NCBI GenBank assembly: GCA_015039465.1
Contig: MU130133.1
Span: 52,932 to 116,931, forward strand
Reading direction: 5' to 3'
Source of the DNA: Phlegmacium glaucopus
Taxonomy: Eukaryota > Basidiomycota > Agaricomycetes > Agaricales > Cortinariaceae
DNA: 64,000 nucleotides
Part shown: positions 1-64,000 of the stretch, one piece after another
Layout of the letters: each line of letters starts with the position of its first letter
Numbering within the stretch: position 1 is the stretch's first letter
Position numbers and translations under genes: made by a program
The notes under the pieces: model-generated
Databases searched by the model: none
What the model was told of the DNA's origin: nothing
Seen by the model: the letters and a program-made list of their open reading frames with translations, nothing else

Positions 1-583
1 CTTCTCGATGGGGTATATCTTCCTTTGCATATCAGTGGCGTATCATTCAAAATGATAGGCTATGGAATGCCTCGAGTATGTTCTATGTTTCGTAACCGAC
101 CCTACATCGACTAAATATTTAATTCTTGTTCAGGTCGGGAATCAAGCATTCGCAGATTACCTTGATGCCAACCTCAATGTCACTCACATCAATAACAAGT
201 TAGCACCGTATCTTTTATTTGTGTTGATCTAAGAGTCTGATCATGATGCTCCGTAGGAAGGATCTTTTCCCCATTGTTCCACGTATGCAACCGTTCATTT
301 GTTATGTTTCGAAGATATCCTCATGCATCTGTAACCAGCTCCGGGCTTGGGCTACCATCACCCATCTGGTGAAGTGCACATCACGGAAGATAATCAATGG
401 GTTTCCTGTCCTGGTAATAATTTTGTGTCCTGAATCAAGAAGAGAAAGGCTTACTGGTATAATACAACCCTAGGTCAAGAAAATCCAAGCACACAATGTA
501 TTGTGGGGGATGTTCCAAACATTTTCGACGGGGATACGAGCAACCACGCTGGTCCTTACGACGGTGTCACAATAGGCTGTTAA
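1..583 (+). CDS. Class-3 (fungal) lipase, C-terminal part, 5' end outside window
   Basis: Secreted triacylglycerol lipase or esterase, alpha/beta hydrolase fold. Five exons chain in one frame to a TAA at 581-583: 1-75, 134-198, 257-282, 339-413 and 474-583 (introns of 56-60 bp). About 116 residues are visible. The segment GYGMPRVGNQAFADY matches the conserved region after the nucleophile elbow. NNKKDLFPIVP carries the expected catalytic Asp, and GYHHPSGEVHI carries the expected catalytic His. The tail is Cys-containing (SCPG ... GC at the end), as in secreted fungal lipases. The GHSLG nucleophile and the signal peptide would lie upstream of the window. The acceptor at 338 is the least certain junction. 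Family assignment is from motif recognition; the substrate is unknown. Confidence 0.85.
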
Positions 584-1610
584 GTATCATATCATTTTTC
601 GTAGGCACTTTGATTCGATCCCTTGCCATGATCATCTTTCTTTGATTGAAGATGTCTGGCTGCGAGTCATTGTAATTGATAGCGACCATCTATATATCGT
701 TTATGCTTCAGTGCATATAGTGCACAAAACGGATCTACAACAGGCTCGCACATGTCCGGCTACATCAATGCTCGACCCGTCGGAACTCTGGCAAAATGAC
801 AGCAACCGTGAAGGATCAGAGAACAGGTGTTGACTAAAAGTGATCGAGATTATGAAGATCATTTGGTGGCACGGTTTGGAGATCAACGTTTCAACGATTA
901 AGGCATTGAGCTGTGCAATCTCCGAGCTATTGCTGTCTCATAATCCTTCATTCTCGTTTTCAATTTCAGTGGGTTCCTCCTCGATAGGGGGGATGTGGAT
1001 CTGCACCCTTGTTGCACAAACAGAAGTGATAATATAAGTATCTCCTCGCAGGAGGATCTTTTCAAAGAGGCAAGCAAATTCACATATGCAACAGCTGATG
1101 CCCAAAGTGCTCCGACTCGGAGGTCCCGGTGACAATTCGGATAAGGACAGCCAAGGCAGTAGCTGAAAGGGGAGAGGGACTAAACATTAAACGCTAAGAA
1201 AGTGACAACCAGGATGAGAATGAGCAAGCTCAGAGCTCAGGCCATTACAAAACATAGTATTAGTCCGAATAGGTAAGTGTCTAAGAGATGTATTAACAGC
1301 CAGGCGTATTATGTCCATGTCCATTGAAAACCGATGGTAGGGCTGCTGGTTACTGATCAACAGAAAAGCCTTCCAATTGCAAGTGTCTTTGCGTATACTA
1401 TAATTGCTAACTCCGCTCAAGGAAGGGAGTCAAAAGTTCGAAAGGAAGAACAGTTTGAACGCCAAGCGCTAGCGCTCGAGCAATTTTGCGGCTCCGGACC
1501 GGAATTATTTCACGTCTCTTGTCCTTGAGGATTATGTTCCATAAGATCTTTCAAATAATAAAAGACGTGGATGAGGGCTCTCCTTCCAAGCTTGTCAAAA
1601 AATTGAATAA
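584..1610. other. Intergenic, no gene recognised
   Basis: Between the lipase stop and the 3' end of the minus-strand Cys-rich gene there are only short overlapping reading frames on both strands. None chains across intron-like signals into a recognisable protein. A short frame near 900-1135 (-) has an acidic tail but no other support. Confidence 0.5.
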
Positions 1611-2008
1611 TTAATACTCACGGCCTTTTACCCCTGCTTTATCATATGGATTCGGCATGGCCTGTGGTTGTGACTGAGTACGAGTATGAGTTCGTCGCTG
1701 TTCATGTTCCCGTTCTAGGTGCATTTGTCGTACAATGTCAGCAGCATAGGCTTCGTCTTCTAGATCTTCTGGGGCCTCATGTTTCTTCCCCCAAGGTACT
1801 ATAAAGCGAGACGTTGTTTTGTAAATGTACTGGTAATGGGGCCCTAAGGAAGACGACAGTTTGAGATACTCACTGTAAAGGCAAGCTCGACCGCAAATTG
1901 CTATGAAAGGCTCTTCAGTTATTTGCCGTTACTAGGTCAGACAGAAAACTCACAGAAACAGGCGCAACATAGGACACAACATCCACAACAGTCTAATATA
2001 TCGGACAT
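1611..2008 (-). CDS. Small protein with Cys-rich N-terminus (89 aa)
   Basis: Three exons on the minus strand, 2008-1954, 1900-1874 and 1798-1611, chain in frame to 89 residues. The introns (53 and 75 bp) have GTGAGT donors and ATAG acceptors. The N-terminus is MSDILDCCGCCVLCCACF, with eight cysteines in the first 18 residues. It is followed by a second short Cys-bearing stretch (ICGRACLY) and a hydrophilic, charged tail (EDLEDEAYAADIVRQMHLER and onward). There is no signal peptide. Such a cluster is the kind of sequence that is S-palmitoylated or binds metal; this is inference. The start ATG at 2008 sits in a good context (ACCATCATG). The function is unknown; resemblance to small Cys-rich proteins of other basidiomycetes is from memory only. 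Confidence 0.75.
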
Positions 2009-3791
<1,783 letters not shown>

Positions 3792-4417
3792 TCTATTCGC
3801 TTTGGTTCATTTTTTATCGATAAATGGCAGACTGAGTTATAGTTGTATGCTGAGTGACTATGATCTTTTGTTTCTATCCCTTCCATTCCCATGCAATACA
3901 AATATAACCATGAGTCGGCCTTTTTTTTACTATCTATCCCATTACCGAGTGAAAATATTGCCTTCCGGATTTTCAAAACCACTCTCCTTGTTTGAACATC
4001 CTGAAATGGTTGCAAGATTCCAAGACATTCAATCTGGGCTCTCACAGACGAATCTTCCTGATTTTCATCTGAAAATAAAGGGCAGCACTGAGCAACCCTA
4101 CGTCACGAGCAAGGTCTGCAACAGCTAGACGTCTTCTGTCATCATCTGATGTTTCTGAGTTGTCAACGATAGTAACTTTAATCATTCTACGTTATGCTTT
4201 GACCATCCGAAAACCGGTCAGCCGGACCTGTTACCGAACTCCAAGGTAGTATTGGGAGAATCCTGTACATCACATTCAATAGACTCATCATTCAGTTGCG
4301 TGTCGCGCAAGGTTAGTTCCGCGTAAATGGCACACAGGATCAATTGCACCATCATTACGCTCTCTCCAACTGACTATCACGAGGGAAAGAAAATCTACAC
4401 CGTCGTCTGATAACCAT
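3792..4417. other. Intergenic between ubiquitin-L40 and the methyltransferase
   Basis: No supported gene. A 127-codon frame beginning in the last ubiquitin intron (3745-4128, +) overlaps the ubiquitin terminator region and resembles nothing known. No N-terminal NAD-binding domain for the downstream methyltransferase could be found here in any plus-strand frame. Confidence 0.5.
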
Positions 4418-5753
4418 ATGGCAACGACAGACACAACAAGGTGAGTAACTGAACCCTCTTGTCCGACACTTACTTACAACCAACCATCCAAGTAATTTGC
4501 CGCTTAAAATGGTCCCTGTGGTCGACATCGACCATGCACACGCCACAGCGGTTGCCAGTACGGACTCGGAAGCATATTCAACGTCTCCTCCAATCTCAAC
4601 ATCGCTATCTGCTGTGCCCAGGCAACTTGGTTCCTTTAGACCAGAAAATCCACCCACCGTTCAGTGTCCATGTTGCGTTCACAACCGTCATAATCTAATT
4701 ATCGTTCATTTAGTGCTTATCTCCAGACACCCCAGTAGACGTTATCGGCTCCTCTCATTCTCAGCTATCTTTGTTATCGCCCCAAAAACATGGTCGAATC
4801 CTGTTGGTCGGTTCCGGCCCAGGACATCCTTCCCTGCTCACCATGGCTACCCATACTGCACTCACTCAATGGGCAGATCTTGTTCTTTCTGATAAGCTCG
4901 TTCCCCAAACCATATTGGCTCTAATTCCGAAACATGTGGGAGTACGGATTGCCAAAAAAATTCCTGGAAATGTTGAAAGTGCTCAAATTGAAATGATGGA
5001 GGCTGCAGTGGAGGCTGCTAATCAAGGACTGACGGTCGTGCGTGTACGTCGTTTCTTTTACCCTAGTTCCGTTATTTATCATTATTATTATTTCGTCTGA
5101 CAAAAAAAATTTCATGTACCTAGCTCAAGCAAGGTGACCCGGTCATATATGGACGTGCAGGCGAAGAAATCCTTTACTTCCGCTCTCACGGATTCGAGCC
5201 ACTCGTCATTCCAGGTGTCAGTTCCGCACTCGCTGCTCCTACCTTTGCAGGTATCCCCATCACACAGCGAGGTGTTGCAGAATCTTTCATCGTCTGTACT
5301 GGAGTAGGCAGGAAAGGAAAAGACGTTTTACTACCTGGTTACATACGAGGGAGGACCCTTATTCTCTTAATGGGCGTGGCACGACTCTCTCAACTTATCA
5401 CTGCTCTCGTGGATACGTCTACAAGTCAAAGTCGTCGCGATGGCGTAGCTTTTCCTCCGTATACGCCGATAGCCATCATTGAACGTGCTTCTATGCCGGA
5501 TCAAAGGGTCATCACATCTACTCTGAGAGATATAGTAAAAGCGTTGGATAGTAATGGTGAACAGAAACCGCCGGGGATGATGGTAGTTGGATGGTCGGTG
5601 TTGGCGCTCAGTGGGAACGGAGATGTCACTGTGTTGGATGATGAATATAACGAAAAACTGGACGAAGAACGGGTGTCGAGGTGGTTAGGCGAGAGTGATG
5701 CAGTTGGGTGGAAAGTCCAAGAGGGACTAGATACACGGTGGGAGAACCTTTGA
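4418..5753 (+). CDS. MET1: Uroporphyrinogen-III C-methyltransferase (Met1-like, siroheme synthesis)
   Basis: SAM-dependent methylation of uroporphyrinogen III at C2 and C7 to precorrin-2, first step to siroheme, the cofactor of sulfite reductase. Four exons (4418-4440, 4493-4671, 4727-5043, 5124-5753) chain to 382 residues; the first two junctions are the least certain. Residues 95-102 (VGSGPGHP) match the N-terminal glycine loop of the family. LKQGDPVIYGRAGEE (174-188) and IPGVSSALAAP (from 202) match the other SAM-binding signatures. The first 67 residues are low-complexity. Fungal Met1 proteins usually have a longer N-terminal part; here only the methyltransferase unit is visible. Introns are 52-80 bp. 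Confidence 0.88.
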
Positions 5754-6057
5754 AGGGATGCACGAGATACACCGTATAGAGGATCGAAAACACCAACTTC
5801 GATCAAGCCGACTTGAAGATCTCCACCGATTGAAAGGCAATGGCTTGGAGGAAGGTCGTTGGGGGGATCGATAGATGGTCGCACATTGAATGTGAGAGAC
5901 TAATATCTTGTTTATTAACCAGAGAGTATATTGTAAATCTAATAGGATTCTCCAACGACAAAAAGATTTCTTTGAACCTAAGATGAAATTATAACGAGTC
6001 AAGGTTGAAGTCGAATAAAAAAAAACATTGGTAAAGTTCTCGCACCATCCTCCTTGT
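5754..6057. other. Convergent 3' intergenic spacer
   Basis: Short spacer between two convergent stop codons (methyltransferase + and the hypothetical gene on -). No repeats or genes seen; AT-rich runs near 6010-6030 may serve 3' end formation. Confidence 0.5.
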
Positions 6058-6860
6058 TTATCCAAGGACCTCATAGTCCTTCAAAACACCAGCATCCTTT
6101 TTAGTATGATCCCGAATCAACTGGAAGGTGTATTTGGTGTCGCTATCATCATCATCTTCGCTATCCTGCACCAGATCTATCAAGCTTTCCACTGCCTCCT
6201 TAAGCACAAGAAACACGAAATTGGCCGTATTTGAAATCGAATCCTGATTTAATTCTCGAAAAGCAATATGGATCTTCTCCGCCGCCGATCTCATAATCTG
6301 TTGCGCTTCAACTTCTGCAGACTTTGATGAACCTTCACGTTTCATAAGACGTGTTAAATCTTTGAAAAGCTGGTCAACTTCTTCTTCTGAAGCTCGCGAG
6401 AATGATTGATAGAGCTTTTTGAAGTAGGATAGTGTGGATATGGGATCTTCAAAGTTGATAGAGTCGTAGGTGATGTCTGTTTGTTGGATGTAGATTATAC
6501 TAGCCAAGAGTCCTAGAGCTAACTCTCCATCTTCGACTACGTCGAATAGGGTGAGTAGCGTTAACAAGTTAAACAGAATAAGAGAACCTTGAAGAGAAAG
6601 ACTAAGTCTCAATCAGTTTGTTCAAAAGGGGGGCGAAGAAGGAGAGGGAGGATTGGGTAATCACCAAATGCCAGGGCTATTAGTTTTGACCTAGGTTTGC
6701 CATCTGCTCTAAAACGAAGCTTCGTAAGCAACGTATTATTTGGTCTTGGGAACGCCTGTAATTGGCCAAGAGATCTCGAGGGATGTATAAGTCGCCTCTG
6801 GAGTAGGGAACCTTGCCTTATACTGGTGGCTGGTCGAGAGATAGCTCTCCAAGCGAGCAT
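6058..6860 (-). CDS. Hypothetical protein with probable mitochondrial presequence (241 aa)
   Basis: Two exons, 6860-6665 and 6587-6058, chain in frame across a 77 bp intron (GTGATT donor, TTCAAG acceptor). The next upstream AG would break the frame. Residues 1-60 are rich in Arg, Ser and Gln and poor in acidic residues (MLAWRAISRPATSIRQGSLL and onward), fitting a mitochondrial targeting peptide. A hydrophobic segment (GSLILFNLLTLLTLFDVV) follows and could be membrane-spanning. The rest is helical and charged, with an acidic patch (DSEDDDDSD) near the C-terminus. No known domain is recognised. An inner-membrane location is inference from these features. Confidence 0.65.
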
Positions 6861-7230
6861 GGATTGGAGGAGAGGAACTAAACCGAGCGCTTGCGGGTCA
6901 ATTCGACACGCAGCCTGATTATGTAATTTGTGACACTAGGAAGAAGGCATTTGGTTTCACAAACCTCTCACGTAGACGGCATTTTTTGTAAATTTAAACC
7001 AATGTCATTCTGTTGGCTACGAAGTTAACCTTCGAGTGAACCATATTCAAGTTAAATTATTTGAGGTTTCCGGAAACCCCCACAAACCTGGATGACTAAA
7101 ATGGATGACTAACAAGTCACCAGTCTTATCGATACAATTTATCACATATGCATCCGTCACACAAGCTTCCCCAACTCCATCACAAAATAAAACAAACGTT
7201 TAGCCAGTGCTTGAACCGAAACTTGAACAA
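6861..7230. promoter_or_regulatory. Divergent intergenic region
   Basis: 370 bp between the minus-strand mitochondrial-type gene and the plus-strand GTPase gene, presumably carrying both promoters. No TATA box or other element stands out. Confidence 0.35.
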
Positions 7231-10200
7231 ATGGCTTCTATGAACTTGAAGAATACTCGCCAGAGGGCCGAGCGCTTTCGAGTCCTGATCATTGGCAACG
7301 CAAACGCGGGTAAAACCACTATTCTAGAGAAAGTATGCCATGCTATGGGCCACAAACCCAAGTTTCTTGATGCAGAGGGAAACGAGGTGCTTCTTTAATA
7401 CTTTTGTCTTTTTGAATTTACGATCGCCCCCTCACCACTGAAACTTGTCCTTTCTTCAATATAGATTGTATCAGAGCTTAAATCGTCCGACGAAGTGTGT
7501 GTTTTTCATTATTTCCAAAAAAAAAACTGTGCCAAAAAAATACTCAATGGGAGTTTTGGATGTTAAACTAATAGCGTGGAGAGCATGACATCGAGCACCA
7601 GATTGTATATCCGACCGCACAAGGCTTTATCTTTCACGACTCCCGTGGGTTCGAAGCCGGCGCTACTGGAGAATTGGTCAAAGTCAAGGAGTTTATCAAC
7701 GAACGGGCGAAGATGACTCTCATGAAAGATCAATTACACGCCATCTGGTACGCCCGCTCGTATACCAGTGAACTTCTTGAAACGCCTCTCTCATGTTCGT
7801 TGTTTAGGTATTGTCTTCCTACAAGCAGCGACAGACCATTGACGGAAGCGGAGATGAGTCTCTTTGAGAGCGACATCGGAAATGGTAAGGCAGACCCAGC
7901 GTTTCCCACCGAACGCCGACCGCTTATGGATTTGCAAGTTCCCGTTATCGCGGTCTTTACAAAAATGGACGCCCTTGACAAGAAGGTATTCAGCGAACAA
8001 TTAAACAAGAAAATACCCCCCCGCGAAGCAAGAAAGAATGTCCCCTCTCTCGCAAGAGCCAAGTTTGAACGGGATTATCTTGCGCCGCTCAAGAAGGTAT
8101 CCCACCAGCCCAAAAATATTGTGGAGTTGCGTGGTAAGTTCTCTTCTTCTAGGTTGATGATAGTCGCTACTTAATGAGCTGCTTACCACTCAGAGATGAA
8201 CAAGCCAGACAAGGACTGCAACGAGCTGGTTATAAAGACTGCGGAAGCTTTGGACAGTCAAGCTCTGGAGCTATTAATTATATCGGCACACCGGAACGAC
8301 GTGGAATTTAGTATTAAGCGCGTTATCAATGAGTGAGTCGTGCTGCTTGTCTAATACGGTCGCTAAATTTGAATGTACCACAAGACAAATCATTCCACTC
8401 GCACAAGGTGAGAGCTCATGTTCACATATCATCGGTCCAACTCAATCATCACTTTGCTTAGCGGTGCTCAAGGGAGCAATGTTTTCACAAAAAGAACAAA
8501 AATCTTTGTTGCGTGGCGCAATGGTTTTATTCCCACACAGTTTGGTGCGCAGAGCTACTAACATTGACTACCCTGTTTGAATGTCAAAATATTTAATAGC
8601 CTGTAAGTGGTGTTAAGTACTTTATATGGTGCTTGATCTTTACTTACTAACTTCCTTTGAGCAGAGTGTATGTCTCTGTAATATTTGTATGGTATTTGAA
8701 GATGGATACTAACACAACTTTACTTCGACTCCCAGTTTGTAAGTCTGTTGGTTTTCATTGCTTACTACTTTCCCACTCATTGCTGTTTCTACTTGTATAC
8801 ATATACAGGTTGTGAGTCTGATTTTCTTTCCTACGAGTGCATCCCCTCATATTCTACATTTTTCATCTCATTGGACAGCGAGTATGTCTCCAAATTATCT
8901 GTGGATAGTAGTGACAATTTACTTATGGCCATTGTTGTTTCCCCAGGAAGTGAGTCCTTGTATATTCATTTTCTGATTGTACTTATAGCAGAAATTATGC
9001 AGATTGTAAGTGTGATACTAATCCTACCATATCATCCTGATATAGAAGGACCTTTTGACAGGATGTAAGCTTCAGTTCTATGTCTACAAGTGCATCTCTA
9101 GTTAACAAAGCTGTATGGAACAGACAGTTAGTGTTCCTGAATCCTGATTCATTCTGCTCAGAATTCTTCCTTCTTTTTCTCTTTTGATAGATGGTGAGTC
9201 CATTCTGATAACTGAGTAGTATTTTTTGTAATTGCTATTAGGATGTGAGTCTATACTCCAAGAATAAAACACCAAGTTTAACATCAAGACTCTCAATTTA
9301 ATTTGGACAGAAAGTAAGCATACCTATATTTTAGAAAGTGGCATCATTTGATTTGATGTGTAGAATGTGATGTTTTGTGATATACTGAACAATGCTTGCA
9401 TTGCTCATTGTAATTTCTGGCCTTTTTTCATGCTTAGGCTGTGAGTGGAAATTGATCATATAATGGCTTTAATTATGCTTATAAATTACTTGTGTTTGGG
9501 CCTTGAATAGATTACTGTGAGTTATACTATAAACCAATTTGGATTGCATATGACTTACTGAGGTTTTCAAGGCTGTAAGGATTTTCTAATTGAAATTTAT
9601 GACTTCTAATATCATCACATTGGAATAATAGATGGTATGTTTTACATGTTTTGTTCTGAATAACATTGAGCTATGATGTTGATATTATTATTATTTTCAC
9701 AACACAGAGAGTAAGATAGATAACTATATTGGCATCTACCCATGTTGATTGGTCTTGATCTACAGGAGGTTTGTTATTCCTACTTAGCTTTGTGTGGGGT
9801 GCAGACTGCTGAAAAATGCAATGATGGGATGGTTTCAGACTGTATGTACCTATAGAAATTTAATGATTGGTTTCTAATATCATTCCCCTCACAGACTGTA
9901 AGTAGCATGGTTCTTGGCATCTTTTTTATATCATAATTATTAATGGTGTGGTCTGTATAGGGAGTGAGTTTCCAGCTTTCCTTCATCTCCTGTTACTTTG
10001 TTCCTCACAGTTGTTTTGTTCTGTTCAAAGCTTGTGAGTTTTTCAGCTTCCCTTTCATTTCTTCTGCAATTTGTGGCTCACATGTGTGTATATACTAATT
10101 ACAGAAAGTGAGTTGTTAGCTTTCCTTCATTTCTTCACATTAAAGCTGACATATTTTTACTCTGCTCACAGGGAGTAAGTTTTCAGTCTGCTTCTTTTCT

Positions 10201-12852
10201 TTGTAGCTTAGCTCATATAATTTTGTGTTATCCACAGAGAGTGAGTTTCAGCTTCCCCTACTTTACATTCTAGCTCACACAACCTCACATATTTGTGTGC
10301 TACTACAGGGAGTGAGTTTTTATGTTCTCTTCATGTCTACTTTACTTTGTAGCTCACATCCATCTCACAGGAAGTGAGTTATCAACTTTATATCATCCTT
10401 CTTTTTATTTTGTGCTCATCTCTGTTTGTGCCTCACAGCAAGTGAGTTTTCAGCTTCCTCTTCACATTGTAGCTTATATTTTTTTGTGCTATTCAACAGA
10501 GAGTGAGTTTTTAGCTTCTTTTCATTTCTCCAGCTCATATCTGTGTGTTTTATTCACAGGGAGTAAAATTCCAGCTTTCCTTCATACCCACTTTACTTTG
10601 TAGCTCACATCAATGGTGTGCTATTCTTAGGAAGTGAGTCATTAGCTTTCTTTTCCTCTCTGCTTTGTCCTCACATATGTTTGTGTTTCACAGGAAGTGA
10701 GTTTTTGGCACTTTTCATCTCCTCTTTATTTTGTAGCTCACCTCTGTATGACTATTCAGTATGTGAGGTTTCTCTTCTCTTCATCTTCTTTTTACTTTGT
10801 AGCTCACAGCTATCATGCCATTCTAAGCTTGTGAGTTTTCAGCTTTCCTTTATTATTTCTCTTCACCTTTTAGCTCATATATTTGTGCACTGTTCACAGA
10901 TTGTAAGTTTTTAGCCTTTTCCTTCATGTCCACTTTATCTTGTAGCTCAGACTTGTTTGTATTTCATAGATTGTAAGTTTTCAGCTTCCCTTCATTTTTT
11001 TTACAGCTTATAATCTTTTGTGCTATTCACAGGAAGTAGGTTTTATACTTCTCTTCATCTTCTTTTTGCTTTATATTTGACATTTTACAGGATGTGTGTT
11101 TCTAGCTTCTTTATATCTCCTCTTTGCTTTATAGCTCACTTCTGTGTGTGCTGTTCACAGCCAGTGAGCCTCCCATCATTTCTTCTTTACTTTGTAGTTG
11201 ACATCTGCATGCATATTCACAGGGAGTAAGTTTCAGTTTTTCTTGATCTCTTATACTTTGTAGCTTATCTGCATGTGCCATTTACAGCTTGTGAGTTTCC
11301 AACTTTCCTTCATCTCCTCATCAATTTTCAATTCACCTCATTTTGTGCCTATTCACAGGATGTAAAATTTCAGCCTTCACCTCCACTTAATTTTTTAGCT
11401 CACATCTTTATGTGTTATTTTCAGGGAGTAAGCTTTCAGCTTGCCTTCATCTCCCTCCCTACTTTCTAGCTTAAATCTGTTTGCATTATTTATAGCTTGT
11501 GAGTTTTTAGCTTGCCTTCTCCTACACTTCACTTTGTGATACATATCTGATCTGTATGCACTATTTACAGAAGGTGTGTTTTTAGCCCCCCCTTCATCTC
11601 TTTTTAATTTTGTAGCTTACATCCTTTTTCACAGGATGTGAGTTTTTAGCTTGCCTTTATCTCTTCAGTTTGTATCTTACATCTATTTGTGCTATTGACA
11701 GCGAGTGAGCTTTTAGCATACCTTCTTCTTGTCTTTATTTTGTAGTCTTACATCTGCCTGTACCATTCACAGCTTGTGAGCTTTTGGCTTCTCTCTTCAC
11801 TTTAAAGCTCACATCTGTGTGCACTATTTTTACAGCAAGTGGGTTTTGAGAGCTTCCTTCATCTTTCCTTCACTTTGCAGCTCACATCTGTCTGTGCTAC
11901 TCATAGCAAGTGAGTATTGAGCTTTCCTTCATCTCTTTTACTTTGTAGCTAATATATTTTGTGCTATCCACAGCGAGTGAGTTTCCAGCTTTCTCCCATC
12001 TCTTACTCACTTTATGGCTCATATCTGGGGTGCTATCAACAGAGAGTGGGTTCAGCTTGCCTTCATTTTGTCCTTACTTTGCATCTTACAATTGTTGATT
12101 ATTCACATATTCACAGCAAGTGAACTTTCAGCTTCCCTTTATTTCCTCTTTACTTTTTAGCTCACATCTATTCACAGCAAGTGAGTTTCTACCATCTCTT
12201 TACTTTGTAAATCACATATATGTGCTATTCACAGCGGGTGAGCTTTTAGCTTTTCATCCCATTCTTACTTGATAGCTCATACATGTGTTCCATCCATTGC
12301 CTCAACATTTTTTTGCCATGCATCTTCTTATGTAATTCATAGTGGACTGTCATTGATGTATGTTTTCCATACTGTTCCAAAGTTCAACATAGATTTGAGC
12401 TTCACCTTTCCAGAATCAACACTTGGAGAAATGTTTTGGGATCCTCTCATACTTCATACCATCAATTGTAAGACACAATTTTTATTTATTTATATGTGCT
12501 GGGATTAATCTACATTTGTATTTAGCTTTCCTCTACAATGCCTCACTGTCATGTGGTCATTATTGGCACTGGTACAGTGTTGATTGTCTTTGTATTCATA
12601 AAATCTCAATGTTTTGCTTCTCTAGTCATTATATTTACTCTGGTTGATTCTTTGTTTGCCCAATTGTCAAGGCAAAATTCAGACAATTACTTGCTTCAAA
12701 AGTTCCAATTAGCCCTAGAAGTCTATGCAAATTCCTCCTCTTCCAAGGACTTTGTGGTGGCAGTAGAAAATGCTTTTTCTCAATCTGATTCCATGCTGGA
12801 TGCAGATGGTGATCTGTTTGGCATAATCATGGCAAATCCTCTTAGTATGTGA
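7231..12852 (+). CDS. P-loop GTPase of a basidiomycete family, interrupted by a micro-exon array
   Basis: Exons 7231-7386, 7465-7494, 7575-7747, 7808-8133, 8194-8332, 8385-8407 and 8462-8544 chain to 310 residues. They carry G1 (GNANAGKT, 22-29), G3 (DSRG, 84-87), G4 (TKMD, 171-174) and G5 (SA, 259-260). Reading ends ...LFPHSL in phase 0 at 8544. The next 3.8 kb is an array of 56 micro-exons (57 codons). After it, 12343-12357, 12414-12467 and 12526-12852 again chain in phase 0 and give a hydrophobic, probably membrane-associated stretch (CHVVIIGTGTVLIVFVFI) and a helical tail ending IIMANPL. From memory, this matches the C-terminus of the same GTPase family. If every micro-exon is used, the product is 498 aa; if all are skipped, 441 aa. 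A TGA at 8334 would end a short form if the intron at 8333 is not spliced. The GTP-binding role is from motifs; the biological role is unknown. Confidence 0.72.
8545..12342 (+). repeat. Tandem array of about 57 mini-introns separated by one-codon micro-exons
   Basis: Each unit is a full intron signal set: donor GTGAGT (variants GTAAGT, GTATGT, GTGAGC), a pyrimidine-rich body, a branch-like CTCAC, CTTAC or CTAAC, and an acceptor mostly CACAG. Exactly 3 nt follow before the next donor. Micro-exons start at 8600, 8665, 8736, 8809, 8879, 8947, 9003, 9062, 9124, 9191, 9242, 9311, 9364, 9438, 9511 (6 nt), 9572, 9632, 9708, 9766, 9839, 9895, 9961, 10031, 10105, 10172, 10238, 10309, 10371, 10439, 10500, 10560, 10631, 10694, 10760, 10828, 10900, 10970, 11033, 11091, 11161, 11223, 11288, 11359, 11425, 11496, 11571, 11635, 11702, 11773, 11836, 11907, 11974, 12043, 12117, 12178 and 12235. 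Inner introns are 48-73 bp. None of the 57 codons is a stop. Weak sites: donors GTGATG (9367), GTAAAA (10563, 11362), GTGAAC (12120); acceptors ending AAG (9571, 10030, 10827). Whether all units are spliced singly is unproven. Confidence 0.8.
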
Positions 12853-13398
12853 TATCATTTTGGCAATGCAACTCCTGTTATACTTACTTACTTGATCTTT
12901 CAACAGTTGCTGAAATCCTTTCTACAAACTAGCTGATTATCTACAACTTAGTATATAAATTAACACATGATGGTTTCTGGCTGAGTTTCTATTACGAAAC
13001 TTCTTACAGCTATTTGGCATTTGCTGCAGCATGGGGGATATATGAGTATGAAATATATTACTTAATTTTGTGGGGTGTAAGGCAGCAAGTTTGTGCTTCA
13101 TCACAAGCAAATTTACTGCCTGATATAGATAAATGAGTTAGACTATCATTGAGCCAGTTCTAGTATACAACAAGACACATAACTGACATAACTAAATCTA
13201 CAAGTGTGACATGGATCAGTAAGGTTGTATATGGCAAGGTGCATTTCTCACTGGGTTGATGAAGAGGCACTTTTCTCATTTTCTCATGGGCTAGCTGTGC
13301 ATAGTGAATGTGCCACCTTGCTGGAGGAATCTTGGGAGGCTCAGATGCCATCCTCTGTGTCTAATGAAATACACACTCCTAACCAGTATCTCTCAGAA
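12853..13398. other. 3' flank of GTPase gene and downstream flank of family I copy A
   Basis: No gene. From about 13,150 the sequence is homologous to the 3' flanks of family I copies B (after 19,390) and D (29,210-29,424), showing that the duplicated unit extends beyond the coding region. Confidence 0.6.
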
Positions 13399-14389
13399 TT
13401 ATCCTATAAAAAGCTCATCATCCTCCGCTCCAACAAACCGGATCCACTCTTCAGGTGCCTCTCTTGCTCGTAACAGAACTCGAGACGTGTTCCACTGCGA
13501 AAGCAATGCCAGAAATCCTTGAAATGCCACCAGAGCAACATTATTCTTGTTAGTATGGAGAAATTTTTGGAGCTCCTGTTAGATCTAGCCGTTGCTAAGC
13601 CTTCCGCCACCATTTGAATTATCCATAGGCTGAAAGCCATCCAGGATTTGGAGGAAACGGTCGTGAGATGTTGTGATAAGCTTTGTGAGATCTACCCGAG
13701 GACTCCGGAAGTGCTTGTGCGCCACCAGCATATCCGACATGGTCGGACCCATCAATGTATGAAAAACTACAAATTCCGCAAGTCAGCCGAGTATCATTTA
13801 TGCGAAGGCTGAAATCGCACTTTCGTAGGATATTTCGCCAATTTTTTTGCGAGAAAGAAGACGGTAGACACATATGCAGAAGGCCAACTTCTCTGCTGGA
13901 CTCGAACCCGGAGTTGGCAATATACCTGCTGCCCGAGTACTGTCATCGATGGGCGGAAGGTTGTTCAATGCAGTAACAAATTCCACGGGCTCTCTGAGTC
14001 CATCGAAAACAGAGAGGACAGTATCTATCATCGAATAAGCAAACTCCTTGAGTCGCTCCCACCTTTGAAGAGTCGGTTTCGTCATGTAAATTATCGCCTT
14101 CGGGACGCCATAGAATTGCCCTGATGCTATGCTTTCAAGCGGTTCGCTTGTATTTCGGTTCCATTGGAATGTATTCTCAGCGATGGCAGGAGAGGGACCG
14201 GTGCCGGTCAAGTATTCTCCTTGGGTAACACGAAGGATGTCATCCAGATCCTGGTCCTGTACGAGATCGACGTAGGAGGGTCGGGTACCGGTATCGAAGT
14301 GAATGAAAGTACGGTCCTCGATTTCGTAGCATTTGAATCGCCCGATGCTTGTCAAAAGGACAATGCAAGATCCACCTCCTGCCACCTCC
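13399..14389 (-). pseudogene. Family I gene copy A, 3' half only, with stop codons
   Basis: Homologous to the second half of copies B and D: the segment beginning EVAGGGSCIVLLTSIGRFKC, then exon 3 (MSDMLVAHKHFR and onward). The gene is cut at 14389/14390 by the end of the 2.47 kb TIR element at the sequence GATGGTGGA/GGTGG, so its 5' half is not contiguous. Exon 3 also contains in-frame TAG and TAA (around 13,580-13,590), where copies B and D read Gln codons. The 5' half may lie in the assembly gap (16,785-17,757), because copy B starts divergently just beyond it. Function unknown, as for B and D. Confidence 0.8.
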
Positions 14390-16784
14390 ATCAGTAAATT
14401 GGGGAAAACCCTATCTAGCGTTGTGAGCTCCCAAAATGCATTACAGACGGTTGTGGGCGTTATGAACTGGTCACCATATTTTAGGTCCACTCACAATGTC
14501 AGATATTGCTAGATAGTGCCAGGTCCAGTTAATATTTGACCCGTGATATCATCAGTTTGTTGTAGCGATGCTAGATTACTATGAGATTGATATCACCCCT
14601 CTGTATGATGACCGAATGGCTATAATATTCTCGTCAATTGTCTACAAGGTACCAGATCTGAGATTTCCCATGCACCGCTACATTGCTAGATATTGCTAGA
14701 TAATATTTTAGATGTAATGTCATAAGTTTGTCATAATGCAGCATTACTATGGAATTGATATCACCTCTCTGCATGACGACAGAGCAGCGTCAGATTCTCA
14801 GAGATTTGCAATGCATCGCAAACCACATCACTGTCTGCGAGCTAGATATAATATAGTTAGCAGGTTGCAATGCTGTCTCACTTTCTCAAATATTGGAAAT
14901 TTTCATGAATATTCATGTGTGGGTATCACACCGAAAAGAAAGCCAAAATGATGTATTTTCCAGCTACTACATAACTACAGGTTCTAAACTGGCAACGCTG
15001 TGACTGATTGAGCCTACTTCCTGAATAGTAGTGTCGCCCGAAAGCGCCCAGCGAGCCTGAGAAAGAGTGTCAGGACCATAGAAACGTCGATACAAGTGGC
15101 GAGAACATACCAGTATAGCGGATATAGTAATAGCGCGGCGTGATATTGCAAATTTGGTGAATCCGGGCCATTGTCTCGGTCTGGGGTTGAAGTAACTCGC
15201 CATTCATATACCTTCTGGCCAAGGGTCCACGGAATGCGGACGACATAGATCTGAGCAAGAAATCAACTCCTAAAAAGCAAAGCAAGGTATAAATAAAAGA
15301 TGAAGTACTCACCGCGCCAATCCTTCTGAAGGATAGGAATACCGGCGCTCGAGTACAGTATAGTCTCGCTCACTCATCCAACTTCTCGAAATTTGTTAAT
15401 ATCTGTGAACAGGTCACAAGTGAGTGCGATGCTAAAGTATGAGAATTGAACTGACCTGTTGTTGAAGCCATCTCTGACACAGGGGAAGAAATGACGCTTG
15501 TTGTAGTTTTTCGCAGGTGACAAGCTCTGAGAAAAGGGTGCTGATGAGCGTGGTTTTTCCCAACCCAGATTCACCTTGAGAAGCGATTCAACAACATAAT
15601 TTCATCTCCAAATGAATGGGGAACGCACCGACAACCATAATGACAAAGTGCCCACTGCGTTTGGCAACAATTTCTCGTAATGTAAAGAAGTTGGCAGGCT
15701 GGAATACTAATCGCGTGAGTGTGGTGGTGGTGGCATCATTTCGCGCGAGTAGAATTAGTGGGGGTTGATAGAAGAAATTCCTGTTTATATATCTCAGGCT
15801 TGTGGGGCCACCCCGCCTTCTCACCCACCAAACAACAACAAAATGGCGCGATAGTGGGGCTGGCGTATAACGACTGCTCCACACCCAAGCTTGGCGACCA
15901 ATGCTGTGTCGTCCGAATGGGATTAACATTTTCATTCTTAGAACGTGTTTGTTGATAAATGCAGCCGCTCGCACTTCTGCTGAATCATCCTTGATGCTGC
16001 ATCACCGGTGCGTAGTAACCTGCACACATGATTTACTGTCGTTGAAATTGGTCGTATTGGGCGTAGAAACCTCCGTTAGTAATGCAGTCGGGACCTGGAC
16101 ACCAGCCAACGCCCAGGACGAGTGGTCTCCTACGTGCCAATTCTTAGCCGGTTTTGTAACCGTTCCCGACAAGGCATATCAGATGCTTGCATCACTTCCG
16201 TTGAAGATGGCCTGAAGAAGGCTGAACTAATTGGTTGGCCAGTGATGATTAAGGCAAGCGAGGGCGGAGGAGGGAAAGGAATTAGGAAGGTAGAAGACCC
16301 GAATTTTCCAGCTGAATTAGCAGTTATGAGACTCGTTTGGAATAGAATCTGATTTGTTTGCGAGCTTATATCTGCTCTATGTCTGGCTTAGAAACCTGTG
16401 CTGGGATTGTAATGAGGGATGAACCATCCAGCATCTGATAATAATACTGTGATTCCACTATGAGCCTTGCAGCCACTGCACAATACAGTTTTGATACAGT
16501 TACAATATTCTTGCCATATTGTAATGGAATATAATTTGTTTACAAGCTTATATCTGCCTTATTTCTGGCTTACAATCCTGTGCTGGGATTGTAATGAGGG
16601 ATGAACCATCCAGTCTCTGATAATAATACTATGATTCCACTGCGAACCTTGCAGCCACTGCACAGTACAGTTACAATATCCTTGCCATATATTAATTGGT
16701 TCACATTATAGAAGCAATACTTTATCCAGTTGACAATACCACATTAGTCTTGCAGCATGCATCTAACAGGTTACAAGCTGTTGT
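14390..16784 (-). mobile_element. TIR element with captured gene fragments, left copy, truncated by gap
   Basis: Appears identical, as an inverted copy, to about 22,607-25,012: encoded fragments match residue for residue and sampled nucleotide stretches agree. Read on the minus strand it ends TTTACTGAT directly against family I copy A. Its other end is lost in the gap beginning at 16,785. It contains the same acetyl-CoA carboxylase fragment (plus strand, about 16,130-16,330) and septin fragment (minus strand, about 15,720-15,530), and the same pairs of about 180 bp tandem repeats near both ends. See the right copy for details. Confidence 0.85.
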
Positions 16785-17757
16785 NNNNNNNNNNNNNNNN
16801 NNNNNNNNNNNNNNNNNNNNNNNNNNNNNNNNNNNNNNNNNNNNNNNNNNNNNNNNNNNNNNNNNNNNNNNNNNNNNNNNNNNNNNNNNNNNNNNNNNNN
16901 NNNNNNNNNNNNNNNNNNNNNNNNNNNNNNNNNNNNNNNNNNNNNNNNNNNNNNNNNNNNNNNNNNNNNNNNNNNNNNNNNNNNNNNNNNNNNNNNNNNN
17001 NNNNNNNNNNNNNNNNNNNNNNNNNNNNNNNNNNNNNNNNNNNNNNNNNNNNNNNNNNNNNNNNNNNNNNNNNNNNNNNNNNNNNNNNNNNNNNNNNNNN
17101 NNNNNNNNNNNNNNNNNNNNNNNNNNNNNNNNNNNNNNNNNNNNNNNNNNNNNNNNNNNNNNNNNNNNNNNNNNNNNNNNNNNNNNNNNNNNNNNNNNNN
17201 NNNNNNNNNNNNNNNNNNNNNNNNNNNNNNNNNNNNNNNNNNNNNNNNNNNNNNNNNNNNNNNNNNNNNNNNNNNNNNNNNNNNNNNNNNNNNNNNNNNN
17301 NNNNNNNNNNNNNNNNNNNNNNNNNNNNNNNNNNNNNNNNNNNNNNNNNNNNNNNNNNNNNNNNNNNNNNNNNNNNNNNNNNNNNNNNNNNNNNNNNNNN
17401 NNNNNNNNNNNNNNNNNNNNNNNNNNNNNNNNNNNNNNNNNNNNNNNNNNNNNNNNNNNNNNNNNNNNNNNNNNNNNNNNNNNNNNNNNNNNNNNNNNNN
17501 NNNNNNNNNNNNNNNNNNNNNNNNNNNNNNNNNNNNNNNNNNNNNNNNNNNNNNNNNNNNNNNNNNNNNNNNNNNNNNNNNNNNNNNNNNNNNNNNNNNN
17601 NNNNNNNNNNNNNNNNNNNNNNNNNNNNNNNNNNNNNNNNNNNNNNNNNNNNNNNNNNNNNNNNNNNNNNNNNNNNNNNNNNNNNNNNNNNNNNNNNNNN
17701 NNNNNNNNNNNNNNNNNNNNNNNNNNNNNNNNNNNNNNNNNNNNNNNNNNNNNNNNN
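16785..17757. other. Assembly gap (Ns)
   Basis: 973 undetermined bases. The flanks are the TIR element (left) and the shared promoter region of family I copy B (right). Comparison with 21,882-22,606 suggests the gap hides the start of the element, the 5' half of copy A in minus orientation and a divergent promoter; inference only. Confidence 0.95.
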
Positions 17758-17913
17758 GCACATCAAACACTGCTGTGAATTCTATTGTGAAAAACAAAGC
17801 GCAAACGACTATAACCGCGTAATGGGATGGCAGTGCTGCAGGGCGTATATGTCAAAGAGGTATTTAAAGAAGGTGAGGCGAGGAATCTCGTAATTCTATC
17901 ATCCCCCCCCGCC

Positions 17914-19389
17914 ATGTCTTTCTTCGAGGGAGCGTCCGAATTCATAATTCATGGCGGCCAATTCAACAATATCGCCGGCGACGTCTACCTAGGACAGCAC
18001 GAAGGCTCCAGCCAACGTAAGTTCAAGTTTTCTTTGTAATGGAAAGCTTCCAATATTTATGTCGTGCTCTCCTTCCCTTCAGTGGTCCGCAGGCTCGTCG
18101 AAAAAGACGCAGATTTGAATCAATACTCTGTCGAGCATAATACTTTAACGATACCTCACTTCTCAAAATCACTCCTGCTCCAAGATATACCGGTAGACGC
18201 CGACGCAGGTCGTATCAGCAAAGGGAGTTGCTCTTTCGACCTTCTGGCCCGTTTAGGCCTTTTTCCAGGACAACAAAACGATTCGCTGGCAAAATATGAT
18301 GCGGATGTGCCTCTGGGTGCGGTAGTCAGCCGCGGCAACTGTTACTGTGGGCGTATTTCTCGGCATGGCTTCATTTTCTTGGTGAGCAAGTATTTCCAAC
18401 GTGCGTCGATGGTGGAGGTGGCAGGAGGTGGATCTTGCATTGTCCTTTTGACAAGCATCGGGCGATTCAAATGCTACGAAATCGAGGACCGTACTTTCAT
18501 TCACTTTGACACCGGTACCCGATCCTCCTACGTCGATCTCGTACAGGACCAGGATCTGGATGACATCATTCGTGTTGCCCAAGGAGAATACTTGTCCACC
18601 ACCGATTCCTCTCCTGCCATTGCTGAGAATATATTCCAATGGAACCGAAATACAACCAAACCGCTTGAAAGCATAGCATCAGGGCAATTCTATGGCGTCC
18701 CGAAGGCGATAATTTACATGACGAAATCGACTCTTCAAAGGTGGGAACGACTCAAGGAGTTCGCCTATTCGATGATAGATACTGTCCTCTCTGTTTTCGA
18801 TGGACTCAGAGAGCCTGCGGAATTAGTTACTGCATTGAACAACCTTCCGCCCACCGGTGACAGTCTTCGGCCAGTTTCAATGTCAACTCCAGAAGAGAAG
18901 TTGGCCTCGTGGATATATCTCTACCGTTCTTTTTCTCGCCAAAAAATTGGCGAAATGGACTACGAACGTGCGTTTATGGTCTTCGCGTGAATGATGCTCT
19001 TCTAACTTGCGGAATTTGTAGTTTTTCATCCATTTGTTGTCCTGACCATGTCGGATATGCTGGCGGCGCACAAGCACTTCCGGAGTTCTCGGGTAGATCT
19101 CACAAAGCTTATCAAAACATCTCACGACCGTTTTCTCCAAATCCTGGATGGCTTTCAGCCTATGGATAATTCAAATGGTGGTGGAAGGCTTAGCAACGGC
19201 CAAATCCAACAAGAGCTCCAAAAATTACTCCACACTAACAAGAATAACGTCGCTCTGGTGGCATTTCAAGGAATTCTAGCATTTGTTTCGCAGTGGAATG
19301 CGTCTCGAGTTTTGTTACGAGCAAGAGAGGCACCTGAAGAGTGGATCCGGTTTGTTGGAGCGGAGGATGACAAACTTTTTATAGGATAA
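17914..19389 (+). CDS. Family I copy B, unknown protein (451 aa)
   Basis: Three exons, 17914-18016, 18083-18967 and 19022-19389, chain to 451 residues. Introns are 66 and 54 bp; the second donor is GTGCGT. The N-terminus (MSFFEGASEFIIHGGQFNNI, followed by AGDVYLGQH) has a G-x-F-x-x-I-x-GD pattern like the short N-terminal motif of many Agaricomycete NLR-type and related proteins; this link is tentative. The middle holds EVAGGGSCIVLLTSIGRFKC and GQFYGVPKAIIYMTK, and the C-terminal exon is helical (LAAHKHFRSSRVDLTKLIKT). No catalytic motif, signal peptide or membrane segment is seen. If the last intron were retained, translation would stop at 18,990. It lies convergent to pseudogene E1, the same arrangement as D and E2. 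Function not recognised. Confidence 0.7.
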
Positions 19390-19904
19390 TTCTGAGAGAT
19401 ACTGGTAGGGAGTGTGTATTTCATTGGGCACAGAGGACAGCATCCGAGCCCTTGCAACATTCCTCCAGAGCGACGCATTCGCTATGCACGGCCAGCCCAT
19501 AGAAGAACGAGAAATGCCCCTCTTCCAGTGAGAAACGCACATCGCCATATACAACCTTACTGAGTTACGTCACACTTGTTAGATTTAGTTATGTGTTTTG
19601 TTGTATGCTTGAACAGGCTCAAATGATATATGTTTCATAATCTAGCAATTTCTTTCCATTTCAAGTTTAGCCTTACAGTTTCGAGCAAAATGTATTTATA
19701 TTGAGTAGTTTCTATCTACAGCTATGTAACATGACTGTAACATTATTGAGCCCCATTGACCCATGCCAGCTGATTTCGAGCCATGTCGAAAAGAACTCGG
19801 TTTCGGATCTTGTTGATTGCAATGCGATCTTGCATTGATCCTACAGGTAAAAGTTATAATATAGATAGCCAATGTACAGTTGATTAGCTCATAACGCATA
19901 AGTG
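19390..19904. other. Convergent spacer between copy B and E1
   Basis: Duplicated as an inverted copy at about 28,975-29,424 between E2 and copy D. No gene seen; short frames here are conserved only because the whole block is duplicated. Confidence 0.6.
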
Positions 19905-21030
19905 AGTGTTAAATGACACGTACTCGTCACCCAAATCCCATGCTTCGTAATGTGATGTCTGGGGAAACGCGATGGGCAACCCAGGTGCACACAACCCCAA
20001 GCATCTTTCCTAGATGAGGAAGGACCTGCGGGGGTGTCCGATCTTGGTGACATTAAAGAGGTAGTTTGACGTGTCAACGGATTGAGAGGTGCACGGAGAG
20101 AACGTAGAGCAAGGGAGGATGTAGGGCCGGGATGTGGATACAGGCTTGGCCTCGCGGTCATAATATGTTTGTTCAGAAGACTCTCCCTTCCTTGTTTAAG
20201 TTTTGTGCCTTCTTGACTCCCATATTCTCAATGATGACGTTGGCGTGCGTTTAAAGGGAATGGGAATTCCACCCCGAATACAGCACCGTCGTCGTAAGGA
20301 GTAGAGAAAGGCGCGCCGGAAGATGCGGAATAGGAGTTCGAGGATGCGGTGATGGCGGGGTTATTTTTGGGTGTAGAACTATCAGGCAGGCTCAGGATCG
20401 ATGATAAGGTCTCCATGTCCCAAACAGAGATTCATTGAAGAGAAAGCAGAGCGAGTAGCAGTAGTTGAAGCAGTTGAAAATAGAGTTACTGATTCAGGTA
20501 AAAGACTCGATTGCCCTACATTGAAAATCGTCGGTAGTGGTTTCGGCACCGGGCTGCCACCTTTGTTGATTTTCTTTTTTGAGAACCTTTCGCACTAGCA
20601 GTAGTGAATGAAAGAGATGAAGACTGTGTGGGTTGAAAGGAGGGTTTTTGATCAAACTCGTGATTGATCGAAGAGGAGGTAGGAGTGGCACTGCTGTTGC
20701 GGGGGGCAGAGTTCTGAGTAACTTGAATTGCTACCGCATCCGTAAAATTCCCGAGTTTCGCGGTAGTGGGCCGTGTTCAAATTGTTTCGACGAAAGTCGT
20801 AGAATTAGTGCTTTGGCGAAATGGCAAACTGCTTTTATTATATTCGTGATCCGTGTCGCTCCCATACCCAGACGGAACGCAGCAGACCGACTCGGCAGTG
20901 TGTTGACACCGTATAGATTGGGAGAGCCTTTGTTCAGGAAGGGTACGGGGGTTTGTGGTCCGATAGCTGGGGGTTTGGGTCGTAGTAGTATATCGACTGA
21001 ATTGATTCTCCGAATCAAGTTCCTCTAGAA
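19905..21030 (-). pseudogene. Family E pseudogene E1
   Basis: Homologous to exon 1 of the intact E3 (34191-35347). The frame is broken into pieces (about 21,020-20,780, 20,690-20,500, 20,416-20,228, 20,161-19,905). It has no ATG at the position of the E3 start (reads CTAGAGGAACTTGATTCG) and lacks the second exon. It retains segments such as SSSRKDAWGCVHLG near its end. Downstream it joins the shared spacer with copy B. Confidence 0.8.
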
Positions 21031-22037
21031 AAAAAAACAAGTAAAGAGTGTGTGCGTGTGTGTGAAAGAGCGACTGAAGTCGGAGAACAACTAGAAGGAG
21101 AAAATAAAAGTGTAAGGTCGCAAAAGAACGTGTTTGGTCGACGTTTGGTGCCACTGGCCGTAATGAATCGTAGAGTAGAATTCGTGGGGAAATCTATACT
21201 GCGCAGAAGTTTTTGAAAACTGCAAATACGTTTATCGATGATAATACTGCACAAATGAACCGATGAAACACTCATCTGATCTTGGAAGCATAATATCATC
21301 CTCGCAGGATCCCTTTGGCCTTGCGTAATAGCTGTTGCATTCCACATGGCAACAGCCATCACACAGCCACATGCACAGCTACAGTTGGTCAACGTTTATG
21401 TGACATACATAAATCTATATTTTTCCGCTTCGTAGGGATCCTGCAAGGCTGCAACCAATTACAGCTATTTTCAAAATGGTCGCATCTGGGCCTTCTCGAT
21501 TTTTATCCGGACTTGGGCTCAGACATTCTACTTAGTATTCGTCGAATCGTCAAGTATCCGTCCTGCAGCACCTGATTCCCATTATCGTTACAGTCGTTTG
21601 TACTTTGTTTTGCACAACGAAATTCACGGCGCAGAGTTTGATGTGACTGACGCTGACAGTCACGGTTCCACGCATCCCTGTAGGGACCTATGTCCTGGCG
21701 AGCCTCGTTTGATGACGAATATGAGCCTTCAGGCCTTCAGGATCTACGCAATGCTTCTTGTAGTTTACAATTATCCATGATAATCTATCGAGTCTCGACT
21801 AGTCTCTACTATGATTCAGTATGAAGATCCTGGAGGCCAAGATCCCTTGGCGGACCCTATTTGGCCAAACCTGATTGACAGCACATCAAACACTGCTGTG
21901 AATTCTATTGTGAAAAACAAAGCGCAAACGACTATAACCGCGTAATGGGATGGCAGTGCTGCAGGGCGTATATGTCAAAGAGGTAATTCAAAGAAGGTGA
22001 GGCGAGGAATCTCCTAATTCTATCATTCCTTCTCGCC
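21031..22037. promoter_or_regulatory. Divergent region between E1 and copy C
   Basis: Contains the duplicated upstream region of family E (about 21,040-21,340, matching 33,700-34,190). From 21,882 on it holds the duplicated upstream region of family I (matching 17,758-17,913). No separate gene is supported between them. Confidence 0.5.
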
Positions 22038-22569
22038 ATGTCTTTGTTCGAGGGAGCGTCCGAATTCACAATTCACGGCGGCCAATTCAGTCATATTGCC
22101 GGCGATGTCTACCTAGGACAGCACGAAGGCTCCAGCCAACGTAAGTTCAAGTTGGCTTTCTTTGTAATGGAAAGCTTCCAATATTTATGTCGTGCTCTCC
22201 TTCCCTTCAGTGGTCCGCAGGCTCGTCGAAAAAGACGCAGATTTGAATCAATACTCTGTCGAGCATAATACTTTAACGATACCTCACTTCTCAAAATCAC
22301 TCCTGCTCCAAGATATACCGGTAGATTCCGACGCAGGTCGTATCAGCAAAGGAAGTTGCTCTTTCGACCTTCTGGCCCGTTTAGGCCTTTTTCCAGGACA
22401 ACAAAACGATTCCCTGGCAAAATATGATGCGGATGTGCCTCTGGGTGCGGTAGTCAGCCGCGGCAACTGTTACTGTGGGCGTATTTCCCGGCATGGCTTC
22501 ATTTTCTTGGTGAGCAAGTATTTCCAACGTGCGTCGATGGTGGACATCAGGAAGTTAGGGAAATCCTGA
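22038..22569 (+). pseudogene. Family I copy C, truncated by element insertion
   Basis: Exon 1 (22038-22140) and exon 2 (from 22211) match copy B closely up to GATGGTGGA at 22544, where the TIR element begins. Reading runs 8 codons into the element (DIRKLGKS) and stops at 22569, so at most 153 residues could be made. This is the complementary half to copy A: A has what follows the same insertion point, C what precedes it. Confidence 0.88.
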
Positions 22570-25012
22570 TTTAGCAATATGACGTTTACGAACCCATTAC
22601 AATATTATATTACCTCAACAACAGCTTGTAACCTGTTAGATGCATGCTGCAAGACTAATGTGGTATTGTCAACTGGATAAAGTATTGCTTCTATAATGTG
22701 AACCAATTAATATATGGCAAGGATATTGTAACTGTACTGTGCAGTGGCTGCAAGGTTCGCAGTGGAATCATAGTATTATTATCAGAGACTGGATGGTTCA
22801 TCCCTCATTACAATCCCAGCACAGGATTGTAAGCCAGAAATAAGGCAGATATAAGCTTGTAAACAAATTATATTCCATTACAATATGGCAAGAATATTGT
22901 AACTGTATCAAAACTGTATTGTGCAGTGGCTGCAAGGCTCATAGTGGAATCACAGTATTATTATCAGATGCTGGATGGTTCATCCCTCATTACAATCCCA
23001 GCACAGGTTTCTAAGCCAGACATAGAGCAGATATAAGCTCGCAAACAAATCAGATTCTATTCCAAACGAGTCTCATAACTGCTAATTCAGCTGGAAAATT
23101 CGGGTCTTCTACCTTCCTAATTCCTTTCCCTCCTCCGCCCTCGCTTGCCTTAATCATCACTGGCCAACCAATTAGTTCAGCCTTCTTCAGGCCATCTTCA
23201 ACGGAAGTGATGCAAGCATCTGATATGCCTTGTCGGGAACGGTTACAAAACCGGCTAAGAATTGGCACGTAGGAGACCACTCGTCCTGGGCGTTGGCTGG
23301 TGTCCAGGTCCCGACTGCATTACTAACGGAGGTTTCTACGCCCAATACGACCAATTTCAACGACAGTAAATCATGTGTGCAGGTTACTACGCACCGGTGA
23401 TGCAGCATCAAGGATGATTCAGCAGAAGTGCGAGCGGCTGCATTTATCAACAAACACGTTCTAAGAATGAAAATGTTAATCCCATTCGGACGACACAGCA
23501 TTGGTCGCCAAGCTTGGGTGTGGAGCAGTCGTTATACGCCAGCCCCACTATCGCGCCATTTTGTTGTTGTTTGGTGGGTGAGAAGGCGGGGTGGCCCCAC
23601 AAGCCTGAGATATATAAACAGGAATTTCTTCTATCAACCCCCACTAATTCTACTCGCGCGAAATGATGCCACCACCACCACACTCACGCGATTAGTATTC
23701 CAGCCTGCCAACTTCTTTACATTACGAGAAATTGTTGCCAAACGCAGTGGGCACTTTGTCATTATGGTTGTCGGTGCGTTCCCCATTCATTTGGAGATGA
23801 AATTATGTTGTTGAATCGCTTCTCAAGGTGAATCTGGGTTGGGAAAAACCACGCTCATCAGCACCCTTTTCTCAGAGCTTGTCACCTGCGAAAAACTACA
23901 ACAAGCGTCATTTCTTCCCCTGTGTCAGAGATGGCTTCAACAACAGGTCAGTTCAATTCTCATACTTTAGCATCGCACTCACTTGTGACCTGTTCACAGA
24001 TATTAACAAATTTCGAGAAGTTGGATGAGTGAGCGAGACTATACTGTACTCGAGCGCCGGTATTCCTATCCTTCAGAAGGATTGGCGCGGTGAGTACTTC
24101 ATCTTTTATTTATACCTTGCTTTGCTTTTTAGGAGTTGATTTCTTGCTCAGATCTATGTCGTCCGCATTCCGTGGACCCTTGGCCAGAAGGTATATGAAT
24201 GGCGAGTTACTTCAACCCCAGACCGAGACAATGGCCCGGATTCACCAAATTTGCAATATCACGCCGCGCTATTACTATATCCGCTATACTGGTATGTTCT
24301 CGCCACTTGTATCGACGTTTCTATGGTCCTGACACTCTTTCTCAGGCTCGCTGGGCGCTTTCGGGCGACACTACTATTCAGGAAGTAGGCTCAATCAGTC
24401 ACAGCGTTGCCAGTTTAGAACCTGTAGTTATGTAGTAGCTGGAAAATACATCATTTTGGCTTTCTTTTCGGTGTGATACCCACACATGAATATTCATGAA
24501 AATTTCCAATATTTGAGAAAGTGAGACAGCATTGCAACCTGCTAACTATATTATATCTAGCTCGCAGACAGTGATGTGGTTTGCGATGCATTGCAAATCT
24601 CTGAGAATCTGACGCTGCTCTGTCGTCATGCAGAGAGGTGATATCAATTCCATAGTAATGCTGCATTATGACAAACTTATGACATTACATCTAAAATATT
24701 ATCTAGCAATATCTAGCAATGTAGCGGTGCATGGGAAATCTCAGATCTGGTACCTTGTAGACAATTGACGAGAATATTATAGCCATTCGGTCATCATACA
24801 GAGGGGTGATATCAATCTCATAGTAATCTAGCATCGCTACAACAAACTGATGATATCACGGGTCAAATATTAACTGGACCTGGCACTATCTAGCAATATC
24901 TGACATTGTGAGTGGACCTAAAATATGGTGACCAGTTCATAACGCCCACAACCGTCTGTAATGCATTTTGGGAGCTCACAACGCTAGATAGGGTTTTCCC
25001 CAATTTACTGAT
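22546..25012 (+). mobile_element. 2.47 kb TIR element carrying acetyl-CoA carboxylase and septin gene fragments
   Basis: Imperfect terminal inverted repeats: ATCAGGAAGTTAGGGAAA at the left, and the complement of the right end reads ATCAGTAAATTGGGGAAA. Pairs of tandem repeats of about 175-180 bp lie inside each end (22,690-23,045 and 24,660-24,900). No transposase is visible, so it would depend on one elsewhere. Host-gene pieces: (1) minus strand 23,280-23,050 encodes [20 protein letters not shown], the ATP-grasp biotin-carboxylase core of acetyl-CoA carboxylase. (2) Plus strand 23,730-23,905 encodes IVAKRSGHFVIMVVG, an intron (GTGCGT donor, TCAAG acceptor), then GESGLGKTTLISTLF, the septin P-loop. 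(3) About 24,050-24,400 holds further intron-split fragments I cannot name. Retained introns point to DNA-level capture. The superfamily is not determined; a 3 bp GGA duplication is possible. Confidence 0.8.
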
Positions 25013-25287
25013 GGAAGCAGAAATATCTGCGACAACGATATATTTTTAGCAGAATATCGCAGAAAAAAATCTGCATTGTTGGACAAAATCTGCAGTTGGC
25101 TGTGTTTGTCTGTTGGGCTCCGATATTCACAGAAAATCACAGAAAATCACATGTCCGAGTTTCACTGGGCCTGAAGGCTCACATTCGTTGTCAAACATAG
25201 TCCTGTTTTTACCGCGCCCCCGGACCCAGGCTTGTCATGACCCGGGTCTGACGAGGTCAGACCCTGACCCGTCGTCAAGTGACTTGA
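25013..25287. other. Unassigned sequence right of the TIR element
   Basis: The expected continuation of the family I gene (GGTGGCAGG) is absent here. Instead there are repeats of a GCAGAAATATC/TCGCAGAAA-type word (25,016-25,150), suggesting another small element or a rearrangement breakpoint. Confidence 0.45.
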
Positions 25288-25700
25288 TAGGGATGCTGAA
25301 GTTCAGTTCGGTTCGGTTCGGGACCCATTTTCTCAGAACCAGAACCAGAACCACTTAGGAAAACTAGAACCAGAACCAGAACCAGAACAGAACCAACAGA
25401 ACCGGTTCTCTTGGTTCGGTTCTGGTTCAGAACCAGTTCAAACCATAAGAACCAGTTAAAAATAGACTTTTGTTAGGATATCACCAATTAGACAAGAATT
25501 TTTTATTTTAAGTTTTATTTTCTAAAATTACACCTTATTTATAAATATATCTTAAAAGTTGAGGCCAGAAGTTTGTAGTATTGGTGTTATAACCATGACA
25601 TCACTAATAGCAAACATGAAAAGAAAAAATACTATTGTTAGGTAACACTCAGTTTTCCATCCAATCAGTCCAACTCCTGACTTTCAGTCTTTCACATGAA
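25288..25700. mobile_element. Partial hAT-type MITE, inverted copy of the right part of the next element
   Basis: Starts TAGGGATGCTGAAGTTC and is the near-exact inverted complement of 26,687-27,098, including the run of GGTTCTG/CAGAACC words. It ends abruptly at 25,700, so it is truncated and has no second terminus. Confidence 0.8.
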
Positions 25701-25875
25701 CACGGTTGTAGATTTCTCAGGTCAGTATTATCATTGATAAATGTATTTGCAGTTTTCAGAAACTTCTGCGCAGTATAGATTTCCCCACGAATTCTACTCT
25801 ACATCATTACAGCCAGTGGCACCAGACGTTGACCAAACACATTCTTTTGCAACATTTTCTCCTTCTAGTTGTTCT

Positions 25876-27098
25876 TAGGGATGCCAAAGTTCGGTTCTGG
25901 TTCTGGTTCACCCCCAGCCATCTGGTTCTGGTTCTGGTTCTGGATTGGCCAGAAATCTGAGAACCAGTTCTGAACCGGTTCGAACCGGTTCTGAACCACT
26001 TTATCCCAAGGCAAATACTTAAGTAAGATATCTACTTATTTGCATGTTAAATGACACACTACCTGTATCTATAATGAAAATATTTATTCAAGTCACCAAC
26101 ACTATATATTTCCAATCAGAAGTACATTATTCTTTGGTCTGGCATAGTACATAATCAATAACATGTCTCATTTACTTTATAACTTCAGGTTTACCATGTT
26201 ATTAATATACTCATATTGCAAGAATCCAATTTATAGTTGTCACCTAGCAGAGGATCCAAAGAGGAAAGGATAAGGATCCCTGCTAAAGTGAGGGGGGATT
26301 TAAATACTAATATAAAGATAATGGAGTTATGGAAAATAAATAATCAAATAGTGTCATGTGAAAATAATAAAATGATAAGTGGTACAATACCAGAATAAAT
26401 GAAAAATGACAAGTTTGTATTTCATTATTAATATTATTAGTTTTACCTTTCACTGATTTATCTGGAATAAGAGGTAACCAATTTAGACCTTTTATAAAAA
26501 ATGATTTAGAGTTTGGGAATTTAGAGTTTGGGCTGAACTGGTCATGTTCAGGTACTCAGGTGAAAGTTGGGGCCAAATGAAAATGAAGAGTAGAAATGAG
26601 AGGGGAACTAAGTTTGTTGGTGAGGTGGAATTTACAGTTTTGGAATTAGGTTTGGGCTTGGGTGTGAAGCTCATTGGGTCTGGGTGTTCATGTGAAAGAC
26701 TGAAAGTCAGGAGTTGGACTGATTGGATGGAAAACTGAGTGTTACCTAACAATAGTATTTTTTCTTTTCATGTTTGCTATTAGTGATGTCATGGTTATAA
26801 CACCAATACTACAAACTTCTGGCCTCAACTTTTAAGATATATTTATAAATAAGGTGTAATTTTAGAAAATAAAACTTAAAATGAAAAATTCTTGTCTAAT
26901 TGGTGATATCCTAACAAAATCTATTGTTAACTGGTTCTTATGGTTTGAACTGGTTCTGAACCAGAACCGAACCAAGAGAACCGGTTCTGTTGGTTCTGTT
27001 CTGGTTCTGGTTCTGGTTCTAGTTTTCCTAAGTGGTTCTGGTTCTGGTTCTGAGAAAATGGGTTCCGAACTGAACCGAACTGAACTTCGGCATCCCTA
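25876..27098. mobile_element. hAT-type MITE, GGTTCTG family, with 8 bp target duplication
   Basis: Termini TAGGGATGCCAAAGTTCGG and, inverted at the right, TAGGGATGCCGAAGTTCAG. Flanked on both sides by GTTGTTCT (25868-25875 and 27099-27106), an 8 bp target-site duplication typical of hAT. Subterminal regions are packed with GGTTCTG/CAGAACC words. A short internal palindrome with TAGCAG..GGATCC lies near 26,250. No transposase frame. Inserted in the duplicated upstream DNA of family E. Confidence 0.88.
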
Positions 27099-27146
27099 GT
27101 TGTTCTCTGGCTTCAGTTGCTCTTTCACACACACACACACACATAC

Positions 27147-27769
27147 TAGTGATGGACAGGTCCGGTTTGGTCCGGTTTTTTGCCTATTTTTCCGAACCGA
27201 GAACTGGACTCATGGTCCGGTTCAGGCATTTGGCTGAACTTTGAACTGAACCTCGGTTCAGGTCCGGTTCAGGTCTGGTTCAGGTTTGGACCTGTAAAAT
27301 TTCCCACCATTAAATTTGCCTGGAAAAGGTTGCACTCATGGTAAATATTTTATCTGATCAGGTTTCCATTGAAGTAGAGGTTGAGTAGAGGTTTTTAATT
27401 GAGGTTTTTGTCTTTAATTTGAGCTTAGGGGGGGGCTAGGGCCTGTTTATTTAATAATATTATAACTAATAAAACCTGAAAACTGCCAAATCCTAACCAA
27501 TTTGCAGCCATTAGAGTAATAAGCAAGTAATGAAAGTAATGAAAGTACATTATACTGGAAAAACACCAGAATTTTTACAAAATTTCTATTTTTTCTACCC
27601 TAAAAATGAAGTGGTTTGAACCAGGTTTGAACCTTTCATAAATGCCTGAACCCTGAACTGAACCTTTGGTTCGGTTCAGCCAATCCTCTGAACTTGAACT
27701 GAACTTTAGGTTCAGTTCAGGGTGGTTCAGGTTCGAACCAAAGTTCAGGACTGAACTTGTCCATCACTA
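27147..27769. mobile_element. hAT-type MITE, GGTCCGG/GGTTCAG family
   Basis: Begins TAGTGATGGACAGG and ends in CTTGTCCATCACTA. Flanked by ACACATAC on both sides (27139-27146 and 27770-27777). Subterminal arrays of GGTCCGGTT and GGTTCAGG words. It landed in a (CA)n tract in the 5' region of pseudogene E2. Confidence 0.88.
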
Positions 27770-27821
27770 ACACATACACACTCTTTACTTGTTTTTTTTT
27801 CTTTCCTCTACTAGAGGAACT

Positions 27822-28960
27822 TTATTCGAAGAATCAATTCAGTCAATATACTACTACGACCCAAACCTCCAGCTATCTGACCACAAACCCTCGTACCCTT
27901 CCTGAACAAAGGCTCTCTCAATCTGTACGGCGTCAACACACTGCCGAGCCAATCTGCTGGGTTCAGTCTGGGCACGGCAGCGACGCAGATCAGGAATATA
28001 ATAAAAGCAGTTTGCCATTTCGCCAACGCACTAATTCTACGACTTCCGCCAAAACAATTCGAACACGGCCCACTACTGCGAAACTCGGGAACGTTACGGA
28101 TGGGGTAACAATTCAAGTTGCTCAGAACTCTGCCCCTCGCAACAGCAGTGCCACTCCTACCTCCTCTTCGATCAATCACGAGTTTTTAAAAAAACTCTCC
28201 TTTCAACCCCTTCATCTCTTTCACTCACTACTGTCAGAGCGAAAGGTTCTCAAAAAGAGAAAGTCAAGAAAAGTGGCAGTGACCCGGTGCCGAAATCACT
28301 ACCGACGATTTTCAATGTAGGGCAATCGAGTCTTTTTTATCTGAATCAGTAACTCTACTAACAACTGCTTCAACTACTGCTACTACTCGCTCTGCTTTCT
28401 CCTTTTATGAAATCTCCCTTTTGGACGTGGAGACCTTACCATCGATCCTGAGTCTGCCTGATAATTCTACACCCAAAAATAACCCCGCCATGACCGCATC
28501 CTCGAATTCCTATTCCGCATCTTCCGGCGCGCCTTTCTCTGCTCCTTACCACGACGATGCTGTACTCGGGGTGGAATTCCCATTCCCTTTAAACAGGCAC
28601 TCCAACGTCATCATTGAGAATATCGGAGTCAAGGAGGCAAAAAACATAAACAAGGGAAGGGAGAGTCCTCTGAACAAACATATTACGACCGTGAGGCCAA
28701 GCTTGTATCCACATTCTGGCCCTACATCCTCCCTTGCTCTACGTTCTCTCCGTCAGAATACGGCACCTCTCATTCCGTTGGCACGTCAAACTACCTCTTC
28801 GACGTCCACAGGTCCCTCCTCATCTAGGAAAGACGCTTGGGGTTGTGTGCATCTCGGGGCTGCTGACTGCGAGCTCTCCATCGCGTTTCTCCAGACATCA
28901 CATTACGAAGCATGGGATTTGGGTACGAGTACGTGTCTCGAGTCATTTAACACTCACTTA
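27822..28960 (+). pseudogene. Family E pseudogene E2
   Basis: Matches exon 1 of E3 through most of its length, but has no ATG at the E3 start position (reads CTACTAGAGGAACTTTATTC). A frame shift near 28,190-28,200 (in the run AAAAAAACTC) leads to a stop at 28,318. The second frame (28,421-28,975) resumes the family E reading to ..AWDLG. Exon 2 is missing and is replaced by the spacer shared with E1. Confidence 0.8.
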
Positions 28961-29424
28961 TGCGTTATGAGCTAATCAACTGTACATTGGCTATTTATAT
29001 TATAATTCATTGTACCTGTAGGATCAATGCAAGATCGCATTGCAATCAACAAGATCCGAAACCGAGTTCTTCTCGACTTGGCTCGAAATCAGCTGGCGTG
29101 GGTCGATGGGGCTCAATAATGTTACAGTCATATTACATAGCTGTAGATAGAAACTACTCAATATAAATACATTTTGCTCGAAACTGTAAGGCTATACTTG
29201 AAATTGCTAGATTATGAAACATATATCATTTGAGCCTGTTCTAGCATACAACAAACACATAACTAAATCTAACAAGTGTCACGTAGCTCAGTAAGGTTGT
29301 ATATGGCGATGTGCGTTTCTCATTGGCCGTGCATAGCGAATGCGCCGCTTTTCTGGAGTAATGTTGAGAGAGGTCTAATGCCGTCCTCTGCAGTGCCCAA
29401 TGAAATACGCACTCCCTACCAGAA
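28961..29424. other. Convergent spacer between E2 and copy D
   Basis: Inverted counterpart of 19,390-19,904. No gene is supported; a 68-codon frame at 28,960 (+) overlaps the junction and has its counterpart at the other copy only through duplication. Confidence 0.6.
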
Positions 29425-30922
29425 TTATCCTATAAAAAGCTCGTCATCCTCCGCTCCAACAAACCGGATCCACTCTTCAGGTGCCTCTCTTGCTCGTAAC
29501 AGAACTCGAGACGCGTTCCACAGCGAAAGGAATGCTATAAACCCTTGAAATGCTACCAGAGCAACGTTATTCTTGTTAGTATGGAGCAATTTTTGGAGCT
29601 CCTGTTGGATATGGCCGTTGCTAAGCCTTCCGCCACCATTTGAATTATCCATAGGCTGAAAGCCATCCAGGATTTGGAGAAAACGGTCGTGAGATGTTTT
29701 GATAAGCTTTGTGAGATCTACCCGAGGACTCCGGAAGTGCTTGTGCGCCGCCAGCATATCCGACATGGCCAGGCCAACAAATGTATGAAAAACTACAAAT
29801 TCCGCAAGTTAGCCGAGTATCATTTACGCGAAAGCTGAAATCGCACTTTCGTAGGACATTCCGCGAATTTTTTTGCGAGAAAGAAGACGGTAGTGACCTA
29901 TGCAGAAGGCCAACTTCTCTGCTGGACTCGAACTCGGAGTTGACAATATTGTTTCTGCCCGAGTACTGTCATCGATGGGCGGAAGGTTGTTCAACGCAGT
30001 AACAAATTCCGCGGGCTCTCTGAGTCCATCGAAAACAGAGAGGACAGTATCTATCATCGAATAGGCGAACTCTTGAAGTCGCTCCCACCTTTGAAGAGTC
30101 GGTTTCGTCATGTAAATCATCGCCTTCGGGACGCCATAGAATTGCCCTGATGCTATGCTTTCAAACGGTTCGCCTGTATTTCGATGCCATTGGAATATAT
30201 TCTCAGCAATGGCAGGAGAGGAACCGGTGGTGGACAAGTATTCTCCTTGGGCAACACGAAGAATGTCATCCAGATCCTGGTCCTGTACGAGATCGATGTA
30301 GGAGGATCGGGTACCGGTGTCAAAGTGAATGAAAGTACGGTCCTCGATTTCGTAGCATTTGAATCGCCCGATGCTTGTCAAAAGGACAATGCAAGATCCA
30401 CCTCCTGCCACCTCCACCATCGACGCACGTTGGAAATACTTGCTCACCAAGAAAATGAAGCCATGCCGAGAAATACACCCACAGTAACAGTTGCCGCGGC
30501 TGACTACCGCACCCAGAGGCACATCCGCATCATATTTTGCCAGCGAATCGTTTTGTTGTCCTGGAAAAAGGCCCAAACGGGCCAGAAGGTCGAAAGAGCA
30601 ACTCCCTTTGCTGATACGACCTGCGTCGGCGTCTATCGGTATATCTTGAAGCAGGAGTGATTTTGAGAAATGAGGTATCGTTAAAGTATTATGCTCGACA
30701 GAGTATTGATTCAAATCTGCGTCTTTTTCGACGAGCCTGCGGACCACTGGAGGGAAGGAGAGCACGACATAAACATTGGAACCTTTCCATTACACAGAGG
30801 GCCAACTTGAACTTACGTTGGCTGGAGCCTTCGTGCTGTCCTAGGTAGACGTCGCCGGCGATATGATTGTTGAATTGGCCGCCGTGAATTGTGAATTCGG
30901 ACGCTCCCTCGAACAAAGACAT
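29425..30922 (-). CDS. Family I copy D, unknown protein (457 aa)
   Basis: Three exons, 30922-30817, 30746-29847 and 29792-29425, chain without stops to 457 residues. Introns are 70 and 54 bp; the last donor is GTGCGA. It is close to copy B but differs clearly in the segment before the last intron (LAFCIGHYRLLSRKKIRGMS against the corresponding part of B). It has one extra residue (His) in the N-terminal motif (GGQFNNHIAGDVY). With B, this is one of two family I copies that could encode a full protein. Promoter sequence upstream of 30,950 differs from B and C. Function not recognised. Confidence 0.7.
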
Positions 30923-33670
30923 GGCGAGAAGGAATGATAGAATGAGGAGGCTTCTTCGTTTAAATCACCTCTTTGACATATATGGATGCTCTTGTCTGGC
31001 AGCACTGCCATCCTGTTACGCAGTTAACGACATGGGAACTCACGGGAATCAGGTTACGAGACGGCTCGCTCTATCATTTGCTCACCACGGCCATCCATCA
31101 CGTGCAAATCCACAGTCATAAGAATTTTAATCTTGACGTTTGCAAGAGGTCCAAAATTTTGAGATTAAGTCAAATTAACATAGAAATCAGGGATATACGA
31201 TAGAGAGAAAAAAGTTGCAATGTCTACTTTAAATAAAATAAAATAAATGGACTCGTAAATGCCATGCAAAGCAAAGCAATGGCCCTCAAACAAAGTGGTG
31301 CCCCGAAACTCACCAAGATGTCTGAGTGTAAAAATACCAGTCGTACTGTTTGTAGACCTAATACAATTCCGTTTGGCAGACATACTGTACTCATCCTTAT
31401 ATACCCTAACTACGTGCTTATTAATACCCGCCGGTCCGTGCTCCTTGCAGCTCGCACGCGGAATCCGGTTTACCGTTGGTTGTGCTGGGTTTGTTATCTG
31501 CCCGGCAAAGTCCGAAAAGAGCACGGTTCGCCAATATTTTAACCATTGTGAGCTCAAAAATGAGGATTAAAGTGAGCTCTCAGCGTGAATTCATGAAAAC
31601 CTATGTTTAGAATGATCCTATCTCTTAAAATATATGAAAGGTGCCTTTGTTGAGGCTGTAAAGATCAATATGTTATCTGCCTGAGACTTATGTTATCTAC
31701 CATAGCCAATCAGAGGCCTTTGTTATCTGCCAACTGAAACATTTTGTTCCCATTACTTCAGTTTAAATTATTATGCTCCCAATTTTTTAATTTACAACCA
31801 AATAGAATTTTACTACCATCATGGATATTTTCATATTTTACTAGTGGAGGTGAACAATCCCCAGTAACAGCCTGACCCAGTCACACTGTGTGACACAGCC
31901 ATTGATGTCACATTTACTGATACAGTTGTAGTTCCTTGAGTTATTGACTGTTTCCCTCCATTTTTTTTGCAAAGTATACATAGTATAGTGTATATAATAC
32001 AATAATCCTGAATATTACCCCTAAATAAATGAAATATTCTGGGAAAATTGCAATATTATGACCAAGATCTTATACATTCTGATGTCAATCATCCACATCC
32101 TCCCAATCCTGCTCATCATCTCAGCAATATGTCTCCCCAGTTTTACTAACCTCATCAAGGATGAGCTTACAAGTGCCAAAGAGGCCTAAGTGAAGGATAT
32201 GAGGAACAAGATAAGGGTATGGATATTCAGATCCTTCTAGGAACTGTCACAAGGAATCTTGTGTATTTTCAACAATTTTCTGCTTTGAGCCATGTAGCTC
32301 TTTTTTTTCTGAATTTTTTGCAATTTGTTTTATCAAAATCCGTGGAGAAATGACCTGGCTACACCTCCTGCATGGTGGCCCTGCTTCGTCAAATTTAGAA
32401 TATGTCCAAATTAGGCAACTCAACTTGCTCACATCAATTATTGATCTACCATGGTGGGCCCACAGATTACTCATTTCTTCACCATTCTGGACAAATAAAA
32501 TTGCAAAATGTAGAGAATGTTTAGATGTACATGTCCATGGGTCCAAACCCGGAAAATTTTATAGTTTACCCATGACAATCACCAGTGCATCTCTTGCTTC
32601 CACCTGTGTCTTCTTGGGCTATTATCTTCACAACAGATAGGATTTAGGATTACATTTGCAGGGATAAAATAATCTACTTGTATATGGCTTCAATTCTACG
32701 AGTTTAAATTTTTAATTACTGGCCCCTAACCATGTTAAAGTGCACATTTTGAGGGTCTATCTTGACATAGGGGGCACTAATTAAAATTTTGGACTTGTAG
32801 ATCAATTGGAATTTAAATTCTAAGCAAAATCCTCCTGCAAATTATGCTCATAGGTGCTGTGGTTGAAGGGATAATGTCCAATCTCTTTGGAGCCTCATAT
32901 TTGGCAGGCAATTGACATTCATTTCGCATTTTTGGGTCAAATATAATGTTTTTCCTGTAAGGAATATCTTAGGCATGTATAATTACTTCTTATTCTTAAA
33001 TACAGCACAAATTATTTTGTATCTCAGAGGTGTGGAGAGCACAAATGTGATGTCTCAAGAATTTGGCCGTGTCACACATACTGAGGATTGTGCAACCCCA
33101 TTACTAGTGTGCTGGAAGAGAAAAATTGTTCCGAATGTAAATTTCTTGCCTGCATAGCCACATGTTATCTGCCATGCCTACAGATTTATACATTGAGACT
33201 CTGTCAAGCTATTAAATACAAATGCAAGCTGACCTTAATTTAATTAATGGATGTGCAACTATAATTCAGTAAAAAAAAGAAGTTATTCAGAATTGTGAAC
33301 ACTACAAAAGAAGTGCAAAAGATAGTGTACATGCGCGCTTTGCGCGCAAGAAAAAAAAAAGTCATTCATATTAAGGCAATAATTAGGCATGTTTTTCCAT
33401 TTTTAATTCTCTCCCACATCTTTTTCATTTTTTGGATACCCAGTACTATGAACGGTAAACCCGGAATCCACCATTCCAACACTGAGCCCAAGTCAAATTG
33501 AGAAGGCACAGATGCGGAAACATCTACAAAATAACTGTAATTGGTTTCAGGATAATCCCGCCCCCCAAAGCGCGCAATTCCTACGAAGCGGCACACGAAC
33601 ATTGATCATTGGCTGTGCATGTGGCTGTGTCAGTCACCATCATGATAACACCGCAAACATCAAAAACCCA
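30923..33670. other. Non-coding, probably element-derived region
   Basis: No coherent coding frame. Words TTATCTGCC recur at about 31,490, 31,672, 31,721 and 33,167. A stretch starting TAGTGGAGGTGAACAATCC (31,842) and one ending near 33,102 read as weak inverted counterparts and hold several GTGTGACAC words, so a decayed TIR element of about 1.2 kb is possible. Target duplications could not be found. Confidence 0.4.
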
Positions 33671-34190
33671 AACCAGAGAAACGCCATTCCTCAGGTTCAT
33701 GCTGCACAGAAGTTTTTGAAAACTGCAAATACGTATATCGACGATAATACTGACCCGAGAAACCTACAAGGTTGAGTACCTTGTTGAGCATCGACAAACA
33801 ACCCACCACAGGTGAACCGAAAAAACACTCCTTTGGTCTTGGAAGCATCATATCATCCTCGCAGGGATCTCTTTGGCCTCGCGTAATAACGCCGAAATTC
33901 CATCAGGAAAGAACAATGAAACAATGACCCACAAACGGAACACTTTCAACACCGTGGTCCTCATTGTGCCACCCGTAGCGCGGGAAATGTCATAAAACAG
34001 TCCTAGACCAAGTATAGATTTCCCCACGAATTCTACTCTACGACTCATTACGGCCAGTGGCACCAAACCCGTTCTTTTGCGACTTTCACTTTCATTTTCT
34101 CCTTCTGGTTGTTCTCTGACTTCAGTCACTCTTTCACACACACACACACTCTCTTTACTCTTTTTTTTTTCCTCCCCCCACTGATTCATC

Positions 34191-36066
34191 ATGAAACTGG
34201 AGGAACTTGATTCGGAGAATCAATTCAGCCGATATACTAGTTTTACGACTACAACCCAAACCCCCAGCTATCGGATCCCAAACTCCCGCCTTCCTGAACA
34301 AGGGCTTTCTCAATCTATACGGCGTCAACACACTGCCGAGTCAGTCTGCTGCGTCCAGTCTGGGAACGGGAGGGATACAGATTATGAATATAATGAACGC
34401 AGTTTGCCATTTCGCCAACGCACTAATTCTACGACTTCCGTCGAAACCATTCGAACACGGCCCACCACTGACAAACTCCGGAACGCTGCTACGGATGCGG
34501 TAGTAATTCAAGTTGCTCAGAACCCTGCCCCCCGCAACAGCAGTGCCACTCCTACCTCCTCTTCGATCAATCACGAGTTTAAACAAAAACCCTTCTTTCA
34601 ACCCACACAGTCTTCAGCTCTCTCACTCACTACTGCTAATACGAAAGGTCCTCAAAAAAAGAAAATCAGCAAAGGTGGCAGTGGCCCGGTGCCGAAACCA
34701 CTACCGACGATTTTCAATGTAGGGCAATCGAGTCTTTTATCTGAATCAGTAACTCTACTATCAACTGCTTCAACTACTGCTACTACTCGCTCTGCTTTCT
34801 CTTTTTATGAAATCTCCCTTTGGGACATGGAGACCTTACCATCGATCCTTAGTCTGCCTGATAATTCTACACCCAAAAATAACCCCGCCATGACCGCATC
34901 CTCGAATTCCTATTCCGCTTCTTCCGGCGCGCCTTTCTCTATTCCTTACGACGACGATGCTGTACTCGGGGACGAATTCCCATTCCCTTTAAACAGGCAC
35001 TCCAACGTCATCATTGAGAATATGGGTGTCAAGAAGGCAAAAAACATAAACAAGGGAAGGGAGAGTCTTCTGAACAAACATATTACGACCGTGGGGCCAG
35101 ACTTGCATCCACATTCTGGCCCTACATCCTCCCTTGCTCTACGTTCTCTCCGTCAGAATACGGCACCCCTCATTCCGTTTGCACGCCAAACTACCTCTTT
35201 AACGTCATCAAGGTCGGACACCCCCACAGGTCCTTCCTCATCTAGGAAAGACGCTTGGGGTTGTGTGCATCTCGGGGCCGCCGACTGTGAGCTCTCCATC
35301 GCGTTTCCCAAGACATCACATTACGAAGCATGGGATTTGGGTGACGAGTACGTATCTCCGAGTCATTTAACACTCTTAAAATGTTTCTAATTGCAATCAT
35401 ACTTTTTTTCTTCATGTTCGTAGTGCTTTCTTTTCATGCCCTATATTCCTCTGCCTCATGGCTAAAGACCCACGCATATGGACTGGAACACCGATTTCTC
35501 TACCCGATGTAAGCCTGATTGATATTAGATGCGACGATCTCCCCGTCCCAAGCTCTATGACCGTATATGACCCCACCATTGAATACGCAGTTCAATGCAT
35601 ATTTCCCCAAAAAAAGGCTTGGGACAGAGCTTCCTTCTCGTCGTTTGATAGGCAAAAGACCCCTAGTCCTTTTGTTGTTGACTCTAAGGAAATCACGATC
35701 GATGGTAGATGGGAGAGGATTTATACCAAACCAAAAGTAGAAGGTCGTGGTCAGACGCAAATTCTCCACCCTGGAGATGCCACTAAGAACAACAACAATC
35801 GGAATGGAGGCGCGCCTGATGAGACGACTGGGCGAGGATGGTATTTAAAAATTTGGATCCCCATTCCCGCTCGGTTATTTTTGAAACGGGAAACTAGAAT
35901 TTTCGAGATAAGAGCTAGTGTTTGGATGATGGGTGATGAGGAACGCATGTTGAGTGCGATGGATTTGGAAGGAGGAGAGGAAGATTTCCCTCTTGAAGCT
36001 GAAGCAGAGATGACGGTGTCGCATTTGAGGAGTGAGAGGGAGATGATGATGATGAACATGTTCTAG
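34191..36066 (+). CDS. Family E intact copy E3, unknown Ser/Thr-rich protein (599 aa)
   Basis: Two exons, 34191-35347 and 35424-36066, join across a 76 bp intron (GTACGT donor, TTCGTAG acceptor) to 599 residues. Residues 1-350 are low-complexity, rich in Ser, Thr, Pro and Asn, probably disordered. The conserved-looking part starts near KDAWGCVHLGAADCELSIAF, runs across the intron (FFSCPIFLCLMAKDPRIWTG) and includes GRGWYLKIWIPIPARLFLKR. It ends in an acidic and Met-rich tail (EREMMMMNMF). It is Trp- and beta-rich, with no signal peptide or membrane segment. I do not recognise the domain. The start ATG lies in a region that differs from E1 and E2, which have TCTACTAG before GAGGAACTT, so an upstream exon is possible. 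The leader is CT-rich. Confidence 0.75.
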
Positions 36067-36673
36067 ACCCGAAGTTTTTTCACTGCTTGGATTTTTTTCT
36101 TTCATCGACTTTTTCTTTCATCGGCTTTTTCCTTCATCAATCATATATTTTTTTGTAGCATTTTTATTTGAAATTTCAATATTTTTATCTTTATATCATA
36201 CACATCTATCTTGTAGCCTTTACCATCCCAGACAATCTTCTTCTATACCTTACACTCTATTTTGCATTCGGGGGCCGTATACTAGTATAGTCATTATAAC
36301 TCATACCGATATTTCTGATTCATTGTGACTATCATCGATATAATAGATTTGCTGTGCAGGGAACGTTGTGCGACATAGATCTTTGATTTTTTTACCCATG
36401 GAAACTGTTAGAAAAAATTGTATAGCCAAAGCGTGGATGGTAAAGGATACAACAAAACTATCAAAGTCGAGTTTCAAAGTGCAGTATACATAATGGAGAC
36501 GAAAAAGATTTGAACCCGACCCCATCCCGTACACGGGTAATAATATATAGACGCGGGTTTCTCCAGCTCCGTTGTCACGGGGGGTAGTAATGTCCGGTGA
36601 CTCTCCAGATAGGAAGTAGTTCATATGTTGTTGTCGCGTTCGAATACACAGTGCGGAACTGTAGCCTCCGAAA
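36067..36673. other. Convergent 3' spacer
   Basis: AT-rich, with repeated TTTTCTTTCATCG-type words just after the E3 stop (36,085-36,140). No gene is supported between the convergent E3 and coiled-coil genes. Confidence 0.5.
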
Positions 36674-37688
36674 TCACGTATCATTGATGATCTCTGAGCG
36701 CAAAGCCTCAAATCTCCGTCCTTCATCTTCCGCTCTCTCCACCGTCTTGACTAGTTTCTCTTCTCTCACTTGAAGACGTTGCTCCATGCCTAATATTAGC
36801 ATGCGTACTTGTTCGATTTGTGCTAGATTCAACGATTGCTGTTGAGGGTGTTCAGGACTTCGGTTCGCAACCCTGCTGTCTGGTCTTGGAGAGGGTGAGG
36901 GAGAGTAAGTGTGCCGTGCCATGTTGAGCGTTAGAGGAGAACTGATGGTGTTGGAACGTTGATGCATCATGCTAGGACGGGATGAGGGTAGCGGTGCTAT
37001 TTCGAGGTTAGCCTACAGGGTTTTTATTAGTATATATGGATCGGAAGGTTACTACTACTGGGAGAGAGAAGGGCGGACCTGCCAGTTTTCTCCAGCAATG
37101 CGGGCGAGTTCACGTTCAAGCATTTTCTCGCGGTTTTTAGCTCTATTGGAAGCATGATTCAGGTAATGCAATCCTATACCCCAAAGCGAGGGAACGTGAT
37201 GCATACCGTTCCAAGTCACTCATACATTTCTCGTTTTCCCTTAGTGTACCCTGAAGCAAAAGTTCAAGATTCTTGTGCTCCTTCTGAATCTCCTGGATCC
37301 TTTCTATTGGCGGTCGTTGGGCAAGTTGGTCTTGAAGAGCTTGAACTGTGAGTTGTAGCTATATATTTATATAACCAAAACGATTGTGAGTTAGATATCA
37401 AAACATCAAAGTTTGCGTACATAAACGCACTCTATCGCATTCTCGTTCCTTGTCTATCAACTGTTTCCGTAATACGTCCTCGACTGATTCTTCACCTTCC
37501 CGGAGGATCCCAAGATCGTCCACTGCTAGAGCAAGAGATGGCCTTGGGTAGTGTCTTACGCTTTGTGCTCGTCGCATCATATGTTCATGTGCCACCCGAT
37601 GGAATAACGATTTGGATTGGGAAGGGACCACGGTAGTTAATATGAGGAAGCCCAAGATGAACGTGTTCAATGACAATGATGTATGCAA
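36674..37688 (-). CDS. Coiled-coil protein (about 270 aa)
   Basis: Four exons, 37688-37431, 37358-37207, 37142-37079 and 37012-36674, chain in frame with introns of 64-72 bp (first donor GTGCGT). Heptad-like helical segments are seen: EESVEDVLRKQLIDKERECD, LQDQLAQRPPIERIQEIQKE, ENEKCMSDLERAKNREKMLE and a C-terminal helix (MEQRLQVREEKLVKTVERAE). A Pro/Ser-rich linker (TYSPSPSPRPDSR) separates the two halves. The first 35 residues are hydrophobic. The true start may instead be the MM pair in HEHMMRRAQSVRH, which would remove that stretch. Looks like a conserved basidiomycete structural or scaffold protein, but no specific function can be given. Confidence 0.75.
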
Positions 37689-38659
37689 GGCGCACGACGC
37701 GATGAGGTCACGTGCCTTGAGATCGACGCGTCTGCAAGATGAATTATGACGCTATATCTAGTGGGGATGGCCACCTCCTGTTATGGCTGCGGGAGCGTCA
37801 CGTCACGTCACACAGCCAAAAGTGTGACAAACTGTGAAACACATGAATCTTTTGTTGCTCACTCAGTTTTGCATGCTTTACCTTGATTCTTTTTAGTGTA
37901 AAAAAGTGTTAAAATATATTAGTTGGTCTTTAAAGCTTGGTTTACACGAAGCTAATCACCGCGAGGGTTAAATCGCCTAGTTTTTTCGGCCACGCCTTCT
38001 TTCACAGGCACTTAGGCTCCGGCCTCCTTTAGTCTTACTCAGCGGTCTCAGTGTTTCGTAGTTATCCAATCATTGTCTCACCTTTGTCTTACTTCCTGTC
38101 TTACAAAGCTTGCCCATTGTGCGAGAGTTCTCCTTAGCCTCTCTCTCTCGTGCTTTGGGTAAGACTTTTACTCTTGCTTTGCTACTGTAGCTCTCATTCT
38201 CTTCGTGCTTGTAGCTGTCTGGTTTTTCTGCTTACCCTCCCTTTCCCACCTGTGGTAGCTTTCCTCGCGCTCTGTGCCTTTTTTCCCTTCGGGTTTTTGC
38301 ACTGTGCAGAGGTTTTAACGCACCCACTTCGTTCTTTTCTTTTCTTAATCTCTCTTCTCGTTTTTCTCTATGTACCTATACTGTATTAGACCTGCATCGT
38401 ACTTAAGCCGTCACGCGCAATCTTTATTTCGGGAGCACCGCTGGGCTCAGGGTGTTCCCATTTTCCGGCTACCTAGGCTCCCTCGTACGCCCCGAGCAGG
38501 TGATTAGAAGCTTTTAAAATCATAATTTATTGTCCAAATAACTAAGTTAAAGTGACATAAACTACCTAATCATCATTCCCATGACTCCCATATCCTCATT
38601 TCCTTCTTCTGAGAAGTCAAATGCCTCCCCAGACTCAGAACAGTATCTTCTGAATTTCC
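37689..38659. other. Unassigned region with a GC-richer, T-rich segment
   Basis: From about 37,930 to 38,525 there is a distinct segment bounded by TTAAAGCTTGG..CTAATCACC on the left and GGTGATTAGAAGCTTTTAA on the right, which are partial inverted complements. It may be a small non-coding element. A 79-codon hydrophobic frame at 38,150 is probably spurious. Confidence 0.35.
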
Positions 38660-39905
38660 CTAGATACTAGATAGGGGGGTGACCAATACCCGAGTTATGT
38701 GACACCATGTCACACAGGCATCACATAGGTGTCACACATGAAATATTGAGACATGGCTCTCATTCCTCACACAACATTTAATAGGATGTTTTTAAGTTGA
38801 AAATGGTACATAAAGAGTAGTTTGAATCAGAAACTGCAAGTTGAATACAACCAATATATCTCTTTGTGGCCATAATGATGATTCCCCTGCTAAATCTGAG
38901 TGCTGAGATGTCTACCCTTTATAACTCTCCAGCACCTCAAATATGAGACTTGTTTTGCTGGAATAAATTATTCTAAATGTTATTATGAACATTTCTATCA
39001 GGTTAGAAATTTTATATTTGTCCATTGAGGTCATTATTTCAAGGTATATGCATCATTATCTTATGCTTACAGTGTGAAATTAAAAATTCTGAGCTGATAG
39101 GCATGTTAAGAATCAAAAAATACATATATTATGTCACCAAAACTAGTTGCAAAAGTGCATTGGTGAAATGTTATAAGAGCCACTACTTTTTCTCCATTTA
39201 GGTGGGCACAGAAGTATTTACCCAAAAAAGAACATGGATAATGGATGTGGAGATGGAGTTTTGGCTCAGATATATGGTGGTTTCAGAGGAAAGGAGATTA
39301 AGCCATGAAGCAAAGGTGCTATGTGTTGCATACATGTACCCATGTTCATTTTTGGGGTGGCTGTGCCCACCAGAAAAAGTAGTGGCTCTTATAACATTTC
39401 ACCAATGCACTTTTGCAACTAGTTTTGGTGACATAATATATGTATTTTTTGATTCTTAACATGCCTATCAGCTCAGAATTTTTAATTTCACACTGTAAGC
39501 ATAAGATAATGATGCATATACCTTGAAATAATGACCTCAATGGACAAATATAAAATTTCTAACCTGATAGAAATGTTCATAATAACATTTAGAATAATTT
39601 ATTCCAGCAAAACAAGTCTCATATTTGAGGTGCTGGAGAGGTATAAAGGGTAGACATCTCAGCACTCAGATTTAGCAGGGGAATCATCATTATGGCCACA
39701 AAGAGATATATTGGTTGTATTCAACTTGCAGTTTCTGATTCAAACTACTCTTTATGTACCATTTTCAACTTAAAAACATCCTATTAAATGTTGTGTGAGG
39801 AATGAGAGCCATGTCTCAATATTTCATGTGTGACACCTACGTGACGCCTGTGTGACATGATGTCACATAACTCGGGCACTGGTCACCCCCATATCTAGTA
39901 TCTAC
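38660..39905. mobile_element. Foldback element with inverted arms of about 550 bp
   Basis: The left arm (about 38,660-39,210) and right arm (about 39,361-39,905) are near-perfect inverted complements, from AGATACTAGATA..GGGGGTGACC at the outer ends to GAGCCACTAC..GGGCACAG at the inner ends. The spacer is about 150 bp. Outer parts carry several GTGTGACA(C/T) words. No coding potential. No direct target duplication was found; the immediate flanks are themselves inverted complements. Confidence 0.85.
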
Positions 39906-40278
39906 GAAAATTCAAAAAAAACTGTTCTGACCCTGGGAGGCATTTTGATTCAGGAGAGACTTGGTAAGAGAAAATCGTCGTTGAAATTGGAATATAATTA
40001 CAAATCAGATCATTTGAAATTGAATCGTCTATGAGTGAATCGCGAATCAAAAGGTTGAGACGATCCAAAAAGGGACGATTCAACTAGTAGTTGGTATAGT
40101 GAGTATAGCGGAAGGAAAAAGACTTGAAGTCCGTAGATTATTCTAGAAGTGATGTTGAACACGACGATGCCACATTATCTACCTCCTTGCCAAAACTTGA
40201 ATCAACGTCAAAGTGAAGGAGAGATAGCTGTTGGAATATTTGATCTATCATGTCATAGTACTACCTTTGCTTTCATTT

Positions 40279-41000
40279 TAGTGATGCCAAAGTTCAGTTC
40301 AGTTTGGTTCTTCAACCATTTTTGAAGAACCGAGAACCGAACTGAAGGGTCCCAAACTGAACTGAACTGGAACCGAAACCAGAACCAATAGAACCGGTTA
40401 TGTCGGTTCTGTCTGGTTCTAGGACTGGTTTGAACTGTTGAACTGATAAAAAAAAACTTTTAAATTATATTCTTTCAATACAGTGGTGACAATACTTTAT
40501 TTTATCATACTTGTTAGGGCAACTGCGATGCTGACTTAGTCAATGCAAGCTAGCAGGGGATCCAAAGTTAATAATATTTCAGAAAAGATATCTACAAGTG
40601 ACTTACCTAGCAGGGGATCCAAAGAGGAAAGGATGGGGATCCCTGCTAGGCTGGGGGTGTTTAAGTACTAATATGGACATAACAGAGATATAAAATAAAT
40701 AAAGGAATGATACGATAATAATTAATTAATTAAATAAGAAGTGGTGTGATATGAAAAATAGAAATAAAAGACAGAATGAATTGGAGGATCGGAGTTGGAG
40801 CGGAACTACGGGGTCTCGGGGTAAACCGGTGACAAAAGCGGAGTTGGATGGAAGGTCGGAGGTTGTTGGAAAGGTGGGGTGTATGATTCTAAGGTTGAGG
40901 TTTGGGTTAAAGTCAGGTGTCCCCTAACAATACTAAGCTATTGCTAGTCTACCAGCATTAATAAAATACAAAAATAACCCCCTTATGAGAGCAGGATGCT
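40279..41000. mobile_element. Diverged hAT-type MITE of the GGTTCTG family, right end unclear
   Basis: Starts TAGTGATGCCAAAGTTCAG. It shares with 25,876-27,098 the GGTTCTG-rich subterminal part, the internal palindrome (TAGCAGGGGATCC... GGATCCCTGCTA, 40,550-40,660) and the CCTAACAATA region near 40,925. The right terminus could not be found. Confidence 0.65.
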
Positions 41001-42299
41001 GTCATTGGTAGTTGTCACAAATACACTATGTTGGAATCATTCACAACAAAAAACTACGCGGTATAAACCGTTGTGAGTATTGTATATAAACACTAACCAG
41101 AGATCAGTGGACCAGTCTTTAGGTCAAGAGACTCCCTGTTGTTTGTTTAGGGAAGGTGTAACCTTGACTTATAACACACTTGAAAGGTGGTTGAGGCACA
41201 AGAGTAAGGAAGAGGATGAGGATGAAAAAGAAAGAGTCTTTGGTGAGACTATAGTGGTTGACAGTAGAGGACAGTGACAGTAAGGGACTGAAAAAGCGAA
41301 CTTAGAGGGAGGAATTCACTGGAATTCCACTGAGAGGATGACTGTTGGGGAGTAAGAATGAATTGAGATAAATTACCTATCCTGGTACAAAAGAGCAGTA
41401 TTTATACCCTAAGGATGAGGCTATGTAGAACAATAAAAAAAAAGAAGTACGTGCTGTCAAAGGAAGAAAGATAAAGAGAGGACAGCTGCGAGAAGAAAAG
41501 AACAATGGAAAAGAAGAAGGAACAATTAAAAAAATCTGTAAAGTGTCAAAGTGCGAGAGAAAAGAAAAGAAGGCAGTGTACATAGTCCAATAGCAAAAAT
41601 ATATCAACTCCATAGGCATGTGGTCATGTCAAAAATGTGAAAGGTCCTGAGTCAACACTTAGCCTTGTTCCCAAGAAAACACTACTTGCCCATGATCCCA
41701 TGTCGCACAGCCTTGATAACACTTGACACACTGTGAGAATAATCCTCTGCTGCTGATTCATCTGCAATTCCTGCTTAGTCGTGATCCTCCTGGACTTCCT
41801 AAGTTGTCATAAAGAGGGTGGGAAGGCTTCATGTACTGTGTGAATGATGGTTTTGGTAGTGAATGATAAGATAAGAGGTAGATAATCGAGGATAGGGGAC
41901 TGAGTGAGATCCAAGAGCGAGGGATAGCAAGATAGATGGCTGAGGGGAAGACTTGTGGGTCCATAGCCACAACAACAATGACAAAGCCTTTTACATAATG
42001 GGAGATGTAGTTGATGCATCCATAAAGGGGCTGTTCTTGAAATGATGGACCAAAGATATGATCAAACGTGAGCCGATGACCGATGCAAATAGTAAATTGA
42101 TCGCTTTGTTGGATCACTAACCAAGGAACAAATGGATGGTAGATGCTTAGGAGCATGTCGATAGTGAAAATGATGGAGAGCATAGTGTGAGACATTGAGA
42201 GTATGATGAGCGATGAGGGTGATAACGTTGAACGAATGAGTTGTCGACCAGGAACACGATTCAGGGCCACTTCCAAAATAGGTAAGTGAATTCAAAGTC
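41001..42299. other. Decayed repeat region
   Basis: No supported gene. On the minus strand there is a TATAAATA-like box (41,395-41,405) and LTR-like edges (TGTAACC near 41,157, TTGACA near 41,733), so a decayed solo LTR is possible. A 172-codon frame (42276-41758, -) has no recognisable motif. Confidence 0.35.
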
Positions 42300-42371
42300 C
42301 GCTTATTTTCATGATGGCGACTTTTAAGCTTTCTTCTCATGCTACCAATCAGTATTGGTGCGCGATAGCAG

Positions 42372-43324
42372 GTGGATAATGTGTTCTGTTCAGCAGAACT
42401 AAGCAGGGCATTCATATCATGCAATACCAAACCACACCTACAACCACATAAGACAGACCACATGCCAATACTATGTCAGCTGGAGATAGAACCAAAACGA
42501 ACAATGCACATAGACAAATTCAACTACAAAATGATGAACTGGGAAGAATTTTGAACATCGCTAGAGGAAGAATTAGCACACATCAAAGATCCAGTGGAAT
42601 TCACATCAACAGAACAATTTCAAACCAAACTATTGCAACTAGACAACACAATTAAAGCAGTAGTGCAGAAACACGTCCCAATAACAAAGTTCAGTCCATA
42701 CTCAAAGAGATGGTGGACCAAAGAGTTAGCTGGGCTAAAGAAAGAAAAAGAAAAATGGGCGAGGAAATCATATGAATGAAGAGCATTAAACGAGGACCCA
42801 ACACATGAATCATATAGGCAGGCACATAACAAATATTCACAGGCATTACGCACCACCAAATCAGAGCACTGGATAGAGTGGTTAGAGTCACTAGACAAGG
42901 AAGGAGTATGGACAGCAAACAGAATGACATCAGGCCCAGCCACAGACAGAGGAAATTTCAGGGTACCAATGCTACAAGTAAGGGACCCCATAACCAAGGA
43001 GCTGTTGTGAGGCCTATACCAACAAAGACAAAGGAAAGATGCTGTATAAGCTATTCTTCCCCAAACATACAGCGCCAGCAGCAACAGTTCCCACAATACT
43101 GTACCCACCGGAGAAATGGGTGTATGAACCAACGATGGATGAACAAATAAACCGAGCAATAAAGAAAATGAAGCCATGGAAAGTGACTAGATCAGGAACT
43201 GTTCCAAATTCAGTATTCATCCACACACGAGAAATGATAGTGCCACACCTTGGCCCACTCTTTAGAGCCACGGACACACTCAAATTCTATCCCAATGACT
43301 GGCAAATAACAGAAACACCAGTAT
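42372..43324 (+). pseudogene. LINE endonuclease C-terminus and reverse transcriptase N-terminal part
   Basis: Frames piece together ELSRAFISCNTKPHLQPHKTDH, the His/Asp end of an APE-type endonuclease. A linker follows (SKRWWTKELAGLKKEKEKWA), then PPEKWVYEPTMDEQINRAI and KKMKPWKVTRSGTVPNSVF, the fingers region of a LINE reverse transcriptase. It is broken by stops and shifts and then by the LTR insertion at 43,325. Confidence 0.82.
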
Positions 43325-43565
43325 TGTAAGATAGCTAACTTCTGTAGGACTGGAATATAGTATTTCGGGGCTGTATGATATTGGGGGAATGAATAATTGT
43401 ATTCTATGTAGGTTTCTACTGTATTTATACCAACTAGAACAATGACATGAGCCACAGCAAGCAAGGCCACTCGCAGAATGATTGCTAAAACAGGAAGTCC
43501 TTTGTGACAAAGGTCACACAATGTGATGTTTGTGATCCGCGCCTAACCGTTTGTCCTTCCTTACA
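43325..43565 (-). repeat. LTR of the Gypsy-like element (3' LTR in element orientation)
   Basis: 241 bp, TG...CA ended, near identical to 46520-46760. Confidence 0.9.
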
Positions 43566-44221
43566 CCTCCCCCTCACTTTAAATACCAACCTTCCTTGGT
43601 TGCCCGGTAAGTGTTGTCAATCATTGTGGTGTATTGTTGCTAATTTTTTCGTCATCAATGATTTCAGTGACATCAATCCGATTCTGAGATATGGAGTAAT
43701 CCAGTGGGCGCTTGCTTTTCCCTATCACCTTCGTCATCTCCACCCATCTCACCTTCTTTGTCATCTCTTGTTCCTCTGTTGTCTCTCCTGCTCCACAATT
43801 CCTGCCTCTGAACTCGTTGATCTCGATGCCTCGATCGCCTGTTTTTCAACCTAACACCCTTCCACCATGGGATCTCCAATAAAACTTGAAACAACAGCCT
43901 TGGGATGACGACTGCATGCACACAAATCCAATCCACTTCAAACTTCCTATCCTTAGTATCCTCCCACCTCGTCCGTTCCCACGTTCACCATTTCCATGAT
44001 CATATCCCTACTTCCATCGAGTTCTATCCTTTGCTCTTGAGGTAAGTTTTCTCTGTTATCTGTGATTTCGAACCATTCATCTAATAATGTCATTTTGTGC
44101 TCCCCTTCAATCTCTAGGTTTTCTTTTCCTTGTAAAGGAATTGTATTTGTTGACGGCTCGCCAATCTCGGTTATCGGGGGTGTATTGGCCATAGGACTCT
44201 TGCAGGTATGCATCCCTTTTG

Positions 44222-45697
44222 TTATTTGATCGCTCGCTTCCTCATTAACTGCTTGTAGGTTTTGATCTTTGTTACTAGTTTCATCACGTAGCAGGGGTTG
44301 CTGCTGGGTTTCCAGGTTGACAGTTTTGCATGCAAGTTGGTCCATTTGGGTGAATTCTGGTTGGTGAGCATGGTATTCTTGGATGATAACGTGAGTTCAT
44401 CTGTTGCCTGCATATTTTCATGTCCTAACTCATCGTCTATAGCTGTCTGAGACCGTTCATTATGCATATCACCAGCATGCATGTACTTCTCAATGTCCTC
44501 ATCATCTTCAGACCACATCATAGGGTTTTTGCTGAGTGCTTGGTCAACAATGGGGCAATCTTGCATCGGAATGGTACATTCATTTGATGTTTGTTTGTCT
44601 TCTTGAACTGATTTGTCTTTAACAGTTTCTTTGATTCCCAAAACGATTATGGCTGCCGCATTAGTATCAAAATACAACGGTTGGGGAGCTTTTGTGGAAG
44701 TTGATGTGATGGCGATGGGCTTGAAGACATCATCAGGTGTGTTCCTTCTCGCATCTGTGCATTCCCTCAAACTAACCTCCTCCCTCAGCTTCATTTGTAG
44801 CATCTCGACCTCCCTCGTCTTTTCCTCTCCCTTTGTCCTCTTCCAATCCAAGTCCTCCTCACTTGACTCTTCACTCAATTCATGCCTTCTCAACTTCCTC
44901 CTCCTTTCTTTTCTCACAATCTCTTTTTGCTCTCCTCCTTTTTCTTCAGCTCGTCCTTTCTCCCACTCCCCTTTCATTGTGTTGGTCATTGTAGGTTCTT
45001 CTGTTTTTGGCATATCTTCACATTCTAACTTGTTGTCTTCAGCCATTGTGGTATCTGAAACACCCATACATGCTGTATTGATATCGGAATACAAAGGTGG
45101 GGGAGCCTTGGCAGAAGTTGGTGCGACGATGGTAGGCATGGTGGAAAGGTCTTGGGCAAAAACAGTGAGTTCATCGATCATTCAAGTATCTTCATGCGCT
45201 AATTCATTGTTCCCAGCCATCCAGGTATTCAAAGCATTCGTGGTCGCTGCGTCGTTGTCAAAACTCAAAGACACTGGGTACTGTATCACCAGGATCTCGT
45301 GGGACATTTGGATGACAGGGATGGTGTTTGTGGTGGGTTCAAACATGTCATTGGGTTTGTCATCTCGTTTCTTGCCTTCCTCCTTGTGCTCTATCACTTT
45401 AACCTCTTCCCTCTCCTTTCTAGGTTCTTTCTCTTCTGACTCCAACCGCCACTCTGCTCTCAATTCAATGCTCATATCATCATCGCTTGACTCATCACTG
45501 GACTCACTACTGGACTCACTGCTGGATTCGTCGCTGGACTTGAATCTTCTTGTAGCCGGTGCCGGTGCCGAACTTTGGGGAGGTAACATTGTGATTTGCT
45601 GTATGTGGTTCCAGCTTGCTGGCAATGGGAGGAACGCTGCGACGGTTGGTGCTATGTGCTGGAGCTCAGCGAATGTGGGGGTGTACAAGGCATCCAT
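44222..45697 (-). CDS. Acidic low-complexity frames in the interior of the Gypsy-like element
   Basis: Two adjoining frames (45697-45182, 171 codons; 45181-44222, 319 codons), the first ending directly before the second starts. Both are rich in Glu, Lys, Ser and Asp, with repeated blocks such as SDESSSESSSESSDESSDD and a motif repeated two or three times (KAPPPLYSDINTA and KAPQPLYFDTNAA). No enzyme motif. They occupy the place of pol, so the element looks like a large derivative carrying only gag and a disordered protein. Possibly one protein with a stop or shift at 45,182. Function unknown. Confidence 0.45.
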
Positions 45698-45818
45698 GAT
45701 TCAGAGTGATGCTAACTGGCCAGCTAATGCTCCCACTTCGTCGATGGTACTCCTTCTTTCCTTCTCTTTTCTCTTGTTCCTCTTCTATTTTTGCAGTGAG
45801 TTTTTATTATCTTCTTTT

Positions 45819-46052
45819 TCAACATCCTGTAACTCTCATTGTATCCCTCCAGCCTTTTCCATTGTGCTTTGGTTTCTCGGTCTGCATACTTGACAATAAC
45901 TTTTGACTCTCCCTCGACGTCAACCCATGCTTCTCAGCCACTTCTTCAAAATGCTCAAGGAAGTCCTTGAGCTTGTCTGGATACTGTGAGTTGTAGTCAG
46001 GCGCGCGCTTAGATCCAGGCTCTGGCATAGCTCTGGTTCCTTTGGCCATCAT
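45819..46052 (-). pseudogene. Gag-like N-terminal fragment of the Gypsy-like element
   Basis: Encodes RAMPEPGSKRAPDYNSQYPD then KLKDFLEHFEEVAEKHGLTS, like the start of basidiomycete Gypsy gag proteins. It shifts frame after about 60 residues; the downstream frames (45697-45182, 45181-44222 and 44345-43953) continue as acidic, Ser/Glu/Lys-rich, probably disordered protein. Confidence 0.6.
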
Positions 46053-46519
46053 AAGTCTTTCCTTGTTTCTTTTATTTATTCTGGTTGTATTAATGCTCCT
46101 GTTACTGAATTTCTCTTCTGTAGGCTTTTGCGTTTGTCTTGTTGTCCTCTCTGGGATGCCTAAAGACCCTAGCTGCTTTCTTGGATAAGGTATGGTTCTA
46201 GTTTCTCATGCTCGGTCCTCTTGCTTGCTTTCAGTGCTCTTGTGTTTGCCAATCTCGCATTCAGTGATTTCACTCTCAATTTTCTTGCTCTTGGTGCTCT
46301 TGCTTCGGTACTCTCGTGCCTGGTATTCTCGCTTTCGGTGCTCTCATTTTCGGTGCTCTCATTTTGGATGCTCTCACTCTGAGTGTTCTTGCTGATGGGG
46401 TGGCATAGGGTGTATGAGGTGTATATGGTTGAGGTGACCCCAATGTCTTGGGATCCCTTGACTGGGTTCATGATGGCGGTGGGCTGATGTTACGAGTTCG
46501 ACAAGGGGTGGGCTCCAGA

Positions 46520-46760
46520 TGTAAGATAGCTAACTTCTGTAGGACTGGAATATAGTATTTCGGGGCTGTATGATATTGGGGGAATGAATAATTGTATTCT
46601 ATGTAGGTTTCTACTGTATTTATACCAACTAGAACAATGACATGAGCCACAGCAAGTGAGGCCACTCACAGAATGATTGCCAAAACAGGAAGTCCTTTGT
46701 GACAAAGGTCACACGATGTGATGTTTGTGATCCACGCCTAAGCGTTTGTCCTTCCTTACA
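46520..46760 (-). repeat. LTR of the Gypsy-like element (5' LTR in element orientation)
   Basis: 241 bp partner. In element orientation it is followed by TCTGGAGCCCACC, a plausible primer-binding region. Confidence 0.9.
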
Positions 46761-46764
46761 GTAT

Positions 46765-47759
46765 TGAAAAAACCAGGCAAGCCAGACTATACTTTGGCCA
46801 ATGCGTGGAGGCCTATAGTATTAACTAATGGGTATGTGAGGCTGCTAAACGGATGCAAAACAGAGGACCTTGTTCTAATGTGCAAAAAGACTGGCATTAT
46901 GCCGCACAATCATTTTGGAGGGAGACCAGGCAGAGCAATGACCGACTCCATACATCTAATGGTCAAAACAGTTAAGGATGCGTGGAGGAAAGGAGAGGTA
47001 GCCTCTCTGCTCTGTTTGGACATGAAAAGCACATTCCCAAGTACAGCAGTGGATGTGATGAGGCATGAGATGAGGATGAATGACACACCGGTGGGGCATG
47101 TGGATTGGTTGGAGAGAAGATTAGAGGATAGAAGAACGACACTCGTGTTCAATGATTTCAGATCAGAGCCTTTCGACATTGAAGGAGGACTAGACCAAGG
47201 AGACGTGCAATCATTAATAGCCTGGCTCATATACAATCTGTCCATACTCAAGATATTCTGAAAAGAAGCAAATGGACTTCTATACATTGACGACACGGCA
47301 ATCGTGACAATGGGGGCCAACTTCAATGTCACACACAACAAGCTAAAGAACATTATGAACAGAGAAGAAGGAGTTATGGATTGGGCTGACATACACAATT
47401 GTTCCTTTGGTCTAGACAAATTCCAACTTTTGGACCTATCGCAGCGCAAAATCAAAGATCCACTAAGACCACAAAAAAGGATACCATTACCGAGAAAAAA
47501 CCTCCTACTCAACGGACAGAACATAAAGTCAGTTCAATCGGTCAAATTCCTAGGTCTACATATAGACAGGGAATTAAGATGGAAGGAACAGATTGCGGCG
47601 GCAATAGGCAAGGGTAGAGAGTGGCTAAGACAATGTGTGAGATTAGTGAAACCATCAGGAGGGGTAGCAGGAAGACACATGAGGAGACTTTACCTGGCAG
47701 TGGTAAGACCCAGAATGTTATACAGAGTGGACATATTCCTAGGACCATCACTATGATCA
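46765..47759 (+). pseudogene. LINE reverse transcriptase, continued
   Basis: Contains LKKPGKPDYTLANAWRPIVL, LLCLDMKSTFPSTAVDVMRH (catalytic Asp, though the usual Gly-Ala is changed to Ser-Thr), GLDQGDVQSLIAWLIYN and LLYIDDTAIV (the YxDD active site). The thumb region SVKFLGLHIDRELRWKEQI follows. A stop after ILKIF (47,259) and a shift near 47,755 break it. Confidence 0.88.
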
Positions 47760-48037
47760 GACTCGATCAAGGCAAAAAAGGAGCGAGATCTGCGCTAAGC
47801 AAATTGGCGTCAATACAAAGAAGTGCAGCGTTGATGATAGTAGGAGGAACACACACATCCCCCACAGATTTGCTTGACGCCCACGCAGACCTACTCCCTT
47901 TCCACCTTCTGGTCAATAAGACACAATTCCAAGCAGCTTTATGATTAGCCACACTCCCTACCACTCATCCTCTGCACAACCCAGTTAAGCAAGCAGCATG
48001 TAGATTCATCAAAAAGCACCACTCACCGCTTCATGAG

Positions 48038-49099
48038 TTGATGTACAAAAAACCAGAGGCCATGGAGAAAATTGAAGCAGTGAGACAAGGACCAAAGTGG
48101 GAACCCAATGTAGCAATCAGGATCGTGGATAACAAGGACAAAGAAAAGGAAGAAGACAGAGCAGACATAACAAATATCAAGGTGTACACAGATGGGTCAG
48201 GCTTTGAGGGCCAAGTAGGAGCAGGGGCAATTCTATACCGCGATGGGGTGATCAAAGGAAGGAAAAGGATGAGACTGGAATCATTAAAACATCATATGGT
48301 ATATGAAGGAGAAGGAGTGGGAATGATATTGGGGTTGGAGCTGATAAGGGAGGAGTGGATAGCAATGGGCTTAATACCAATAGGGGTCAACAACACAGCA
48401 GCAATCACGGCAACACACACAATTAAGCCAGGACCAGGACACTACATATGGGACCTATTCCACCGCAGACTGAGCATGGTCAACAATAAACATAAAGATA
48501 TGGACTTACTAGTAAGATGGACGCCAGGACACATAGACATCAAGGGAAATGAAGAAGCAGATAAAGAAGCAAAAGCAGCAGCTCAACACGGATCCAGCCC
48601 TAAGAATAAACTACCAGCTCCATTAAGAAAGCCATTGCCATGCAGTAAATCTGCAGTCCGACAAGCCTATCACACCAAACTCAAGTGTCTATCCACCGAA
48701 ATCTGGGTCAAATTGCCACAATACAAAAAAATAAAGCATATAGACCCATCAATTCCATCTGGTAAATTTGTGAAATACACACAACATATGAAACGCAGCC
48801 AGGCTAGTATGCTATTCCAACTAAGGATAGGACATGTGCCGCTCAACATGTATCTACACCATATCCAAAAAGCAGCATCACCAATATACACAAGGTGTCA
48901 TAGACACAATCAAACAGTCCTACACTTCCTGATACACTGCCCAGCCCACAACAATGCCAGAAATAGTATGTTCCAAGCAGCAGGAAGAGATGCCAGGGAT
49001 GTCAACAAACTCCTATCCACCCCAGAGCTATTTCCACACCTTTTTAAATTTATCAGACACAGCAGAAGATTTGAACACACCCAGGAAGCAAACACATAG
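48038..49099 (+). pseudogene. LINE RNase H domain and C-terminal Cys/His region
   Basis: Open for 353 codons: ITNIKVYTDGSGFEGQVGAG (RNase H first Asp), GEGVGMILGLELI (Glu), INNTAAI-type region and RWTPGHIDIKGNEEADKEAK (last Asp and helix). The tail RCHRHNQTVLHFLIHCPAHN is the usual Cys/His motif after RNase H. Although open, it is part of an element whose upstream frame is broken. Confidence 0.85.
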
Positions 49100-49336
49100 C
49101 AATAGACAATCAGCATCAACCCTTAATCTACATTACCACATCACATTGTCACGTTGTCACAATCATTATTTCATGTGGATACCCCACTTTGAGGCATGCT
49201 ATGCATACCTCATAGCAGTTGAGCAGTTTACAGCCAACATGGTCAATTAGTATATCACAGTAGTTACAAGCATAGTTTATGTCTACTATATGGCTCGCCA
49301 CAAAGGACAATAAACAAAGATTCAAAATAAGTCTCA

Positions 49337-49408
49337 GCCTCGGTTGCTTAGTGGTCAAAGCGCTATTCTGAAGATATAGATATGGGAGTTCAATTCTCTC
49401 CCGAGGCA
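49337..49408 (+). ncRNA. tRNA-Phe(GAA)-like cloverleaf at the 3' end of the LINE
   Basis: 72 nt fold as a complete tRNA: acceptor stem GCCTCGG/CCGAGGC (7 of 7 pairs), D arm GCTT..AAGC with GG in the loop, and an anticodon loop CTGAAGA (anticodon GAA). The anticodon stem CTATT/TATAG has one T-T mismatch. T arm GGGAG-TTCAATT-CTCTC, discriminator A. It is followed at once by a 17-A tract, T or A interruptions and more A, and there is no T-run terminator. It therefore looks like retrotransposed tRNA-derived sequence rather than a working tRNA gene. Confidence 0.7.
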
Positions 49409-49727
49409 AAAAAAAAAAAAAAAATAAAAAAAAAAAAAAAAAAGGGGAAGGGTCAGCCTAATTCCACCCCAGAGTTACCCCTGCCCATCACTAATGATGG
49501 ATGCAGGTTGTGATGCCTATAGCTTTGCCTGTGCTTCTGAAAATGTAGGTTCATATTGAAACTTATTACACTGTGGGTTGCTGACCATAATTCTCTGACT
49601 CGGGTACCTCAATGACTCACCTGCATCAAAGTGTCATGATGAAATTGCACGACACATCTTTGGTCTTAACATCTTTTTTGGCTAATTTATGAAAGGACCT
49701 GTATCCAGGTTCATTAGGTGAGTTGTG

Positions 49728-50305
49728 TAGTGTTTGGAAGTCCAGTTGCAGGACTGGAAAAAGACTGGAAAAAGACTGGACCAGACTGCAAAAGACCGGA
49801 CCAGCAGTCCGGTTTTTTGGTTTTTGAGAAGCAAAGACTGGAAAAAGACTGGTGTTCAGTTTTAGGACCAGTATGAACTAGTAGTTTTGTAGCCCCTATT
49901 TTTCCCTTTAAAACAAGATAAAAACCGTATTTATTGGTCAAATATTCACTGAGAAAAAAATAAAACAATAAAAATGTACACAAAATAGTAGGAAACAAAC
50001 AATATCACCATAAAATTGTCAATTCCCAACGGAATTTAACGTTCTTGGGCTTATTCTAAAGGTATAGATCACATCTACATATTTGTTTGATGTTATATAT
50101 GAAAATATGACTGGTATTTGTCAAAAGTCCGGTCCTGGACAGTCTTGGACCAGGACTGGTCCAGGACTGCAAAAAACCGATGTGGACTGGTCCTAATCGG
50201 TCCAGTCCGGTCTTTTGACCTTCTAAAAGCTTAGTGGACCGGTTGCGGTCCTGGTCCTGTCCAAAAATACCAAAAAACCAGACTGGACTGGAGTTCCAAA
50301 CACTA
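49728..50305. mobile_element. hAT-type MITE, GACTGG family
   Basis: Termini TAGTGTTTGGAAGTCCAGT and inverted at the right TAGTGTTTGGAACTCCAGT. The 8 bp target duplication is GAGTTGTG (49720-49727 and 50306-50313). Arrays of GACTGG/CCAGTC and GTCCGGT words lie near both ends. No coding frame. Confidence 0.9.
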
Positions 50306-50338
50306 GAGTTGTGACCTTTTCTTGGGGAGCTCAGCCCA

Positions 50339-51720
50339 AATCACTGACCAGGGTCATCAGCAACATAGACAGCAAGGGAAATAATGTTCAAGAACAATGG
50401 GAAGGTACAGCTCTAAGACTTTCTTTTCTGATATTTGCCTCTGTGGTATTAAATTGAACTCTTTTATAGTGCTCCTAGAGAAGGCTTTAGAAGACAAACT
50501 CACAAATGCAGCAGACATAAAAGAGTGGATGGTCCCAGTACAATTGCTGCTTACCTCCCTTGGGTGGGTCAGGGACACCCAAGCTATGGAGGAGCTACAA
50601 TCCCAATGGTTGAAAATGCAGGATATTTTGTATATTTTGTAGAATAATATAAAGTTAAAGTCTAAGGGTAAGAAAATTCAGTTTATTATGACTTTGCTTG
50701 ATTTAATGCTTTGAATGCATCTTTAGCCATTCCCAAGGCCTTGAGGGACTCTCTTCTACTCTTGGCAAATGATGAGCTAGTTGGAGAGGTTATGTTGCTG
50801 TTACAGAAAGAACTGAATAAATTGGACCCAGATAACGATGAAGAGGTCCCTGCACTCCACGATGATTACTCCATGGGAAAGGTGCTAGTAGACTGGACAG
50901 AGGGGGTTGAAGAATACCAGACATTGACAACTTCAGTTAATGGAGCATATGCTGTACGATGGATATTCCACGTCGGCAGTTGCTGCAGCCCTCAGTACAG
51001 TCAGCAATTATCCTTTAATGTAATGTCATGGAGCAGCGCTTATTCTTTATTCCTGAACAGATTTGGGTGTCTATACAGGAATGGCGCATGAGCTCTTACC
51101 AACCTCAACATTTTTCAGTAGAGTCATCTAAAGCGGTTGAGAATAAGTTCACAGAGAAACTGACAATCTTTCGGCATGAACAGCATTCTGCATGGCTCAC
51201 ATTTTGCCTCAAAGTGCATCAGCATGCCACCCATAGTTTTCAATTTGTGGACCATTACCCCCTACCCCATATTGTTCCCCCAGTCAAGTTGCTCCCACTC
51301 AACATTTCATTCCAAACTCAAACATACACAGAAATACATGTTCTAAGAAGACAAACCTCTATGCAATAGGAGCATTGGTCTAACTTCTGCACTAACATGG
51401 TCTCTCCAGAATTTTCAGACGACTTGCAGGTGCCAGCAAATTTGTTGGTAACGTGACTTTTGGAAAACGGCAAAATTTTCCCATCCAGCTTTGGGAGGGT
51501 TTAGGTCTTGTAAATGACAAAAGTAAGGAACCCCATATACTGCTCTTCCACAAAGTGCAAGACCTCCTAGAACTACACAACTCCTGGAAGGATACAGAAA
51601 TGAAAGAGAAATGTAGTGTGCATGTAGATGAAATGGTATTGTGTTTGGTGGAGTTAAAGGAAAGAAAAATGAGCATTTGTAACAGTTATCTCTGTGATTG
51701 CAACACTACACTATAATAAG
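50339..51720 (+). pseudogene. Unrecognised gene remnant in several frames
   Basis: Plus-strand frames at 50397-50642, 50711-51091, 51028-51369 and 51453-51716 carry protein-like helical text (LEKALEDKLTNAADIKEWMV; ELVGEVMLLLQKELNKLDPD). They do not join cleanly by intron signals. May be a degenerate transposon accessory gene or a host gene fragment; no family recognised. Confidence 0.4.
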
Positions 51721-53035
51721 AAGAACTCATAGGAGCCACCAAAAGTTTCTGATGTCAAGCCAGACAGCCAATCACTTAATACATATTTTGCTCTTGGACT
51801 ACCAAAGGCTCTTAGGTTTATAGGTGAAGAAGCAGCATAGGTTTGAAGTTAAGCTAAAGAAGGGGTTAAATGATGAACAAATTGCTTTTCTTGATGAGGA
51901 AACTATTAACTCTAAAAAATATGGTTGTATTTTACTACCATTATCTACTGTCATACCTTACATTTTTATAAAGACTATTAATTATTAAAAATCAATAAGC
52001 TAGATGATTATAAAGAAAGATACAACAATGCTTTTTAATTCTCTTATTATCATTTCTGATCTGCACAAATTTCAAGCATTTCTTATAAACATTATATTGG
52101 AGTTTCAATCTCTACAATGCAGCTCTATAAAAACAAACACATATATAAATGATTTACACCATCATTTTAATCTTAGTATAATATTATATTTATAAAAGAT
52201 TGTGTTTTTAACTCTATCTAGGTCATCCTCAAAGAATCCCTTTGTCATGAGACCATTGGTCCTCTTTTAAGAAACTGCTGCCATCAATAAACAGTATCAT
52301 ATAGAACTTAAGCAAGTAAACAAAGTAATATAGAACATAGCAGCTTACAAGCATAAGGGCAAGGATTAAGTCAGTGATGATGTTAACCTTAAATTATGTG
52401 AACTATATCAGCATGTTAATAATATTTAATTTAAATTATTTCAATAAAAATTTCCTTTTTTGGAGAATTTTATTATAAACTATTTTATTAAAGTATTGTA
52501 GGGTTGCTATGCAGGTTCAAAGGGGATAGTAGTCTTTAGATTAATTGAGAGGGAAGGATTTTGAGTAAAAGAATATAATATTTCTTGTGTTTGTAATTCT
52601 ACTGTATAATATATATGTACCAGAACAATGATGCCACAAACACCTGAGGGTGGCCACTGAGGGATAAGTATGCTATGAGACTACCATACAAATAAGAAAT
52701 GTCTGAATATGGAAGGTGGCCATCTATTCCTCGTGTAGCTATGCTGGCTTCTTTACAGTATAAAGAATTTTAAGGAAATATCAAAAAAATAAGGTCTTTA
52801 AATCAAGGAATGTATAGATTACTAAGTCCTATATATTGTAAACATTTGAGAATTAATTGAATTGAATTTGAAAATTAATTTTTTTGACTACTTATAATTT
52901 AATTAGGAGGTTTTCTCATTTAACCTATTAATTTTTATAGTATAAAATGCTTTAAAGATATAAGATGGTTCAAGGACCTAATGTTTATAAAGACTTCAAC
53001 AACTAGTAAGTGCAATTTATTAAAAATAAGTAATA
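51721..53035. other. AT-rich, no genes seen
   Basis: Very AT-rich sequence without coherent frames. A segment with GGTTGCTATGCAGG (52,501) to about 52,760 looks LTR-like, but its ends could not be fixed. Confidence 0.5.
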
Positions 53036-53435
53036 TGTTACAACTTTGAACGGCTCAGAGGCTTCTGGCCGTAAACAGTTGTGTAAAGACCAAGTCGTCG
53101 TTTCGGTGAGCTCAAAAGAATACCAAGAGATAAGTCTCAAGGCAGCGTCTTTAAGAGTTTGAGAATGTTCAAGAGCGAAGTAACCAGGGTTAAAGTCTCA
53201 AGAATTAGCTAAGGTAATACAAGAGAGTGAATACGGTATTTATAGTAATGGAGCGAGTCGTGCATATGGTAAGGCGTCCGCATGTAAAAGGTGTGTATAT
53301 GTAAGAATAGATGAAACATATGAAAAGGGAAAGGAAAGCATGTGGAGTGGAGATGAAGATAGGGCATAAAGCATGTGTAGATGAAACAGGCATGTGTTCG
53401 GTGGAGATAAGAAAAGAAAAAGAGAGTTCGTAACA
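53036..53435. repeat. Solo LTR with TAATA target duplication
   Basis: 400 bp, begins TGTTACAACTTTG and ends GAGTTCGTAACA. Flanked by TAATA on both sides (53031-53035 and 53436-53440). No internal coding; a solo LTR left by recombination. Confidence 0.85.
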
Positions 53436-53440
53436 TAATA

Positions 53441-54503
53441 TTTACTATTAATACTTCACTATTAAACTAGTTCTAGGCTTTGCATTGACATACTCTTGCA
53501 ATGCAGAGAAAGATATGAAAGCAACAAGTAATATTACTAATATTTTACTCCATGTCATGTGTATATTACTGATAAGGGTTATATTTTAAAATATAAGTAG
53601 AAAGCATATAAAAATAAAACTAATATATGAGATTCTTTATAAGATATAGTTAGGCTTCAGGTGCTTAGGTTTGGCTAGTGTTTACATGTGACTGTATATT
53701 TTTTGAAATAAATATTACACAATTAAAACATGACTCTGACAATATAAAGTACTTTTATTAAAGTGTGTATAGTAGAAACTTAATATCTTATAAAATGAAC
53801 AGTGTTATGTACATATTACACTTACCAAAAATTGTGCAACTTTAAAGTTTAAATCTATTATATTGTGACTTACTTGTTGGTATATAACTTTTTATATTTT
53901 TCTCTTTTTTAAGTAAATGCTACTTGGTTTTAATAAATTGTACTTGCCAGTGTTGAAACCTTTTGTAATATTGGGTCTTTGAACTACTTTATATATAAGA
54001 CATTTTATATTACAAAGATTAATAGGTTGAATGAGGAAACCTTCTAATTAAATCATAAGTAGTCAAAAGAAATAAAAATCAATTCAATTATTTAATTTCC
54101 AAAACCTTTTAAATGTTTAAAATATATATTGTAACATATTTTTGGCATCTCATTGCATGTATTGTAGAATTTTGTTGAGAATATTTATTATTTAATTACT
54201 GTCTATCTTGTATAATGTGACTAAGAACAGCAGCACATGTGTCACTCTTTTAATGACTAAGAGCATGAAACATGTTCACTAATTAGAAATATAGGATCTT
54301 CTATAATTTGCACTAAAAATGATTCAATCCCTTTATGCAAGGGCCCAAGGTCTAAAGCATTTAAACTTGCATATTTTCATATTGCTTTCATACATAGATG
54401 ACTAACTGCTTGAGAATAAAGAGCCAAGACAGCAAGTTCTGACATCTGCACATTGAAGGTCGACCACCACTAACATAAATGAACCGATGTCCAATGGTGA
54501 CAG
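53441..54503. other. AT-rich, no genes seen
   Basis: No coherent frame. A stretch near 54,000-54,120 (AATAGGTTGAATGAGG..) is an inverted, diverged match to 52,840-52,940, so small inverted repeats are present. Confidence 0.45.
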
Positions 54504-54508
54504 TGAAC

Positions 54509-54777
54509 TGTTGGAATTTTAGTAATCATGCGAGCTAAACGTATCAATGTGGACCTGAGTAGATAGCTAAGGATATTGACCAATAGCGGTAAAGACTTGT
54601 AGATGTATATCATAACATAGCCACAGTCTGAGATGTATAAGTAGTAGACCTTTGGAGACGGTATTCTCCATCGGTTTAAACCAATACAACGCATATCCTC
54701 CCTCTAGCTTTAGCTCCACTTTGTTAGCGCTCTCGTCTAGACTGTTGTACTTTAAACCGACACCAGAATTTCCAACA
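54509..54777. repeat. Solo LTR with TGAAC target duplication
   Basis: 269 bp from TGTTGGAATTTTAG to CAGAATTTCCAACA. Flanked by TGAAC (54504-54508 and 54778-54782). Its complement is similar in part to the solo LTR at 60,655 (shared GCGTTGTATTGGTTTA-like part), so they may belong to related Copia families. Confidence 0.85.
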
Positions 54778-55508
54778 TGAACAATTCAACAAGTCATATT
54801 CACTTGATACATTCAAAATCAATTCATCGCTTGGAGTTACGCCAAAGTGCATACTACATCAAAGATCAACACATTCATTCAAAGTTTTAAAGAAAAAGAT
54901 GGAAATAATACCTGTGTTGTTATACCACCAATCTTCTTGTCCTCATCCTCTATCTTTTGCAGAGTATCCATTTGCTTACAAAATGTATGCCCAAAACTCA
55001 AATGACCATAATAATCACATTGCTGCAGGTTGACCAATAGATAATGACCAAACTAAAAATGAAAAACAACTTAATTTACAACTCAATATTTTGTATACAA
55101 AACATAAACAACATACCAAATCCTCAATCACCTTAAAGGACGTCAACTGCCCAACCACTATAAATTGATAAGGAGTGCCCTCGATGTTGATAAATGACTG
55201 AAACTGTTGTCTTGGTGTTGAAAAAATTGAATTTGCATGGCCTAGATGAAAATGACGGCCATAACCTGCATGAGCAAGAGTGACATCTGGATATGAAAAA
55301 ATGAATCTTTTGAGTGTTGTACTCATGATGAAAGAAAAAAATAAAAACACCTGCTTTTGAAAAAACCCATAGTAGTATCTCCTGATGACTTCAATTTTGA
55401 AAGACTGTTTAGAATGCATTCATTTGGATGACAAACATTTGAATATCATGGATGTAAAACACATTGTGAATTTTCATACACAAATACCACATGATTGATG
55501 AAACTTAC

Positions 55509-56074
55509 TGTTACATTCTGTTATATGTGACTCCGGTCCAGCTCTGTTGGAGTTGTCTCCGGTACTCCATACTCTATTCCAGTACCTTCCCATGTTTCCA
55601 GTTCTACTCCTCCTACATCCAACTCCAAGACTTCTCCATATCATTCCAAGTCTTCCAACGATACTCCAAACCCATTACCACACCTTCGCCATAACAACTA
55701 TTTCTTTGTCATCACTTTCCCACTATCAGTCAGCACACCAGCTATGGATTATTCACAAGACTTTCTGGGAGCAGAACGCAGCACTTTATATTTATCTTTT
55801 ATATTTTGGATGCTATTCCTTTTATTATTTAAGTACTTGAAACTTGTATGTTTTCCTCAGTTTGAATATCATCTTAGTTTCCTCCTCTTGTTTGTCCTCT
55901 AAGTCACTGAGGTCTTCCATCTTTCCTTTTTTTTTAGTTTTAAAATCAGGACATTGTAGGAGCTGGGCAGCACAGCACATACGCTGAGGCCAAAGTCCTT
56001 TCCATTACTTGTTCTGGTTCTGTTCCATCTGGTCTGGAGTTACTCTGATGTTATCCCTTTGTCTAAACTTAACA
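55509..56074 (+). repeat. LTR-like repeat, left member of an inverted pair
   Basis: 566 bp, starting TGTTACATTCTG and ending CTTAACA. Contains GGTCCAGCTC, CCATAACAAC and ATTATTTAAG segments that recur inverted at 56,657-57,206. Confidence 0.7.
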
Positions 56075-56656
56075 CTTACACAAAATAGACCCGGATCACC
56101 ACTCACAGTTCATTCCATGGAAAGCAAATTGAAAATGCAACCCAAAAGGATGTAACACTCCAAAGGGAATGATAAACGATCTCCGCACATCACAACTGGG
56201 ATGTGATATCCACAGTCTTCAAAATGGCTTGACTACCAACAAAACAAAAAAAAAGGAAAACACTCAAAAAAAACCTGCCCAATTATCCTGTTCAACAACT
56301 GAAATGTTCCATCAACAAGATCAGCGTTCATGATTGCAAGTAATCAAATGGATATCACCTTGGTGTAAACAAACAATTCTCCATGCTAAAAAATGGTCAG
56401 GTGCAATCTGGTTTCAAAAAGTTGATGATGAAATTGATGTCAGTCGTTTACAATCATCTCACACATTGCCATACACAAATTCAAGAATCTAAACCAATGT
56501 TCTCATAAATGAACTGTACAATATAATGTAAGACATGCCATGGGTTGTTAACTAAAATCATCTCCACAAGAAAAAATTCTGGAAAGAAAGGGAAAAAAAA
56601 CCCTTGAAACCTTCCATCCCCTCACATTAACTGTCATCATAGTAAAAATGGGAACC

Positions 56657-57206
56657 TGTTAAGTTCAGGAACTCTATTCCGGAGTATTGGATGGAGTTTG
56701 AACCCATAAGGACTTCAGCCTCAGTGTATGTGCTGTGCTACCCTAAAACTTTGTGTCCTGATTTCGGAGTAAGAACAGAACAGAGTGGAACCAGAAGTTG
56801 CAGGAACTTAGAGGAAGAATAGGAGGAGGAAACTAAGTTGATATTTGAACTGAGGAATACATACAAGTTTCGAGTACTTAAATAATAAAAGGAATAGCAA
56901 CTGAAATATAAAAGATAAATATAAAGTGCTGCATTCTGCTCCCGGAAAGTCCTGCATTCTTGAGTGAATAATCCATAGCAGGCGTGCTGACAGTGGGAAA
57001 GTGATGACAAAGAAATAGTTGTTATGGCAAAGGTGTGGTAATGGGTTTGGAGTATTGTTGGAAGAGCCGGAATGATACGGAGAAGTCTCGGAGTTGGGTG
57101 AAGGAAGAGTAGATCCGGATACAAGGGAAGGTACTGGATGGAGTATGGAGTACTGGAGACAACTCTGACGGAGCTGGACCGGAGTCATGTATAACGGAAT
57201 GTAACA
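56657..57206 (-). repeat. LTR-like repeat, right member of the inverted pair
   Basis: 550 bp. The complement starts TGTTACATTCCG and ends CTTAACA. Separated from the left member by about 580 bp (56,075-56,656) with no gene seen. Confidence 0.7.
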
Positions 57207-57397
57207 GAACCAAAAGGTACAAGCATCCTATAACTCTTTCACAAACAAGACCTTAACAACCCCCCCCCCCCTTCAAAAAAAACCCCCCCCACAGTGCATG
57301 CACTCCTTCACACAATTCGGGATTCAATGCTGCATGGACATGCACAACTTTACTAAACACCCCTACTTATGTTGCCTCTTCTGATTTCATATCTAAC

Positions 57398-58210
57398 ATG
57401 ATGTGTTTGAAGATGGGAAACATGAATGAGCTTATGAATGTGCCAAGTGACGTCAAGGATACACCTTCAGTTCCAGCGACATGTGCAGTCGTAGGCAGCC
57501 CCCTTGTAGAACCACATGGAAATTTCAATCCCACTTTTGAACATGTGAGCTTGGAAATATCAAAGGCACAGTTCCAAATCATTTCGCCAACCACCTATCT
57601 GGAGCTTAATGACAACTTTGAACTCGGAATCAAACACATTGAAAGCCTTCAAAACAAGGCAATCACAGATGGCCCCAACCCAAACTATTTTGTAGTGTGG
57701 GATAACAAAAGCAAAGCATTAAAGTTCTCTTGGCCTTTGTTCAAAAAAAGAGTACGTCAATATTTTCTTTGGAATTCATATACCTGATAACAACAAAAGG
57801 AATTGTATAGACAAAACAATATGATTGTAAGTGGTTTGTATTTCCAACAACTATTATCCATTTCAATGCGTGTATCAAACAATGTTCTAGCAATGGATGA
57901 TGAAGATTGGACACATGGTTATCTGATGACTGAGGAATATAAAGATGTGTTTGAGGATATCATTCCTAGATGGCGCATCTCGCCATTAGCCACATATGAC
58001 ACCACCCAGAAATTCATCAAAGTGAATGATCTCAACATCATGCTGCAACACTCGTCAGTGCTTGTTCACTTTGAATTGAAACACTATGCGATCAGGGACA
58101 AGAAGACGAACAGCATTGGTAGCAACACATTTACTGCACTTGCTACACAATTCAAGGTTATGGAGCATGAGCTGATTGTTGTCCGACCACTTACAAAAGC
58201 CAAATGCTAA
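57398..58210 (+). pseudogene. Transposon-associated hypothetical protein, frameshifted
   Basis: Two frames, 57398-57787 and 57803-58210, form one protein-like text with breaks between WNSY (57,780) and SGLYFQQLL (57,830). Segments such as ISPTTYLELNDNFELGIKHI, NYFVVWDNKSKALKFSWPLF and NNVLAMDDEDWTHGYLMTEE resemble an accessory protein commonly seen near large DNA transposons of basidiomycetes; this recognition is from memory. No catalytic motif seen. Two frame breaks make it a pseudogene. Confidence 0.6.
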
Positions 58211-58858
58211 AGAGACCAACATCCCTTCCCCAATCACCTACCAAAAAAAAAGCCCAAATGGACGCTGTCAATGTGTTCCACCCTGGTAATGCATCCAACC
58301 CCCTTGTTTTCAGTCCTGTACTTAGTGCTTGAAAGTCTGGTTAATTAACCAGAAAATAACTAAGACTGGACCAGACCTAACTGTGAAAAGACTGGACTGC
58401 AGTTAGTGGTTAGTTGATTCTGAAAATGAAATAACCGGTTATTTTGCAGTTAACTGACCATTAAAAAACCGGTTATAACTGGTTATAATTGACCCTATTA
58501 TACCCCTTCAAAATGCACCTAAAAATGTGAGAAATGCTAAAAATCTGACTGAGTTATGGTCAAATCTCTAAAATATTGGCCAAAAATAGACTTTCAAGAA
58601 TGTTATCATAAATTTGTCAATTCTTCATCAAATTTAGTGTTCTTGGGCTCATTTTAAAGCTACAATGCATGGAAATAATGTTTATTGAGAGAAATATGTA
58701 TGGTCTTGCCTGGTTATAACCAGTTTTTCATTTTTTCGGTCCTAACTGGTTAGTAACTGCAACTAACCGGTTTTGGTCGGTTATTTTTAGTCCGGTTAGG
58801 TTATTTTGGGTTTGGGAACAAAGCCTAACTGGTCTCAGTCTTGGTTAGAGCCCCTGGG

Positions 58859-60545
58859 TGTTGAAATATGACTCCTGCCACTACCTTAGATTATGTAATT
58901 TTATTTAATACTCTGCAGTAAACAACAATAAGACTTCACTTTGAATTTGTAGCTTGTCGCTCATTCGCCATCGCGCTGCCTTGTCTCAGTTATTATTCCA
59001 ACAGGTTATGGGCCCCGCTAGTGACTGATCTCTTCAAGTCCACATATCCACATTTTCAAGCTTTTTATGTGCATTTTTGTGTTTTTTCAGCCCTCTCTGT
59101 GTTTTTTTTGTGCCATTTTTTGCATTTTATGTCAACAAATTGTGTTGAGAACTATCTCCACATCCATTTACACTTGTCTAGTACCCTTCCTTGGCAACAT
59201 GGATTGTGCTGTTATGCTCTCTCTCCCCAAACTCACTGGTGACAACTGGTATGAATGGAAGAAGGAGGTTGAGACTTACCTCATGCTGATTGGTCGTGGG
59301 GGGCACTTGGCTAGTGCAAATCCTGGGGGTGAGAAAGGATTGGAATTGGAGCTCCAAGATCAGAAGGTATATGCCACAATCTGGTTTCTAGTTGATCCAA
59401 ATCACTGCTCCCCAATCATTGCTACCAAATCTGAGAAGGAAGCCTGGGCTAATCTTGTCTTGGAATACCAGAAGGATAGTGCAACAAATCGAATCCATCT
59501 CCGCCAACAATTCTACTCCATCACTCATGACCCCTCCATTTCCATTTCCAAATTCATCAATAATGTGTTCTCGATTGTATGGAAACTTGATGCCATTGGT
59601 CACAAACCTGATGATCTTGAGGTTAGCAACAAGATCCTCATTGGTCTAGATCTATCCTGGGCTCCAGTTCATACCACTCTTATGCTTTAGCCAAAATCCC
59701 TGACCATCAACAAAATTACTTCAGCCCTCTGGCAATATGAGGCAAACAAATCGATGGCAGAATTAGTGGTGAAGAAAGAGCATGGTGATTTGGCATTGTA
59801 TGCCAGAGGAAAAGGGGGTGGATCAAAGCAGAAAGGGAGAAATTGTGATCATGATGAGGATAAAGGTTTTGATTGGGGGAATTCAAAGAATCACGAGGGG
59901 GTGTGTTTTAGATGAGGGGGTGTGTTTTAGATGAGGGGGTGTGTTTTAGATGAGGGGGTGTGTTTTAGATGTGGACGACCAAATCATCAAGCTTGATCCT
60001 GCATTGAAAACATGCCAGAAGATGTCAAATGCAAAACACTCAACCACTCTGACTCTGCTGTCATTGCTGCTCTCAATGATGAACATATGGAGACCCTTTT
60101 CACATACACAGCTATTTGTACCGACTCTGATGAGCCAACCTCCACACCTACATCCTCACCTCACCCAGAACCAAACCTCACTTTGGTGGTACCAGAGATC
60201 AAGAAGAATTGTTGTCCAATACATTGCTCCAAGAAATGTGAGCACAATTCTTTCAGTTTTCAATTTTATTATCTTTTTTGTGATACTTCTTCATTCCCAA
60301 CTTTGCACATTCCTTTTACATATATCAATTTACATATACCACATTCATTACTTTTATTTTTCTTTGGTTACAATATGGGGGTGTCAGGATTCAGGGGGTG
60401 TGTTGAAATATGACTCCCACCACTACCTTAGATTACATAATTTTATTTAATACTCTGCAGTAAACAACAATAAGACTCCACTTTGAATTCGTAGCTCGTC
60501 ACTCGTTCGCCGTCGCACTGCCTTGTCTCGGTTATTATTCCAACA
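58859..60545 (+). mobile_element. Non-autonomous Copia LTR retrotransposon
   Basis: 145 bp LTRs (58859-59003 and 60401-60545), TGTTGAAATATG...ATTCCAACA, with target duplication CTGGG (58854-58858 and 60546-60550). The primer-binding site GGTTATGGGCCCC directly follows the left LTR, the type complementary to an internal part of initiator tRNA-Met as in Drosophila copia. A G-rich tract (CAGGGGGTG) precedes the right LTR. The interior holds only gag, no pol. Confidence 0.9.
59199..60010 (+). pseudogene. Copia gag with zinc knuckle, broken
   Basis: Open from MDCAVMLSLPKLTGDNWYEW to a stop at 59,688-59,690. It includes YATIWFLVDPNHCSPIIATK and FINNVFSIVWKLDAIGHKPD, typical of Copia gag. Reading resumes (PKSLTINKITSALWQYEANK) to a zinc knuckle start CFRCGRPNHQA. 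A 19 bp word (GAGGGGGTGTGTTTTAGAT) is repeated four times at 59,895-59,970 just before it, bringing TGA codons into frame. Capsid-type function inferred from family. Confidence 0.8.
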
Positions 60546-60654
60546 CTGGGCACCAAATAACCAGACCTAACCGGACTTTCAAGCACTACCTGTACTAATC
60601 TTAACCTTCAAAGCTGGCGCAACCAATTCCAATATAACTGCCGTCGACCAATTG

Positions 60655-61869
60655 TGTTGAAATTTTGGGGTCGGATTAAAGAACAAGAGCTCGACTGGTT
60701 ACTAGGCACACAGGAGGAACTAGTTAGAGCGGGGATACGCAATGTATTGGTTTAATTCAATGAGGGATACTGCCCTCAAGAGACTAGTATATATACAAAA
60801 GTAAACGAGGCTGTGAGATAAGGCAGTGCTACAACATCAGGAAAAATGATTTTGGCCCTAGGTAGCCTTGGGTAATTTGTTAGTATCACATCACTACTCA
60901 GGACATCCCAGGACACCCCAGGACACCTCAGGACACCTCAGGACATCCTAGAGCAGCACAGGTAAAATTTTGAGTGTCACCCATTTTCTCAGGACACTTT
61001 TAGTGTATCCTGGTGCATTGACCATCTGGACCAAATCACATCAGGAGGCCCTGGGAGTCCCTTAGAATTTATGAATTTTGCTAGAAAATCTTTAACCGCT
61101 GCGTCCAAAAAAGTATTTTGCAGTTTTCTAAATAAGGAGAGCTGCTATTAATATAATTTAAACATATTCAGGGTCCTAAAACAATTCTCTACCATCTTTA
61201 AAAAATTTCCTTTTTTGGAATTTATGTAATCTACCCTGACCCAGCACCATATGCTTGAAATCATGCTTATCTGTGATCATGTGACCAATGGTCTGTGCGC
61301 CATCCAAAAGATATATAAACCACCCACAATTTTGTTTTCTTATTCCTACTTCCCCAGTATTATACTAGTATATTTATGTATCACTATTTTATTATTATTT
61401 TATTACTAGTACTATATATGATGTTTAGAATAATTGAATATAATTTTATTGTTATTATTATTATTCTGTTGTGTGAGACCACTCAAATATCTGGTTTATA
61501 TATGTTTTCTAGCATCAGATCCAAAGGGACTAAGGTTGCCTCAGGATGCTCTCAGGTTGCCTCAGGTTGCCTCAGGACGCTCTCAGGTTGCCTCAGGACG
61601 CTCTCAGGTTGCCTCAGGACGCTCTCAGGTTGCCTCAGGTTGCCCCAGGACAGCCTAAGACTTTTCATACATAGGTAACTTGCACCCCAGGGCGACCTCT
61701 TGACCTGAGCGCCCTGAGCTGCCTGGGGCACCCCAGGACATTTCAGGACAGCCTAGGGCACAAGTCATTTTTCCTGATGAAGTACATTCCGCTATTGGTC
61801 AGTATCCAGCTGGCTCATGATGATGCAATATGGTGCGATAACAACATGATTAGATCAAATATTCCAAAA
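60655..61869. repeat. Solo LTR split by a nested palindromic element
   Basis: Starts TGTTGAAATTTTGGGG. After removal of 60,835-61,779 it continues to ATTCCAAAA at 61,869. AATTG flanks both sides (60650-60654 and 61870-61874). The final CA has decayed. Confidence 0.65.
60835..61779. mobile_element. Palindromic element rich in TCAGGACA/CCTCAGG words
   Basis: Inverted termini CATCAGGAAAAATGATTT and, at the right, CATCAGGAAAAATGACTT. Just inside each end lie runs of TCAGGACAC-type words (60,895-61,010 and 61,680-61,760). At 61,536-61,645 there is a tandem run of CTCAGGTTGCCTCAGGACG units. The centre is AT-rich. No coding frame. Superfamily not determined; no target duplication was found. Confidence 0.75.
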
Positions 61870-61874
61870 AATTG

Positions 61875-63180
61875 AACACACAAAAAGTATCTCAAGAACA
61901 TGAACTTTCAAGGGTGGATGCAATGAAGCAATGGCAACCCACAGTGAGACCTCCATTGCCAAATATCCATTGACGAAAAAACAAAAACAGAAGAAATAAA
62001 CAGTCATAAATTAATTTCATAGTGTTTGACATCCTTTCCTTTTGTATGTATAAAAATGAATACAAAAATCGCTTAGTCACCTCAATCACACGATATTCGA
62101 GGCTTATAAACCTTGCATAGGGGGGGGTGTTTGCTAGGCTAACAAGCCTCAATTATTAATAACCCTACTACTGGGGGTATTGTCAACATTTAATATGTTT
62201 CAGGAAATGCTTAGGCCATCAAAATGTGATGTGTTGTCATCACTTGTCAGCTTGGAGATCATCCCATCCCTCCCTCGCGCCCATCACCATCAAGGTACCG
62301 CCCATCGTCTCTCTGACAGGCAGCGCTAGTGTCTGCACGCCTTTCCTCCTCCCTCCTCCCGCCTTCCTCCCGCCTTCTCTTGGCTATAATTCGGCAACCG
62401 GTTATTTGGCTGACTTCGGCTGAATTCGAACGTCAACCAAATACTAACACGTCTTCTCATCATCACTACTTGTGTCCTCCTTCCTTCCCTCCCCACTTCC
62501 CTCCTTCCTTCCCTCCTCGCTTCCCTCCTTCCCTCCCTCCCTCCTTCCTTCCCTCCTTCCCTTCCTCTATTCTAGCTATGGGTGGTTGTTTGAAAACTGT
62601 GATTCATTATACGAAACGCAATCCTGGTGACTGCGGCATGCTGTTACAGTGTTTCTGCCTCCTTGCACACACGCCTTATGAGTTTATATAAACTCCTTCA
62701 AAAGGTGAGCCTCAGTCAATTTTGTTCACAACCTCTACGTGCTAACTACCATGACTCGCCAGGAAATCTAACAAGTTTTTCCCATATCCTCGTACCACCA
62801 TCACCACCATCGCCCTCACCATCGTTCGCGGTCACTATGTCACCACTCTTGCCGTCAATGTTACTCGTTTCCATCTAATGAACTCTTCCAACTTTGTCCC
62901 TCTCCTTTCGTCTCTCCTTCCTAGCCACCTCTCTCGTCCTTCATTATTTCTTGCTCCTTTGTCTCTTTGCCACCATACTACTTCATTTGTTGTCGCCATC
63001 TCTGTATATGTTCCCTCACATTGTCACCATGTCGTCCATGTATCTTGGACTGTTTGCTATACCTTAATCACGATTCTGGATGTTTGTACTCAATGTTATT
63101 ATATCAATTAAACCCCAAATTTTGTGCTTAGTTACGGATGCTCAGTTATGGAGTAAAGTTTAGTAGCAATGATGATGAAG
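61875..63180. other. Region with pyrimidine-rich microsatellite, no genes seen
   Basis: A (CCTT/CCCT)n-like tract lies at 62,460-62,575 within C/T-rich DNA (62,255-62,960). The short frames across it are composition artefacts. Confidence 0.6.
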
Positions 63181-64000
63181 CTACTTAGACCTGCTACCTC
63201 TCTTTTTCCCTTTATCCGAGCGTTCCTTGCAGGGTTTCTTGGTCATAACGACAGCGGAGCCATCAACAGATGTCACTATGGAATTGATGAATGTCGTTGA
63301 TGGACCCTGTCGACGTTGCTTGCTAGGCGAAAATTGATCTGACTCATAATCCCTTAAATGCTTGGCACCATTCGCAATGACACCGTTTGATGTGAGGACA
63401 GGAGGAAGAGTTGTAGATGAGGCATTGGGTTGAACAAGGGCAGGAGTTACAGATGGAGGGTCAATGGATGAAGTGGTGGGCTGAGAAGGGGCAGTAAGTG
63501 GCAACGACGGCAGCTCAGGAGGACAACTGGTTAAATTGGAACTGTTGACAGTGGCGGTGGCTTGATCGGATCCAGAGTTGACAGCATCAGGTACTGGAAG
63601 AGGACCCGAAGAGCTGTCAGGTGTAAAAGCCATGACATCGTTCTCACAAGAAGTTGGCAAAGAGTCAGGATAGGGGCTCATAGATGTTGAGGAAGAGGCT
63701 GGAGAAGGGTCTAGGGGTGTAGAGGGAGAGGGCGGAGTGGATGTAGAACAGGTCCCAGGCCCACAGGTCTGCTCAAGAGATTTTTCGAACCGTCTATTGG
63801 ACCACTCAGTTGCTTCTGCTGTGGTAAGCTTGTAGAAATGAGCAGTACCCGACTGCCAGGCATCGTGGAGAATCTTCAGCTCAGTGAAAGTGCGCACATC
63901 GCCTGGTGAGCAGAAGAGGCAAAGTGGCCAACCCTTGATAATAATCCCATGTTTTGCTGTCATGTTGTCGTCAAAATTGGTGTACATTACCCGAGTCTTC
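63181..64000 (-). CDS. Hypothetical protein, C-terminal part, Ser/Thr/Pro-rich; 5' end outside window
   Basis: Open from the window edge to a stop at 63181-63183. The visible N-terminal part has a conserved-looking block (MTAKHGIIIKGWPLCLFCSP, then LKILHDAWQSGTAHFYKLT), a pattern seen in proteins of basidiomycetes that I associate with transposon-rich gene families. A long disordered Ser/Thr/Pro region follows, then a basic C-terminus (KKPCKERSDKGKKRGSRSK) that could be a nuclear localisation signal. The frame continues upstream of the Met at 63,987 to the window end, so the start is not here. Function unknown. Confidence 0.6.
   Translation of the reverse strand, partial: KTRVMYTNFDDNMTAKHGIIIKGWPLCLFCSPGDVRTFTELKILHDAWQSGTAHFYKLTTAEATEWSNRRFEKSLEQTCGPGTCSTSTPPSPSTPLDPSPASSSTSMSPYPDSLPTSCENDVMAFTPDSSSGPLPVPDAVNSGSDQATATVNSSNLTSCPPELPSLPLTAPSQPTTSSIDPPSVTPALVQPNASSTTLPPVLTSNGVIANGAKHLRDYESDQFSPSKQRRQGPSTTFINSIVTSVDGSAVVMTKKPCKERSDKGKKRGSRSK

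Follow-up and report, generated by a model that had tools for sequence, protein, structure and literature searches.

Tandem arrays of predicted single-codon exons in GTPase genes of the mushroom Phlegmacium glaucopus

Introduction

The primary paper on the microexons of the nank genes of the truffle Tuber melanosporum is said, in papers that cite it, to be that of Iotti et al. 2012. The accessible parts of three papers describe the NACHT-ankyrin genes of this fungus as carrying "tens of codon-sized microexons" (PMC3689799) and "3-bp long microexons" (PMC4986451, PMC10197012), and present these exons as a means of gene diversification (PMC3689799, PMC4986451, PMC10197012), which reviewers tie to a variable segment. 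Micro-exon genes (MEGs) of schistosomes also string together very short exons, most with lengths divisible by three. Their exons of 6-81 bp, mostly 15, and introns of up to 5 kb, as given in the available text of PMC10526429, differ from the 3-nt exons and the introns of about 50-75 nt of the Phlegmacium glaucopus arrays described below. Microexons of 1-3 nt are known from plants, flies and Fusarium, including 1-nt exons in Fusarium P450 genes (PMC12940212, in part) and in plants (PMC8831610, in part); these are isolated, yet they show that spliceosomes can use such exons. Near-identical spliceosomal introns likewise occur in a fungus as introner-like elements, which are scattered over genes according to the accessible part of PMC4457414, whereas the unit pattern of the present array was found nowhere outside its own array (all 11 genome matches to one stringent pattern with at most one mismatch lay inside it). 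Duplication of intron-exon structure that gives rise to new introns (PMC4974935, in the part available) shares the principle, but consists of single events, whereas P. glaucopus shows dozens of units with one codon each.

Here, we analyze a window of 64,000 nt from contig C60 of the Phlegmacium (Cortinarius) glaucopus genome (60.5 Mb, 259 contigs). As in the Tuber nank (NLR) genes, so far as the citing papers describe them, the setting is an ectomycorrhizal fungus with an expanded gene family and tens of 3-bp microexons. However, Tuber is an ascomycete and its genes encode a NACHT domain, whereas P. glaucopus is a basidiomycete and the family is one of small GTPases with no NACHT match, with calculated arrays of up to 99 micro-exons and near-identical tandem introns, known here from DNA. 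The initial annotation of this locus had known of no gene with dozens of 3-nt exons in a row, to which the Tuber genes, as reported in those excerpts, are a counter-example. A literature search, with most subscription journals outside its reach, turned up nothing on arrays of single-codon exons in mushrooms or GTPases. The kind of structure is known from Tuber; what is new here is the basidiomycete host, another protein family, the larger scale and the longer arrays.

The host gene and its array

The public model of the window gene is its best protein match, P0001, which is named "era-like GTP-binding protein" and comes from Phlegmacium glaucopus. A second relative, P0006, is a 449-residue protein from another fungus, encoded on an 1800-base JGI contig. 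The features of the gene are as follows.

7231..8332, forward strand: GTPase domain in six exons, with the P-loop GNANAGKT (P0001 match; exon ends from the sequence)
8385..8407, forward strand: 23-nt exon, QIIPLAQ, with a split codon at each end (P0001 and P0006)
8462..8544, forward strand: final long exon before the array, ending ...LFPHSL in phase 0, donor GTGCGC (sequence, P0001 and P0006)
8545..12342, forward strand: array in which 56 micro-exons separate 57 introns; 171 of its 3798 nt are coding
8600..9768, forward strand: first 19 micro-exons, PSFVREIDTMDKNAITAMRE, segment conserved against P0006
9511..9516, forward strand: sole 6-nt micro-exon, ATTACT (I-T), facing V-N of P0006
9839..12237, forward strand: last 37 micro-exons, TTGLKGRGEQRGEEYLIIEDPGLDGLKDRLQQRRQQR, without clear counterpart in P0006
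12343..12357, forward strand: putative exon directly following the array, WTVID, phase 0 (read from the sequence; no homologue match)
12414..12852, forward strand: predicted C-terminal exons, about 12414-12467 and then more to about 12852

The six GTPase exons span about 7231-7386, 7465-7494, 7575-7747, 7808-7884, 7939-8133 and 8194-8332. The initial annotation was right to call the gene a GTPase, as indicated by the GTP-binding names of its matches, the P-loop and a fold predicted with good confidence that matches solved G domains; the P-loop and the predicted fold together leave little doubt about this identity. At curated cut-offs, Pfam returned no family for the window GTPase (the best, G-alpha, reached 27.3 of 48.8 bits, and GTP_EFTU 23.8 of 26.5 bits) and no NACHT or ankyrin match for it or for P0006. 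Reading a function from structure was dropped: an AlphaFold2 model of P0006 had a mean pLDDT of 65, falling under 50 across residues 310-449, the segment of interest, and its PDB matches were confined to the G domain and had low TM-scores (septin 9, G-alpha, Irga6 and a bacterial dynamin).

A TGA at 8334 had been considered as a possible end of the transcript. It lies just within an intron whose donor, GTGAGT, is at 8333, and both P0001 and P0006 read on beyond it. P0001 tracks the GTPase exons up to FPHSL at 8544, adds 11 residues of the first array intron and ends. Downstream of the array, the sequence and a loosely fitting global alignment with P0006 suggest that the predicted C-terminal exons would encode a run of hydrophobic residues as well as ...KFQLALEVYANSSSSKDFVVAVENAFS...

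With its ends fixed at 8544 and 12343, a splice-chain calculation recovered the 57 tandem introns first noted at 8545..12342 on the forward strand, with the same exact spacing (55 micro-exons of 3 nt and one of 6 nt) and with phase 0 at both borders. The micro-exons encode 57 codons; the calculation permitted exons of 3, 6 or 9 nt only, so a preference for multiples of three is not demonstrable from the chain alone. The introns are 48-105 nt long, and all 57 have GT-AG ends (the calculation required AG and preferred GT), with CAG at 41 acceptors, TAG at 13 and AAG at 3. A few donors are weak (GTGATG, GTTTGT, GTTAGT), and codon 9 is ambiguous between ACA at 9124 and TTA at 9128. A loose YTNAY branch-point box is present in 55 of the 57 introns and the stricter CTRAY in 11 (raw counts). 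The introns around the first 19 micro-exons are mutually diverged, and those from about 10,000 onward are mutually similar. On both strands of the 64-kb window, YAGNNNGTRAG occurs at 43 sites against 6.2 expected and a maximum of 14 in 100 shuffles; 37 of the 43 are on the forward strand within the array.

Other repeats occur in the window downstream of the gene. Inverted 2,398-bp copies at 14387-16784 and 22618-25015 are 100% identical and adjoin an N gap at 16785-17757, and represent either a recent duplication or an assembly error. More inverted or direct copies of 86-97% identity are located between 13186 and 35375. Two further inverted repeats, 25288-25703/26684-27098 (416 bp, 98.6%) and 38619-39193/39372-39945 (575 bp, 97.4%), are perhaps transposon ends.

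Comparison with relatives

When the array was compared with related proteins, its codons matched their segment in order. After a shared FPH-L motif, P0006 continues PSFDKLINDMDKNAVNAMRE; the first 20 residues encoded by the window micro-exons match it without gaps at 13 of 20 positions. The BLOSUM score of this match is 65, a value that 20,000 permutations of the window codons never approached (highest 24), and the unconstrained local score is 69, compared with at most 43 in 2,000 shuffles. Three other proteins, P0015, P0024 and P0013, are identical at 10, 10 and 8 of the 20 positions, each exceeding its own permuted maximum. The P0006 contig is probably a cDNA, since it holds 449 codons without an intron on 1800 bases.

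The counterpart in P0006 is limited to the first 20-25 of the 57 window residues; the repeat-rich 3' two thirds of the window array gave no alignment to P0006 after about 25 residues. A search with P0006 returned only three other proteins, of which P0015 alone extends well into the segment. In an alignment of 16 proteins, at least 20 residues of the segment after FPHML are present in four of the eight proteins from JGI short contigs and in none of the eight genome-derived NCBI models, which end within a few dozen residues of FPHML. Most likely, the JGI contigs represent cDNA, and gene finders miss the array.

Arrays elsewhere in the genome

The initial annotation described a single array. That array is real, but it is one of about 45 in the genome. 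We searched for two neighboring AG-NNN-GTRAG sites 36-66 nt apart using four patterns, which did not include TCAG and other starts, and obtained 1,142, 129, 145 and 331 pairs (1,747 in total), compared with 52, 28, 4 and 43 (127 in total) for the reversed control patterns. At least 45 array clusters were identified, six of them known from a single listed pair; about 105 of the 1,142 places of the first pattern were among the matches listed, and the arrays after C11 rest on the other three patterns. Single pairs at C46:132669, C73:20181 and C134:193306, which resemble chance or inverted repeats, were left out of this count.

For 35 of the 45 listed clusters, an exon of this GTPase is found no more than 4 kb upstream in the same orientation, where about 0.003 per array would be expected. 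Exons of the window GTPase had 159 matches in the genome, and 50 of the 85 GTPase places typed are without a listed downstream array, so the GTPase family does not share the array throughout. By splice-chain calculation, there are 56 micro-exons in the window and 34-99 in five paralogues, with up to 99 single-codon micro-exons in a row. Six paralogue arrays close with comparable codons followed by homologous long exons. In C127, one open protein of 496 residues runs from seven GTPase exons through 76 micro-exons, 75 of them 3 nt long and one 9 nt, into later exons; as read by eye, one intron behind this array must be GC-AG. The C-terminal half of this protein had no relative among 1,033 candidates in a search of 5.8 billion predicted proteins.

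The intron units fall by eye into about seven families, of about 65 bp in the window and 56, 59, 67, 70, 73 and 76 bp elsewhere. In the arrays of C17, C41, C67 and C93, the unit family is found in another, non-GTPase gene. Upstream of the C67 and C41 arrays is a different protein, which starts MDRLL... and runs into 67-bp units (C67:12800-15700 and C41:115100-117600), and for which Pfam gave no confident match. Some arrays are irregular. The paralogue at C8:329899 (C8:329500-336000) has a TAG in its array and is probably a pseudogene, because its GTPase also carries in-frame stops relative to C127. One exon of the C7 array reads as 4 nt. At C9:280000-287000, foreign-looking sequence of about 1 kb breaks up the array.

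The triplets were pooled over 14 array loci from YAG-NNN-GTRNG sites that had a neighbor of the same kind at a distance of 40-135 nt, with C15, C52 and C62 contributing one 3-kb locus each. Only two of 653 triplets are stops (two TAG, no TAA, no TGA), one in the C8:329899 paralogue and the other a codon in C15. The number expected is 45 if positions are independent, 24 under a first-order Markov model and 30 if positions 1 and 3 are kept together, and the fewest stops in 5,000 permutations of the triplets was 28. Avoidance of an extra AG near the acceptor was rejected as the cause, as GAG is among the commonest triplets (43) and TAG occurs only twice. T-first, A-ending triplets are scarce in general (TTA 7, TCA 2, TAA 0, TGA 0), which means that splicing may account for some of the depletion; the Markov and position-1-3 controls absorb some of this constraint. 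The last base is almost never C (1 of 653 triplets); the preferred bases are A or T in the window and C149, T in C7, and G, T or A in the 56-bp family.

Spacing was counted separately on the GTRAG donors of the 14 loci, the window included. The nearest upstream YAG is exactly 3 nt away in 584 of 666; of the other 82, 42 have no YAG within 25 nt and 40 have one at another distance. A YGA control for this count was left unused because it was spoiled by TGA within the repeat. Intron lengths vary within arrays and micro-exon lengths very rarely do. Exons of arbitrary length were set aside on the strength of this spacing, and a non-coding satellite repeat on that of the spacing, the missing stops and the conserved residues.

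Probable serial splicing of the arrays

The initial annotation left a choice between serial splicing and removal of the array as one unit or a few. Ordered conserved residues, the near absence of stops and the kept 3-nt spacing favor the former: conserved codon order and missing stops make it very probable that the array is translated codon by codon and not removed whole. From DNA and protein sequences, we consider it highly probable that the spliceosome removes ordinary GT-AG introns serially and that single codons join in frame to yield a 57-residue segment of the GTPase. By calculation, each micro-exon is a whole phase-0 codon, so full, partial or skipped joining would stay in frame. Short fungal introns are usually recognized across the intron, and the array introns of 48-105 nt would be recognized in the same way. 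As two neighboring introns cannot both be bound across 3 nt, they would presumably be taken out in turn; in plants, the accessible part of a study based on microexon reads proposes that the introns on either side of a microexon are taken out successively (PMC8831610). The outcome of these steps appears to be visible in relatives, where the protein segment is conserved and occurs in what is probably spliced sequence.

A different role for the same introns would be alternative splicing, with in-frame subsets of codons chosen per mRNA so that one gene yields many proteins. We regard this as possible, although we lean against it as the chief function. Any subset of the micro-exons would stay in frame since all are in phase 0, and the 3-bp microexons of Tuber are described as alternatively spliced in the available portions of PMC3689799, PMC4986451 and PMC10197012. 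The tails of JGI proteins resemble read-through at different points: P0033 ends FPHML-PS-VSVLA and P0015 ends ...ESV-VSYL, V-S being what a GTNAGN donor encodes, and the P0033 tail looks like a retained intron after two joined codons. However, these tails are known as protein only and may reflect unfinished splicing rather than regulated choice, and the conservation of the first 20 residues arguably means that all of them are usually kept.

Evolution of the arrays

Under serial splicing, arrays would gain and lose members by tandem duplication of intron-plus-codon units or blocks of units, adding or removing whole residues without a frameshift. The codons would then change fast under selection for new residues, which would leave a variable segment behind a constant G domain. 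Introns resemble each other within an array, with a mean difference of 0.6% in C7, about 9% in C15 and C52 and about 20% in most others, but the codons do not. C3 contains runs of identical intron-plus-GGA units, which indicates that whole units were copied. In C220, the block SGLLGGSSE occurs twice, and its in-register introns are 85.5% identical versus an average of 77.4%. Codon order is autocorrelated above chance in C3 (p 0.001), C220 (p 0.02) and C60 (p 0.029), and not above chance in C8, C127 and C9 (uncorrected per-array p values, six arrays tested).

Alternatively, the protein may be older than its introns, with near-identical introns inserted between existing codons, as introner-like elements or by reverse splicing, and not copied together with a codon. 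A comparison of equally long introns gave 139 unit pairs whose introns are at least 98% identical; 92 of them are from C7, and the pairs are not independent of each other. In these pairs, codon positions 1, 2 and 3 differ in 36%, 52% and 1.4%, the introns differ at 0.4% per site, the amino acid differs in 88 of 139 pairs, and in none is the difference purely silent. The differences at positions 1 and 2 between such similar introns count in favor of insertion, and codon identity barely tracks intron identity, the same codon being found in 9% of pairs at 75-85% intron identity and in 19% at 90-95%. The third position fits insertion poorly: it differs in only 1.4% of the pairs, and in the C7 array (C7:70466-73545, reverse strand), where at least 12 identical 67-nt introns separate different codons, all 23 codons end in T, as if copied along. 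Insertion is further opposed by the intron-plus-codon runs of C3, by codon choice that is array-specific across the 14 loci, and by the confinement of the window unit pattern to its own array (11/11 matches), and we consider it unlikely. We favor a history in which units were duplicated and the copies then came under strong selection for new residues. A link from unit duplication to fast codon change is tentative, given that the identical introns of C7 stand beside different codons.

It is very improbable that the array is excised as a single large intron, or as a few, and that the triplets never reach the mRNA: the donor at 8545 and the acceptor at 12342 would also join in frame, and public gene models skip the array by ending at it, but a conserved codon order, missing stops and kept 3-nt spacing would be pointless in triplets that are not translated. 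Decayed repeat DNA in a pseudogene is likewise very improbable, for although some paralogues are broken (C8:329899 and the codon TAG in C15), the window GTPase frame is open, none of its 57 array codons is a stop and the codons are conserved.

Conclusions

The sequences allow a broader and tentative interpretation, to which we give serious weight while holding it somewhat doubtful: the mushroom may make a hypervariable protein segment residue by residue, from about 1,600 single-codon exons in about 45 arrays that lie behind a GTPase family and one or more unrelated families, as a codon-level generator of diversity that possibly serves recognition. Near-identical phase-0 introns would then act as frame-safe codon cassettes to be added, lost, shuffled or skipped singly, with the codons driven to change as the introns stay the same. 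It is possible that the array is a variability device, and the parallel with the truffle NLR genes suggests that the same trick may have arisen in two distant fungal groups.

If serial splicing is correct, a single message would carry up to a hundred consecutive 3-nt exons through the spliceosome, which would test the limits of intron definition and the order in which neighboring introns are removed. An entire protein segment would have been hidden from gene finders. The arrays would also let neighboring introns and codons be followed in nature as they evolve at unequal rates, and would give this fungus a frame-safe route to single-residue protein change.
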